A DNA stretch of 64,000 bases from Myrmaecium sp. VS I D KN 1 (taxonomy: Eukaryota; Ascomycota; Dothideomycetes; Valsariales; Valsariaceae): contig JADQAV010000008.1 in assembly GCA_019775845.1 (NCBI GenBank), positions 1 to 64,000 of the forward strand, read 5' to 3'. The notes beneath the pieces were generated by a model that was not told the DNA's origin, did no database searches, and saw only the letters and a list, made by a program, of their open reading frames with translations. Position numbers and translations under genes: made by a program. Shown one piece after another: positions 1 to 64,000 of this stretch. How positions within the stretch are numbered: position 1 is the first letter of the stretch; each line of letters begins with the position of its first letter.

Positions 1-30
1 ACCCTAACCCTAACCCTAACCCTAACCCTA
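1..30. repeat. Telomere repeat (CCCTAA)n
   Basis: Five units of CCCTAA run from the first base, the C-rich strand of the TTAGGG telomere used by most filamentous fungi. The run stops abruptly at base 30 and unique AT-rich DNA follows. This orients the window: left is the chromosome end. Confidence 0.95.
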
Positions 31-460
31 GTAGTCGGGAAAACGCTCTTCTATTAATATCTTAGCTCGAGTCTAGATAGCGTTTTAAGATATAACTTTT
101 AGTTCCTTCTATCCGCGTTAGGCTGCGTATGCCTATAAAATAACTTACGAGCGTTAAGAAGGCTAGAGGCCTATACCGAGTTAAGGGGATTTAGTATAGG
201 GTTTCTCTATTATTATACTTTATAATAGAACTAGGTATACTACTCCAGATAGATTATTAGCAGTTATATAGGCTAAATAAAGTACTCCGATTACCATCCT
301 CGCCTATCGGGGAGAGAAATAACTAGCACGTTATAGGTGCCTAGTGCTGAGTCATTATAGTTATCTGCTCCGGATAGATCGGAAGCGCACGTTACCCCTT
401 AAATCCTCCTGGATAACCCTCCAGCTGCTACCTGCTCCTTACTACTTCAACCGTTTTTTA
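31..460. other. AT-rich subtelomeric spacer
   Basis: About 430 bases with many TA steps (runs such as TATTATTATAC). No gene is visible. The TA richness fits RIP-type decay of a former repeat next to the telomere, but no partner copy is in the window, so this is only an inference. Confidence 0.5.
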
Positions 461-1819
461 ATGCCGTCGTCTATCGCCGAGAGATTACCAAATGATATAC
501 TGGACCGTATTATGCTCGCTGTGGCATGCAGTAGCCAAAAGAAATCTGCTTTGCTAAGCTGCCTCCTGGTTAATAAACGATGGCATGATAACGCCGCGCG
601 CATTCTTTATCGTCATGTCGCCCTGGTCAACACATCGATAGAGGCATTTGGTAACTGCTTCGGCCTCTTTCAGTACGGCTCATGCATCTACTCCCTCTCG
701 CTGCGCCTTGATAATCCACCTGGGAAACAAGTTCATCCGAGGTTCACGGCAATGGTTCGACAGATCGCATCGATCATCCAACACTTGCCCAAACTTGCTT
801 CGTTCTCTTTCTACATTACCAGGAAAAGCTACTATGAAGGCCTTCGGCGCGACTTGGCTACGCTACTTACGGCACTGCCTCAGAGCGTGGGTAATCTGGA
901 ACTCAGCGCCGACAAGTGCCCGTCTCAAGGTTGCGTGAGTCCCACCCACCTCTGTGAGATCATCCGGGACCTTCTCCCTCGCATGCGCTACGCTTGCATC
1001 AACCTAGGCACCGTCTGTCCTGCGATTGTTGGCACAGGCCAATTTCCCCTCAATCTTGACTCTCCATTCAACGAGGAACTTTACACGCCGATCGCGCTCC
1101 CTCACGCGCGGGCGATTCTGATTCACGCGGGCAGTACAGTCGGTATAGCTCGCTGCGGATTTCATGCCTCTGAGTATCCTGCGTGGAGACCGTTGATAGC
1201 GGCCATGCAACAGGTCGTCAAGCGCCACCCCCTCTCCGCAGAGGGGGTCTGCTACATCATGTGGCCCTCCATGACGGCGTGGGATCGCAGAGACGTCACC
1301 CAGATGGACGCGGACGCGATGCCGGACGCATCATGGTGGCCGGCGCTAATCCGCACCGATGTGGCCGCGCAGGAGTCCTGGGCGATCCCAACCAAGCAAG
1401 TTCATGTGGACGTCTGGCTGGCGCGGTTGGAGACAGGGAGGGAAGTGATTGGCCACATTACTGAGCTGCAGGAGCTGGCGGAGGGTGAACGCGCTGGGTG
1501 GCGCACCGTGGCTGGAACGGGGGGAGTGAGGCTGCCAGCGGCCGAGCTGGAGGCCGGTAGGGCCGGACGGCCATCCTTAGCGGCGGGCTACAGGGAGGCA
1601 GAGTGGCGGACGGTGGTGGACTCGGAGGAATGGCGACGGGAGAATCCTCGAAAGGGCGTTATGCTGTGGACTGATGAGCGAAACGTCGGAGAAAGAACCC
1701 TGGGGGCGGAGAGAAGAGTTGGGGACAGGTGGCTATCGGATGATGTCGTCATACAGCGCACTCCCGCCGGATGGGCGAGAAAGGACTCGGGCTACTTTCT
1801 GGAGAGAATTGAGGAGTAG
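461..1819 (+). CDS. F-box domain protein, intronless, 452 aa
   Basis: The N-terminus (about residues 5-50) reads as an F-box: a LPNDILDRIM core, then LLVNKRWHDNAARILYRHV. F-box proteins bind Skp1 and choose substrates for SCF ubiquitin ligases. The rest is long, leucine-poor and has no repeat I can name; subtelomeric fungal F-box proteins often have such untyped C-termini. The frame stays open back to 344, but the ATG at 461 starts right before the F-box and drops 39 residues that look like translated upstream DNA, so I chose it. No intron is needed. The substrate is unknown. This is the first gene from the telomere, about 460 bases in. Confidence 0.7.
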   Translation: MPSSIAERLPNDILDRIMLAVACSSQKKSALLSCLLVNKRWHDNAARILYRHVALVNTSIEAFGNCFGLFQYGSCIYSLSLRLDNPPGKQVHPRFTAMVRQIASIIQHLPKLASFSFYITRKSYYEGLRRDLATLLTALPQSVGNLELSADKCPSQGCVSPTHLCEIIRDLLPRMRYACINLGTVCPAIVGTGQFPLNLDSPFNEELYTPIALPHARAILIHAGSTVGIARCGFHASEYPAWRPLIAAMQQVVKRHPLSAEGVCYIMWPSMTAWDRRDVTQMDADAMPDASWWPALIRTDVAAQESWAIPTKQVHVDVWLARLETGREVIGHITELQELAEGERAGWRTVAGTGGVRLPAAELEAGRAGRPSLAAGYREAEWRTVVDSEEWRRENPRKGVMLWTDERNVGERTLGAERRVGDRWLSDDVVIQRTPAGWARKDSGYFLERIEE

Positions 1820-2597
1820 TGCGCGGATAGTCCTCTACCTAAGACTCGCGGCAAAGGAAAGAGGTAGGATGTTTTGATTACTTCAAAATCCAGTTTCAAC
1901 TAGAGCATGGGGAGTAATCACATGCTCTCCGATGGATAGCACTAATCTTTCTCAGGTGAAGACGGACTTCTGGGCCCAAGAGGCTGTTATTCATTTAGTC
2001 GGTGAACTTATCGACTTCTCATCTGCTGCTGCAGCGAGAAAAAAAAACAGTGAACCGTGGCGGGTCGGCGGAGATATTAGCAACCCTAATACCTTGCTTT
2101 GGAAGCCTATAAAGGCTGATATGTCAGTGGTCTTGAACTTAGTTTTGCGAAAAGATCAAGCGTGCGAGGGCCACGGGTTCTCTAAATGTTTGTCCACTTC
2201 AGAAAGCCATGGCAGCAAATGGAGAGGCAAACCGAGGAGCCAACACGCCTATCAATCGACTCACATGGTACATCACCGGCACATTGGCCGCACCGTGACT
2301 CGAGACTGCGATTGTGATCGATCAGTGGCCATCAGCCTTTCGCGAGTCACGTCGCACCAGAGGTTCATAAGTCCCTCCACGGTACGCGTGCCCCGCTCTC
2401 GTGGACGGCACACGCCCGTCACACGCGCAGATCCAGGAGGAACGAACAAAGAGACCTGCGTGGCAAGAACTGGATACCATATATTCACCTATGCTATAAA
2501 GGCTATTGTCCAGCCGCGGTCTTGGAGGTCTTCGCGTCAGGCTCCTTCGATCAGGTTGACAAACGAATCGCCAGCTACTTGCGCATCAGAATCGACA
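1820..2597. other. Intergenic region with unresolved coding-like frames
   Basis: Two stretches look partly coding on the plus strand: a short frame from an ATG at 2209 (begins MAANGEANRG), and an open frame from about 2309 to 2686 that includes YIHLCYKGYCPAAVLEVF. I could not connect either to the next gene with consensus splice sites. They may be extra 5' exons of that gene, or remains of another. Confidence 0.3.
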
Positions 2598-4031
2598 ATG
2601 TCGACCATGAACGAATGGTACTTCAAAAGCTTCACGCTCAAAGACTGGGAGCTACCGACCCTGAATCAGGACCATGTGAGGTATATTGAAAACGAACCGG
2701 GCCTGTCTGGTCTTTACGTAGGTAAGGATGACGCTGTCGATGGAAGAGAGCACAGGAACAGGGGAAGCAGAACAACGCTTACGTTTAGCTTCTTTCCCTT
2801 CTATTCGGCACAGAACTACTCGACTACTACACGCCCACGGCGCTGCGGAAGTATCTCGCGGAAAACGTGGGTAAAAAGCTGCAGGCCGAAGTGGTCAAGA
2901 TCTACAGCACCTCGGCTCCCACCGCGCCAGACATGATGATCTCATTGCATATGTTCAATCCGCGGCCGGACGCCGATGTCTGCGAGGTGATGATCTTCGA
3001 GGGCAAGAGGCGGCGGAGGATTAATGGAAGTTACCTGGCATGCGCCGCATCGGTCACGGACTTTGTCGAGTACGTGGACATGTGGCTCCGGAATCTGTCG
3101 CTGGAGGCAACCACGGTGAAGCATTTCCTGAACGAAGGGCTGTTTAAGGACGAGGAGGCCAACGCGATGATGTTCTTCTCGGATGTGTTGTCGAGCTACG
3201 TGGCATTCTTCGCGGAAATCCATGCTAACCCAGGACGAGGAGACGGCTCAGAGGTACGTACCGATAACCTTCGCCATCGTCAAGTGATTGCGCAAGTCCC
3301 ACTGTAGCATACCACCAAGCCTAACTCCAGCGTCCAGGCAAAGCTTCTCGGTGCCATCCAACGGTACATAGCCGTGACCTTCCTCTTAGGCGACAACCTC
3401 AGCGCAAGAGGAATCTTAGGGGATTCTAAGGCCCCGCCAGGCCTCTTCCTGCGGGAACTACGGCACTGCCTCATCCGCCACGTCCCCCAGCAACTCGGCA
3501 TCGTCGTGCGATGGCTGCGCGAGACCCCGAAAAAGAGCCCCAACGCGCACGACCTGCACGTCACCTTCTTCGTGATGATCCTCCTGGCGATCGGGGTAGG
3601 CAGCTACGCGCTCGCGCTGGAGAGGAATCTGCACGTGCGCGCGGACGACGGGTCGCTGGACGTGAATTACGCCAAGTACCTGCTCCATGTGAGCACTGAG
3701 TTGGACGAGAGCTTCCAGCGGTTGATGAAGATGTTTGAGCGCCGGTTGAACATGACGACCGAGCTGGAGGCGGGAAAGGGGAAGGGGAGGCAGAGTCCGT
3801 TGCAGGAGTTTGTGCGCATGTTGCGGCGGTGGGGTGAGTTTGATTCAGTCCTAGATCTCTTGTCTATGGAGTAGTGGTGACTGACGTGTGTATGCAGCTG
3901 ACATCTCCCCGACACGAGCGGTGTATTTGATTCCCAGCAAGTATCTGGATGTGGCGGTGGGAATGATTCTTGGCTGGACGGCGGAGTATGATCAACGACG
4001 GGAGGCGCAAGGTTTGGGGAATGTGTTCTAG
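2598..4031 (+). CDS. Unrecognised spliced gene, 397 aa
   Basis: Model: exons 2598-2721, 2814-3253, 3338-3833 and 3898-4031, with introns of 92, 84 and 64 nt. All introns are GT-AG and the phases agree. The product starts MSTMNEWYFK, continues through ELLDYYTPTALRKYLAENVG and ends EAQGLGNVF. I do not recognise a domain. A hydrophobic stretch near VTFFVMILLAIGVGSYALAL (in the third exon) could be a membrane segment or a buried helix. The charged, leucine-rich sequence looks like a mostly helical protein. The start is uncertain: a second ATG lies 9 bases on, and the frame is open far upstream. The 3' three exons are the safest part. Confidence 0.55.
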
Positions 4032-4377
4032 AAATGCACGTTCCCGGGTTGATCAATTCATGGAAGCGTGCTCATTATACGCGGACTGCTGATATAACTG
4101 TCCATCGAAGAGAGGGCGAAAGGGCGCTTGGCTCCGATAGAGAGAATACTTCGCAGAATGCAAAAGCAATTCGATTAATATAGACTGCTTGCGGTGAGAT
4201 GTCGCTGTTTGATATTGTTTGATCCACACTCACTGATCAGACTCCTCCGACCAAAGAGACAGAAACAACTCCATCAATCCTTCCCTTCCCCATCAACCCC
4301 AGCTCCACTAGACCAATCAAAAGGACGAAAAGAAAGAATAAAAAAGCCCTTGGAAAGGCGAACATGAAAAAAGTGAC
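4032..4377. other. Convergent intergenic spacer
   Basis: About 345 bases between the 3' ends of the preceding plus-strand gene and the pectin methylesterase. I see no gene here; it should hold the 3' untranslated ends of both. Confidence 0.5.
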
Positions 4378-5639
4378 CTAATAGCTGCTGTCAACCCACG
4401 ACTCGCCGTTGACGGGCCAGAGCTCAGCCTTGGTGACAGCGGCGGTAGCAGCGGTGAAGTAATCCGCCTTGCGCTCAGAGGTATCCGCGCCATCGCCGGT
4501 GTTGTTGTATTCCTCGAAGGTGCTGTAGAAGAAGGGTTAGCAGAGGGCACGGAACAAAAGGGGAAAAGAGGAAGAGAAAGGGAAGGAATAAAAACGTACG
4601 GAGTCGCATCCGGCGCCGTGCTCATCGTCGTGTAGCCAGCCGGGTTAACGACATCGGTGAGGACGGAGTTCTGGTACATGACGCGGGCGAGGTCGCGCCA
4701 GGGGCGGCCGAGGTAGACCTGTTCGGTGACGGAGGCGCCGTCGGCGGCGGTGATGGTGCAGTCGTCGAACACGTACCAGGCCGGGTCGTCCTCTTCTTCC
4801 CGGCTCATGGCGGTGATGTAGCCGGGGCCGGAGGCGGCGATGGTGGCTGGGTTGCGAGGTTAGGGATGTTGGATACCCTGCACGTGGCTGAGGGGAGTGC
4901 ACTTACATTCGGAGAACCAGGCGCTGGCGGCGCCGAAGATGAAGTCGGTGGCGCCTGTTGGAAGATGGAGTGAGTATTGATCACTTCCGGCATTGAAGGG
5001 AGGTGAATGCGGGAAACTGACCTTCGACGTAGCAGTTGCTGTAGTATTGATCACCGTCCTTCGCGTACAGGGTGTCCTGGTATCCGATGAAGGAGCAGCC
5101 GTAGAATCCCAGCTTATCGGCATTGGCAGTGACAGCGACGGCCTGTGGGTCACAGTTAGTCAATTCGATCGCAAGAATCGTGAATCTCTCCAACTGACCG
5201 GCGTGCCCTTCCCGTATCCGTTCTCAAAGACGATGTTGTACGCGCTAAAGTCATCGCTGACGATGTTGACAGTGGAGCTCAAGTCCAGCGTACCAGCGCC
5301 ATCGCGGGTAGCCGTGTTGGTGATGGTGACAGTGTTACTTTCATATGAGCTGGTGTCGGTGGTCTCGCCGTAGAGGGTCAGGGCGCCAGCGTAGTCGATG
5401 GTGAGCTGCTCCTCGTACGTGCCGGCGTAGAGGAAGATGCAGGCGTCCGAGCCGGACAGGGAGGCGATGGCGTCGGCGACGCTGCTGTACTCTGAGCCCG
5501 AGGCACCCGAGGCGCGCACGGCAAGACAGCCGGACGGGGGAGAGCTGCGCGCCGTGGAGGTAGCCCGCTTGCTGGGTGTGGGAGCGGCCGCCGCCAGGGC
5601 GGAGAAGACGAAGGTCAGAAGGGAAGCGGGAGAAGGCAT
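4378..5639 (-). CDS. Secreted pectin methylesterase (CE8), 333 aa
   Basis: This enzyme removes methyl groups from pectin outside the cell, so that pectin-cutting enzymes can act. Exons on the minus strand: 5639-5199, 5142-5022, 4954-4907, 4846-4600 and 4522-4378. The introns are 56-77 nt, all GT-AG. The five CE8 regions are present: TYEE near residue 75, AVAV at 148, GYQDTL with Asp170, DFIFG with Asp191, and LGRPW with Arg251. The two Asp and the Arg are the catalytic residues of the family. A signal peptide of about 18 residues (MPSPASLLTFVFSALAAAA) is followed by a KR. Length matches fungal CE8 enzymes (about 330 aa). A TATA box lies about 80 bases upstream. A complete and probably functional gene. 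Confidence 0.93.
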
Positions 5640-6692
5640 GGTGGAGAAGTGAAAGGAAGGGAAGATGGTGAATCGAAGAGGATGAGGGCTGCAAGGGGGA
5701 TGGCGACGATCAGTCTTATATACAGCAAGCACTGGTACGTATGTTCACGCAAGACTACCGGACAAATCCAGGGATATGGAAAAGATGAAACGAGCAAGTC
5801 ACAGCATCGGAAGAGCGATTCAGGAGGTCGAAGGTCCATGCGCGCGCGGAACCATCCGATCGGTTCATATATTAGCAGTCGGTGAGGACTATCGACTATA
5901 CAAGCAGCCCACGAATAGTCCATCCTCACGTCCTTGCAGCCAGCAATCAATATACATGAAAACCCAATCGATAAAAACCAGTGAGGCGAACGAGCAATCG
6001 AATCTCAATCGTGCATGCATATTTCTCCGAAAAAACCGCCTCTTCCCCCGCAAAGACCAGGATGTGAGCGAACGAATATAGATAGATTGCACCGGCGTGT
6101 TTGATGTTTTCCACCACTGACAGGGAGTGAAGTCGGATGGTCAATCTATCTGACGCACGTTGACGCACGTTCACTTCCCCACCTCGCGTTTGAGGGCTGA
6201 AACAGACCGAAACGAACCAAACATCACCAAGGAAAGGCCGAAGCGAGGAGAGATCTCGCGCACTCACTCACTCCACCGATCCTCCACACTGCTCCTAACG
6301 GCCACGTATCTGGAAGCATGTTTATCTGTTCTTCGGGAAGGATTGGCGGATGCTCGATCACTCGGTCGCGCGGTCGCTCGCTTATTTCCGAGGCATGTAC
6401 ATCTTCTATTTCTTCATCTTTATCTCCATCTTCATCTTCTCAATCTTTGTCTCCACGAGTCAATGAGTTTGCGGAAAACGCTTTTATTCAAGTTCCTCTT
6501 TATCTCCAGTGATTGGCAACAACATTGTTTCCAAGAAAAATGATTTACATCCTCACATTCCCTCTCCTCCACCATCTCTCGTACTTCTTCCTCTCAACGC
6601 GCTGAGCTAGATGTTGCGCATTCAGTCCATCTCTGGCCGAACCATAACTGCAGAGAAAGCGAGAGAGAGAAAGAGATAGAGAGAGACATCAT
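5640..6692. other. Intergenic region between two secreted-hydrolase genes
   Basis: About 1.05 kb. It holds the pectin methylesterase promoter on its left and the 3' end of the protease on its right. Short open frames here have no coding character. Confidence 0.6.
5715..5723 (-). promoter_or_regulatory. TATA box of pectin methylesterase
   Basis: The minus strand reads GTATATAAG, 76-84 bases before the ATG at 5639. Confidence 0.6.
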
Positions 6693-7998
6693 CTACAAAT
6701 CCTTCGAAGCCCACCCAAGCCTCGGCGTATCATCAAAAACCACAAACGCCGCCTTCAACGCCACATCACCAAAGATGGACAACCCCAATCCCGAATTCGA
6801 CTGGATGCCACCATAGCACGTGCTCCCCGAGTAATCCGCCGGCGCATAGTTAATATACTGCCCGGGGATCGTGATGCGGGCGCTGCCAACCCCAAACACA
6901 AAGTCCTCCGGGGTGGTGGAGCACGGGAAGACGTAACCACCGTAGTAGGACGAGTAGCTGGCGCCGGAGACGGCGTCGTAGTAGGCCTCGACGATGGAGT
7001 CCGGGAAGAGGGCGAGGGTGGTGCCGGTGTCGGCGATGCCGGTCCAGGAGGTGGATTTGAAGGAGCTCGACCCGATGCCGTAGCCGGAGGAGGTGAAGCC
7101 CCAGTAGCCCTCCGAGGAGTCGACGGAGGTGTAGGTGATGGAGCCGGTGTAGGCGGAGGTGTCGATGTAGCCGAAGTTGTAGGTGCCAGCTGTGAGTAAT
7201 CCGGAGTTAGCAAGAAAGAAAGAGAGAGGAAGGGGAAAGGGGAAAGGGAGAACAAGACATACGCTCCTCATACTTCAAATCGGCCGTAAAAACCGGCTCA
7301 TCCAACTCCGACAGCGCATTCTCAAAAAACGTCTTCTGCGACCTCGGCTCCACGGTATTAATCGTGCTAAACGCCAAACCCAACAACCCATCATTATCCG
7401 TATCCTCCGCAAACTCAGACGAAATGCGCTCGGCGGCCTCAACCGCCTGGCCCGTCACCGACAAGCCACCAACGGTCACGACATCCGTATACACGTCGCC
7501 GCTCGCGCCGCTGCCGTCCGCATACTCAATCTCCCAGGTGTACCCGCTCAGCTTCTCAGACGTGGAGCTGGAGGAAGGGGTGTAGTAGGAGTGTCCCGAT
7601 CGGTAGGTGCGGGAGAGCTCGGAGCTAAAGACCCAGAGGTCGGCGGAGCCGGTGTCGAAGTCGAGGTTGAGGGTGACGCCGGGGGTGCCGACGGTGACGG
7701 GGGTGAGGTACTCGACGTCGTATTCTTCGGGCGTGGTGACGGCGCTGCCGGTGTCGCGCCTCTGTGTTGTCGTCCCGTTGAACCGGGTCAGGGCGGCGGC
7801 CAGGTCCGCTGGGAGCGGCTTGTTGTATTTGCGGTAGGCTTTGGCGAGGGCGCGCTGGCCGCTGGGGACGTAGTTGGCGTTGCGGACTTGCTTGACGGAG
7901 AAGTTGCCCGCCGTGCCGAAGGGTTGGGGGGTCGGGGCGCTGGCGACGAGGCCGGCGAGGGCGCCGAGGGCGAGGAGGTTGGTGGTTGTCAGGAGCAT
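6693..7998 (-). CDS. Secreted aspartic protease (A1, aspergillopepsin-type), 410 aa
   Basis: A pepsin-family endopeptidase active at acid pH, secreted for extracellular protein breakdown. Exons 7998-7263 and 7189-6693 join through a 73-nt intron, giving [14 protein letters not shown] across the junction, a typical A1 sequence. The catalytic aspartates are Asp115 ([10 protein letters not shown]) and Asp299 (ADTGTT). One C-terminal disulfide pair is likely (FPC and STCYG). The order is a signal peptide of about 20 residues ([20 protein letters not shown]), then a propeptide to the RR at 80-81, then the mature two-lobed enzyme. Length is normal for the family. A complete and probably functional gene, the neighbour of another secreted hydrolase on the same strand. 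Confidence 0.95.
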
Positions 7999-8140
7999 GG
8001 TGGTGATGAGGGAGAAGGCGGCTGCTGCTCTCGAGCGGATGGGAAGTGAATGACCGGGCCGGACGGGCGAGAGAAGCGAGTGGGAGGCGGAGAGGGAAGC
8101 GGGCTGCTTGACGGATGGAAGAAGGGATGATGATGTGGTG

Positions 8141-8152
8141 GTTTATATATCC
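8141..8152 (-). promoter_or_regulatory. TATA box of aspartic protease
   Basis: The minus strand reads GGATATATAAAC about 145 bases before the ATG at 7998. Confidence 0.5.
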
Positions 8153-8958
8153 ATCCGTCCTCGCTGGAGGAGTGAGAAGAGAAAGAGAGAGCGCAAGAGA
8201 GATGCTGTGAAAGACATCCATCCCCTCGCTGCTCGTGAAGGAAGCCGGCGATCGATCGCGTTATCGGACGAGGGATATTGGTCGTGATAGCGCCTCCTGC
8301 TGGATGAAGGCAAGTGAGTGGTCCGCATGGATCACGCTCATATCCGAGAGGGGAGCCAATCGACGGGCGGACGTGGACGAGCGCCATCAAGCTTTGCAGC
8401 TTCAGCTAGGCTGGATGAAGGAGGTAGTGATGGACGGATGCCGGGGGTGAAGCTCGGAAAGCCTTGCACGCGAGGAACCCGTCCATGCACCGTCAAGGCA
8501 CGAGGCATCGTGACGGGCGTTGAGGATGGTGAGTGGGTGGGGAAGTGTGAAAATCCCTGGATATTCTTGGACAATACTTGGATATCACGTTCACAGGACA
8601 GGGGGAAGAAAGCAGGGAGAGAGGGGAAGGACAGGGGGATGGACAGGGGGGAGGGATAGGGACGAGCGGGTGTGGCAGAGACTCACAGATCGACCTGCGG
8701 TGTTGGGCAAGACGGCCGAGGCTAAGGCGGACAGGGGCACGAGGGGGTTAGTGAGTGAGTGAAGGATTCAGCAGGTCGTGCGGGTCTCTTGGAGGCCCCG
8801 GCAGCGGCAGCGGCACCGACCGGGACGGGCGGCGGCAGCGGCGCACGGCTCTATCCGCACCGGCGCGGGAAGAGGGGGAGAGGGGAAGATGGATAAAGGA
8901 TGAAGGATGAAGGATGAATACAATCCGTACATACATTCTCACATCCATACAGGACTTC

Positions 8959-8972
8959 TAGGGTTAGGGTTG
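8959..8972. promoter_or_regulatory. Interstitial telomere-like motif (telobox)
   Basis: TAGGGTTAGGGTTG, two TTAGGG-type units inside an intergenic region. Such motifs can bind Myb-type telomere-repeat factors, but binding here is only an inference. Confidence 0.4.
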
Positions 8973-9850
8973 GCATGGGCATCGTATGCTGCTGTATATC
9001 ACACAGTAATCCTGTACATACTGTACTGCAAGCACCTATGGCGACAGCATCCCACACCATCGCATCATTATCATCACCTTCGTCTTCTCTTTTCTTCACA
9101 TCACAAGCATAGTTAGATCCGGCGTGATTAATCAATTTCATCAATCAATCGATATCGCCATCTCGTGTTCCTCATAACCTCCTTCCTCTTTGTGAATGGA
9201 ATCGCTCTTCTCTCTCGGACCGACCCAGGAAATCTGCCCACCAGTGAATGTACCTGCGGACGAAAAGGTACAAGCGAGGGATGTGATATCTATAGTCGAT
9301 GTACTATACATGATAAGTCAATACGAACGAAACCATCATCAAATAGGTGAAGAGGGAAGAGGGGAGAGAGGGAAACAAGAAAAATCTCCGATCCACAACC
9401 CATGCCATGCTATGCCGTGCAATGGCCTGTCAAGCTCTGTCAAGCTTTTCGGCATCGAGCGGATCGGCAGTTTTCCCAGCTTTTTCTTCGGCCCTTCTGG
9501 CGAGTTGCTCGGGAGGGTAGGGATCGTCGTCGTCATCTTCCCCTTCCCCTCTTCCTCTCTCTCCCCCTCACTTCCCCCCTCGCTCTTTCACTCTCACTCG
9601 CGCTGTACTCTCCTCGCCGATTACCTATCTTTGCTAAGATCTTCGTCTCTCGTTCCTTCGTGTGAGACGTGAGGAGTATGTGGCTTTTCTTAGCAGAGCA
9701 AAGAAAGAAAAGAAGTCCCTTCTTCGCTTCATACTTGCAACTCACACAGCCCTGAACAACAGACCATTCACTGCCCCGTCCTGCCAAACCATACTATCCC
9801 CCACGCCCATGCAACCATATATCCCCCCCAAACCCTCCCCATCCACCTTC

Positions 9851-12800
9851 CTACCCCCCAACTCCCCCAAACTCCTCAACCACACTCCTCGAGCAGCGAT
9901 ACGCCCCCAACACCGTCGAAGGACGCCACACCTTCCCCTCCAGGTCAAAAAACGCCGGTCCGCCCACCCGCAAGCCACGCTCGTCGCCCGTCCACAGCGG
10001 ATGCGCGGGCATGCCGATGACCCGTACGCGCAAGCCGTATCGCAGGTCCTGCGACCCGATGGCCTCGCCGTCCGGGCCGAGGAGGGTGATGAGGTCGGGG
10101 ACGAGGGCTAGGGGGGGTTGTTCTTCTTCTTCTGTTTCGTCGTTCTCTTTTTTGTTGAGGTAGGCAGCGTAGAGGAATTCGTTTTGGAAGGGGATGATGA
10201 GGCGGCGGGTTTCTGGTTGTGCTAAGGAGCCGTTTGCTTCACTCTGTTCTTGTTCCTGCTCTTGTTCGTCTGCTGATAGCGGTCGGATGATGCACCGTCC
10301 GACCGTGTAGCCGCGGCTGATGTCCCGCTGGACGTCGATGATTTTGCCTGTGTACAACAGGCAGCCTGGGGTAACGTCGAACTAATGTAAAAGATGGAGG
10401 TGGTGAGTGATGCACTGACAATACAAAAAAAAAATGTTTTACTTCAGAGACATCCACACGCACGTCACCGCTCAAAGAGACGGGGCGATAAAGGAAGAGA
10501 AGGGGAAAACATACAATCGCCTTCACAACATCCGTCTTCGCCTTCCGCGCCTGATGAATCGCCCGTCCCAGATACCAGGCCTGGGAGACGGTGTTAGGGA
10601 TGGCGAAGTCACGGATCGTCTGGCCGGACAGCGGACGACAGGCCACGGCCACCTTGAGGCCCAGCTCCGTGCAGGCGAGACGGAGCAACTTTTCCAGTCG
10701 CTCGTTGGACTCGGCGCTCTGGTGTGTGGTTGGTGGTTAGCCGGTGTATGCTACTCTTCTGCCGCGATTAGAGGATGGTGGACGTCTCGGACTTACCATC
10801 ACGACGGAGACGTTCCCCTTGGGATCAGCGATGGCGCAGGGCGTAATGGGGGCGCCATATACATACGGAGTCCCTAATATTCCATAGTCAGCCAATTCAT
10901 CCATCCAGATCCCCCCTCCCTCCCTCCCTCACTCACCATGCTCAATCGTCGGATACGCCCTGCCCATCAAATCCGCATCCACCACCGGCCTCCCATACCA
11001 CACCGCCGACGGAAACGTCACCATTCCATTCCCCCCACCAATCTCATCCGCCACCAGGGCATCAAACTCCGCATACCCCATCACCCGATTCACCGCATCC
11101 ACCGCCGCCATGACCTCCGTGCCCGCGGGGATGCGCTCCCCGCTCACGCTCGGCGCCCCGTACCACGAGCCAAACGCGCAGACGGCATCGGGCGCCAGGG
11201 TGATGGCGGGTATGACGCGCATTTTGCCTTCCCCGCCGTTGCGCAGGCATTGCAACCCGACGAGGTATTGGAGGTAGGAGGGTCCGCCGCCGCCGGTGCC
11301 GAGGACGCCCGTGCCCGTGGCGATGAATTCGAGGTCCACGGCGGAGAGGTACCAGACCCCGTTGCGGACGCAGGGACGGTAGGTTGGGATGTCGATGTGG
11401 AGGGAGGGTTTGGCGTCGAGGGGTGGCGTGGAGGGAGACGGTGAGATGGATTTTGCTTCTTTTGGTGTGAATGCCGCTTCGTCGTCGTCGCTGCTTTCGT
11501 CCAAGACATCGTGTTCGCTGTCAGTTGGCGTGCTCCTCGCATCCTTCTCACTCGGAAGAGCCAGCTTGCCGACCGCCTTAACGACAAAGCGCGTCGCTTT
11601 ATTAGTCACATATTGCAACGGATACTTTTCCAGCTCAGCGATATGCACATCCGCCGGATCCGCGCCCTTCGCCACCGCCATCGCAATCGCCTTCGCCTCC
11701 ACAGCCTTGCGGACGGCGTTCTCATCTCTTCCTTCCAGAATCTCAATGACATCGACCTCGCCCGCAACCTTCGCAATCGCAGCACCAACCGCGTTCGCGG
11801 AGCCGTGATGCGGCGGACGAATGCACTCGACCACCCCGTTGAGGGGATCCATCTGGATGATAGAACCGCCGCCGACCATGAGAGCAACCACAGGCGCGGC
11901 GGAGACCTTCATCTCGTCGATGACAGCCTCGAGCATCTTCTTGATCCGTCGACGCGCCCGGTCAACCACGACCGGAGGGATCTTTTCTCTCACCCTCCCC
12001 TGATCGCCGACACCCGCATCCGCTCCCGCCGCGACCACAACATCCGTCGCCGTCATCACATCCCCGCCAAAGACCAGAGCTCGCTCCTGAATCCGATGCC
12101 CAACCGAGTCCGGTCCAACAGTAACCTCATCCCGCTCCTCATCCACACGCACCACACTCCCGCCCCCCAACCCAATCGACCGCACCTCCGGCATCGAAAA
12201 CGCCGTGCGCACCCCGCCCACCTCCACAAACCCGGGCGCCTGGCGCGGAAAACCCGACGGCAGGAGAGCACACACATCCGTCGTCGTCCCCCCCACATCC
12301 ACCACGACAACCTGGCGCTCCATCCCCCGATTCTGTTGCTCCCGGTCCAAGCCCGCCAAAAACGCCGCGCCCGCCATGCTATTCGTCGGCCCACTCGCAA
12401 AGCTGCGAATCGGGTAGTGCGCCGCAACGCGAGCGTCCGTCAGGGTGCCATCGTTCTGGGTAAGATACAGGCGCGCACAGGGGAGACGCAGGCGAGCCAT
12501 CGCCCGACGAAAGCCGCGCACCGTGCGCTGGGCCAGCGGGAGGATGGCAGCGTTAAGGATGGTGGCGTTTTCGCGCGCGAGCAGGCCGATGCCGGCGATG
12601 GGGTGGGAGCAGGTGATGTGGAAGGAGGGGTTGTGGGTGAGGAGGAGCTGTTTGCAGCGTGCTTCGTGGGCGCCGCGGTGGTCGAGGGGGGCGAAGATGC
12701 TGATGAGGGCGATGGTGGTGATGTTCGCGTGCTGGAGGTGGGTGGCTGTGGCGGCGATTTGGGAGGGGTTGAGGGGGGTGATTTCGCGGCCGTCAATTTC

Positions 12801-13316
12801 GAGGCCTGGGTGTAGGTAGGAACGAGTTAGATTCACAAGTTTTTCTGGGGTGTTTGGTGTGATGGAAGACTCACCCCCGTCAAGGTAAAAGACAGGCCCT
12901 TCGATAATCCCCCGCAACGTCGGCGGGAAGTCAGTAAAAGGCGGGAGCTGGCGGGTAAAAGGCCCACAGAGGCGGATGACGGCCACCCGACTCAGGCGGC
13001 GGGCGTCGACCTCGACGACGGCGTTGACGAAGTGAGTGGTTCCAATGGCGACGCTGCGGACCTCGTCACGGGCGACCTGCGATTGGGCCAGGACCTGCTC
13101 GACCGCGTTGGCGATGCCGGTGGTCACGTCTGGGGTTGTTGGGTGCTTGGATGAGGCGAGCACGCCCCGGGAAGGTGAGTCGACTAGGCGCGTGTCGAGG
13201 ATGGCTGCGTCGGTGTTGGTCTGGTGGACGAAGAATGGTGGAGTTAGCTTAGTAAAGGAGAGGGAGGGGGGGAAGTAAATACGTACACCACCAACGTCGA
13301 CCCCGATGCGATACAT
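9851..13316 (-). CDS. Hydantoinase/oxoprolinase fused to DUF917, 1018 aa
   Basis: Members of this family open cyclic amides such as hydantoins or 5-oxoproline, usually at the cost of ATP; the substrate here is not known. Exons on the minus strand: 13316-13287, 13220-12875, 12805-10937, 10873-10797, 10718-10515 and 10381-9851. All introns are GT-AG, 63-133 nt. The first exon encodes just ten residues, and splicing completes the N-terminal GVDVGGTNTDAA nucleotide-binding motif. A second one, VVDVGGTTTDV, lies in the middle, followed by glycine-rich GLGGGSV and MVGGGSI. An acidic, serine-rich linker (DSEHDVLDESSDDDEA) separates this from the C-terminal DUF917 part, which begins near EFIATGTGVLGTGGGG. 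The product looks cytosolic, with no signal peptide. It stands head-to-head with an NCS1 permease, suggesting joint control and an uptake-plus-hydrolysis pathway. Confidence 0.92.
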
Positions 13317-13996
13317 GATGACCGCAGAAGGGGATGAAGAAGTGATGAGAATGAAGTGGATAAGTGTGAGTAGTTTAAGAGGGAGGGTAGATGGTACGGC
13401 ACAGCACGCATCAATGATTAACTCCCCCCACTCTTCCCTCAGCATTCACTGCAACCTAGACTGGGATGAAATATGTGGTGGACGATAAGGAGGGAGTGAT
13501 TCCATCCATATCCGATTTACATTCACATTCACATCTCTAGTCCAAGGTGCTCCGGACAGGGAATGCCGGAGAACCCCGCACTCTGTGTGAGGGGAAAGCC
13601 TTGTTCAACCCTAACCCTAGTACTTCCCCCTCGCCAATCTCAGCCTGATCAGTCACATCCTCTCCTCGACCTTCTCCATTCCGACCGGCTTATCGCTTCT
13701 CCTTCCTTATCACCGGATGATCAGCCTCGTCGTCACTACGTACTGCAGTCGTACTGTTCTGTCCATACCGTATCATCCCCCACTCACCACCACGCTGGCC
13801 AGACTCGTCATGTTGGATGGCGCGACCGGCATCTGAGTCGCTGATAACTACTGAGTGACCCCGGCCAGACGATCGGGAGTCGTATACAGACATATCTCTC
13901 TACATAGGTACCCGTACATCGCCATCCTCTCTTCACTTAGAGTCGAATATATCAATCGTCCTCAACCTCGCAAGACGATCGACAAGACACAACACC
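13317..13996. promoter_or_regulatory. Divergent promoter region of hydantoinase and permease genes
   Basis: 680 bases between two head-to-head start codons, so both promoters must lie here. It contains a telomere-like CAACCCTAACCCTAG at 13606-13620. I see no other clear operator. A shared control region is an inference from the arrangement. Confidence 0.5.
13606..13620. promoter_or_regulatory. Telomere-like motif (telobox) in divergent promoter
   Basis: CAACCCTAACCCTAG, two CCCTAA units, about 290 bases from the hydantoinase ATG and 380 from the permease ATG. It is a candidate site for a TTAGGG-binding factor. The similar motif near 8960 has the opposite orientation. Confidence 0.4.
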
Positions 13997-16098
13997 ATGG
14001 ACACACTCCTACAAAAACTCAAGATCCCCCACGAAGACGGCGACGTGCCCAATCGATGGACATCCCACGACATTAAGCCCATCGAAGCCAAGCGGCGGAC
14101 CTGGGGATTTTGGTCCTTCAACAATTTCTGTGAGTTAGTCCTTATACACATTAGAATGTCCGCAATTGACCACACATCCGCAAGGGGTCCTCGTCAACTC
14201 CTGCATCGCCACCTACATGACGGGCTCCTCGTTGATCGGGCTGGGTCTGAGCTGGTGGGAGGCGTTGGTCGCGACGATCGCCGGGCAGCTCCTCGCTACT
14301 GTGTTTGTGGTCATGAACTCGTTGCCGGGGTCGGAGTACCATCGTGAGTTTGTTCCTATAAGTGCCGGTTGGAGGGAGGGAGGGCTATATATAGTCTTTG
14401 CGTTGCTAACAAGCAGCCTCGCAGTGGGCTTCCCCGTCGCCAACCGTTATGTGTGGGGGATGTGGGGCAGTTACTTTGTTGTTTTGAATCGCATCTTGCT
14501 CTCTGTCGGTAAGTTTCTTCCCCTGCATGGAGAGAGACCGCAGCTAACGTAGCCACAGTATGGTACGGATAACTTACGATCATAGTTCTCCTCTCCTCCG
14601 ACCAACCTCCCAATTAACCCCCATCCTCCAGGTACGGCTACCAATCCTGGGTCGGTGGTGAATGCATCTTCGTCTGCCTCAAAGCCATCTGGCCCGACCT
14701 GAACTCTCGCATCTCAAACCACATGCCCGCCTCCACAGGAATGACCACCGCCCAATTCCTCGGCTACATCCTCTTCATGCTTCTCCAACTCCCCTTCATC
14801 GCCATCCGCCCCCACCGACTCAACACCTTCATGTACCTCTCCGCCGCCATCATCCTCATCTTCGAAATCGCCCTCATAATCTGGGCCCTCGCCACCATGG
14901 GCCCAAGCGGCTTCGGCTCCACAATAACAAGCAGCACCACCACCCCTCAGACCGACGCCAAAGGCTGGCTCATCCTCTACGCCCTCACCAGCACCATCGG
15001 CTCCATCTCCGCCGGGATCCTCAACCAAACCGACTACGCCCGCTTCGCCTCCCACCGGCGAGCCGCCCTCTGGGGGCAAGCTATCAGCTTCCCCCTGTAC
15101 GCCATCTTCAGCGCCACCGTCGGTATTCTCGTCACCGCCGCCACGCAGCCGCGGTACGGGGCCGCGCTGTGGGACCCCACGGACCTGCTGGCCGCAGTCA
15201 TCGACGGCGGCGGGACGCGCTCGCGAGCCGCGGCCTTTTTCGCGGCGGCGGCGCTCGTGGTGTCGCAGGTGGGTGTGAATGTGCCGGGGAATGCGTTGGC
15301 GGGGGGTACGTACAGTACATATATCCCTCTATCCCTGCATCCTCCACGCCTTACTCCCGCTAACGAGACCCGATGCTAGGTTTCGACCTCGCGGCCACCT
15401 TGCCCAGCTACCTCAACATCCGCCGGGGCGCCTACCTGACCGCGCTGCTGTCGATTGCCAGCAACCCATGGCGGCTGGTGAACACCGCGACGACGTTTCT
15501 AGCGGTGCTGAGCGCGTACGCGGTTTTCCTGGCGCCGATGACGGGGTGTATGGTCGCGGCGTACGTCGTGGTGCATCGGCGGAAGATTAAGGTGGAGGAT
15601 TTGTACCGTGGGGAGAGAGGGAGTGTGTATTGGTATGCTGGGGGTGTAGATTGGAGGGCGTGTGTGGCTGTAAGTGGATGGATTCCTTCTCCCCCCGTCC
15701 CTTCCCCCTTGGGTACTGACTTCCTATAGTGGACCGTCGCAACAGCCCCCCATATCCCTGGCCTTGTCGCCTCGGTGAACACGTCCGTTCGGACTCCCCG
15801 CAGCCTCACACGACTCTATGATCTCTGCTACTTGACAGGGTTCGCGATCGCGTTTGCGCTGTATGCTGGCTTGCATGCGCTGTTTCCGGATCCTCGCGTG
15901 CAGGCGTTTGTTAAGGGTGGGGAGGAGAGCGCGGAGGAGTTGATGAGACGGTATCGTGAGGAGGGGGATAAGGCTGCTGCTGCTGCTGGATCGTCGGAAG
16001 GGGTGTTAGCGGTGGTGGTGCTGGATGGGTTGGAGCGGGAGGAGGGGGGCATGGGTGAGGGCGAGGTGGTAGATGTGGAGAAGTGGGGGAAGAAGTGA
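13997..16098 (+). CDS. NCS1-family nucleobase/hydantoin/allantoin permease, 570 aa
   Basis: A plasma-membrane transporter of the nucleobase-cation-symport-1 family (uracil, allantoin, hydantoin or related substrates). Exons: 13997-14129, 14185-14343, 14425-14508, 14559-14562 (a 4-nt microexon), 14632-15305, 15380-15669 and 15730-16098. Family marks are NRWTSHDIKPIEAKRRTWGFW at the N-terminus, GSSLIGLGLSWWEA, the junction WYGYQSWVGGEC, NQTDYARFA, and LPSYLNIRRGAYL. About 12 hydrophobic helices follow the expected order. ATG 13997 sits in ACCATGG. The microexon restores the conserved W-Y-G-x-Q motif; without it the frame is lost. The cytosolic tail is charged. Divergent from a hydantoinase gene, so a cyclic amide substrate is plausible. 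Confidence 0.92.
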
Positions 16099-17001
16099 GG
16101 ACCGGGTAATGTGATCGCATAACGCCTGGAGATTTCCTATCAAGGTGAGAGAGCCAGGTTCTTTGGATCGAGCATTTATTAATAGAGAATGTCGTTTTCG
16201 GTCGAACAGAGCAAAAAAATAAGCCGAAAACAAAGCGAAAAGAGAAAAGAATAGAAAAAGAGGAGAAGAGCAACGCCCACCCAGCATCCGCTACAATGAG
16301 ACAAACGAGTGTAGCGACGCAAGCGCCCGATGTATCGAGCGCCCTCGATGCCAAACAGCCATCCCTTTCTGAACGAGAAGAGGTACATGAAGGTGGGCGA
16401 AGCTAGACGGTCTTGCTCCAATGCCGAGCGAACCATGTCACCAGGTCGCTAGTGATAACGCAGATACTCCAAAGCGCGCACCGCTCGTTGTTATTCGTCG
16501 TTGACTAAACAAATGTGAAAAAGATAATTGAGATATCTAACGGTCGGCAAGTCGCTTATAGCACTGAATATACCGGTTGTTCATCGCGATCAGCCGTAGT
16601 AGCTGGAGGCGTACTACCGGCGGAAAAATTGGATAAGCGAGTTATCATGAGACAGTATCAGATGTGCACATTACTCTAGAAATGTAACTTGCGGCTTATA
16701 TTAAGCGTATATGTGGTAATACATCCCCTTCATCAGGTTGCTTTACTTTTTTCTTTCTTCCCTTCGATAGTGAGAGAGCATTTCGTCTTTCGTTTTCATT
16801 CTTGCGATAGGCCTGGACTTGGGGAAGGAAAATATCATCTCTCTTTATATTTTCCTTCTCGTAGAGTGATTTCAGCTGTATGACCGTCAAGCCAAAAAGA
16901 AAGAAGGAAAAGGCGATAGAGATACTGTGCGGTATCCTTCGGGGCGCATGGCCTCACGTTCGGGACACGGCGAACCAAGGAACAAAAAGACAAAAAAGCG
17001 A
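16099..17001. other. Intergenic region between permease and tRNA
   Basis: About 0.9 kb. The left part is the 3' flank of the permease. The remainder is AT-richer, with A/T homopolymer runs. No gene seen. Confidence 0.55.
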
Positions 17002-17097
17002 CTCTCCCTCGGGGAATCGAACCCCGGTCTCCCGCGCTTGTTACCTGATCAGCCCAGGATTGACAAGCGGAAATCATGACCACTAGACCAAGGAAGA
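17002..17097 (-). tRNA. tRNA-Asp(GTC) with 24-nt intron
   Basis: On the minus strand the acceptor arm TCTTCCT pairs with AGGGAGA, one T-G wobble included. The D arm contains GGTCTAGTGG. The T arm is CGGGG-TTCGATT-CCCCG. The anticodon stem TCCGC/GCGGG holds a loop with TTGTCA, anticodon GTC (Asp). A 24-nt intron follows position 37, starting ATCCTGGG and ending AACAAG. The intron's ACAAG can pair with CTTGT of the anticodon loop, the usual anticodon-intron pairing. The mature molecule would be 72 nt before CCA. The discriminator base is G. Confidence 0.9.
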
Positions 17098-18139
17098 TGA
17101 CTAATCAGTCGCTTATGATAGATTTGTGCGTTTGTAGTTTATAATGTCCAAACGGACTCCTCTCTTTCCAAAGTCGGCGCGCGCTGGTTGGAGCCGCGTG
17201 GCGTCGCAGGTGTTCAACGGTCCGCGGCCGAACTTACTCCATAGGGTGTCGTGGGATTGATGATTGGCTAGAATCTCACCACCCAGCTTGCACGACTCGA
17301 CATGTTTGCTCTTCTACGAAGGTACTGCCGACGGTGAAACACAAGAGCTTCTACTCCTCTTTCGAGAAACTTTCTCCTATCGCAAATGTAAAGCTGTACA
17401 TGAGAGATTTATTGTTAGAAGAGCGAAGCAGCTCAGCCCGACCGACGGTTTTTTCGACCGTGGAAGGCTCATTCATACCAGCGACCAGCACATCCATCCG
17501 CCAGCCAAGTGCCGTCGCAAAGGCAGTCGTCGAAGAAGGATCATGGACCCTATCTCAGCCCCCACGGCGAGGAAGTACGATCGTTGAAGGGGTTGACAGC
17601 GCTCGGGGTCGAAGGGATCCTTCAAAACAGCACGAAGGATGCTCGCTATACCATCACGGGCTGATTCAGCTCCGCACAGTCTCCTTCAGCCTCAGAATGT
17701 ACGCCCAGCCAAAGTTATTCCAAAGTAGCGAAATCGCAAGGAAGGGCGCCCCCTAAGGTCTTAGTTCGTCGGGCATCTTGCGATCGCCACCAGATAGAGA
17801 CTGTGGACATTGTCCAGGCCGCCACGTCATCACAGCCCTCAGCTTGTCCTCGAGATGGACTCCAGCAGAAAGATGCGCCGAAGCCGCCGATTGGTGGGGA
17901 GAAGGGTTTGATAGGTCATGATGTGGAGCAACGGTCCAAACCACCCGAAGGATGCGGAGGTGGAGACCAAGGGACCAGCCCAACTCAACAACAGCGCCGG
18001 TCCGCCTTCAGGAACGAATATTCCCCCCACAGAGAGGCGACTATGCATTGATCTCCAAGTATATAAGTAATACCCACATCACCCATTCCATCTCCTCCTG
18101 TCCGACAACGTTCCTTCCATCCTCTCACACAGACTCACC
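17098..18139. other. Intergenic region before alpha/beta hydrolase
   Basis: About 1 kb with no convincing gene. Overlapping frames around 17260-17760 lack start context and recognisable protein sequence. The right end is the hydrolase promoter. Confidence 0.5.
18060..18067 (+). promoter_or_regulatory. TATA box of alpha/beta hydrolase
   Basis: TATATAAG lies 73-80 bases before the ATG at 18140. Confidence 0.65.
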
Positions 18140-18977
18140 ATGACCACCCCCCAAAAGCCCACCGTCATCCTCGTCTGCGGCGCCTACCACCTCCCCCCCA
18201 GCTTCGACCCTCTCCGTCAGCGTCTCGAAGCACGCGGATACCCCGTCGCAACCCCCCAGAACCCCTCCGCAGGCGGACCCCCCGCGACCTCAAGCCTAGA
18301 AAACGACGCCGCGCACCTGCGCGCCCTGCTCGAGCGGCTCATCCGCGAGGAGGGCAAGCAGGTGCTGCTGCTGATGCACTCGTACGGCGGGGCCGTGGGG
18401 ACGTTTGCTGCGGACGGGCTGCCGCGGGCGGAAGGGGGAAGGGGGAAAGGTTTGCTGGGGCTGATTTATATGGCTGCGTTTGCGCTGCCGCCGGGAATGC
18501 ATGTGGTGGAGGCAAATGATGATTCGGCGCCGGTGTGGGTTGAGCCGGTGGAGGGCGAGGTTAGTCGGTGCTTACTCCCATCTCCGCGACTGGAACTGAT
18601 CGAAGAAACAGGAGGGCGTTCTACGCACCCGCAACGCAGCCGAGACCCTCTACCACGACCTGCCCCCCGCGGAACAGGAGAAGTACGCGGCCGGACTGAC
18701 GACGATGCCTGTCGGGGTGTTCTTCACCCCTGGTGGACCCACGCCCTGGCGTCAGTTCCCCACTACCTACATTTTCTGCGAGCACGACCGCGCTGTTCGG
18801 CTGGAGCGGCAGAAGATGATGGTTGAGGCGATGGGTGTCGAGGTCGTTACGAAGAGCTTGCCGTCGTCGCACTCGCCTCATTTAAGTATGCCGGATAGGA
18901 TTGTTGAGGTGGTTGAGGAGGCGGAGGAGTATGGGCGGAGGTGGCAGGGGCCGCGAGAGGTTGGGTGGGAGGAGTAG
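18140..18977 (+). CDS. Alpha/beta hydrolase (AB hydrolase-6 type), 261 aa
   Basis: A small cytosolic serine hydrolase of the methylesterase/salicylate-esterase-like fold; the substrate cannot be told. Exons 18140-18559 and 18612-18977, with a 52-nt intron between two GAG-GGC sequences. The chain begins with a strand TVILVCGAYH carrying the oxyanion-hole region. The nucleophile elbow is MHSYGG (Ser81), the acid is in IFCEHDRA (Asp199), and the base is in SSHSPHLS (His227, as in related enzymes). The start is supported by ACCATGACC and a TATA box about 75 bases upstream. There is no signal peptide. All catalytic residues are present, so the gene looks intact. Confidence 0.9.
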
Positions 18978-20583
18978 TGAGGTTTGGCGGGAGGCTTTCT
19001 GAGAAGGGATCTATGGACGCCTGTGCTCAGTGGAAATGGGGCTAGGTTTCTTCGTGTGACATAAGATTTCGAGCATATCAAGTACACAAACGAGGACAAG
19101 GCCTTCACATCCCAGCTGATCGTACGTCAGTCGATCTCGAGCAGGCAGTATCCCTCGCTGGCCCAGCTAAGGCACATGAGAGTCAGGTATCTGGCCTCTT
19201 GGCCTTTTTACCATGGATGAGAGGCTTGGGGAAGGTAGTCAAAAGAAAAAACGTTCGTACAATATCCCAAGTCATTCCCAAGTCATTTAATATGCGCTCT
19301 CTTACCATCCGGCCGGGAGTATCTGTCTAAGGAAAGCTTGGAAAGAAGGACTGCATCGAGCTAAGACTGTTAAAACACTCTCCATGTTAGAATTCGGCTG
19401 TTGACTTCAACCTTTCCCCCTGTACAGGTCTAGAGCTCGTACAAGTACAACACCTGTATAAGGCCCCCGCGTATTGTAGATCTAGGCATACATTTTCTTC
19501 ACTGTGCTTTCTGGATAAAGTTCCTGTCGTCTGCTCACGGATGTGAACCAGATTAATCCTTTCTATTAAGTAGCTTTCTCTTGCTCTTCTAGCAGTCAAC
19601 TGCTCCAGATCTTCTTTTCTCCAGCACTCTCATCGATCCTCTCCTTAGTTCTAGTGTACAAGCATTAATAAAAGCTGCTGTCGTCACTGCTTTCCGAAGT
19701 CCAAACGAGCCACCAAATCCCCCGCACAGGTGGCAGTGTAGGACCTATGTACAGCGGACCTCCGCTGGAATCGCTTGGTCTTGAAGCTCCGATGCGGGAG
19801 ATCTTCTTCTTCCTCCGTCTGTAGTTTGCACCGCCCCCGATAAGTGATCTGTGAACAGGATAAGCAAGGTCGACTTCTATCATCAGGGCAAGCCATTCAG
19901 AAGCACACCTTTGGAGTGTCCTTTCATGTCGTAACTTGCGATTACACCCAATCAAGAAGTTCAACGATCCCCAATTCCCTTATCTGAATGGTGAGTGTCG
20001 GATTGAATAATTACAGTATAGAGTGCGACATGGTCGTTTCCATCGCATGCTCCGCGGGATCTTTCTGAGTACGACTCTGTGGCTAATGATATACGATCAA
20101 CGATAAACGGAGAAAGGCTTTTTGGAGTAGATGTGAGCTGAGAGGCATGCCTCACCTGCTGGTCGTCTCAAAGCCGAACAGGAGAGGACTGCTAACTTTG
20201 CGAAGACCGCGGATCAATCCGAAAGACATCGATAACGTGAAGAAGTCTTGGTGTGGTCTTCTCGGGGCTCCGAGGCCGAAACACCTTAGCTGTCGTAGTA
20301 CGCTTCGTCGCTTTACCACTTATCCCAAGGCTAGGGATAGACAGTCCGAAACGAGAATCTATAGCAGCACTGTCCTTCCCTGGAGAAACATACGCAGACT
20401 CGTCGGATGCTTATGCTACTCGATCTTGAGGGATATGGGCTTGTATTGGCGGGTTGGTTTGCGCATTCGAACCGGATGATGAGGACGCGGAGAGTAGGAC
20501 CAAGAGCAAAAATGGCTGTAATCGTTGGTGAATTCATGTATCTTGCTTTTCCCTCGCTGGGTCCGAAAGCCTCTTCCTCGACC
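18978..20583. other. Long spacer without a recognisable gene
   Basis: About 1.6 kb. The left end is the hydrolase 3' flank. The rest holds only short frames without coding character on either strand. Nothing repeated within the window was noticed. Confidence 0.5.
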
Positions 20584-21975
20584 CTACGCTGCTAAGTCTT
20601 CCCGCCGCTTCTTATTCTCCTCCACCATTTCCATGAATCGCTCCCACGCTCGGCGATCGCCCCCGTGCGCGATAGCGCGCGCGTTGACATCCGCCTGCTG
20701 GACGATGTAGCCGTACTTGTCGCTCAGAGACGCATACGCGAACGCTCTGCCGGGTGGAGCGGGGGAGTTCTTGTTCAATTCAACTTCGACTGGTTCCACC
20801 GTGACGTTCACCAGCCTCGAGAAGCCGACCTTTGCGAGGTAGTCCCAGAACGTTTCCCACCGTATCCCGCCCCGTGGTGCCCAGTCCTCATGGTTCCCTG
20901 GGATGAGATGGTCTGCGGAGAAACAGTGCCGTAGCTCCAAAGACTCCAAGAAGTACCTCCTTGCTTCGAGAAACTCACGCAGGCGAAGGTCGATGAAGAC
21001 CAGTTCCAGCCGCAGGTGAATCAAGTTCAAAAGATGCTCTGGCTTCAGACAAAGCGACTGATGATTGGTCCCGAAGCCCCCCAGCGGTCCGCTCTCGTTG
21101 GCCGCCAGGGTAAACTCCCACGCCTGATCCAGCTCCGCGAAGAAAGTCGGCCCTAGCAGCTCCACGAACCCTTGCCAGGCGCTCGTCGTGTTTAGTTGCC
21201 AGCCTACGCCGTTTTCATCCCCTACCAGCGACATCCGGAACCGGTCCAGCAGCCTCAGGTGCGCGCGGAACGCATCCGTGTCCCAGGTTGAGACGCGCCT
21301 GGGCGGTACGGACCGATAATCTAAGGCTTTGATAGTACCCGGCTCGTTGCGCGTGATGGCCGCGATGCTATCCCTCATCAACGCGCGCCACGCCCACTTC
21401 CCTTCCGCTTCCAGCATTTCTTCGTCCGTCTCCCGGTAAGACCAGTTCACGGCCTTAGCCCACCAGCCGCCACAGCCCTCATTGGCGCTGAAGGGGAACT
21501 CGATGCACAGTCGCTCCAAACGGGGGAACCAGGCCCGCAAGTTGCCCAAGATGTCCGCCACCTCAGGCGGCAGCAGCACGCCCTCCACCGCCACAAACCG
21601 CGGCTCCACCTCCTCTTCCTCCTCCCCTTCGGGAAACGGCGCGAGGCCCACATACTGCACCTCCTCGACCAGCTCCCGCCACGGCGGCACTGCGATGACG
21701 GCGCGGGCGATCGCCCCGCTGCGCGCCGTGTTCTCCAGCATCAGGCTGCGGAAGAGCCGCGCGGGCGGGCCGCGCAGCGCGGCGAAGGACGGACACGCAA
21801 CGCAGAGGCTGAGGAGGTCGGGGTGGTAGGGTTGCGTCTCGGCGGCGAACTCGGACCAGGCGCCTGGCTTGAAGACGGTAGTATGGGCGGGCGAGGTAAG
21901 CACGTCTAGGATGAGGAGTTTGAGCTCGGCCGGTAGGGACTCGAGGGCTGCTGGGGGTCGAGGAGGCGATAACAT
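20584..21975 (-). CDS. F-box-like protein, intronless, 463 aa
   Basis: The N-terminus LESLPAELKLLILDVLTSP, followed by LLSLCVACPSFAALRGPPARLF, resembles a divergent F-box. Such proteins usually serve as Skp1-binding adaptors of ubiquitin ligases. The rest contains an acidic patch (EGEEEEEVE, near residue 118) and W-rich stretches (CGGWWAKAVNWSY), followed by leucine-rich sequence typical of fungal F-box-family hypothetical proteins. The whole frame is open and needs no intron, like the gene at 461-1819, but I see no close similarity between the two. Substrate and role are unknown. Confidence 0.75.
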   Translation of the reverse strand: MLSPPRPPAALESLPAELKLLILDVLTSPAHTTVFKPGAWSEFAAETQPYHPDLLSLCVACPSFAALRGPPARLFRSLMLENTARSGAIARAVIAVPPWRELVEEVQYVGLAPFPEGEEEEEVEPRFVAVEGVLLPPEVADILGNLRAWFPRLERLCIEFPFSANEGCGGWWAKAVNWSYRETDEEMLEAEGKWAWRALMRDSIAAITRNEPGTIKALDYRSVPPRRVSTWDTDAFRAHLRLLDRFRMSLVGDENGVGWQLNTTSAWQGFVELLGPTFFAELDQAWEFTLAANESGPLGGFGTNHQSLCLKPEHLLNLIHLRLELVFIDLRLREFLEARRYFLESLELRHCFSADHLIPGNHEDWAPRGGIRWETFWDYLAKVGFSRLVNVTVEPVEVELNKNSPAPPGRAFAYASLSDKYGYIVQQADVNARAIAHGGDRRAWERFMEMVEENKKRREDLAA

Positions 21976-23396
21976 GGTTGGTTAATGAGGTGCTGTTGGT
22001 TGTTGGTGTGTTGTGTGGGGGATGGTTGAGCGAGTGAGGAAGCTCGCGACGTTGCGGCCCGTTTGTGGGGTTCGGTTGGAGTCATGGGCGCTCGGTTGGC
22101 TGCCGATGGGCTCGCCGGTTAGTGGCCTTGGGGGTGGAGCAGCCGCTATAGTCTAGGGCGATATATACACACATCAGACTTCTGCTCTCTCTCAAATTCA
22201 CAATTTGCATCTGACATCTGATCCTTCTCTTGATTTGACGCGATGTTGTTCTCCCAGTAAGCGAAGCGCAACCGGACATATCCTTCGAATTTTTACAACA
22301 CCCGATACTTTACTAAACCAATCGGAGGAGGCTGGCGGCTGCAGTGATCTAGAAGAGGTACGTCGATAAAGGGAAGATGAGACTGTGAAAGAACTGACTT
22401 CTCTTAATGCGAACCTGACTTTACAACTAGACTCACGCGTTCGATGTATTATATCAACACTCCGTGCCTCAATTCCAAACCTATTCAACCTGCCCACCGT
22501 CGAATTCATGGGAAAAAGGTAGCCAGCCCTTGGCCATCCAGCCAGTTTAGTACCTCTCCGACCTAACGGTGGCACTTACGTCCCGCCCACCGGTTCCTGA
22601 ATAACATTCCACGAGCAGCTAGAGGAAATATAGCCCAGCTTCCACAACGTGAAGTGGTTTCTGGTTCACGAGGCATCTACTGGTTGGTCACTTCATGGTA
22701 AAGCAGCGGCAAAGCGTATCGCGCTGATCTACGACATGTCTCAAGGATGTCTGTGAGTGTCACAGAGAGACGGCGGTGTTGCTGTTTGAGATGTTAACCA
22801 ACTTGGTAACTGCAACGAAGACCTTTTTCAACATGTTTCTTAACGGCAAGTCAGCTGGGCAGAAATGATGCGACGCTGACTTTGTGCGAGCTGGTCGCAC
22901 TGAGAATCAGGAGCATGCGTCACTATATACTGGTGAGTGAGCGTCGCGTATTTCAGCAGAGCAATAGGGCATTGAAGGCTTTGGACCTGCATATGCATGC
23001 ACCAGCACTGGCGGTCAAAACGACCAGGAGTTCATCCAGATACAAGCCCCAGAGGCATGCAGGCTCGCGTTGCGTTACTCAGGCCAGCGTATATGGGCAC
23101 GTCATCTTTCCTTTGACCCATGAGAAGAAGGCAAGATTGCGTCAAGCATTTGCTAATGCAGGTAAGGTCCGGGGTTTGCATTATATTCGGTTTTGTAGTC
23201 GCTCCCGCTCAAGCAAGCGAGCGGAAAACCAGCAAGCGGATTGCTTCAGGATTGCTTACCGCCATAGGTTCCCTTCCATGGCCTTTGGTCGTGAAAATTT
23301 GGTGTGATTGTCCAACAGAAAAGAAATCCTGTCCGGTGTCTCATGCATACTTCAAAGATATGGTAGATAGGCAAGAAGCAACCTCCAGTTAAGCAG
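21976..23396. other. Gene-poor spacer
   Basis: About 1.4 kb with only short, unconvincing frames on both strands. It leads into the decayed phosphotransferase relic. Confidence 0.45.
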
Positions 23397-24225
23397 TTGT
23401 TTGCACCTTTCAGACCATCAACATCGTGGAAGGAGAAACTATTTCCACCGAGAAACTACCAGGTACTCGGAGCTGAGCGGTTTGGGGACTTTGCTCCAGC
23501 TTGCAAGGTCAGCGCCTGGACTGTTCTCAAATACAGTGATAGTGTCTCCCGGGTCGAAGCCGCCGCTATGGGATCAGTCCGCGATGTGACTTGGATGCCT
23601 GTCCCGCAAGTTCTCGATCAACAAGAAAGTGAGGGTTCTGGTTACGGCCGTATCAAAATGGGGTTTTTAGAGGGCCATGTACTGAAGGGTGTTTGGAAGA
23701 AGTTCAGCCATGACCAGATGGAGGACGTCATTGGATTCATCCTGCTTCTACATGAGATCAAGACTTGTGCATCGGTTTGGATGACGGTACAGCTTGCAAT
23801 AACCAGATCTCCACTGACGAGCAAGAAGCGTACGGGGCTATGTGAGAACGAATGGACGTTCAAATAAGGTGTTGCGAAGGTTTTGCAACGGTCGCAGCAG
23901 GCTGCTTGGGTCATGCCTATCTCACTCCATGGTTATGGGACTGCCATGATTCAATGCGGCTTTTGCTCTCGGAACAGTGTGCAGGGCATCGAAGTTTTAG
24001 CCGTTCTGAGTTGCATAATATCCGACTTCCATCCAAATATCGGGGATATGACTAGGCTCTGTACAGACCAGCTTGGAACATTGCTGGTTAGGAATCGCGG
24101 GGTCTGGCAAGATCTTGCAGCTTTGTTTTCCAGAGCGGGCAATGATATTACAAAAATGAGAGACAGTCCGGTGATCTGTATTCACTTTACTGGACACACC
24201 GGAGATCTCCAACTGCTCTAGCTGC
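23397..24225 (+). pseudogene. Decayed APH/choline-kinase-like phosphotransferase
   Basis: The first 130 codons read like a fungal aminoglycoside-phosphotransferase-family protein: LKYSDSVSRVEAAAM, VPVPQVLDQQESEGSGY, KMGFLEGHVLKGVWKKFSHDQ. After HEIKTCA the matching sequence moves to another frame (IGLDDGTACNNQISTDEQEAYG). It then shifts again, ending at HFTGHTGDLQ near 24200, which resembles the catalytic-loop FTHGDL motif of the family. At least two frameshifts and several stops are therefore needed to explain it. No intact start is evident. Family members phosphorylate small molecules, but this copy cannot make a whole enzyme. Confidence 0.6.
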
Positions 24226-27200
24226 AAGACACAATAGGTCGACACATGATGCCAAAACTCGTTCCACGCCTCCCACTATCGGTCGGAAATCCGCCCGTAG
24301 TAGGTGTTGGGTTAGGATGCAAAGTAGTTTTCGGAGCCTTCACTTAGTGGTCTTGTCTATGGCCAATATTTCCCGCAGAACTTGGAAGACGACGTCGATC
24401 TCATCTAAGATTCCATACCAGTGGCCAGTCCTGGGTAACATCCCCAGGCAAAGTTGGCTCCGATGAAGTGAACGTCCCTGTAGCTCTGACATGCACTTTG
24501 TACTTTTCACCATGGCCCGGGAAGATAGGACTACCGAAACATATGCGATCGCGAGTTAAGGTAGTACCTGCGTTGGCGTCGTTCATTGGCAAGATATCCC
24601 TTACGGAGGGAAGCGCTCGACGAAACGTATCCGTATTCCTTTGGTCTTCTTAATTCACGATGTGATAGATCAAGATCTGTTCTGTCGTTTTTGATGTCGC
24701 CTGACATACATACGATCTCGCCAAAGTCGTCCTCGAAGGGAAGCTACCCACTCATGCTCGCGGAGCCACCTGTAGGGGGCTTCAGGATGAGCAGGGCGAA
24801 CGTGGCAATGCATATCCATTGTTTAATCTGCATGGAGTAATGTTTGGAGCGGTGCAAGCTCCAATTTTAGCTCAGGTTCATCCACGTATAGGTACTTAGC
24901 CAATCCGCCTGAGTCCTTCTATTTATTCAAACGTATTCTCCAGGACGAGAGTCGAACCACTAGTGTATTCATGCTCGTCGAAACGCGGTAGATCGGCGCT
25001 TCGTATAGGAGGGAAGACCGGCCTGAGCGGACGAGACGAACATCAGGCCGCGAAGCAGCATGACGGTATCGGTAGGCTCAAATTCGGACTGGACAACAAA
25101 GGGGCCGGGTCGGCCATTTCTTTTATGCGATGAGGCTGGATGAGTCGTTGCAGCGGTCGGACCTCACGGTTATCGTCCCTTTGACCAGCTTCAACGTGCA
25201 GGAAGAGCACAAGCTTAACTTGTCGCCTTGGAAGCACTCGCCAAATGGAACGGCATAGGTGTGATGAACCGTCGGAAAAACCAACCCCCCGAGGCATTGA
25301 GGGCAGGTTAGATCATCAGATATGAGACCTTGATACCTGATTAAACCCGGATTCAAAGCTCTAAACCAGATCCGTACGAGCGCTCACTGAACCCGACTAT
25401 CACTGCTACCTAACCGCTATTCTCTCTACACCTCACCTTCTGATTCCTCTCCAAAGGCTCTTTCAGTCGGCCAATACGTACCACCGTTTCCCTTTTCGGA
25501 GGCCTTCCAACCGCCGCGCCGTCAAGCGTCAAGAAGCTGCTGTTCGTACGCGCAAGTCATCGACTTCCTCGCGTCTTCCCTAACCTGGCTAACCACTCCT
25601 TTTGAACATGTCTACGTTGCCGGGATCCCGACCCTGGTGAACTTCCAGGACGCCTACCGGGACAAACAGTACTATGATATGGCGTACCAGACCAGACCGC
25701 GCCGAGGCTACGAAGGCAGAGCGGTCAATGTCGGGGCGGTTGATTGGGAATATGTAGCTGGCCTTCTCTTAGCCGCCCTGGATGGCTTAACCGTGGATGC
25801 AGAGATCCAGAGCCTGCCCGAAGGGTGAAAGGTTGCAGATCAACACGGATGCGCAATGCGGCATATTTCACATGAGTTCAAAAAGCCGCTCTATTGGATC
25901 TGGGGGAAGCTATTTAGAGAAAGCGGCGAGGATCGTTGCTGGACCGAAAGCAATGAGCGCAGTAACCGTTTCTGAAGCTGCACCCGATGGAGCGACAGCT
26001 TGAAGGAGGCTGGGGATAATGCCGAAGGACGCCACCGCGCTGCGTTTGCAGCTGCTTTGCCGCAGCGGTACAGACAGATCGCAACTCTCTCCGCGGGAAT
26101 CCCCCTCGCACCTTGAATTCTCGCTGATTCCCTCGGAGACCTTCAGACATCTGCGACCTCGAGCACAAGGATTATGTTTCGGTCAATCAAAACATGGCAG
26201 CCGGAATGGTTGTGGCCATTGGTGGCATTCTGGGCCCTCATATGGTGCTATCGGGGTTCGATCCGTGATAGTGCTATCTGGTCAGCGTTTTCAAGAGCAA
26301 TATTCCTGATTTCTGGAAGCGAGCTTCCTTGCGGCAACTTCCATCAGCCTCTCTTTGCTCCGAGGAGATGGATGTCTTGGGAAGCACTGAAGTCCGCAAG
26401 TAATTAGTGACTTGAGAGAAATCCGCCGATATTCAGTTAATTGGTCTCTCCGCCAACCAATATGAGAAGAGTATACCGCCAGCCCACCGTCCAGGCCGGA
26501 TAACCTCGGAGCTCCATATCATTCCGACGGCTGTAGTTGAGAAAAGAAGTCTACAATATTTCCGCAGGCGCCCTGGGGATTTATCGAGAATCCCCTTTTG
26601 ACTTTCGACAGAGCGGGATGGTCGTGTCGACCGCTCTGAAAATTGCCACGAAATTAGCTACCGCTTTCAACAGGACGAGAGGGGTCGATTGTAAATTTTG
26701 CAGTCGCTTTAGCAAAGTGATACACATGGTGAACAACCAGTATAATTCCGATTACCTTGTCTGGATCTCTGTGGGTAGCCTAGTGATCTGTCTCTTAACA
26801 TATCATTTGTAATATCCGTGTAAGCTCTGATAATCTGCGGCGACGTCATGTTCGAGAAAATTTATATGCTATGCCCACAAGATCTCGTTGAGTTGGGTAT
26901 ATTCAAGCAATGGCTCGGAGGAATTAGCCTATTCCCAAATCGAGCGACTCTCCTCCCGGTTTCCGATCAACAGATTCCCCTACGCCACAATGAATCTCCG
27001 AAACTTCAGAACCGTGTAGATCCGCCACACAAAGCGATGCTTAGGATATCTTACACCATTCCAGGTCATAATAGAAAATTTCCCGTCGCAACTTAGAACG
27101 CTATGCAGACGTGTACTGCGCTCGAAATTTAATACCTGTAGATAGAGAGGGTGTTACGGCGGATAATACAAGGAGTGGTAGATAGAAGCAATTCGATCTA

Positions 27201-27354
27201 TAATAACTCCTCGCTCAGCGTCTCAACATTCGAAGGCGGAGAGGTCCCGACCACGGGCTGCCCGGGGTTCTTAATATTATTCAAGTGACAGTCTCTGCTC
27301 TCTACAATCCGTCTCATACCCAGCCGTTTACCATGGTGGTGTTAACCACTGACA
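24226..27354. other. Gene-poor, decayed subtelomere-like DNA
   Basis: About 3.1 kb. Fragments with weak coding character occur near 25440-25830 (includes YVAGIPTLVNFQDAYRDKQYYDMAY) and near 25880-26400 (includes WIWGKLFRESGEDRCWTE). I recognise neither and both are interrupted. The rest becomes AT-rich towards 27100. No complete gene seen. Confidence 0.4.
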
Positions 27355-27655
27355 ATATTAATATGGCCGAGATTTCAGATAAAGAAAATGCGATGAGTAA
27401 TAGATCTTCACTCAGCGGGGTTCGTAATAGTACCTCCCCGAACGTAAAGTACTTAAAAGCTCATGAGAATTAATGCTGATAGGCAGTAATAGTATATTAA
27501 AACGACGGATAATAGCGTGCATACTATCTAAGTACTTTATATCTACTACTAAACCTCAAGACTACCTATATCTAAATCAGCCGCCACTCTATCTACCTAA
27601 TCAACTCTATCTAAAAACCCACACCCCCACTCACTCATACTGACCCCGCCCTCCC
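27355..27655. repeat. Tandem duplication, copy 1 (RIP-like decay)
   Basis: This block matches 27660-27962 base for base in long stretches, for example GAGATTTCAGAT, AGATCTTCAC and AGCGTGCA. It differs by many changes of the CA-to-TA type: ACCCAATCC in copy 2 is ACCTAATCA here, and GTGCACA is GTGCATA. That is the signature of repeat-induced point mutation. Confidence 0.75.
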
Positions 27656-27659
27656 TAAA

Positions 27660-27962
27660 TAATGATATAACCGAGATTTCAGATGAAGGTGATGCGACGA
27701 GTAACAGATCTTCACCCAGCAGCATTTGTGACGGTACTTCCCAGAATATAAAGTGTTCAGAAGCTCACGAGCACCGTCGCTGTGGAACGGCACCAGCACG
27801 TCAAAGAGACGGACAAGACAGCGTGCACAAAATCCAAGTATTTTATATATAGTACAAAAGCACAAGACTATCCACATCCAATCCCGCCACCACACCATCT
27901 ACCCAATCCACTCCAACCAAAAAACCACACCCCTACTCACACCGACCTCGCCCTCCCCCCAC
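27660..27962. repeat. Tandem duplication, copy 2
   Basis: Partner of the 27355-27655 block, less decayed. It covers the 3' flank and last codons of the gene ending at 27937 on the minus strand, so copy 1 began as a duplicate of that gene's tail. Confidence 0.75.
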
Positions 27963-29582
27963 CCCTTCCCCTCCCACCCAACTCCCCCACCACCACCCCC
28001 TCCACCCTCCTCACGCCCCTCTCCCCCGCCTCCTCCACCCTCCAAACCGCCTCCTCCACAAGCCTCTCCAGCTCCCCCTCGCACGCCCCAGCCTTCCGGC
28101 CCACACTCCGGCCCGCACGCCGCACCTCCCTCACAACCCGATCCCGCACGCGCTCCAGCTCCTCGACCGCCTCGTCGCGCGCGATCAGCAGCCGCAGCCG
28201 CGCGTCCTCGACCAGCTCGTCGAGCTCGACGTCGGCGGTCGCGCGCTGCTGGGCGGCGGCGTCGGCGAGCTCGTCGAGGCCGTGGGCGATGAGCGGGGGC
28301 AGGCGGGCGTCGACAAGGGTGGTGAGGTGGGCTTCGAGAGCTGCTGCGTTGAGGGGGGGTGGCGGTTGCTGCGGCGGCGGATGCGGTGGCTGCGATGCTG
28401 GGGGAGGCGCGGCGGTCGGATTCAAAGCGGCTGATGGCTCGGCTGTCTGCGCGCCTGGATGGAGCGTCTGGGCGAGCGCGTCGCGTAGCAGGTTCGGGAG
28501 GGTGGCGGCGAGTGCGCCGGGCAAGGCTTCGAGGAGGAGGGAGGGCAGAATGTCCCGCTGGGCATCAGCCAAGGCTTGTTGTAGCAGCGTCGCAGCTCCT
28601 GGCGGGAAAGGGGAGGGCGCGAGAGGCATGGGCGTGGCGGATTTTTGGGGAGGTTGTGGGTTGAAGATTGGGGCCGCGGGAGGGTTGCGGTGGACGAATT
28701 TGCTGGGCGGGATATTTCGTACCGGGCTGACCTCGGACTCGGTGCTGAACGAGCTGGTGTTCTTCTCGGTCGGCGAGGGCGGTGGTGCTTCGTCCACGAA
28801 GGCAGAATAGAGGGTTCTCTTCGCAGCGGGTTTCTCGTCGGTGATCGGGCTCGATGATGCTGTCGCGAGTCAGTGGGAAGTAACGAATGGACGGTGGACA
28901 GAGACATACCACGTCGAGCACGTTTGCTGGTTGCACGTACAGGCGAGGTGCAGGAGTACGGCGGCGGAGGTTGTACCGGGGGGTTTGGATTCGCAAGGCT
29001 GAGCGCCCGCCAGTCGGCTTCCTGATACGCACGCGATTTGCGGCCGAGGTCCATGGGAAAGGATGTGAGCTGTCCAATGGAGACGATGAGGTTGGTGAGA
29101 CGGTTGCGCTTCTCGGTGGTGATTCGCGAGAGGTTCAACATGATGCGAATGGCTGTTGCCTGGCAGAGCTCGAAGAAGGTAAGGAACGGAGGGTCACAAG
29201 GCGACTTAGGCGCCAGAGATTGGGACGACACAGGACAGATGATGCGACCGGGAGATTTGAGAGACAGAGACAACGTCGCGATATCCGAGGGATTGCTGAT
29301 GCCTGTGAGCCTGTTCATCACCGACGGTGGCAGCGGAGTCGGAGAGCTCAAAATCGTGCGCTCTGGGATGATATTCTCGGGATGGAAAACGAGCGTCAAG
29401 GACTCCGGGCGGTCAAATCCCTCCAGAGAAACGAAAAACCGCAAGGAAATGACGGCACGACTGGTCGACTCATCATACTTGACAAACAGCGAGAATGAAC
29501 CGCACGATTCCACGTCAACGCCATCGGCGTGAGCAAGCACAGTGTCGCGAACCAAGGTTGAATGGGGAATGCGCGGAGGCAT
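27937..29582 (-). CDS. Unrecognised protein with charged helical C-terminus, 531 aa
   Basis: Exons 29582-28910 and 28859-27937 are joined by a 50-nt GT-AG intron, phase 1. Residues 1-170 look like a compact domain: DTVLAHADGVDVESCGSFSL, then SLEGFDRPESLTLVFHPENI, then LCQATAIRIMLNLSRITTEKRNRLT. I cannot name it. The middle is proline-rich (QPPHPPPQQPPPPL). The last 110 residues are a charged helix rich in Glu, Arg and Ala (ELDELVEDARLRLLIARDEA), probably a coiled coil. There is no signal peptide or membrane segment. Its 3' flank was duplicated in tandem. Confidence 0.7.
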
Positions 29583-32500
29583 GATGTATCATTGCTACCT
29601 AAGAGAAAAGACTATGAATCAGTTTACGTACCTGGCAGAGAAAATGCGGAAAAAATGCGGAAGATACCCCCTGACGAAGCAGAGAACCCTCCCACCCGGG
29701 CTTTGTTTTGTGAAGCAGCCCTGACTTCAATGGCGTGGTGAACCGGCCGCTTCTTGAATACGTCTTTCACGAGAGCTTCAACTGAACGAGCTGAGCTGGA
29801 GAGATGAAACCATAGTGCCGCGCCTGAAGCATGAGAGGACAAACAATGTTGTACCACGTCCCAGCATGGTACATCAGTGAAGCACCACAAACAGCAGCAA
29901 CAGCATGAACGAACACTGTTCTCGACCAACAGCGCGTCCACACATGGAGCCAGCTTGACAACGTTGCGTGAGATGAGGTTTGCTTCCTGAGACGTGCGAG
30001 AGAACCACGCCTCACTCGATGCCGAACCAAAACGACATGCGATCGTTCAACAGTACAGCACCTTTGATCACTCAACCTCAAACGCCGCGATCAGAACAGC
30101 GTCAAGGGAGTACAAAAGCATCGCACCGAATCTGTCGCGGGAGCAATGGAAGCACACCTCCTCCAGTCCAAGAATACCATCAAGCTGAGCTCTCGGAGAA
30201 GCAGAAGCAAAAACCCAAGGCGAGTAGCCGTCTGTCTGTCCGGATCCCTTTGGCAGGCAGATCCATCCATCCATCCACGTCGCTCAGCCCCAGCTCATCT
30301 GTCTTCTCCGGCGGGTTCAGTGAGAAGGCATCAAGGTCAACCGGCATCCGACCCGTCGCAAAGCATAGATGCAATCAGCGCCGCAGACCAGACCAAGAAG
30401 TCGAGTGTGAACAAGCGACTCGATCCCACATGGAGCCCTCATCCACGTGGGAGAACCTGTTCTCGACTTCAACCATCTTCCGCATGCTGCCGATGCTCCC
30501 TTGCCAAGCACTGACTCGAACGGCTGTCGTATCCCACAATCGAGCGACACAGCTCCCAAAAGCGGCCGCGGATCAACAAGCAAAGATCAACCGAGGACAT
30601 GCAGAATACCGGTGCGCGAGCCAGTGGCAATCGCACAACCGCACCCACCGTCAACTCATCCTCGATCTTCCGTTTTTCTCCTGCGTGCCGCGAGGAGCGA
30701 GCGCCCGTCGAACGCCAGTTGGCTTCCGACGCTTCATGCATCATCTTTCTCGTGACTGGGGGATTTGCAAAAGAACCCGGCGAAGATCAAACGGGGAGAT
30801 ACCGGCGGAGGGCCACCGTTCAACCTTGTTGACATGTTTGTACGCGGTGCTGTTGACACAGTCCGGACCGTTTTTTTTTCCCTCTCTTCTGCGTGTGGCG
30901 AATTGTCATCGTGTGCACGAGAACGATGGCGGGGAGGAAAGGGAGACAAGTTGCGTTCCAGTTCCGGTGTTTGATACGGGCGGGAAGACGAAGTCGTGAA
31001 ACAGCCGCGTCGAAAGCATGTTGGAAACGAATGTATCTCGCGTTGACAGGTCGGACAACAAGCCGTCCGTAGCTCAAGTTTTTCGCCGGGTGACTGATTT
31101 GTTCTGCTCTTCATGCCCCAAAGTAGCCACCGAGAAGATGTATATTGTAGACATATCGCGACGGAGCCAGGAGAGCGCAGATCCCTCACATCCAGCCTGT
31201 GATGCTCGGTCTCTTCCTTCATTCTCGACACAGTACAGGATAGCTGAGATGGAAGCGGCTGCGCTGCCGAGACGGTCTCATGGTGTTGATAGCCACAAGA
31301 CTAAAACTTGCGCACCACTCAGACCTTTCTCCCGGGGGCAGACCAATCTTTCCATCTCAGCAACTCGTATTGGTGTCAAGAATGCAATCCAAGACCTCGT
31401 TGCCCCAAACGCCTTCCGCGAGATGTATCCTTGCTCAATCCCAGCCGCCATCGCAAGTATCCAGCCAAAAGCCTCGGATTCAGTATTTCGAAGAAGTGAA
31501 GAAGTCCGCAACACACCAACCACACCCTTCATCCCAGTCGCTCGAACTCCAAAACGACAACATCCGTAACCCCCTCCGATCACTCACCCTGCTGCTCAAC
31601 TCCATCCCACAACCGCTTCTGCCTCCCATCGGTCAGGCACCATACTACGCCCCTGCCTCACTTGTCCCCAGAGAAGAGCGGTGCGATAAGCTATCCGCTT
31701 TCTCTAGAACAAGTGAGACAGGTAGAAATGGCGGGATGGGAACCCATGGTCGGATGAGAGGGGAGCAAGAAGGGGGACTGTGAGTTGAGAGGGAGCGGGT
31801 TCGGCGGTGGTCGGTGTTGCGTGTGGCGTTCAAGGTGACGGATGAAGAGGGCGGAAGGTGCGTGTTGGTCTCGGTATCGCCGCCATGGGAAAAGTGTGGA
31901 TGGAAGTGGTGTGGTGATGGAAAAGGTGGTGGTGAACGTACGCCTTGCGTGGTAAGGGGGTTGGCGACCGAGCGCGGTCGGTGCGCGCGTGGAGACGGCG
32001 GCAACGGAGTGGTGTTGTATTGGAAGCGAAAGTCGAGAACGGATATCGATGGAAAACGCGCGGATGGAGATGGATTCGATGGCGATGGTCGGTGGTGGTG
32101 ATGGTGATGGTGTTGGTGATGATGACCGTGACGGTGTTGAGGTTGGGTTGAGTGGAGAGACGCTGGCACGTCGCCAAGGCTTGGCGCGGTCGGGCGCGTC
32201 GCCTCGCCCACGCGCTCAGGTCGTAAGGCAACAAGGCAGAAAGGAAGAGCAGGCACTTGGATGTTTCACAGCACAATAGAAAGATTTCCGCTTCACCGGA
32301 GTATTTTCACGGTATCATTTGGGCGAACTGTTTCCGCCCGACGGTGGCTATCCGAACGACAGCCGTTGACGGCGGACGGGAATGTCTTCAGGTTGCCGGC
32401 GCGCCATCCGTTTCCGACGGACCGATCGGGCTGAACCGAGCAGCCACCGACTTCGTTGCCTGAGGATGAGCGGCCACATCCACTCTAGTTCTTCACCATG

Positions 32501-33357
32501 GCACGGAGCGAGAGCGGGAGGGATCAACGGGGATGACGGAGGCCATGTGGGTATACGCAGAAGTGAACACCAAATTCCTTAATTTCCTGCACGTCAGTCC
32601 TTGCGCCGACCGACTTGGACAAAAGTCTCGTAGGACTAAACATGAACATGGAAGTGCGAAAATCATCTCATTCCTCCACATGGCATCATGCCCTTGAGAA
32701 TAAACATCGTGCACATCGATCTCACGGCGCACCACAACCAACAGTCACCCTACCCGTCACCTACATCCCGATCCTGTGTTCATTTTGTCATTGTAGCCTG
32801 CTCCAACCGACGCTGATGGAGAAGCTTGAAACCTATTGGAACAATCCGACGTCTCTTGGCCACTCTTCAGTTTAGCGGGGATATCGTAAAGGTGCACTTC
32901 TCAGACCCGTAATACGACTATCTGTCTATTAACACCTGCAGGGGCTGCAACAGCAGCAGCAGCGACATCTTGGGATGGGCGGTATCTTCTGCAATACAAT
33001 GCAGCGGTTGCAATGGAGGCATCGTCCTTTCTCCTTAATCAAGGTTGCCGCGGTCCGGCAGGATGAGAGCCGAACTGTTTTACCGTTTTTGTAATCCTCG
33101 ACCGAGATGGTGCTTCTTCATGTCCGCAAGATTCCTCGTTAGTATTATACCCTGATGGAGTATATTATCAATCGTTATTATCGAGCTGGCAGTTCACTAT
33201 CCCTCAGTCAGAGACCAAGATCACAGACTACCGCGACCGCTCGTAAAGAGCTTCAAGCTGTTCATCATTCTCTGCGCTTTCCACCCAGCTCCTCCCACTC
33301 CGACGCCACCTCACCGTCAACAAAGTCATCGAACGTAGCCTGAAGGCATCAGCAACC
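29583..33357. other. Long spacer, no confident gene
   Basis: About 3.8 kb. A plus-strand frame runs from about 30019 to 30999 without stops, but its sequence is rich in Ser, Arg and Pro and competes with a second open frame at 30447-30755, so I do not call a gene. The 31700-32270 region holds several GA/CT- and TGG-rich stretches, including a run encoding poly-His on the minus strand. Confidence 0.4.
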
Positions 33358-34417
33358 ATGACTCCAACGACCATTGCCGATTTACTCAACGAAACTCTCT
33401 CCGAACCGATGCGCGGCATACGATCCAATGCACCTTCATCCAACATGACGTCGCAGAACCTTCTCCTCGTCAACCAGAAGTAGCACGTCCTAGGTACGCA
33501 GGCCCTCTACCAATCAACCTGGCCATGGAGAGAATCCACAAGAGGGTTCAGTCCACTCACCTACAGCGACTACCTGTCCCTGCTCACCCTACAGCTCATC
33601 CGGGAACCGTTCGCTCCGCCGCAGGTCGACGCGGACGCGCACATCGACGGCCGGCACCCCATGGTGCATCGGCCGGTTCTCCGCGTACGTCACGCTTGTA
33701 AGAACTGGCATCGCGACTCGCTTGTCCTCCACGCACACCGTCGCGGCACTTCCCGATGCCCTCCGCCCTTGAGCTGCACGCGTGCTGCCACGGCTGGATA
33801 TATGGACGGCGATGGGAATCTCGAGCATGCGCAGTTCTGCCTGGCTCTCAAACGGCTCAAGAATGCGCGCATCGAGCCTGAGACTCTCTGTCTCACCCTG
33901 CTGGGCGCGGTGGTGAACACCAGCGACGATAATAACGCAAACACGACAACAAAGACAACGAGCACGACCGCGATAACAACAAGGAGCACGAAGACGAAGA
34001 CAACAGCCCCGCCCTTCCCCACCCATCCTACACTAAGACACGGGCAACCACATCATTAGCCTGAAACGCTGTTTCGAGTAATTTTTCCAGTCTCCACCAT
34101 CAACCTCTGCACATCTCGCCCAGGAGGAAGCGCTGGCGCGCGCGTTCCAATCGGCGGCGCGATATATCCGGCTGGTACTCCCGTCGCGCATGGAGCTCGA
34201 GGAGGAGGAAGAGGAGGAGGAGGAGGAGGAGGAGGAAGAGGAGATGGGGATCCGGCGGGCACTCTCTGCGCGTTCCTCGTGTGAGCGGCGCAGAACGGCC
34301 GGTCGAGGATTAGGTGCTTGGCTGGCGCGGGGAGAGGATGGGCAAGATATGGTTATGGGTGAGCAGGATGGGCTGAGAGGGTTCCGGGAGCGGAGAGGGT
34401 CAGGTCTGGTGCGGTGA
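33358..34417 (+). CDS. Possible gene of unresolved structure
   Basis: Three blocks have coding character on the plus strand. From ATG 33358 comes MTPTTIADLLNETLSEPMRG, ending at a stop at 33481. From 33484 to 34059 an open frame includes FSPLTYSDYLSLLTLQLIRE and LKRLKNARIEPETLCLTLLG. From about 34110 to 34417 there is EEALARAFQSAARYIRLVLP, then a run of about fifteen Glu. Introns probably join them, but I could not place all junctions. I do not recognise the product. The Glu run is encoded by a GAG/GAA trinucleotide repeat at 34198-34242. Confidence 0.3.
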
Positions 34418-35099
34418 GATGGTGGTAGCCGGCATGGTTCTTTCACGGGGAGCGCGAGCGGGATTAGATTCGGCGAGAGGTCCGGGGCAATGGATGAGGG
34501 GGAAAGAGAACGATGCTTCAGGTGATCGAGAAGGTTTCGAGGGTCGGGATGCGGGAGGGGAAGAGCAGGTTGGGAGGGTGGTGTGAGGGATAAAGTGCCG
34601 GTTAGTTGGAGACATGGGCAGCTGGAGGGAAACGGCATTGAGGAAGAGCACCATGCTGCTGCTGCAGGATCCGGATACTCTTGACGCGGCTGGTTGTGAC
34701 TTTTTATCGGGGCGAAGCAGTCCCGAAGTTGCTCTTCGATGAGGTTATGCAAGAGCAAGGCGGCATCGAAAAGTGAAAGGATTGAGAAAGAGAAAGTGTT
34801 GGTCGATCACGCTCAAGCGAGGACTCCGAGAGTTCGAATTTAAAGCTCACTGGAATCTTTAACTCGACACTTCATGCGGCGATATATCCACCAAGGAAAA
34901 ACTCTGAACCTCACGATTATGCTTATCCACAGAGACACAAAACGCGCCCAACAACGGCCGGATATTTGAGCACGATTCAATCTATAAAACCGCCTCTCCC
35001 ATCCTCATTTTCATCTCCAACTCACCAAGACCGATCACTCCAAACTTCCGCCCTTGCCAGATCACCAGAACAGATCAATCACCAAAGTCATCACAAGCC
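34418..35099. promoter_or_regulatory. Upstream region of small secreted protein gene
   Basis: About 680 bases. A TATAAAA box lies at 34983-34989, about 115 bases before the ATG at 35100, followed by a CT/CA-rich leader. I see no separate gene. Confidence 0.45.
34983..34989 (+). promoter_or_regulatory. TATA box of small secreted protein
   Basis: TATAAAA about 115 bases before the ATG at 35100. Confidence 0.5.
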
Positions 35100-35484
35100 A
35101 TGCACTTCACCAACATCTTCGCCGGGCTCTGCCTTCTGAGCACCCCCATCCTCGCCTCCCCCAACAACCTCCACCTCGCCGTAAGTGCCCTTCACCAAAG
35201 AAGAGAGAGAAAAGAAAGAGGAAAAAAGAGAGGAAAACAAACTGACAATCAAACCCACCACGCAGTCCACCTCATCAAGCACCACTCCCACCATCAGTAC
35301 CGCGACATCATCCGCGGCCACGGAGCCGCAGAGCCCGCTCGCCCGTCGCAATGTCGACTACGATGAGATCTTTGGAAATTCGTGGGACAAGCCGTTCGGC
35401 GGGAAGTACTGCTGCGACTGCCTCTTCCCACCAATTTTCAAGAAGCCCCTCGACTACAAGAAGGAGAAAATCTTCCGCTGGTGA
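35100..35484 (+). CDS. Small secreted protein, 99 aa
   Basis: Exons 35100-35180 and 35266-35484 with an 85-nt GT-AG intron, phase 0. The product starts with a clear signal peptide (MHFTNIFAGLCLLSTPILAS). A Ser/Thr-rich stretch (STSSSTTPTISTATSS) follows, likely O-glycosylated, and an RR at about residue 55 could be a Kex2-type cleavage site. The short C-terminal part (about 45 residues) has three closely spaced cysteines in KYCCDCLF and is rich in Lys and aromatic residues. There is no family match I know. Size, secretion signal and cysteines resemble fungal secreted effectors or peptides, but that role is an inference. A TATA box and a CA-rich leader support real transcription. Confidence 0.65.
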
Positions 35485-37240
35485 GGAAGGGGGCGACCGA
35501 GATAGAGAGAGAGGGAGAGGTGGCGTTTTTTTGGGTTTGCTTTGAAGAATCACAACGGGGGTTTGGGGGAAACGTTTCATGCGTTGAATGGATCAATCGT
35601 CATTCCCTTCCTTCACTTTTCGGATTGTTCTAGTTTTGGTCGAGGGAGAGGGCTCAGGATGGGCATAATAACAACTTCTTCGTTCTTTTACTCGCTCCCT
35701 CTTCTGCCTCGTTCTGCTTTCGCTGGGATAGGTAGCGATTCACTTGACATGCAAAACTATCATGCACTGTGCATATACCCACATACGTGTCCCTTCGTTT
35801 CCCCTTGTTTCTCCACGCCGCCCGTACGGCCATGACGTGATGTAAGGTTCGCACCTTGTTCACGCTTTACTCCCCCTCTTCCCTCTGACTTTCCTCACTC
35901 CCCTCTCCTTTAAGCATCCATTCACGCTCAGCATCTTCCATCAGCTACTCCATCGCATTTGCGACTCACCAATCCACCCGTATATGTGTCTGTATCTACC
36001 TCCGAAACCCTTCAACCCATCCAAGCGATACCGAAGCAAACAGAATTAGATAAAAAAGACGGAAAGCCAGAAAAAGAAGCAAAGAAAATCGCAAGCGTGA
36101 CGTGAAAAGCAGGATTACACATATATCCCTGTTCCCCCAGCGCGACAAGACAGGAGAAGAAAACAAAAATCCTTTTCCTTTTCCTTTCCCCTTCTCTCTC
36201 TTCCTACCTTCCCTTCATTTCGGCAGGTCAGACCAGAAAAGGCTGCCGTAACCCATGCTCCCGCCCTCCATACTCCATCCCGAAGAAAAAGTAAAATCCA
36301 TTCATAGCTAGCTACCCAACCCTCAGAAGCCAAAGCAATTAGCAGACTTCCGCACCGCACCACCGCACCACTGAACCACCGCACATCCACCCTTCGCACT
36401 CAAGGTACTTTCTTGACACTCAACCGAACGGACTCAACCGCAATCCCTAAGCCCCCGCGTCTCTCGGGCAACCTTCTTCGGGGAGTACGGGGAACTATAA
36501 AGGGTTCGCGAGATGTATGTTGCTCAGCCTCTTCGGAGACGGGAACGGTCCGCCGTTTGCCGTCTCCCGTCTGCCGTCCGCAAATCTACCTAACCGTCCG
36601 TAACGCCAATTCGCCGTCCGCAAGATTCTGCAAGTTCGGGAGTCCGCAAGTCCGCAAGTCGGGAAATTCCCAGTCTGCAAGTCCGGTAGTCCGCGAATTT
36701 GCCAGGCGCAACCTATAGAAGTCTCAAGTACGACATTCGACGAGCGACATTCGCCATCTGCCGTACGCTGTCCATAAGTCCCAAGCCCGCCGTCCGCAAA
36801 TCCTCAAGTCCGCCGTATGAAAAGACACAAGCGAAAATCCAAAAGCTAAAATCCCAGTCCCCAAAACTTCAAGCCCGGCGACCGAAAAGGCCAAACCCAA
36901 AGGCCAAACCCCAGCCCATAAAGCCAGATTCCCGTCTCTAAAAGCCAAAACTCCAGTCCACGAATCCCAAAAGCCCAGTCCGTAAGGCTAAGGCCAGAGT
37001 TTCAGAAGCCGAAAAGCCTAAACTTTTAAGGTTAAAACACGAGTTTGTCGCAGAGAGCGACTTGCCTACCGTACATACGTACAAGCCTACACAAGCACCA
37101 ACTTACTTGCGGCATGCATACGAGAGGTGTACCTACCGGCATACGTTTTGTACTTTAAGTACTAGCTACTTGTATACATCCATCCAAAGGCACATCCAAA
37201 CATATAACCTATCCAAACGTACATCCATCTAAACGTACAT
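35485..37240. other. Intergenic DNA with degenerate short repeats
   Basis: 35485-36410 is ordinary spacer. From about 36420 to 37030 the plus strand is built of degenerate short units such as AAGTCCGCAAGTC, CCGTCCGCAA and CCAAAAGCCCAGTCC. 37130-37240 has CATCCATCCAAACGTA-like units. No gene seen. Confidence 0.5.
36420..37030. repeat. Degenerate tandem repeat (GTCCGCAAGT / CCCAGTCC units)
   Basis: Units resembling AGTCCGCAAGTC recur with irregular spacing at 36580-36700. They grade into AAAGCCAAAACTCCAGTCC-like units by 36880-36990. The pattern suggests an old minisatellite. Confidence 0.5.
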
Positions 37241-37245
37241 CCAGT

Positions 37246-37479
37246 CACGCGGTTGACAAAAAACCCCATCAGTATAGTAACCGGTAATTTGAATAATCAA
37301 TCTCTAGAGTAATTAGAAAAATCCGAAAAAATTATATATAATCAGATTCAGCTAATATATTATTTATATTAAATAAAATATTCGGATTTTGAGCGCTTTA
37401 CAGAGAAAATCATAGAGTATATCTATAAGATATTATGGGTTTTTGCGTTCTATTGACGCGTTTTTTTATCAACCGCGTG
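37246..37479. mobile_element. MITE, 234 bp, with 5-bp target duplication
   Basis: The ends are inverted repeats: CACGCGGTTGACAAAAAA at the left, and the right end read backwards gives CACGCGGTTGATAAAAAA. The element is flanked on both sides by CCAGT (37241-37245 and 37480-37484), an exact 5-bp target-site duplication. The interior is very AT-rich, holds a second inverted pair (AAAATCCGAA / TTCGGATTTT) and has no reading frame. It is a non-autonomous DNA transposon. I cannot assign a superfamily from a 5-bp duplication alone. Confidence 0.8.
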
Positions 37480-37484
37480 CCAGT

Positions 37485-38561
37485 GTACCTCCAGCTAATT
37501 TCCATGCATCCAACCTCCATCCACCCAACCTCCATCTATCCAAACGTACCAACAACCCAAACATACCATCCATCCACACGTACCACCTACCAACACCCAC
37601 CCCATCAAAACCTCGAAATCCACTTCCAAACCTCAAACCCTAAAACCTCCTCTTCAAGCACCATATAGTAGTAAGGTATGCCATGCGCAGCAAAGCACAT
37701 CTCACAAAAAACCCACACCCCACAAACCCTCAAGCTAGGTACATACCTTAGGTAGGTACATATATAACCCCTCAAGTTAAGTTAAGTCAAGTCAACTCAA
37801 GTCGAGCGTGCGTGCGTGCGGTGCGTGCGTCAGAGCTACGCACTCACTCACTCACTCACTCTGCTGTGGTGACGGTGGTGGTGATGGTGGTGCGGGATGT
37901 ACCCAGTAGGTAGTAACGATATTCCACATACTAGACTATACATAGGTACCTCCGACCCATATACATACGTGGCATGGCGTGGCGTGGCGTGGCATACCAA
38001 GGCATAGCCACAGCGATATTTTGCAAAGCATCCACTGCGATGTAGTACGATAATACCGCTATAACATGCCACACCGGCTTAGCATGTCACATACCTACTA
38101 CATACATGTATGCATGCATGCGTGCACATACCATACCCCGACCTCCCCGGTCAGGTCAAAGGGAATCAAACGTGAAACTACCAGTAGAAAAAAGTTGAAG
38201 GGCTATATCAATGCAAATAGTACATCAACGAGGATATGACGGCATGTACGGAGTGGAGTATGCATGCATGCATCCCGAGCAACCTCCCTTTCAGCTGTCT
38301 TATGCCAAATCATTCCATGTCATTTCATTCCATTTCCTTCTCTTCCACGGACGGGACTTCAAAAGCTACAGTACATATATCAACGCATGCATATACATAC
38401 ATGTATACACATCAGAAACAGAACAGCCACCCATATGCATTTGCATTCGCTTTCCAACCCATGCAACCCAGATATCTCCTTTTTCCCCTTTCAACAAGTG
38501 AACAAACCCAAACAACCGCCATAAAAAAAAAACAAACGAAAATGGGTATAACCACACATCC
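37485..38561. other. Intergenic DNA with several microsatellites
   Basis: About 1.1 kb: CCATCCAACCTCC units near 37500, GTGCGTGC near 37805-37830, (ACTC)n at 37841-37860, GGTGGTGATGGTGG near 37870, GGCGTGGCGTGGC near 37980, and TGCATGCATGC near 38110 and 38262. No gene seen. Confidence 0.55.
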
Positions 38562-41500
38562 CTACCGCTCACCCCCACCCCCAGTAGCCCCCCCAGCAAC
38601 ACCAACCAACCCCCCCGCCCTCCCCAACTCCCCACACAACCCCACCAGCCCCTCCACAAACGGCGGCGGCGCCGCCGCATCCTCGCCGGGCTCCCCCAAT
38701 CCGGATCCCAACCCGGAACCCAACCTTTCCCTCTCCCCCAACCCCCTCCACAACGCCCGAAACTCGTCACCAACCCCACGCATCCACGCCGCCGGATCCG
38801 CAGCCAGGGACACGAACGCACCATCCCGATAGCAGTGAATCCCCGGTTCCCCCACACCGGTGCGAAGCCACTCGTCCACGGCAGCCATATCCTCGGTATC
38901 GGGATCGGCATCGATGCACACCCGCCTCCCTCGTCCGCCTATCGCACGACCACCACCACAACCACGACCACCATCCAACCTCCCCAACACCGCACCCACC
39001 CAACCAACCACACCCGCCCAAAACAGCCCCGCCGCCCAGAACCCCCTCAGCTCCGAACCCAGCGCGCCATCGCCCAGCACACGCAGGACGCGTGCCGCAC
39101 CGCGGAGCGCGTGTCGTGGGGCTTCCGATTGCGCTTCCGCCTCCGAGCAGCCCCCCTCCCACCACCGCAACAGCCCGGCGACGCAGGCGCGCGCCTCCTC
39201 GACCGGGCCCGCGCCGGCGAAGCAGAGGATGCGGGGCATGGGGGCGTGGAGGTGGAGGCCGAGGAGCTCGAGGAGGGCGAGGGGTTTGGCGCGGTCGGGG
39301 CCGCGGGGGGGAGGGAGGGAGGGGAGGAGGGCGGTCAAGGCGGCGCGGTGGCGGGCGTGCAGGTGGAGGAGCTGGGTGTGGCGGGCGCGGAGGAGGGTGA
39401 GTTGGGAGGTGAGGTCGTCGTCGTCGAGGTCGTTGCTGCTGACGGCGTCTGCGTAGGGCGCCATGCCGGCGCTGCTGGCGAGGGAGATGTATTCCCAGAT
39501 GGGACCCCAGAGGGCGTGCAGGGCGATGAGCAGGGCGAAGGGGATGTCGTGGCGGTGTGGGCGAAGGAGAGGGTAGGCGCGTTCTGGGCGGTGGAGGAGC
39601 GCGGCTAGGGTGACGTCTGGGGGTTCGGGGCCGGTGGAGGAAGCCGGCAGCGCGAGCCAGGCGTCCCGCCAGGCTTCGGCCGTTGGCGCGTCCCACAGCG
39701 AGCGGGGCCCGGGCAGAGGTAATCGTAGCTCGGCATAGGAGACGAGAGGGTTGGTCAGCAGGGCCATGCTCTGGCGGGAGTCGTGCAGGAAGGCGTGCCA
39801 GGCGGTCCGACGGAAGGATTCCATCTCGGCCCAAGCCCGCCACTTCTCCGTCAGCGTTTGCGGATCGTCAGTCGAGGTTGGAGGGGAAGGGGATGGTTGG
39901 GAGGGCAAGGGCCGCGCAAAGCGTTGCCCGCGGCGGAGCATCTGGCGGAATGTCAGTCAATGGACGTCAGGAAGAGAAGATGAAAGCGTTAGGACGCAAC
40001 TCACCGTGATCAACGGGTTGCCCGCGCTCTCACTCAGCTCCCTCTTCCGCTTCACTCCACTCCACAGTCCAACCCCCAATTCCAACGCCAACGCCTGTGC
40101 CGTCTGCACCTCTCGAGTCAACAGCATCCGCTCCTCGCACGCCTGCTTCAAGCTCACCCGCACCACCTCCTGCACCGCCAGCCCCAGCTTCTGCAACGCG
40201 CGGATCGAGCTGTGGACGGCGCCGGCGGCGAGGATCGCGCCCACCACCTCCGGGATCTGCCGGTTCAGCTCGATGGTTGGCGCGTGAATGTAAGGGGAGG
40301 CCGAGAGCGCGTGGGCAACGAAGAAGCGACGGACGCACGCGTCCAGCGTCTCGGCGGCCGGGAAGGCCAGGGCGATGGTGGCGCGACGGTCCGGGTGGGT
40401 GTTGAGGATCATCGCCAGGATGCGATCGCGGGTGCTCGGAGTGAGAGGGTCGACGGGGATGGGGGTCGCAAAAGCGTTGCTGCTGCGAGCGGAGCGGAGG
40501 GGTGATGTCAGTTGCGGGAGGGAGAGATTCTGCACTTCCAAGTGCCGCGACTCGTGTGGGACCGGCGACCAGTGGGAGAGGGTGGAGCGGGCGTACGCGG
40601 CGGTGGCGTTGACCAGCGGCGCGGGGAGATGGGGGGTACGGGGCGTGCTGCTACTGGGAGTCGGTGTCGCCGAGACGGACGGTGGAAGCGGTGCCGGTTC
40701 ACGAGCGATCTGGTCGATGGACGGGAGGTGGAAGGGGGGTTGCGGAGGTCCATTGTTGAAGGGATCGACACTGCTGCCGAGCTGGTCGAGGATGCTCAGG
40801 TCGGCCTCGCTGAACTCGAGCATGGCCGGGTCGGAGACGGTGAAGTCGAGGATGTTGCGGGACTCGGGGGCGTCGGCAGCAGCGGTGATGGCGGCGGTGG
40901 AGCTGGTCGTCCAGTGGGGGGCGGCAGAGAAGTTCGCGAAGGACTCGGGAGTGATGGGGGCGATCACATCGCGAAGGAAGTCGGAGAAGTCTGCTGGATG
41001 GTAGGCGATGGACGTGGGTTGCGGTTGAGGTTGAGGGAATGAGCTCGGCGCAGCAGAGGAGGTGAAGTAGGGTGGAGGTGCGGCGTAGGGTTCCGGACGG
41101 CTCGCCCAGGGAGCATGGTACGGCTGCGGCTGTGATATTGAGGACCCCGCGGGAAGAGAAGGCTGTGATGGGAGAGGTTGCGTAGGGAGGTGTTGCGGAG
41201 GGAGAGGCTGTTGCGGGATAGGCTGTGGAGGGAGAGACTGTGGAGGGAGAGGCTGGGAAGGAGGAGGAGGATGTTGTTCGGCCGCATCCATGGACGGAGG
41301 CACAGTCGGCGGTGTTCCAATGCCGCTGCGGGGCGTGTGAGGACCAGAGGATTCTGTGATGGTCAGTTGGGGGACTCAAGGAGAGGACGGTGGAGGGAGA
41401 AGAATCTGAACGTGAAAAGGAAGGACAAATATACCAGACTGTGAAGCCGAAGGCGCATACGAGCTCAGATATCGCGCATGGGCAAACCCATCCGGCTTCT

Positions 41501-42163
41501 CACACGCGATGCCCCTTTGGCGACATCGCGCGCACGGCTTGCTGTCCTCGCATTTCAGCTTGGCCGTGGCACATGCCTTGCACGCCTGGGAGACGCGGTT
41601 GGAGTGGTGGACCTGACGCTTTTGGCGCTTGGCTCCGTTCCCGTCCTCCTCGTGGCAGGCGATGTGACGTTTCAGGAGGTCGCTGGATTTCGAGTTGTCA
41701 GATGGCGATGGCATTGTGGATGTGCTGGGGAGACGAAAGGTTGCGCATCTCGTGCTGGCGCGTCCGGCCTCAACGCCCATGGAGGAAGAGGGAGAAGACT
41801 TACGGCCTCCCGAAGCCCTTGCCGCATGTCGGACACTTGAATGGACGCTCTTGTAGGTCTGCGATGGATAATTGGGTCAGCGGAAGTGTCCTTCACGGCG
41901 GCACGAGGACGAGGTAGGGTGTGGTGAGGTTGGTGGATGGATGGATGGAAGAACGGACGAGATCGCACATGGCGGGCGAGATGGTCGACGCGCGTATAGG
42001 TGCGCTGACACTCGGTGCACTGGAAGAGCGCCGGCGATGGCGTCTGTTGCTGTTGCTGAGGCGGTGGGATCTGCTGGTGAGGATGTGGAAGAGATTGCGG
42101 AGGAGGTTGCGGAGGTTGCGGAGGAGGAGGGGGAGGCCCGCTCGGGGGTGATGGAGGGTGCAT
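38562..42163 (-). CDS. C2H2 + Zn2Cys6 fungal transcription factor, 1078 aa
   Basis: A nuclear DNA-binding regulator with two kinds of zinc domain. Exons on the minus strand: 42163-41959, 41858-41804, 41682-41435, 41353-40005 and 39941-38562. Finger 1 has Cys49, Cys52, His65 and His69. The first intron splits its last His, and the next exon gives HLQERPFKCPTC, starting finger 2 (Cys77, Cys80, His93, His97). A Zn2Cys6 cluster follows directly (Cys121, 124, 131, 137, 140, 147). The N-terminus is Pro/Gln-rich, and a long Ser/Pro/Gln linker follows the zinc domains. The rest is a helical, leucine-rich fungal-specific transcription factor domain. Target genes are unknown. The splice pattern through the fingers is the best support for the model. 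Confidence 0.88.
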
Positions 42164-45100
42164 CGTCGTCGGCGGCGGCGTTGCCGTTGCAACGTGAGGC
42201 AGTCCGGAAGTTATCGAGGCATTGAGGATGTTAGAAGAGAAGTGGTGGTGGTGGTGGTGAGGTTGAAGTTAGAGTTGAGGTTGAGGTCGAGGTGGAGAGT
42301 TGATGGCGTTGACGATGACGCCGAGATGATCCCCTTCCACCCATTGGCCCTTTCCCCAGGGAAATCCGCCTCAGTGAACCAGCACTGCAACTCCTTACTA
42401 AGCCATCCCCCGCATTACGGAGTCCCCCCGGCCATCCGACGGGGAGTCGGTCCATTCACAGATTCAGACATTCACAATTCACAGCTGCTGTACTCCTCCT
42501 ATCAACGCCATACCATCTCCATTTTACACGCCGTGCAACGAATACATTTTCCAATCCAACTCATACATTGCACCGCCACCTCACGATCTCTGGTACAAGA
42601 CGCGTACTCCGTACACGATCGCGCCCGTCCCCGCAGCATGGGAAGTCCGCGTCAGCGGGCGAGGCGGAGCGGGGCGCCAAGACCCGCGCCAAGATCTCCT
42701 TTCCCCTCACGTCTACCCTTTGCCAAACGCCGACCGTGTGAACACCAGGCCTTGAAACGCATACACTACATTCCCGGCTTCGGGATTCTTTATCACCATC
42801 TGCTTCATCGACGGCACGACCGCCCGTTCGCTTCGCTCCGTCGTGTCCTGCCCGATCGTCCTCTCCGACCGTCGCCCAACCACTCTCCGGAGACCATGTG
42901 CTGCCCGGCAGCCGAGCGAGCGAGGGGGCGCACTTCAGCAATAGTATACACACCAACTGACCGGAAGGAAAAGCATGAAGATACCGTATTATGACACCGC
43001 AGTTTCTGGGTGCGAGAAGGACACGTACTATACACTGAACGCGGCGGCCGGTCTTTAGGTGCGCTTGGAGATGCGCACGGAGAACGGAAGGCCCACGTTG
43101 GTGGAGACCCGCTACGTGAGCGGGAAGGTGCTGGTGGCGGATCACATCTTTTCTGTCTGAGGCATGAATGTGTCGAAGAGTGTACGATCTCTCTCCCACT
43201 GCTCTTGACAAGAGGAGCGGACACACCGGGTGCGGGCTACGACGCCAACAGCGGCTTCTTCGCCCGCATCCGACAGCCCTCCGAAAGAGAGAAGGTGATA
43301 GGAGGGCCATGAGGGATGGTGATGTGAGTCGGATACCGCCGGGAGGTCTGGGGTTTGATGGAAGGTGGGTTGGGATATGGTGAGATGAATGGCTGAGGGT
43401 GTAGGTCTCTTAGGTGAGTACTGTATGGTATGAGGGCTGTGATGGTAGGCTGTGCTTCCTCTCTCTTTCTTCCTCTATTCCCTGCTGCTTTCCATTCTCG
43501 TTTTCTTTGTCCGCCTTCGCTCTGCATCTGCGCTTAGCCTTACTGGCTGCGAGAGTCCTGCGCTCTCCCTCCGCTGTTTCTCTTCCGTCTGCCGTCCATC
43601 CATCCATCTGACCTACCGCTTAAACCACTGCGATTGAAAGCAACACGCCTTGAAAACAAAATGAAAACCACAACAAATAAATCTTCTCAACCCCTCATTC
43701 CGTCTTTTCTACCGTCCCCAAACGTTCCAGTGTCGCTGTTCCCTGTCGTCTTTCCTTCCACGTGAGCGAGTCAAGTGAAGTGAGCGAGTGACTGGCTGGC
43801 TGTTGCCGTCGCGTGTTTCCGCGTTTTATCTTTCTTTTTTTGTCTCCTCAAGGCATGTCTTCCTTGGGATTGTTATCGGCTTCCCCTCGGCTACTGCACG
43901 CCGGAGCTTGACTTCACAGTACCAGTGACGGGGGAGGCTGGCGAGGAATAGAGGTGCATGTCGATATCGATTGTCGTCCCCAACACCCCCGCGTGCTTTC
44001 TTCACACCCCGGGAGTTCGTATGTCCACCGGCCTTTCGGGAGAGTGTCTCTGAGACTGGAGGGAAGGCAAAAGGCTATGGTATGTCCAGCCTGGTGTTCG
44101 GTATACCCCATGTGCTTCCGCAACCGTAGCGCAGCTGCATGCTCCCGATCCGGATGATCGAACTCTCCCTGTCCGCGCGGCATACATCGGTACCCATCCC
44201 CAGCCGCCCACAACCTAAGCCGAGGACCGGACCACCCCAGACTTCCGACGGACTCATCTTTCCTGTCCACCTCCCAAGCCTTCATCTCACCCGCTTCCTC
44301 CAGCGCACATCCACCAGTGCTGGACACCCCGTCGTTCTCCCAAAACACCAAGACCACCAACCAAAACTCTGCGAGCCAATGCAACCGACCGCGCCTCAGA
44401 TATTCAACCTTTTCCAATGATCGTTAGTAGGTGAGACTTACACATCCCCCGCGTCCCTTTTGCGCCCTTCCCATGTCAACCCATGTCGCTAACAGAAAAC
44501 CGACTTCTTTTGGACATCGATCCGCCTCTCCAGCGGCTTGGTTCACCAAGCAAGACGCCCAAACAGATGGCGCAGCGGGCGACGTTCTGGTCGCTCCATC
44601 TCGTCCGACGAATCAGGCCCCGGTGAACGACCAGCTGGGCCCGGGGGGAGGGAGGCCCCAACCACTGGCATTGACCACTTCACCAGTCATATGGTCTAGG
44701 CTATGTATGATGCGAAACGGTGGAAGGTCCGTAGGGCGATCTTCCCGATATTTGTTTTGCTCTTCCCTTGGTTTTGCTTTTTTCTGTTCTACTTCTTCTG
44801 CCTTCGCTCAAGGATCATCGCTTTTGCTCCTCTCTCTTGCCTTTCGCCTTTTCCCGTTCTTTCCCTTTCTCCTCTCAGAGAGAGAAAAAGAGAGAAAAGC
44901 GAAAGCAAGGAAAAGAAAACGACATCCCCCGATCATACCCATCATCCTCCTTCCCTCAACCACTACCAACCGCATCCCTATCCGATACAAGCAGCCCTCA
45001 TCCTTCTCCTTCTTGTTCCACAATCGCCCCACCTGGTCCATCGTCCGCTCCAAGTTTCCTCGCCCACCAACCACCATCACATGACGAACCACAAAGGGGA

Positions 45101-45168
45101 CGCAACATCCGGCTGCTTGGGCTGAGGACGGAGGTGGATGAAATGAAGGAAGCGAGGTGGAAGAAGCG
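42164..45168. other. Long spacer upstream of transcription factor
   Basis: About 3 kb. Frames such as the minus-strand one at 42561-43310 are open, but Arg/Ser/His-rich and without domain sense. CT-rich tracts occur at 43450-43520 and 44760-44880. It may include a long promoter of the transcription factor. No gene called. Confidence 0.5.
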
Positions 45169-46020
45169 TCACCGGTGAGGGTGAACATAGCGACGACTTG
45201 GATCAGGACGGTCGACGAGCTGCATGGTCACGAAAACGGGGGCAGCGACGCAGAGGCCGCTATCGAACAGCGTCAGGAAGAAGGCGTTCAGCGGGTACAG
45301 GGCGCTGAGGGAGAGCGTCCTGTCCAAGCTGGCGGACTTTTGGCCGTGGCGTGCTGGATCAAGTCGGTGACGAACATGAGGAGGGTGGTGCGGTGGAGAA
45401 GGAGGATGCGGGAGGTCGATAGCGCGTATGAGGGAGATACTCCAGGCGGTATCCTTCTCTCCCAGGACCAGAACTCGCTTCGGCCCGTCCCCAGCGAGGA
45501 CTGAGGGTGCCTTGGATGGCGGCGAAGTCGGCTTCAACAGCGGCGGTCGACTGCCTGCCGTGACGGAGGCAGGTGAGAGCGACATGGGTGGTGGCCGGTC
45601 GATCATGCAGCAGCTGCCACCGGGGGAATTCTGGGATAGAGAGGGCGGCGCTGGTGACGATGGTACGAATGGCGTGGAAGAGGGCGAAGCGGACGCCAGA
45701 CGGCGACGGCGTCGCCGTCAGTGGAGGACAGTTTGCGGCCGATGGCGTTGAGGACGAGGGTGCCCAACTGCGCAGGAGACAGTGAGATGGTGAGACGATG
45801 AGACAGAGGAGGAAGAGGTCGGAAACTCACGTCGATGATGAGTGGAAACATTTTGACCGCGAAACCGCGGACCGACGCCAGCAAGATCTCGGGATGCCAG
45901 ACAGGGATGACGGCGAGTTCTACTCCTGTCAGATGCTAGATCTCGGAATCAGGGTCAGATCACGGTTGCCGCGGTCGGCGTGCGCGAGTAATAAGCTGAG
46001 CTAGCCTCCTCATTGACTCC
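45169..46020 (-). pseudogene. Remnant of an MFS sugar transporter
   Basis: On the minus strand several pieces match the fungal sugar-porter family in order, but in different frames. These are GVELAVIPVWHPEILLASVRG (compare the family P-V-Y-x-x-E-x-A-P-x-x-x-R-G signature), LGTLVLNAIGRKLSS, then IPFALFHAIRTIVTSAALSIPEFPRW (compare PESPRWLL), and finally FVTMQLVDRPDPSRR (compare LVDRLGRR). Several frameshifts separate them and both ends are missing. It once encoded a 12-helix plasma-membrane sugar transporter and now makes no whole protein. There is no sign of an intact copy nearby. Confidence 0.6.
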
Positions 46021-48077
46021 AGAGTCGCCGTCTTCATGGGCGTACATATAGTCACCAACTCCAGGAGCACTCCTTCTGCCAATTTGGGTGTTACACGATG
46101 CCAGAGCGCTTGATGAGGTTCAGCAGCCTCCAGTCCACTACCTCCGGAGATCCGCTGGCCGGTGACGCGGGCGCGCCGGCAGTGCCATCGCCACTACGTC
46201 CGATGCACCGCACAGAACAATGCGCGCTCGTACTGGGTCAGGCGAGTCCCTTAATCAGGGTGATCATAGGTGAGCTAGTCGGTTCGGAGGCGACTACTTT
46301 AGAGGCCACGGAGCCGTCGGGAGCGGTGCTACTTTATCCGTTACCGCTCGGCTGGTTCAACCATTCGCCGGTCTTCCATTCCATTTCATCTGCTCCTCCT
46401 CCACATCATCTTCCTCCCTTCCTCCGGGACGCGGAAGAGCGGCGCCTGCGGTTTGCCAATGCGGCGGCAAATTGTGCGATCGAGGCCGAGTTCTGCCGCC
46501 GCACGCCTTCAGGACTTATCCATTTACACAAGCTGCTAGGCGGGGGCCTCACGGGTTTCTTGCTACTGCCGGAGCTGGGGAGTGCCGGGGTTTGAGGAGC
46601 AGGGCGGTGTTGGCGGCTGCGAGACGCTGGCGGAAGCACAGTATTTGGTTGCAGCTGCAGTTGCGGCACCGGATCACGGCGGCGGGTCGCACGGCTGGTA
46701 GTGCTCAGGTTGATTCAGGGGTGGCGAGCAGTGCCGACCGCGTCTCCGATGAGCCGGCGCATCCCCGTCATCATTTCCAAGATCTGATAGGTCGCGCCAG
46801 TCCTGCCCACCGCAATCTCCACCTCGTCCTCCAGCCCAGCTTTCAGAACTCGCTCCGCAGGAAGGCTTTGCATGACAGCTATCGGAAGCTTTGCCAATAG
46901 TATCGCCAACAGTACCTGGGACACACCATCGAGGTCGCCGATTTGCTGGCGGAGAGGCTGGATGGAGTAGAGGCGCCGTTGGTGGGCGTGCCGCTGTACC
47001 AGTGCGGGCAGATCCTCGAATCCTGCCGGATAGGCGGTGGAGAGGACGACCTTTCGTTACTGAGTGGGGCATTTGCCAGCTTGTTCGACTAGCTCAAGGC
47101 TTTTCTCTGTCATGGCAAGTGATGCGCGCTCATGCTTCCTTCCTCCGGCGCCGCGTACTGGCGGCGGCGCCGTCGCCCTGGACAGCACGGCGAGATCTGG
47201 CAGCCCAAGTCTTCCATGTTGTCGGATCTGAGCGAGCAGAAAAGCGGCCACGCTGTTCCGCTAATCCTGGTCCTACGGGGTCGTAGAAGCCGTAGTAGAG
47301 CAGGCGGAGAACAACTGAGCGGGACGAACCAGGAGTCAAAGATGCCGCCCTCAAGTCGGCCGAATGGGATCCTTTAAAGCATTCTAAAGATGAGGAAGTG
47401 CCGTAGATGGGCGATGATTCTTGGAACAGCATCACCATGCCTGGCCCGGATAAGGAGGGCGGCACGTGCTTCGCTCCGTCCGAGCAGGTGCAGTTTAATC
47501 CAGGTCGCGGAGCCCATGGAGAGGCACTGGGACGCAGTCTGTGGATGTGCCGTTGTAGCTGACAGCATGCGGTTTGCCGCAGGGATAAGTGTTCTAACTT
47601 TCTTGTGATTTCCGCGCGATACCTGGATGGAATTGACAAATTCGCCAAAGCGACTGACGGGATCAGTGAAGTTCATCTGCAGTTGTGGACACGAGATGCA
47701 ATAGATGGATAACTTCGCTATTTCATTACTCATTCCAGTATGCGTGTCAAAAAATCTGAAAGCAAGAGTATCTATCAGTCTGTCGAATGGAGCTCTCGAC
47801 TGCGATATTCAACCTCGCCGGTGGGTCGATAAAAAGAGAACGCTCCGCACCGCTGGATACTGCAAAAATGAAAAAGAACCAAGAACTAGGAAAAGAAGAA
47901 AGAAAAAAGACCGGAGAACCAGCCGGAAACCAACCTGACAAAACAGATGAAGAAAGACAAAAGAGAACCAATTCCCAAGAACACCGCCAGTCCTCAACTT
48001 ACCCAACTCTCAAAACAGATCCAAGAAACCCCAAAGTCAGAAGCTCCTCTCCATCCCAAAACCTTCCGTTCACCCAC
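46021..48077. other. Decayed coding-like DNA, unassigned
   Basis: On the minus strand a segment around 46715-46960 includes VSQVLLAILLAKLPIAVMQSL, and another around 47400-47730 includes FTDPVSRFGEFVNSIQVSRGN. Both look once-coding but are interrupted, and I do not recognise the families. 47780-48077 is the AT-rich 3' flank of the next minus-strand frame. Confidence 0.4.
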
Positions 48078-50690
48078 TCAGAAACCCCTTGCCCTCCTCT
48101 CCTCCCGCTTCCTCCACTCCACATCCCTCCTCTCGCGCAACGCCTCCCTCCGCAAGCGCGCCGCCGTCGCATCATCCATATCATCCTGCCAGGTCTGCAG
48201 GTCCAGCGCGAAGGGTACGTAGCGACGACGGCCGCGACGACGAGAACCACCTCCTGCTGGAAAGGTGTGAGCGGTGGATGGAGTCGCGTCGGCGGCGGTA
48301 GCAACCTCGTTGGCGTTGTCCTCTGGCGGCTGCGCGGTGGCAATGTCTGCGGGAATGTCGATGTTATTGTCTTGCGCTGGCTGGAAGACCGGCTCCGTGA
48401 CGATAGTCTGCAACGTTTGCGGAACCCAAGGAGGCAGAGCCGAAGCAGGCGGCGCGTATGCAGGTCCATAGGCAGAGCCGTTGGGAAAGCCTACTGGAGC
48501 AACCATAGAAGGATTGACTGGAGCATCCTCCACCAGCCGTCCCCACGCGTCATACGCGCTCTCCACCACGCCCACCCTCTCCCCATACATACCCGGCACA
48601 TTCCTCGGATCCGGCGTCGCATCCCAATCAACCAACGGCTTCTCCTCTGGATGTCCAACCAGCGGATTGCGCATCGGACACTGTTGCATACCTGCCCGGT
48701 GACCGAGCTGACCGCAGCGGCTACAGCGCGTATTACGCTGTTGCAGAGCGCGCGCGCCCTGCGGACAGCCGGATGCGAAGTGCCCTGTTTCACCGCAGTA
48801 GAGGCAAAGGTTGTGGGTGCGGCGGTAGGTTTTCTCGGCTGCGCTCAGTGGGCCTTTGGGTCGGGGCGGGCTGAGGTCGACGGTGAGGGAGTTGAGGATG
48901 TATTTCTTTCCCTCGTCGTGGGGGTCGGGACGGAAGTCCGAGCTGGCGATAGGAGGAGTAGTGGGTGTGGAAGCGGCTGCTGCTGGTGGTGACTGCCGGA
49001 TGGCGGTGAGGGCCTCTTCGAGCTTTTGACGCTGCTCACGGGTTGCACGGCTCTCGGTGTGCGGACCCCGCTGGATAAAGGGATGGTCTGCAGCATGCCG
49101 CTGCATTGCGGCTGCTTGCTTCTCATTCTCGGCTTTGGTCTCGAAGCAGGTGGAGACGGAACGGTGGTCGTCATCGTCACCGTTGTTGTCGCCGTTACCG
49201 GTGAAGTCGGGCAGTCGCCGTCCGTCGTGGGTGAACCATTCGACTTCCGGTGGCTGATGAGCTGGGTCGATGGTGCGGCCTTGACCGACGAATGGGCTGG
49301 GAATCCACCAGGTGTTGCGGTAGGTGCGACCGGCGGGTTTGACTTTGTGAGGCGCAACGGCCGGTTGGTAGTGGACGAGTGGGTGGGATGACTCGTCGGC
49401 TTTGGATTGATCTTCAAGTAAGGAAAGCTGGGCAAGAGCCTCGGAAGTGAGTGCGGTTCTGGATGGATGTGCAGAAAGTACTGGGACATCCGACTGTGCG
49501 GCAGTTGAGAGAATGTCGTCGATATCGGAATCTTCTTTCTTTCCACCGACGTGAGCTTGCTGAGGCGTAGCAGAAGACTCGATTGCCTGCACTGTCTGCT
49601 TGGCCTTCCGTTCCTTGTCCTCAGACTTCTTCTGCTCTCTCACGCTCTTCCAGTATTCTTTCTGCCTAGCCGTCCTGCGTTCTTTGGCATTTGAGTGGCC
49701 AAATTCGTCGTTGTCTCCATTTGCTTCACCAGCGACTGGCGACCGTGCCTGTGTAGCACCAGCATCTTTCTTCGTCGTCGCAGCCGGGCCACGCTGCTTC
49801 TTCGCCGACTTGCGATGGCGATAACGTTGGTTGCCGCGGCCAGTCATTCCGTCGTCGTGGTTGTTGTCGCTGTCTGATGAGGAGTCAAAGTCGTTGTGGT
49901 GAGGAAAGTCGTCAAGAGAGCGCGGTGACGCAGTTGAAGAAGAAGTTGAAGACGAAGACGAAGCATCGGAAGCGTCCTCAGTCACCGCCCAATCGTCGGC
50001 GGCCGAACGTTCTTCCGCGCTATTGTACTCTTGACCGACAAAGGCTGAATAACTCTTTTCCACTGCCAGGTCCTCAATGTTAACCGCCTCTTGAGGCTCA
50101 AGCGACCTGATCATCTGGAACGCTTCCTCGACGTCTTGAGCCCACTCTGGCTGCAACCCAGCCACCCATTCAACGACCTTCATCTTGGGTGACTCCAACA
50201 GGGCTTCTTCATGGACCTCGAGTTGTTCAGATGTGGAGTACTCTTCGATTACACCGAGTTCGTCCGGCTGCGTCGCGCAGCTACCGGCGTCTGAAATAGA
50301 ACCATCCGGGAAAACATCCGCGTCTTGATCATTGTCATGAACAGACGTCTCTCCATTCGTCGCCTCTACGGTCATCGAGCTACAGACGGCTGAAGCTGGA
50401 TCCTCCGGGCAGAGTGCCACGTCTTGATCGCTGTCGTGAACAGATGTCTCTCCATTCTCCGCCTCTGCTGCAGTCACCGTCCGCGGCTCCTCATCCTCGG
50501 ACAGGGTGTACAAGTCCAAGTCCAGCAAGTCTTCATGATGCTGAACTTGCACGCTACCCTGTTCAACCGAAACAAGAGGCGCGTCAATCGCAAGTATTTC
50601 CTGTGATGACAAAGGGTCGTCCATCAAGAGCTCTATGAGGTCGTTAGAGGGATGAGGCTGTTGGATCGCTGTTGCCGGAGGGCGAATCAT
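48078..50690 (-). CDS. Zinc-knuckle (CCHC) protein frame, 870 aa
   Basis: A long open frame whose first part is acidic and Ser/Asp-rich (SSSSSTSSSTASPRS, DSSSDSDNNHDDG), followed by a Lys/Arg-rich basic segment. A conserved-looking stretch is GRTYRNTWWIPSPFVGQGRT. Near residues 628-665 lie two zinc knuckles: CLYCGETGHFASGC (exact C-x2-C-x4-H-x4-C) and CSRCGQLGHRAGMQQC (x6 before the last Cys). Such knuckles bind single-stranded nucleic acid. They occur both in host RNA-binding proteins and in gag proteins of retroelements. No reverse transcriptase or other pol domain is visible nearby, so I leave the class open. The beginning overlaps the next frame by 47 bases, and how the two are related is unresolved. 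Confidence 0.5.
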   Translation of the reverse strand: MIRPPATAIQQPHPSNDLIELLMDDPLSSQEILAIDAPLVSVEQGSVQVQHHEDLLDLDLYTLSEDEEPRTVTAAEAENGETSVHDSDQDVALCPEDPASAVCSSMTVEATNGETSVHDNDQDADVFPDGSISDAGSCATQPDELGVIEEYSTSEQLEVHEEALLESPKMKVVEWVAGLQPEWAQDVEEAFQMIRSLEPQEAVNIEDLAVEKSYSAFVGQEYNSAEERSAADDWAVTEDASDASSSSSTSSSTASPRSLDDFPHHNDFDSSSDSDNNHDDGMTGRGNQRYRHRKSAKKQRGPAATTKKDAGATQARSPVAGEANGDNDEFGHSNAKERRTARQKEYWKSVREQKKSEDKERKAKQTVQAIESSATPQQAHVGGKKEDSDIDDILSTAAQSDVPVLSAHPSRTALTSEALAQLSLLEDQSKADESSHPLVHYQPAVAPHKVKPAGRTYRNTWWIPSPFVGQGRTIDPAHQPPEVEWFTHDGRRLPDFTGNGDNNGDDDDHRSVSTCFETKAENEKQAAAMQRHAADHPFIQRGPHTESRATREQRQKLEEALTAIRQSPPAAAASTPTTPPIASSDFRPDPHDEGKKYILNSLTVDLSPPRPKGPLSAAEKTYRRTHNLCLYCGETGHFASGCPQGARALQQRNTRCSRCGQLGHRAGMQQCPMRNPLVGHPEEKPLVDWDATPDPRNVPGMYGERVGVVESAYDAWGRLVEDAPVNPSMVAPVGFPNGSAYGPAYAPPASALPPWVPQTLQTIVTEPVFQPAQDNNIDIPADIATAQPPEDNANEVATAADATPSTAHTFPAGGGSRRRGRRRYVPFALDLQTWQDDMDDATAARLRREALRERRDVEWRKREERRARGF

Positions 50691-52506
50691 CGAAGGAAAT
50701 CAAATCTACCTCGTCGTCCTGAGAAATGGGAATCAAGGCCAGATTGTCAGTTTCGTGTCCGTCGAACTCTAGAAGCGGAACCAATTCCTTGCTATTCGAT
50801 TCGACAGCTAAAGGAGTCGAGGGTGGAGGTGCCTCGATGACAAGGAGAGTTTCTTCATCATCCGATGGGGCGTCTTCGAGTGGATTCTCTGTCTCCGGCA
50901 CTTCTAGATTGGGTTGTTCTTGGACTTGAGCTTGTCCCGCCTGCCGCTCGAACTCCTCGCGCCCGAGATAAGTGAGTAGGAGCTCTTCTAAGCTCGCAAT
51001 TCGAGCTTCTAAGGCTTCGAAGTCGGCTCGAGATACCTGGTCTTCGGTTTGGATAGGAGAGACCGGCGCAATGACGCCTGGAGATGGAACAGCCAAGGCC
51101 TGCGCATGGCTAGATGGCGTTGATGGAGCCTCTTCAAGCAGTGTTGCCTTTTCGGCTTGAAGTTGACTCTTCGTGGAGGTTTTCTCTGGCAGCGGTTCAT
51201 GAAGAACAATCTGCATGGGTCTCGTGTCGACACTGTATCCAGAAGCGTTGTCTCGCTGGACTTCGGTATTGTCGGCATTCTCCTCAGCGTTCTCACCTGG
51301 CATTCTGTCCTCGCATTCCTCCTGTACGCCCAGCGCATTGGCCTCACTCGGCACAGGCGACGGTCCTTCAACAGGAAGCATCAGCTCCGCCTCCATCTCC
51401 GGTTCCTCCTCTATCATAGTCTCTTCCTGTGGACGAAGACAAGCATCATACACCTCTACCGCCGCCCTATGATGTGTCTTACGGCAATGCCTCCAGAACT
51501 TCACTCTCGTCATGCGTTCCTCACAAAGAGTGCAATAAAACCTCCCGTGATGGAAACCCAAAAAGCGCTGGTCATTGTTCCCGCGCTTCTTCCGCTCCGG
51601 CGCGAACGGAATAAAGCTTCCGTCCTGAGTTGGGTTTGTGAAGCTCGGCACCTGCGGCAGCAGATCGAGGGAGACTTTGTTGCGCGCCCACAAGTAGTCC
51701 CGGGTCACTTGGGCGAGCATATTGTCCTGGGCGGCCTGGGCGGCTTGGGTTTTGAGCCTGATGCGCTCGGTGGATGTGAGGCCTTTGTCGAGAGCAGCGT
51801 TCTTCGATTCTGCCTTTGCTTTCTCATTGGTGACCTCGTTGTCATCGTTCCCTTGGGCCTTCCGGGCGGTCACAAAGTGGATGGGTTGCAAGCCCAATGT
51901 GCTGGGGATCCAGTCCGGTACTTCGTACCTGTGAACGGCTGGTTCACTGTGGAGCTCCAGTGCCCATCCGGATGGGTCTATAGTGTCTTCGTTAGGAGAG
52001 GTGCTGGTATCAGCCCTGCCAGACGGAGCTGTATTCTTTCCTGCAGCAACAGGGTTCTCAGGCGTAACTGGCGTCTCATCGCAGGCCTGGACAGCTTTCT
52101 CGTCGTCCGGATTGGACTGTCTCTTCTCATCGTCCTCAGCACCGGCTCCGGACTCCTGCGCCTCCACAACTGCAGGCCTCTGCAATCGCTTGCGCCTCTT
52201 CAGGAACTCGTCCTGGGCATCCTGCTCATCCTGCGACATAACCTAGCAGGGAATGTTAGCATTCGCATATCAATCTTCAACAAATGAACCACTTACCCCT
52301 CCAACCCACTCCGCCTCTTCATCCAGTACCCCCTGCCATCCATGGTTCAACGCGATCACCGAGTCAGAAATCTTGTTGATTAAGTCGCTTGAGGGCCGCT
52401 GGCGTTCATCGATAGCTTCCTGCAAGGCTTGCGCATTCTTTATAAGAGCTTGGGCTAGAGGAAGGAAGCTCTTGCCTGCCCCATACTTGAAGAAGTTGGG
52501 TGGCAT
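50644..52506 (-). CDS. Protein with C2H2-like finger and coiled coil, 602 aa
   Basis: Exons 52506-52297 and 52242-50644 are joined by a 54-nt intron with a GCTAAC branch site, phase 0. The N-terminus (MPPNFFKYGAGKSFLPLAQA) is helical. The body is charged and disordered except for PDWIPSTLGLQPIHFVTARK and a region around RFYCTLCEERMTRVKFWRHCRKTHH, which has C2H2-finger spacing. Near the C-terminus ADFEALEARIASLEELLLTY looks like a short coiled coil. The end is acidic (DDEVDLISFDD). I do not recognise the family. It sits directly upstream of, and slightly overlaps, the zinc-knuckle frame. They may be two genes or parts of one unit, either a host locus or an old mobile element. Confidence 0.55.
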
Positions 52507-54104
52507 GGTGGTCGAGGCTCCTCGCGGCGTGCAAAGGGGTGTTCAGCAAAGTATGCGAAAATACCCAGTACCGGGGTGTGAAATGTGCAAACTCAAAACT
52601 GTTCAAGACCAAGGTTTGGAAAGTTCGAAATCCAAAGTTCGAGTTTGGGGCTGGCGCTGTGAAAAGGTGGAATCGAGAGGTCCAGCAGCTCGAAGGGAAT
52701 TTATGGACGGCCAGCCTTGCGGGCGCGATCCGTTGATTGGCTCGAGGTGTGAATGCATCTTGTTACGCGCGGTGCGTATGTTAAGCCCAGTCTGTAACGC
52801 ATCCCAGCCGGTTACCATGACCCGGACTGTGAAATTTATATAAGGTAAGCGCGGGCTATACTCTCGGTGGCTGGGAGGGTGACGGGATGGTAAATTGTCA
52901 TCCGCTCTGGTATATATAGGTACCGTGTTAACAGCGACAGGCAAATGTCCAGAGAAAAGCCTTTCACGGTCGCAAAAGTCACAATACAGCAACCTCACCC
53001 CGAACGGAGTATATTGAGCACACTCTCGGTGACACCAGCATTCCAGATGTCAGGAACATGAGAGTTAGCGCCGTTATTCAGATACTTCACACCTCTTCCG
53101 GTATCGTGACCATCATGGACGTATGCATCCTGCCATCGACAGGACCTTGGCAGAGCTCGTTCATGGTTTCGGCCACCATTTTGCAACTTTTTCAGGAGAG
53201 CCCGGAGAAGGAGCGAAGGGGTAGTATAGAGTATATAGCAGTCTCGGCCCATGGATGGCCGTGGAAGGCTAATCAAGGCAGCATCACGAAGTATCGTCCT
53301 TTTAACCTACCGCCCACGTCAGGAGAGTAACTTTTTCACTTAGCCAATTTGGCTGCCATGCTTGATGAAAACGCGGTGCTGGTCTTCAGCAAGCTTCGGA
53401 ATAGGCTTTCATAGATATGTATGTCCATCTGTCACTTTGGATCAGCAGAAGCGATGAGTGAAGCGATTATGGACTGTTTTTGGCTTAGTATCTTGATTAT
53501 TCTCAAAATTTTCGCCGAAAGCACCACGGCAAGAGCACGTGGCCCGTTTCTGTACTCTGACATGTAGCGCGTTCGTCGATGGTTCACAGCACCTGGCCCT
53601 GTTCTCTTCCTCGATCATCAGCGCCCAGATACTACCTACGTACCCCTCTAAACAAACGCCCACCATCCGTAAACGTCATCTGCCGCTATAGAGAGCGACA
53701 GCAAACCTCTCTTCCAATCTCCGCCTCTTGTGCTTTGAAACAACGCAGCGCTCCAAATCAAAGTCAATATCAACATCGTGCGTCGATCAGTTTGACCAGA
53801 GCCAAGTTTGCAATCCAACACAGCGCAATCACACTCCGATGCGACTGCCACACGCGCGCCAACACACCACAGCATTAAAGACGACGACACGTCCTTAACC
53901 TGCATTCTTCTCTTTTCCTCTTCTCATCTCGTCCACTACATAGACCTTCAGCTTCTACACAACACTCACGCTGTCCAGCTCCAGCGCCGGAGTGTCGTGA
54001 GCCGCGCACGACGCCAGAAACAAGAACAATAAAAGCCACACAACCACAGCACCAGGAAGAACCGTCAAAAAAACACAAAGGAGAATATACAAGAGTTATC
54101 CACC
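52507..54104. other. Intergenic region with divergent promoters
   Basis: About 1.6 kb between head-to-head genes. Short frames here (for example near 53060-53330) lack coding character. The right end (53820-54104) is a CA-rich leader typical of a fungal 5' untranslated region. Confidence 0.5.
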
Positions 54105-55010
54105 ATGCCCTCCGCAACCGGCTCCTACATCCCCCTCGACACCTTGCCCGAGCTACGAGCCATTACACAAACCGCCCTGCACGCGCTGGGCGAGCTACGC
54201 GCCTCGCCGCGGGTGCGCCGGCTGCAATTCCAGCACAACGTCGAAAGCAAGGACGTCTACCGGCTAGTGGTGCACGCGCTATACACGCTCGACTCGCTCG
54301 ACCGGGCCGTGGAGCGGTGTCGAGAGGTGCTGGAGGAGGGTCATCGGACGGGCGAGTTGCGGGATGTGCAGGAGGGGGAGGGGTGTGAGTTTGTGAGGGA
54401 GAGAAGGAGGAGGGCGAGGGGAGGTGATGGAGGGGAGGTGGAGGAAGGTGAGGAGACGGATGATACGGGGGAGAGGCTGAGGGCGCAGGATCTCTGGCCT
54501 CTACGTCGGACGACGGGCGGGAAGCGGTTACCTCGGATGGCGGGACAGGATCCGCAGCAGGTGTTGGCTGAGCCGAGACGCTCGCCTAGATTCGTTGGTA
54601 CTGTCGATGCGGGTACGGGCAGGGTCTTTCCCGCGGAGATCCCTGATTCGCAGCAGCCGGAGGAGAGCTTAAGGACGGTGTCGACGGTGGTGGGGAGTCA
54701 GAGTGAGACGCAGAGTGAGACTCAGAGTCAGAGTTACGGGCAGAGTTACGGGCAGAGTCAGGGGCACAGTCAGGGGCACAGCCAAGGGCAGAGTCACGGA
54801 CAGAGCTACGGACAAGGTCAAGGACATAGTCAAGGACATAGTCAAGGACACAATCAAGGACAGAGTCAGCGGCACAGCCAAGGACTCAGTCAAGAGGAGA
54901 CTCAGAGTCAAGCAGAGACCCACAGTCAAGAAGAGACTCAAAGTCAGACGCCGACTCAGAGTTCAACACAGAGTCAGGGATACAGTCAAGGACAAATCTG
55001 GCGATACTAA
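54105..55010 (+). CDS. Protein with Q/S/G/H-rich repeat tail, 301 aa
   Basis: Residues 1-95 form a helical, charged domain (LPELRAITQTALHALGELRA, then VESKDVYRLVVHALYTLDSL) that I do not recognise. A Gly/Arg/Glu-rich linker follows. From about residue 198 to the end the chain is almost only Gln, Ser, Gly, His, Tyr, Glu and Thr, in repeats such as SQGHSQGQ, SYGQ and SQEETQ. The DNA there (54697-54995) is a 6-12-bp tandem repeat. Such composition is typical of prion-like or phase-separating domains. No signal peptide; no intron is needed. ATG 54105 follows CCACC. Repeat number probably varies between strains. Its function is unknown. Confidence 0.7.
   Translation: MPSATGSYIPLDTLPELRAITQTALHALGELRASPRVRRLQFQHNVESKDVYRLVVHALYTLDSLDRAVERCREVLEEGHRTGELRDVQEGEGCEFVRERRRRARGGDGGEVEEGEETDDTGERLRAQDLWPLRRTTGGKRLPRMAGQDPQQVLAEPRRSPRFVGTVDAGTGRVFPAEIPDSQQPEESLRTVSTVVGSQSETQSETQSQSYGQSYGQSQGHSQGHSQGQSHGQSYGQGQGHSQGHSQGHNQGQSQRHSQGLSQEETQSQAETHSQEETQSQTPTQSSTQSQGYSQGQIWRY
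54697..54995 (+). repeat. Coding minisatellite (CAGAGTCAGGGGCACAGT-like)
   Basis: Units of 6-12 bases built on CAGAGT, CAGGGGCACAGT and CAAGGACATAGT keep the reading frame of the Q/S-rich protein. Confidence 0.8.
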
Positions 55011-55678
55011 GTCCGCTTGAGGCACGATCTCATCCTCTTCAGTATCTCCAAACGATAGCCAAAGGATCAAAAAACTACCACCAGAACTGGGAATTACTTG
55101 TTTTATCCCAGAAAATCGTCACTAGCTCGGATCCGAGCAGGATCGTGCTGATAGCAATGGATCAGTGTCATACAATGCCCCTTCATCCCTCATGCATGTG
55201 AGATGAGACATAGACAACTCAACTGTAGACCCATGCTTGACTTCAGATCATCTCTTCCTGCCGGGGTCAATCCTTCAAACACTGTGAAAGCAGATCTTAG
55301 TTTGAACAGCGTAGAGCGGGTAAACAGTTAACGACGAGCAGTCGACGATGACACAGGTCGATGTAGAAAGAGTGTCAGGATAAGAAGTAATCAGTTCAAA
55401 TCTAATTGTGCTGGCTATTGAAATACTGCGAGAATGTATGCGTACATGGTCAGGGACTGATACCTATCCTATGCACTCGGGATAATGCATGACTATAATA
55501 AACAGTCCTGATTCCCTATAGCATACATGCGTGCCGCAACGGTTTACTATTTTCTAATAGATCCGTCTAAAATGATATATATTTCAAGCGTCGGAGCTCT
55601 TAGACTGAATATAGAAAAAAAAATTAGGAAAAAAATAGGAATAAAATAGGAATAAAATAGGAAAGAAAGGGAATTACT
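55011..55678. other. Spacer ending in an A-rich tract
   Basis: About 670 bases with no gene. 55608-55670 is an A-rich tract with repeated AATAGGAATAAAATAGG. A similar A-rich tract precedes the related repeat at 57130. Confidence 0.5.
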
Positions 55679-55749
55679 ATTCGTACACAGAGGTTTTAAG
55701 TACTATCTCTACATAATTTAATCCGATCAATCTGCTGAGACCCTATCAA

Positions 55750-56035
55750 ACCGGCTGCCCACGCAGGCTCGAAGCCTCTTGCGTAGGCTCGTAGGCGCTT
55801 GCGCAGGCTCTGGTACAGGCTCTGGTACAGGCTCTGGTACAGGCTCAAGCTCTTTCACGCAGGCTCTCACGCAGGGCTTCTTAAGTAAGCTCTGGCAGGC
55901 TCGCGCGGGTGCTCTCGCATGCCCTTTCTTAAACCCTCTTATTGGTCTTCTGACAAGCTCCTTCGCCAGGGTCTTTCAAGGGCCTTTCGCAGGGCCTTTT
56001 GCTGGACCTTTTGCGGGCTGCCAGTTCTGATGGGG
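55750..56035. repeat. 12-bp minisatellite, CTCTGGTACAGG type
   Basis: Units of 12 bases, for example three consecutive CTCTGGTACAGG, then diverged units such as CTCTCACGCAGG. It lies left of the 970-bp element. Confidence 0.75.
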
Positions 56036-56040
56036 TCTTG

Positions 56041-57010
56041 TACGGAATACGGTAACTAGCTTCGGGCCATAACTAAGAACACCAAAACCTGAGACCGGGC
56101 TGACATACTACGCCGCGGGGGATTAGCCAGCGATCCTACTAGGCCTACGGCGAATAATTAAGACTTAGATAATTATAATGGGAATCTAAATAAGCCTATA
56201 GTCTTAATAAAGCTTTACGTACATCCTCGTAGGCCCCCTCGTAGGCTCTAGTATAGAAGCCTCGCAAGCCCTTTCGCAGGCTCCCACGCAGGCTTCCACG
56301 CAGGCCCTCACGCAGGCTTCTACGCAGGCTTCTACGCAGGCTTCTACGCAGGCTTACACGCAGGCCTCTACGTAGGCTCGCTCGTATACTATTAGAGCGC
56401 CCTTAGTAGGCCTATAATAGGGCCTGCGAGGAAGTCTAAGGGTGCTTTAAGGGCCTGCGAGTAAGCCTACGAAAGGACCTGCGAGGAAGCCTAAGGGCGC
56501 TCTAGGGGCCTACGAGGGAGCCTGCGAAAGGGCCTATAAGGAAGCCTACGTAAGGGCCTACGAGGGGGCCTGAGGGCTCTTTAGGGGCCTGCGAGCGAGC
56601 CTGCGAAAGGGCCTGCCAGGAAGGGTGCTAGGGGGCCTGCGTGGAAGCCTGCGTGAGAGCCTGCGTGAGGGCCTGCGCAAGGGCCTGCGTGAGGGCCTAC
56701 GTAAGGGCCTGCGAGAGGGCCTGCGAGGCTTCTATCTGATATTCTTCTTGGTCGTTATAAACGGCTCTACCAGAGCCTCCGTAAAGGGCCTGCGAGAGGG
56801 CCTGTAAGAGGGCCTACGAGAGGGCCTACGTAAAGACCTGCAAGAATTTTAAGCTTTTATATAATACTGGTCCTTCCAATAGTTATTTAAGTCTTATTTT
56901 AATTACTAGCCGTAGGCCTAATAGAATCGCTGGCCGAGTACGGCGTGCCCGCCCGGTCTCAGGGTTTAGTGTTCTTAGTTGTGGCCCGAAGCTAGTTATA
57001 GTATTCCGTA
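56041..57010. mobile_element. 970-bp inverted-repeat element with TCTTG target duplication
   Basis: Bases 56041-56100 and the reverse complement of 56951-57010 match at 55 of 60 positions. Weaker similarity continues further inward (CCAGCGAT, AGGCCTACGGC). The flanks are TCTTG on both sides (56036-56040 and 57011-57015), an exact 5-bp target duplication. The left half carries ACGCAGGCTTCT units and the right half the opposite-strand form GAGGGCCTGCGT, so the whole element is a long imperfect palindrome. No transposase is present. Confidence 0.8.
56255..56860. repeat. 12-bp minisatellite in two opposite blocks
   Basis: 56255-56390 is made of CTTCTACGCAGG-type units. 56410-56860 holds the opposite orientation, GGGCCTGCGAGG and GAGGGCCTGCGT. 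The two blocks could fold into a long hairpin. Confidence 0.75.
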
Positions 57011-57129
57011 TCTTGGCAGATGATCAGATCAGATTATGTATAAATGGTAAAATCTCCGTGTACGAATGGCATTTCACGAAAAAAATAAAAAAAATAAAAA
57101 GAATTTGGAAACTATTCAAAAAGGGACTT

Positions 57130-57210
57130 GCTATTCGTATAGTGCAGTGCGTATATACCTAGATGTTTTACTATTAGTATACGATCTAATCTGATCCCTA
57201 GCAGAAGGAC
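57130..57210 (+). repeat. Third copy of the outer-element end
   Basis: CTATTCGTATAG and the following 70 bases, including ACGATCTAATCTGATC, align in direct orientation with 55677-55745. An A-rich tract comes just before, as at the first copy. No matching right end was found, so this copy looks truncated. Confidence 0.55.
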
Positions 57211-57254
57211 CTGCAAGAGAACTTGTTCAAGGACATATGAAAAGTCCTGCGAAA

Positions 57255-57757
57255 GGAAATTGATAATCGTACAACCCCTATATTACTGCGCGTACAACCC
57301 CCAGATTACTAGACGTATAACCCCCTTCCGATTAGCTTCCGATTGGCTAGAAGCCCTTACGTAGGCCCTTCCGCGGGCTTCCTCGTAGGCTTTTCTCGCT
57401 CTTAGGTAGGCTATCAGGCCCTCAGGCAGGCCCTCACAGAGGCTCCCTCGCAGGCCCTCCCACAGGCTCCCTCGCAGGCCCTCACGTAGGCCCTCACGTA
57501 GGCCCTCACGTAGGCCCTCACGTAGTCCCTCACGTAGTCCCTCCCGCAGAGCCCCTCGCAAGCTCCGGTAGAACCGTATAGGCGCCTCGCAGGCCTTACG
57601 AAGGACCCCTCGCAGGCATAATACCGGGCGTTGAGGAGAATCAGTATACTGCCAGCCTATACCGCGTGTTTCTAACCAATCGGAAGGGGGGTTGTACGTC
57701 TAGTAATCTGGGGGTTGTACGCGCAGTAATGTAGGGGTTGTACGATTATCAATTTCC
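57255..57757. mobile_element. 503-bp inverted-repeat element with 8-bp target duplication
   Basis: The left end GGAAATTGATAATCGTACAA and the inverted right end agree for about 77 bases with only two differences and one indel. Both differences are C/T in a CA context. The flanks are CTGCGAAA on both sides (57247-57254 and 57758-57765). Removing the element and one flank rebuilds a regular 12-bp array, so it inserted into that array. An 8-bp duplication is typical of hAT-like elements. The interior has its own 12-bp array (CCCTCACGTAGG) and no transposase. Confidence 0.85.
57360..57560. repeat. 12-bp minisatellite inside the 503-bp element
   Basis: Units CCCTCACGTAGG and CTCCCTCGCAGG. On the minus strand they keep an open frame encoding LREG repeats (57283-57561), a by-product of the 12-base period. 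Confidence 0.75.
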
Positions 57758-57765
57758 CTGCGAAA

Positions 57766-58010
57766 AGCCCTGCGAAAAGCCCTGCGACAGGGCCTGCGAG
57801 GGGGCCTGCGAGGGGGCCTGCGAGGGGGCGACCCGCGCGACCCCCGCCAGAGCTTATGAGAGAAGCCCGGCGTAGAAGCCTACGTGAGAGCCTGCCAAAG
57901 CCTGCCCTGCATAAGAGAGCCTATACCAGAGCCTGTACCAAAGCCTGCACCAAAGCCTGTACCAAAGCCTGCACCAGAGCCTGCGCGCCTGCGCGCCTGC
58001 CTGCAGCTCT
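57766..58010. repeat. 12-bp minisatellite, GGCCTGCGAGGG and CAAAGCCTGTAC types
   Basis: The array continues to the right of the 503-bp element: GGGGGCCTGCGA units, then AAAGCCTGCACC and AAAGCCTGTACC units to about 57985. Confidence 0.75.
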
Positions 58011-58333
58011 CGCTCGAAGCCGATCTGTTCACTACCAATCAGCCAACCAGATGCCGTGCAGCCAGATCGTGTTATTATAGCCGCCAGCGACTCCGACAGC
58101 CACCGCGCGCGGCGAGATCTCCGCGGATCTCCGCACGATCTCCGTCAGGGCTAGCCTGGCGCATTCACGCGCATTGTCGCCGGCGTTGTACCCTGAGCGC
58201 CAAAAAGTCCATGACGTACAGACTAAACATCAAAGGCGTCATGGTTTTGTCCCTTTTTTCCTTTATTACAACTGCTGGGCCCATGTGAATCACAAAGTAA
58301 CTCGCTTTGCTGAGATACTTTCAATCGGCGTAT

Positions 58334-60358
58334 ATGCGCCCTCCTGAAGAAGAGCCGCTCTTACCGATCAGCAGCAGCCCCAGTCCCAGCACCAACACCA
58401 TGAAAGGCCCAGACAGCAAGAAGCATGATCGATCAAAGAAGAGGGTGCTCATTGTCGGCGCTGGTGCCGCAGGTGCGTGAACAATGACTGCATCAACCTC
58501 ACGATCATCTCCCCTGACCAGCCATTCACAGGCATGTCCTGCGCCCACCAACTCGCCCTCCAGCCGGACAAGTACTCCGTCACCCTCATCGACGCGGCCT
58601 CCTACTGCGGCGGCCAAGCCTTCTCCATCCCCATCGACAAGGAGAAGTATGGCGCCAGCTGGCTGAACCAGGGCGTCCAGGGCGGGAGCTTCATCTTCCA
58701 CCACACCATGACCATGTTCGCCCGGCTAGGCTTCCACGCCGATCCCGTCAAGCTGCAGGTAACCATCCTCTCTCTCTAATCCACGGCCTATTCATCACAT
58801 CGCTGACCATCTCCCACAGGTCTCCTTCGGCAAAGGCGACACCTTCTGGACGAACGTCTTCCCCTCCATCCTGCTCGCCAACCACCAGCCCGAGATCCGG
58901 CGCTTCCACCGGGTCCTGCGGCTCATTCGGTGGTTCGAAATCCTCTTCCTCCTCCTGCCCATCAAAGCCGTGCTCGCGCTCTTCGGCTTCAGCCGCGCCT
59001 TCACCAACCTCGTCGTCTGTCCCATGCTCGCCCTCTTCCTCGGCACCGGCAACGCCACCCCGGACGTGCCCGCCGTCATGCTCGACCGCCTCGCCACCAG
59101 CCCCACCTACGGCATGTGGTACCCGGCCGACCCCCGCAGCGTCGCCAGCAACCTGCCGCCCATGGTCGTGTTTCCCAACTTCAGCGAGTTTTACGAGGCC
59201 TGGCGCCTGCGCCTGGTGGAGATGGGGGTGAAGGTGCGCTTGGCGACGGAGTTGACGCGGGTCCTGGAGCGTGGGGCGAAGGGCGTGCGGGTGGCGTTGG
59301 TGCAGCGGACGGGGGAGCCGGATGGGCATAATCGGGCGAGTGCGTGGGCGAGTGAGGATCAGACGGCGAATGCGGATCGGGAGGCGGAGGAGCTGGTGGA
59401 AGGGTACGATGAGTTAGTATTATGCACGCTGTGAGTTTTCTTCGTCCCCATCTCCTTCCTTCATCACACTGACCTCCTTATCAGCGCCGACACCTCCCTC
59501 CGCCTCCTCGGCCGCACGGCAACCTGCCTCGAAAAGCTCGTCCTCGGCTCCGCCAAATTCTCCGACGACCTAACCATCACCCACACCGACAGCGCCTACA
59601 TGCAGCGTCACTACGAAGAAAACTACAACCCATCCCTCGCCGTCTCCCACCTCTCCGGCATCGACCAATCCGCCCGTCTCACCTGGGCCCAGCGCAACTT
59701 CCGGCCCATGTACCTCATCAAACCCTACTTCACCCCCTCCTCCCCTTCCCCCTCCACCGAAGGCAAACTCGAAATGTGCTTCAACTGCAGCAACTACCAA
59801 GCGCAATTCCCACCGCCAGGGTCCCTCCACCCCACTTCCTCCAAACCCCTGCAACCCATCTACCAAACCATCTTCCTGAACGCCGCCCGCGACCGGCATC
59901 TCTGGACCGCCGCGGACATCGACCCCGCACGCGTTTTGCGGAAGGATTGGTGGCATCAGCTCTGCCACGCGTACACGCACTACCTCTGCGTCGTGCCCTG
60001 GGTGTGGCTGCTGCAGAGCGGGAGGCGCCGGCGTACCCGCTTCGCCGGCGCCTGGACGCTGGTGAATGCGCATGAGGTCGCGGTGATGAGCGGGATTGCC
60101 GCCGCGGTCGAGTTGGGGGCGGAGTATCCGCGGGAGTTGGCGGGGGATCGCTGGGCGAGGGTGTGTTTTGGGTTGTATCGTGGGCTGGTGTATGGGAGGG
60201 TGGGCGAGTTGGGGAGGGGGGTGTGGGGGTTGTGGAGGGGTGAGAAAGAGGGAGAGGGGGAGAGGGGGTGGTATGGGAGTGTGTATGATGGGGAGGGCGT
60301 GGCGAAGGAGGAGAGGACGATGTGGAGGGAGGAGAGGGTTGGGGGGAGGAGTTTGTAG
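58334..60358 (+). CDS. FAD-dependent oxidoreductase (amine-oxidase superfamily), 616 aa
   Basis: A flavoprotein with an N-terminal dinucleotide-binding fold. Exons 58334-58472, 58532-58758, 58820-59430 and 59485-60358 have GT-AG introns of 54-61 nt. The first splice completes VLIVGAGAAGMSCAHQLA, the GxGxxG motif at residues 42-47. It is followed by VTLIDAASYCGGQAF, where an acidic residue at the end of the second strand should hold the FAD ribose, and then GASWLNQGVQGG. A hydrophobic stretch near residue 200 (LIRWFEILFLLLPIKAVLAL) may anchor it to a membrane. Substrate unknown. The ATG at 58400 is an alternative in-frame start (594 aa). The first start lies about 320 bases right of the repeat region, so its promoter may include repeat-derived DNA. 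Confidence 0.88.
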
Positions 60359-61690
60359 GGTGGAGGGTTGGTTGTTTGGAGTTGGGTTTGATTGTTTGTT
60401 TTTCATTTTTCGATACTTTTTTTAATTCTTTATCTCAATTCGTTTGGACTTTTCTCGCTCCTCTTTTTCTTTTCTTTTTTCTATTGTGTTTCGCAGGCAC
60501 AGAATCATTACTACCCAGCGCTTCCTCACACCCAGCATATGCAAGATAGATAATCCTGCATTACGAAGATCTAATCCACCCACATGCTCGCCGGAAAAGG
60601 CGCGCTGCCTATCTATCGTAAGTCATGATAGCCAAGCCGGCCGATTCGGGAATCACTATTTCGATCGACATCAGGAGAAGGTGCTCCCTCAACCCCTCCG
60701 CCTCGCTCGCCTCCCCTCAAGCGTCTGCTGCTCTTCACCTCCTCTCCCTCCTCCGCTGCTTTCCTAGCCGTCATATCTCACAGCACGCTCATCACCCTCA
60801 TCGCCATCGCCATCACGCAGTCAGCGGCGTGCATAAAAATCCCAACGAACACTTTCCAAAGCGCCTTCGTAGTCCATATCCATACCGTCATGCCCGAGAC
60901 TCGACACCCTTGCCGCTCAAATAGCGTATCCAAATCATTGATAGCGGCGGAGGGGGAGGAGGTGTTACATACGTACTGCACTGTCGTGCGGCAGGCCTTG
61001 GTACGTAGGTTTTTGTGGTTAGCTTTTCCGACGGCGGGGGGATCCCGGGTGGGGACTCTTTCTTCGACGGGCGGGGGTGGGGGTGGGCCTCTTCCGATCC
61101 ACGGGGAATTGGGGATCTTGGTGAAGAGCATCGTTTAGTCTTGCTGGGCGAGATGGAAGGGCCTGAACTAGGTTGTGTCATTCTCAATTTAGTGTCTTTT
61201 CCCCGGCTTTGTGGGGATCGATGCACCCGCGCGCCTTGAGCGGTTTGCGAGGCGATGGAGCGGAAGAAGACATGCTCAGGGATTGAGCCGAAGACATCTG
61301 TATACTTCAGAGGTCCTTGATACACCGTGGCGAAGGGGAAAAAGCACGCAAGGGGGGGCAGAAGACCTACCTAATGCCCCGCACCACAGACCAAAGAAAG
61401 AGAAGAACTTGCAAACAACGAGCAGATCAAAATAGCTTTTTCATTGATCTGACGAGAGAAGAGGATCAAGATCCGCATAGCGGGTCTGGTCCAAAGATAT
61501 AGAGCTGAGAAGATATACAAGATGAGAAATGAAGACGACAAACACAAAAGGAGAATAGTCGGAGTTAGTGGGGTGGGAGGAACGGCGGGATCCTGAGGCG
61601 GAGAAGAAGGATGGAACCCTCCGCTTACACTTCCGACCACCTACCGCCTGTCCACACCCGCCTCCGACCAACCGATCAACCGACCAACCT
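60359..61690. other. Convergent intergenic region
   Basis: About 1.3 kb between the 3' ends of the oxidoreductase and the endoglucanase. T-rich near 60400-60490. Open frames here are Pro/Arg-rich and not convincing. No gene called. Confidence 0.5.
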
Positions 61691-62524
61691 CTACTCAATG
61701 CTAACACTATACGCCTTCGTCGTCAAAACCGCATCCTCACCCGAGAACGGCTCCGTGCCCGCCCCCAAGCTCGTCAAATACTGACTCTCACTCAAGCCCT
61801 CATTCTCCGTCAAATAATCCATAAAATCCATCAAATCGCCCTCGAAACTCTCCACCTCGCTCTCCGCCACAAAGCTAAACACCGTCGTGCTGCCATTCGG
61901 GCCGGAATACAGCTTCCAGCTGGTGCCCGCGATGGTGACGGTGGCGACGGCGGAGCCGGTGCTGCTGATGGGCCCCGCACCCCCGAGCGCCGCGAGCCAG
62001 ATCATGATCTCGTATTCGGAGGAGCCCGTGGCGGAGGAGGAGGTGAAGAGGTCGTAGGCCACGTCCGCGACCAGGGAGCTGCCGCTGTAGGACCAGGTCC
62101 AGACGGAGGGGATGGAGGTGATGCTGGAGAGCGTCTTGGGGGTCAGGTTCAGGAGGGCGTTGGCGTAGGATTTGACTTGGCCGGCGCTGTGGTGGGGGTG
62201 TTAGTTATATGGGTTGGTTCGTTTTCTTTTTTCTTTTTCTTTTTTTTCTAAAAGAGGGGAGAGGGACAGAACTCACCCGCCAGTCCAGGTCCAGCTGGTG
62301 TGCCACGCAAGCGTGTTGCCGGAGAGCGAATCCACCCCGGTGCACTGCGAGCCGCTGTCGGCGTTGGCCTCGCCCCACAGGTTGTTGTAGACGGTGTAGT
62401 CGCCCGTGGTGGTCGAGTCCCACTGGCCGCAGAAGTCGGCGCGCTTCTGCAGGGTCGTCGTCGGCGCGGCCAGCGCGGTCGTCGCGGTGGTGACGGCGAG
62501 GAGTGAGAGGGTGGTGAGCTTCAT
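61691..62524 (-). CDS. Secreted GH12 endo-beta-1,4-glucanase/xyloglucanase, 247 aa
   Basis: A small single-domain enzyme that cuts beta-1,4-glucans (cellulose, xyloglucan or mixed-linkage glucan) inside the chain. Exons 62524-62277 and 62186-61691 have a 90-nt intron, phase 2. A signal peptide of about 20 residues ([20 protein letters not shown]) and a KR at 27-28 come first. Then follow the GH12 marks: [24 protein letters not shown], the nucleophile in YEIMIWLA (Glu142), and the acid/base in GTEPFSG (Glu228). There is no carbohydrate-binding module, as usual for the family. A TATAAAA lies about 105 bases upstream. Complete and probably functional. Confidence 0.95.
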
Positions 62525-64000
62525 GTTGGTTGTTGGTTGGCTGATGGGGAGAAAAAGAACGGATGGGGTTGGTGAGGGAAAGGTTGTGATGGGATGGCTT
62601 GGCTATTTGAGCGCGAGGAAGATGGCTTTTATAATCTTGACCACAACCATCCCGACGTCGGAGATTTTGGGGATGATGCATGGCCCTCAGGAGGCCTTGC
62701 TTTTTTCGGGAGTTGTCTGTACGATACATGGAGTCGAGGCGGGGAGGGGGCAGTAGGAAACGGAGGAACAACGGAAACAGGCAATATGGATGGGATGGGT
62801 GGGTTTCGGGACGGTCCAGGAATAGAAGAGGTGAGTGAAATAGAAAAGTCCAGTACAATATAATGTAAATAGATTAAAACGTGCGGGAGTCGGTGTGCTT
62901 GTTGTTCCAGCATTGGGATTATTCGGGCCGGCGAGCTTGTTTGAACCAGGAGGCCAGGGGGCTTGTTTCTGTTTCGTGTTTCGACGGGGTACCGAGTGAT
63001 GGTGATGAGGATGTCGATCATCGAATGCTTGCTTGGAAAGGCATCCGATGTTGTTGTGACAGTGGAAACAAGGAGGCGTGATGTATTGTAGCACAGGTAG
63101 AAAGTAAATCCGTCGGGAGTGTGAATCAACGCCTAACCATCCATCCTTACCACCACCATCGGCAATCGTTTTCCACCCAACGAAATAGTGAACTCGATCG
63201 ATCGTTGGTGGAAGAAACGCCGCGGACACGCCGGCCGTTACCCCTTGCCCCTTGCCCCTTGCCCCAAGCGTCCTACCCGCCCGGCCCCCTCCCCCCCTTT
63301 TTTTTGGGCTTCCCCCGCACCGTCGTCATCGCTCAATCTATTTCCAACATCCTTCCATCTAATCCATCCGTATACCATTTCTCCGAACGTCCGTTCTGCA
63401 TTGCTGTTTATTCCTTTCGGTTCTTCGCTATGAGCGAGGCACGTGAACGGACCGGACCGACAGACGACGTCCGATCCCCGGTCGGCGGCCGCCTCTCGGG
63501 CGGTTCCCGGCGCGCGGGAGCTGGCTACCTAGTTGGCTAGCTGGATGGCTGCTACTGTACCTCATTGATGTCTGATCGCGACGGTGCGCCGGAGAATTAT
63601 CACGCTTACGGAGCGCAGGGCATACCATGTGGATTGTCCTTCACGTTGCTGGGACCAGATCCGATCGGATGTTGTATCTGTATACGCAAGACGACGAAAA
63701 GACCTTCCCCGGCTAGATATGCGAGCCCGCCTCGCTGTTTCGTTTGACCGGGGACTTCGTTCTGCTTCTCTCTGTCAATTCCCGATGACCGTGAGCGATC
63801 GCGACAAGTAAACACTGGAAGGAAACTGCTTTGCTTTGCTCCACCCGCAGCGTGCGTCGTGGTGTTTACCTAACCCCCTGAGCGCTAGGTACTTTCTTGA
63901 TTTCCTCCGTTCGGTTTGCCCAACCCTCTTCGTGGGAAACCGGGAGAGGACCGAACGAGGAAGCGAGCCACGTCCTTATTAAACACTTTCATACGTACTT
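62525..64000. other. Terminal spacer, endoglucanase promoter side
   Basis: About 1.5 kb to the window's edge. The first 150 bases hold the endoglucanase promoter. Further right there are only short frames. No gene is visible before the edge. Confidence 0.5.
62627..62633 (-). promoter_or_regulatory. TATA box of GH12 endoglucanase
   Basis: The minus strand reads TATAAAA about 105 bases before the ATG at 62524. Confidence 0.6.

Follow-up and report, generated by a model that had tools for sequence, protein, structure and literature searches.

A nest of non-autonomous DNA transposons carrying 12-bp arrays between different terminal repeats in a Myrmaecium genome

Introduction

MITEs are usually classified into families on the basis of their ends, and their interiors are regarded as debris. 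How, then, do arrays of one 12-bp unit come to lie between different ends? The question is raised by positions 55669-57983 of the window, i.e., the whole 64,000-nucleotide stretch analyzed here, where several arrays with the core CCTGCG or its complement occur together with three sets of terminal inverted repeats. The initial annotation described these as inverted-repeat elements with common 12-bp arrays, and both the arrays and the terminal repeats were verified. The region is a nest of non-autonomous DNA transposons, several of which are inserted within others. The window comprises the first 64 kb of contig C64 in a genome of 25.66 Mb and 66 contigs. The contig opens with five ACCCTA repeats (window 1-30) and seems to start in a telomere, which would place the nest approximately 56 kb from the chromosome end.

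Results

Order of insertion in the window

The nest consists of elements A, B, A2 and C, all of which contain 12-bp arrays, although the arrays have gaps. Element sizes range from approximately 400 to 1,430 bp, i.e., from MITE- to foldback-sized. Element A (55669-57077, plus strand) was detected by a motif scan allowing up to 4 mismatches. It has the tip GGGAATTACTATTCG and degenerate terminal repeats, and measures approximately 434 bp without the inner element B. Its flanks, GAAAGAAA at 55661-55668 and GAAAAAAA at 57078-57085, match at 7 of 8 positions in low-complexity sequence, which taken alone is weak evidence of a target duplication. The array of A (55762-55905, minus strand) is in the CGCAGG sense. 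Two relatives surfaced, only through the motif scan: one with a perfect duplication, TTAGTTAA (L050 2790-3287), and a single end in L051. A genome query spanning the right end of A and the start of A2 matched itself alone.

Element B (56041-57010, plus strand), with the ends TACGGAATAC and GTATTCCGTA, is inserted in A. Its terminal inverted repeats (56041-56176 and 56879-57010) are 77% identical over 141 columns and are flanked by the 5-bp target duplication TCTTG at 56036-56040 and 57011-57015. Between them lie a left array in the CGCAGG sense (56228-56382, minus strand) and right arrays in the CCTGCG sense (56453-56835, plus strand), the latter broken by a 54-nt landmark outside the arrays, LM1 (56725-56780, plus strand). 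When B and one copy of TCTTG are deleted, A aligns through the joint with its relatives in L050 and L051.

To the right, the motif scan detected the left end of an A relative, A2 (57123-57254, plus strand), with no right end found. Directly after it follows element C (57255-57757, plus strand), with the ends GGAAATTGATAATCGTACAACCCC and 23-bp subterminal repeats. The terminal inverted repeats of C (57250-57325 and 57687-57762) are 95% identical, and its own array (approximately 57360-57554, minus strand) is in the CGCAGG/CGTAGG sense. The 8-bp target duplication of C is CTGCGAAA, found at 57247-57254, where it is itself within a 12-bp unit, and at 57758-57765. A CCTGCG-sense array on the right (57756-57983, plus strand) continues the register across the insertion and is read as the remainder of the A2 body, so that C sits in an array read as that of A2. 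Deleting C with one CTGCGAAA leaves the 12-bp register unbroken. Paralogous sites in the same genome served as empty sites.

Since A, A2 and C have the common tip GGGA(A/C)TT..TATTCG, the window holds two clearly unrelated end types rather than the three or more first proposed; a third, E, is found elsewhere in the genome.

Recurrence of ends and arrays in the genome

Both the ends and the 12-bp core recur throughout the genome, and the arrangement is thus not peculiar to this locus. The C-end search gave at least 27 matches grouped into 15 loci, 12 of which contain arrays. The other three are a lone end at C15:177393 and two loci that enter long AT-rich sequence (C66:813738 and C9:62984). For B ends, at least 9 matches at 5 loci (the window copy and four others) were found, with arrays in all five, one of them heavily decayed (L055); this search gave no B-ended element free of arrays. 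The D end (GAGAATTGCTATTCGCAGAGGCGGGTTTTG) gave at least 10 matches in 7 loci, with arrays in 5 of the 6 read, and the E end (GGACGAACCTAAGGAGCACCACACC) at least 14 matches in 10 loci, with arrays in all 6 read, one of which is an E fragment within another inverted-repeat element. At L063 (74-2293) lies a large inverted repeat whose arms span 881 columns at 79% identity, and locus L068 on C42 was covered for approximately 0.5 kb inside its end. Element G (L058 1940-3070), with the ends GGGARACACTATGTG and the 8-bp duplication GAGGCGCG, contains CCTG runs and a complete E, and forms a second nested pair.

Across the 25.66 Mb there are 162 occurrences of the pattern CCTGCGN6CCTGCG, compared to 20 for a reversed-letter control, although part of the 162 consists of simple hexamer runs and not of the 12-bp unit. 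Ten array loci (L056-L065) were picked from the first 100 of these matches and include none of the listed tandem matches on C17, C20 and C25. Recognized ends were present in 8 of the ten (4 D, 3 E and 1 E fragment), and no convincing terminal repeats were found at L056 and L064. These two loci (L056 3581-4006 and L064 3354-3779) have 431 columns in common at 84% identity, reaching far past the array, and their common sequence is a further repeat family. L066 (C35:343900-345000), which has LM1 and no known ends, is a further array body; next to it lies a PF17667 (fungal protein kinase) match.

In B, E and H (H comprising L056 and L066), GCCTGCGTGAGG is the most frequent unit, and in D it is tied for commonest. 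The commonest C unit is GCCTACGTGAGG, and the units of A differ. Arrays in both senses were found in B and in three E copies, while the array has a single sense in the window C and mainly a single one in D copies.

Target duplications and the position of the arrays

For 26 elements both ends could be placed. This sample excludes loci with one clear end (L047-L049, L051, L062, L063 and L070) as well as L061 and L068. Target duplications are perfect in 20 of the 26 and match at 7 of 8 positions in four more; the two that fail are B_L053 (3/5) and C_L036 (2/8). Nine controls with slid flanks gave no perfect duplication in any of the 26, a control that flatters A, D, E and G, whose boundaries were set with flanks visible, while the C ends were placed with a motif settled in advance of inspecting the flanks. 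Duplications are 5 bp in B copies and 8 bp in all other families, with no TTAA preference. Four of the five B copies have clear ones (TCTTG, TCCTC, CCGCG and GCTAT), and the C copy in L050, which starts at 4045, has a perfect one.

The 400-bp flanks are free of array units in 21 of the 26 elements, with the flanks of L067 and L069 being shorter than 400 bp. Units do occur in the flanks of five elements: A, B and C of the window, C_L024 (with 2 units) and E_L058, an element nested in G. Because the arrays are internal while most flanks lack them, they are mostly cargo that moves inside the elements and rarely insertion targets. This agrees with the earlier suggestion that the elements carry and spread the arrays. 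The other suggestion, that arrays attract insertions, fared poorly: nesting in another element of this kind was seen for three of the 26 (B inside A, C inside A2 and E inside G), of which C alone lies plainly inside an array. Nesting is thus the exception among the copies, and it is what makes the window striking.

A common body between different ends

A, C and D have a common tip and 8-bp duplications, and E and G have 8-bp duplications and begin with GG. B and E are end types separate from A/C/D. The ends had been called unrelated, which holds for B and E against this group and not for A against C, given their common tip.

Beyond the unit itself, LM1 recurs in B, in part of the C and D copies and at two loci lacking known ends, with z values of 6-35 (200 shuffles each). 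It is full in four of the five B copies and partial in the fifth. Among D entries it is present in L061 (z 22) and L063 (z 8.8) and absent from the other four, and among C copies it reaches z 11.4 in L050, the other 11 having only 18-21 nt (z 3.5-7.5). At the two H loci z is approximately 25. A whole-genome search with LM1 found a D copy on C29 at E 2e-8. The same 200-shuffle comparison did not find LM1 in A, A2, E or I (L064). A second mark, AGGACGATYT, is present in 3 of the 5 B copies and in 3 of the 6 D entries, and the remaining 24 entries lack it. BLAST between families with arrays masked gave B-H matches, one C-H match and matches of the A tip, and no B-C or B-D match; the relatedness of B to C and D comes from the LM1 genome search and the LM1 shuffle tests. 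E has only the 12-bp unit in common with the other families. Judged from these sequence comparisons, B and some of the C and D copies have related bodies despite the different ends and duplication length of B.

An indirect link between C ends and MULE sequence

MULE transposons make target duplications of approximately 8-11 bp, and with the exception of C_L036 the A, C and D copies that could be placed have 8 bp. A long C-ended element of 2,834 bp on C66 (L046 2741-5574), with the duplication ATATAGAA, contains no 12-bp units. This relic also carries a subterminal tandem repeat with a 22-bp unit, present in 6.5 copies at 5419-5561. Its interior is 72% identical to C13:518651-520874 and 74% to C34:216377-217719, where the MULE domain PF10551 scores 45.9 and 37.8 bits, respectively (Pfam cut-off 27.6), with stops inside. 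Two frames of the long element resemble a MULE transposase by eye, which a Pfam scan of this copy (with X at stops) did not confirm, giving no MULE match and one unrelated weak match (E 0.16). Because the C13 and C34 loci are not among the C-end matches and the scan of the C66 element was negative, the link to MULE runs through the interior only. C-type ends thus appear to be tied indirectly to Mutator-like (MULE) sequence. No equivalent link came to light for A or D, and no intact transposase was seen in these searches. Further MULE-domain matches with stops lie at C23:42689, C10:2612416 and C66:526721, and these three loci are possible partners of D or E ends.

Decay of one B copy

Compared with the majority sequence of the other four B copies, B_L055 carries differences at 212 sites, and C>T or G>A changes make up 180 of these. 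By next base, the C>T changes are distributed as G 33, T 22, A 16 and C 9, i.e., without the classical CpA preference. The ratio (CpA+TpG)/(ApC+GpT) is 0.08 in this copy compared to 1.15 for the window. The decay is RIP-like in kind, but the CpA preference is absent in the comparison with other B copies.

Discussion

Our results are probably best explained by a nest of non-autonomous transposons in which the array is cargo and the body has been passed between end sets. This reading draws directly on the ends, the duplications, the order of nesting, the recurrence in the genome, the movement, the cargo role of the arrays and the common body, which comprises the unit and in part LM1. The terminal repeats would be what a transposase made elsewhere recognizes in trans. 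A, C and D may have been moved by MULE transposases, and B by another enzyme with a 5-bp stagger. A genome search for hAT transposase (PF05699) gave no match, and neither did control genomes. The presumed transfer of the body would have occurred by recombination between arrays of nested or neighboring elements, or alternatively by template switching during repair of an excision gap. Both processes need only short homology, which the arrays supply. Slippage would make the arrays grow and shrink. Later C-to-T damage, RIP-like in kind, has decayed some copies. A more far-reaching version, which we put forward tentatively and with slightly more doubt than belief, is that a single selfish minisatellite body has been passed among end sets served by different transposases, one a MULE and the other an enzyme with a 5-bp stagger that is perhaps IS3EU-like. 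The body would then be the spreading lineage, a second-order parasite of DNA transposons.

The alternative that survives best is simple descent from one ancestral foldback element, whose ends changed rapidly and whose arrays were held alike by slippage and conversion, with no exchange of ends. The tip and 8-bp duplications of A, C and D, and the 8-bp duplications and initial GG of E and G, are what such descent would leave, and for A, C and D it fits at least as well as exchange. It does not fit B, which has other ends and 5-bp duplications in four of five copies, yet holds the 12-bp unit and LM1 in its body, and we therefore regard simple descent as an unlikely account of the whole.

The units might instead be extra transposase binding sites, selected for better transposition. 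Galileo offers a precedent, as its internal repeats are described as holding additional transposase binding sites (PMC4079207). However, the unit occurs between ends with 5-bp and with 8-bp duplications, suggesting two enzymes, and the 2.8-kb C-ended element does without it, which makes this explanation improbable. Less probable still is that arrays are insertion hot spots, where unrelated MITEs collect in older 12-bp minisatellites. This would account for C inserted in a 12-bp array of the window and for B and E_L058 nested in related elements, but not for internal arrays and the many array-free flanks. That the arrays are coding repeats or pieces of host genes is hardly credible: the stop-free run beats the longest of 50 single-base shuffles in 3 of 35 pieces (B_L055, C_window and C_L036) and the array at L066 has its kinase neighbor, but 32 of the 35 do not exceed the shuffles, and both orientations of the array are found within B and E. 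The FunK1 kinase gene (PF17667) at L066 was also considered as the source of the body and rejected, as the searched frames at L056 and L064 were an aldo/keto reductase and a histidine kinase instead.

Partly similar systems have been described. In the CMITEs of Acropora corals, a well conserved interior whose origin is unknown is enclosed by terminal repeats that differ between the MITE families (PMC2872659), an arrangement of different ends around one interior that is also seen here. As described there, however, all families have TTAA duplications, piggyBac-type tips and a 75-bp single-sequence interior, whereas our elements have 8- or 5-bp duplications and a 12-bp tandem array; the combination of TTAA duplication and piggyBac-type tips was not found here. 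BrickBuilt of Porphyromonas gingivalis has a minisatellite body of 23-nt units between short inverted ends (PMC4596501). In that description it is bacterial, with one end type and direct repeats in one sense, while the elements described here have several types of end, and B and E contain arrays in both senses. Tetris and Galileo are foldback elements whose long inverted arms and internal tandem repeats partly resemble those seen here (PMC4079207), but each is presented as one family with its own repeat, in contrast to one unit across several families, with C and most D mainly in one sense.

Regarding the enzymes, A, C and D resemble MULEs in their 8-bp duplications, and C-type ends in addition through the long element whose interior matches MULE-domain loci. 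Unlike MULEs, all array-bearing copies lack a transposase, and the MULE loci in this genome carry stops. Merlin elements have 8-9-bp duplications, terminal GG and, in several families, internal tandem repeats (PMC8101967). A, C and E likewise have a terminal 5'-GG, whereas D starts with GA, and the long C-ended element is tied to MULE and not to Merlin. B shows a likeness to IS3EU of rust fungi, reported with termini TAYGG..CCRTA, terminal repeats above 30 bp and 6-bp duplications (PMC12730594). The B ends TACGG..CCGTA fit these termini, and the B repeats also exceed 30 bp. As IS3EU duplications are given as 6 bp and those of B are 5 bp (4/5 copies), we do not file B under IS3EU.

Taken from these reports, minisatellites in MITEs, foldback elements, tandem repeats in Merlin and MITEs with a common interior between different ends are already known. 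The novelty claimed in the initial annotation is therefore reduced. Among the papers listed in searches of the open-access literature, with subscription papers mostly outside it, no fungal minisatellite-bodied MITEs or common interiors between different ends were found, nor a single minisatellite body common to elements with 8-bp and with 5-bp duplications. Here the interior appears to outlast the ends, and it is found in elements with different target duplications. If the same is true in other genomes, it would offer a route by which minisatellites spread and interiors switch transposase.

Outside the nest, two open frames in the window were noted. A 301-aa frame at 54105-55010 (plus strand) ends in tandem repeats of 12/18/24/36 bp that are unrelated to the CCTGCG unit, and a Pfam search with this frame gave no match. 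A hydantoinase/oxoprolinase-like frame lies at 10929-13445 (minus strand); its identity to the best 120 listed relatives is at most 60%, and these are, where named, mostly Pezizomycotina.
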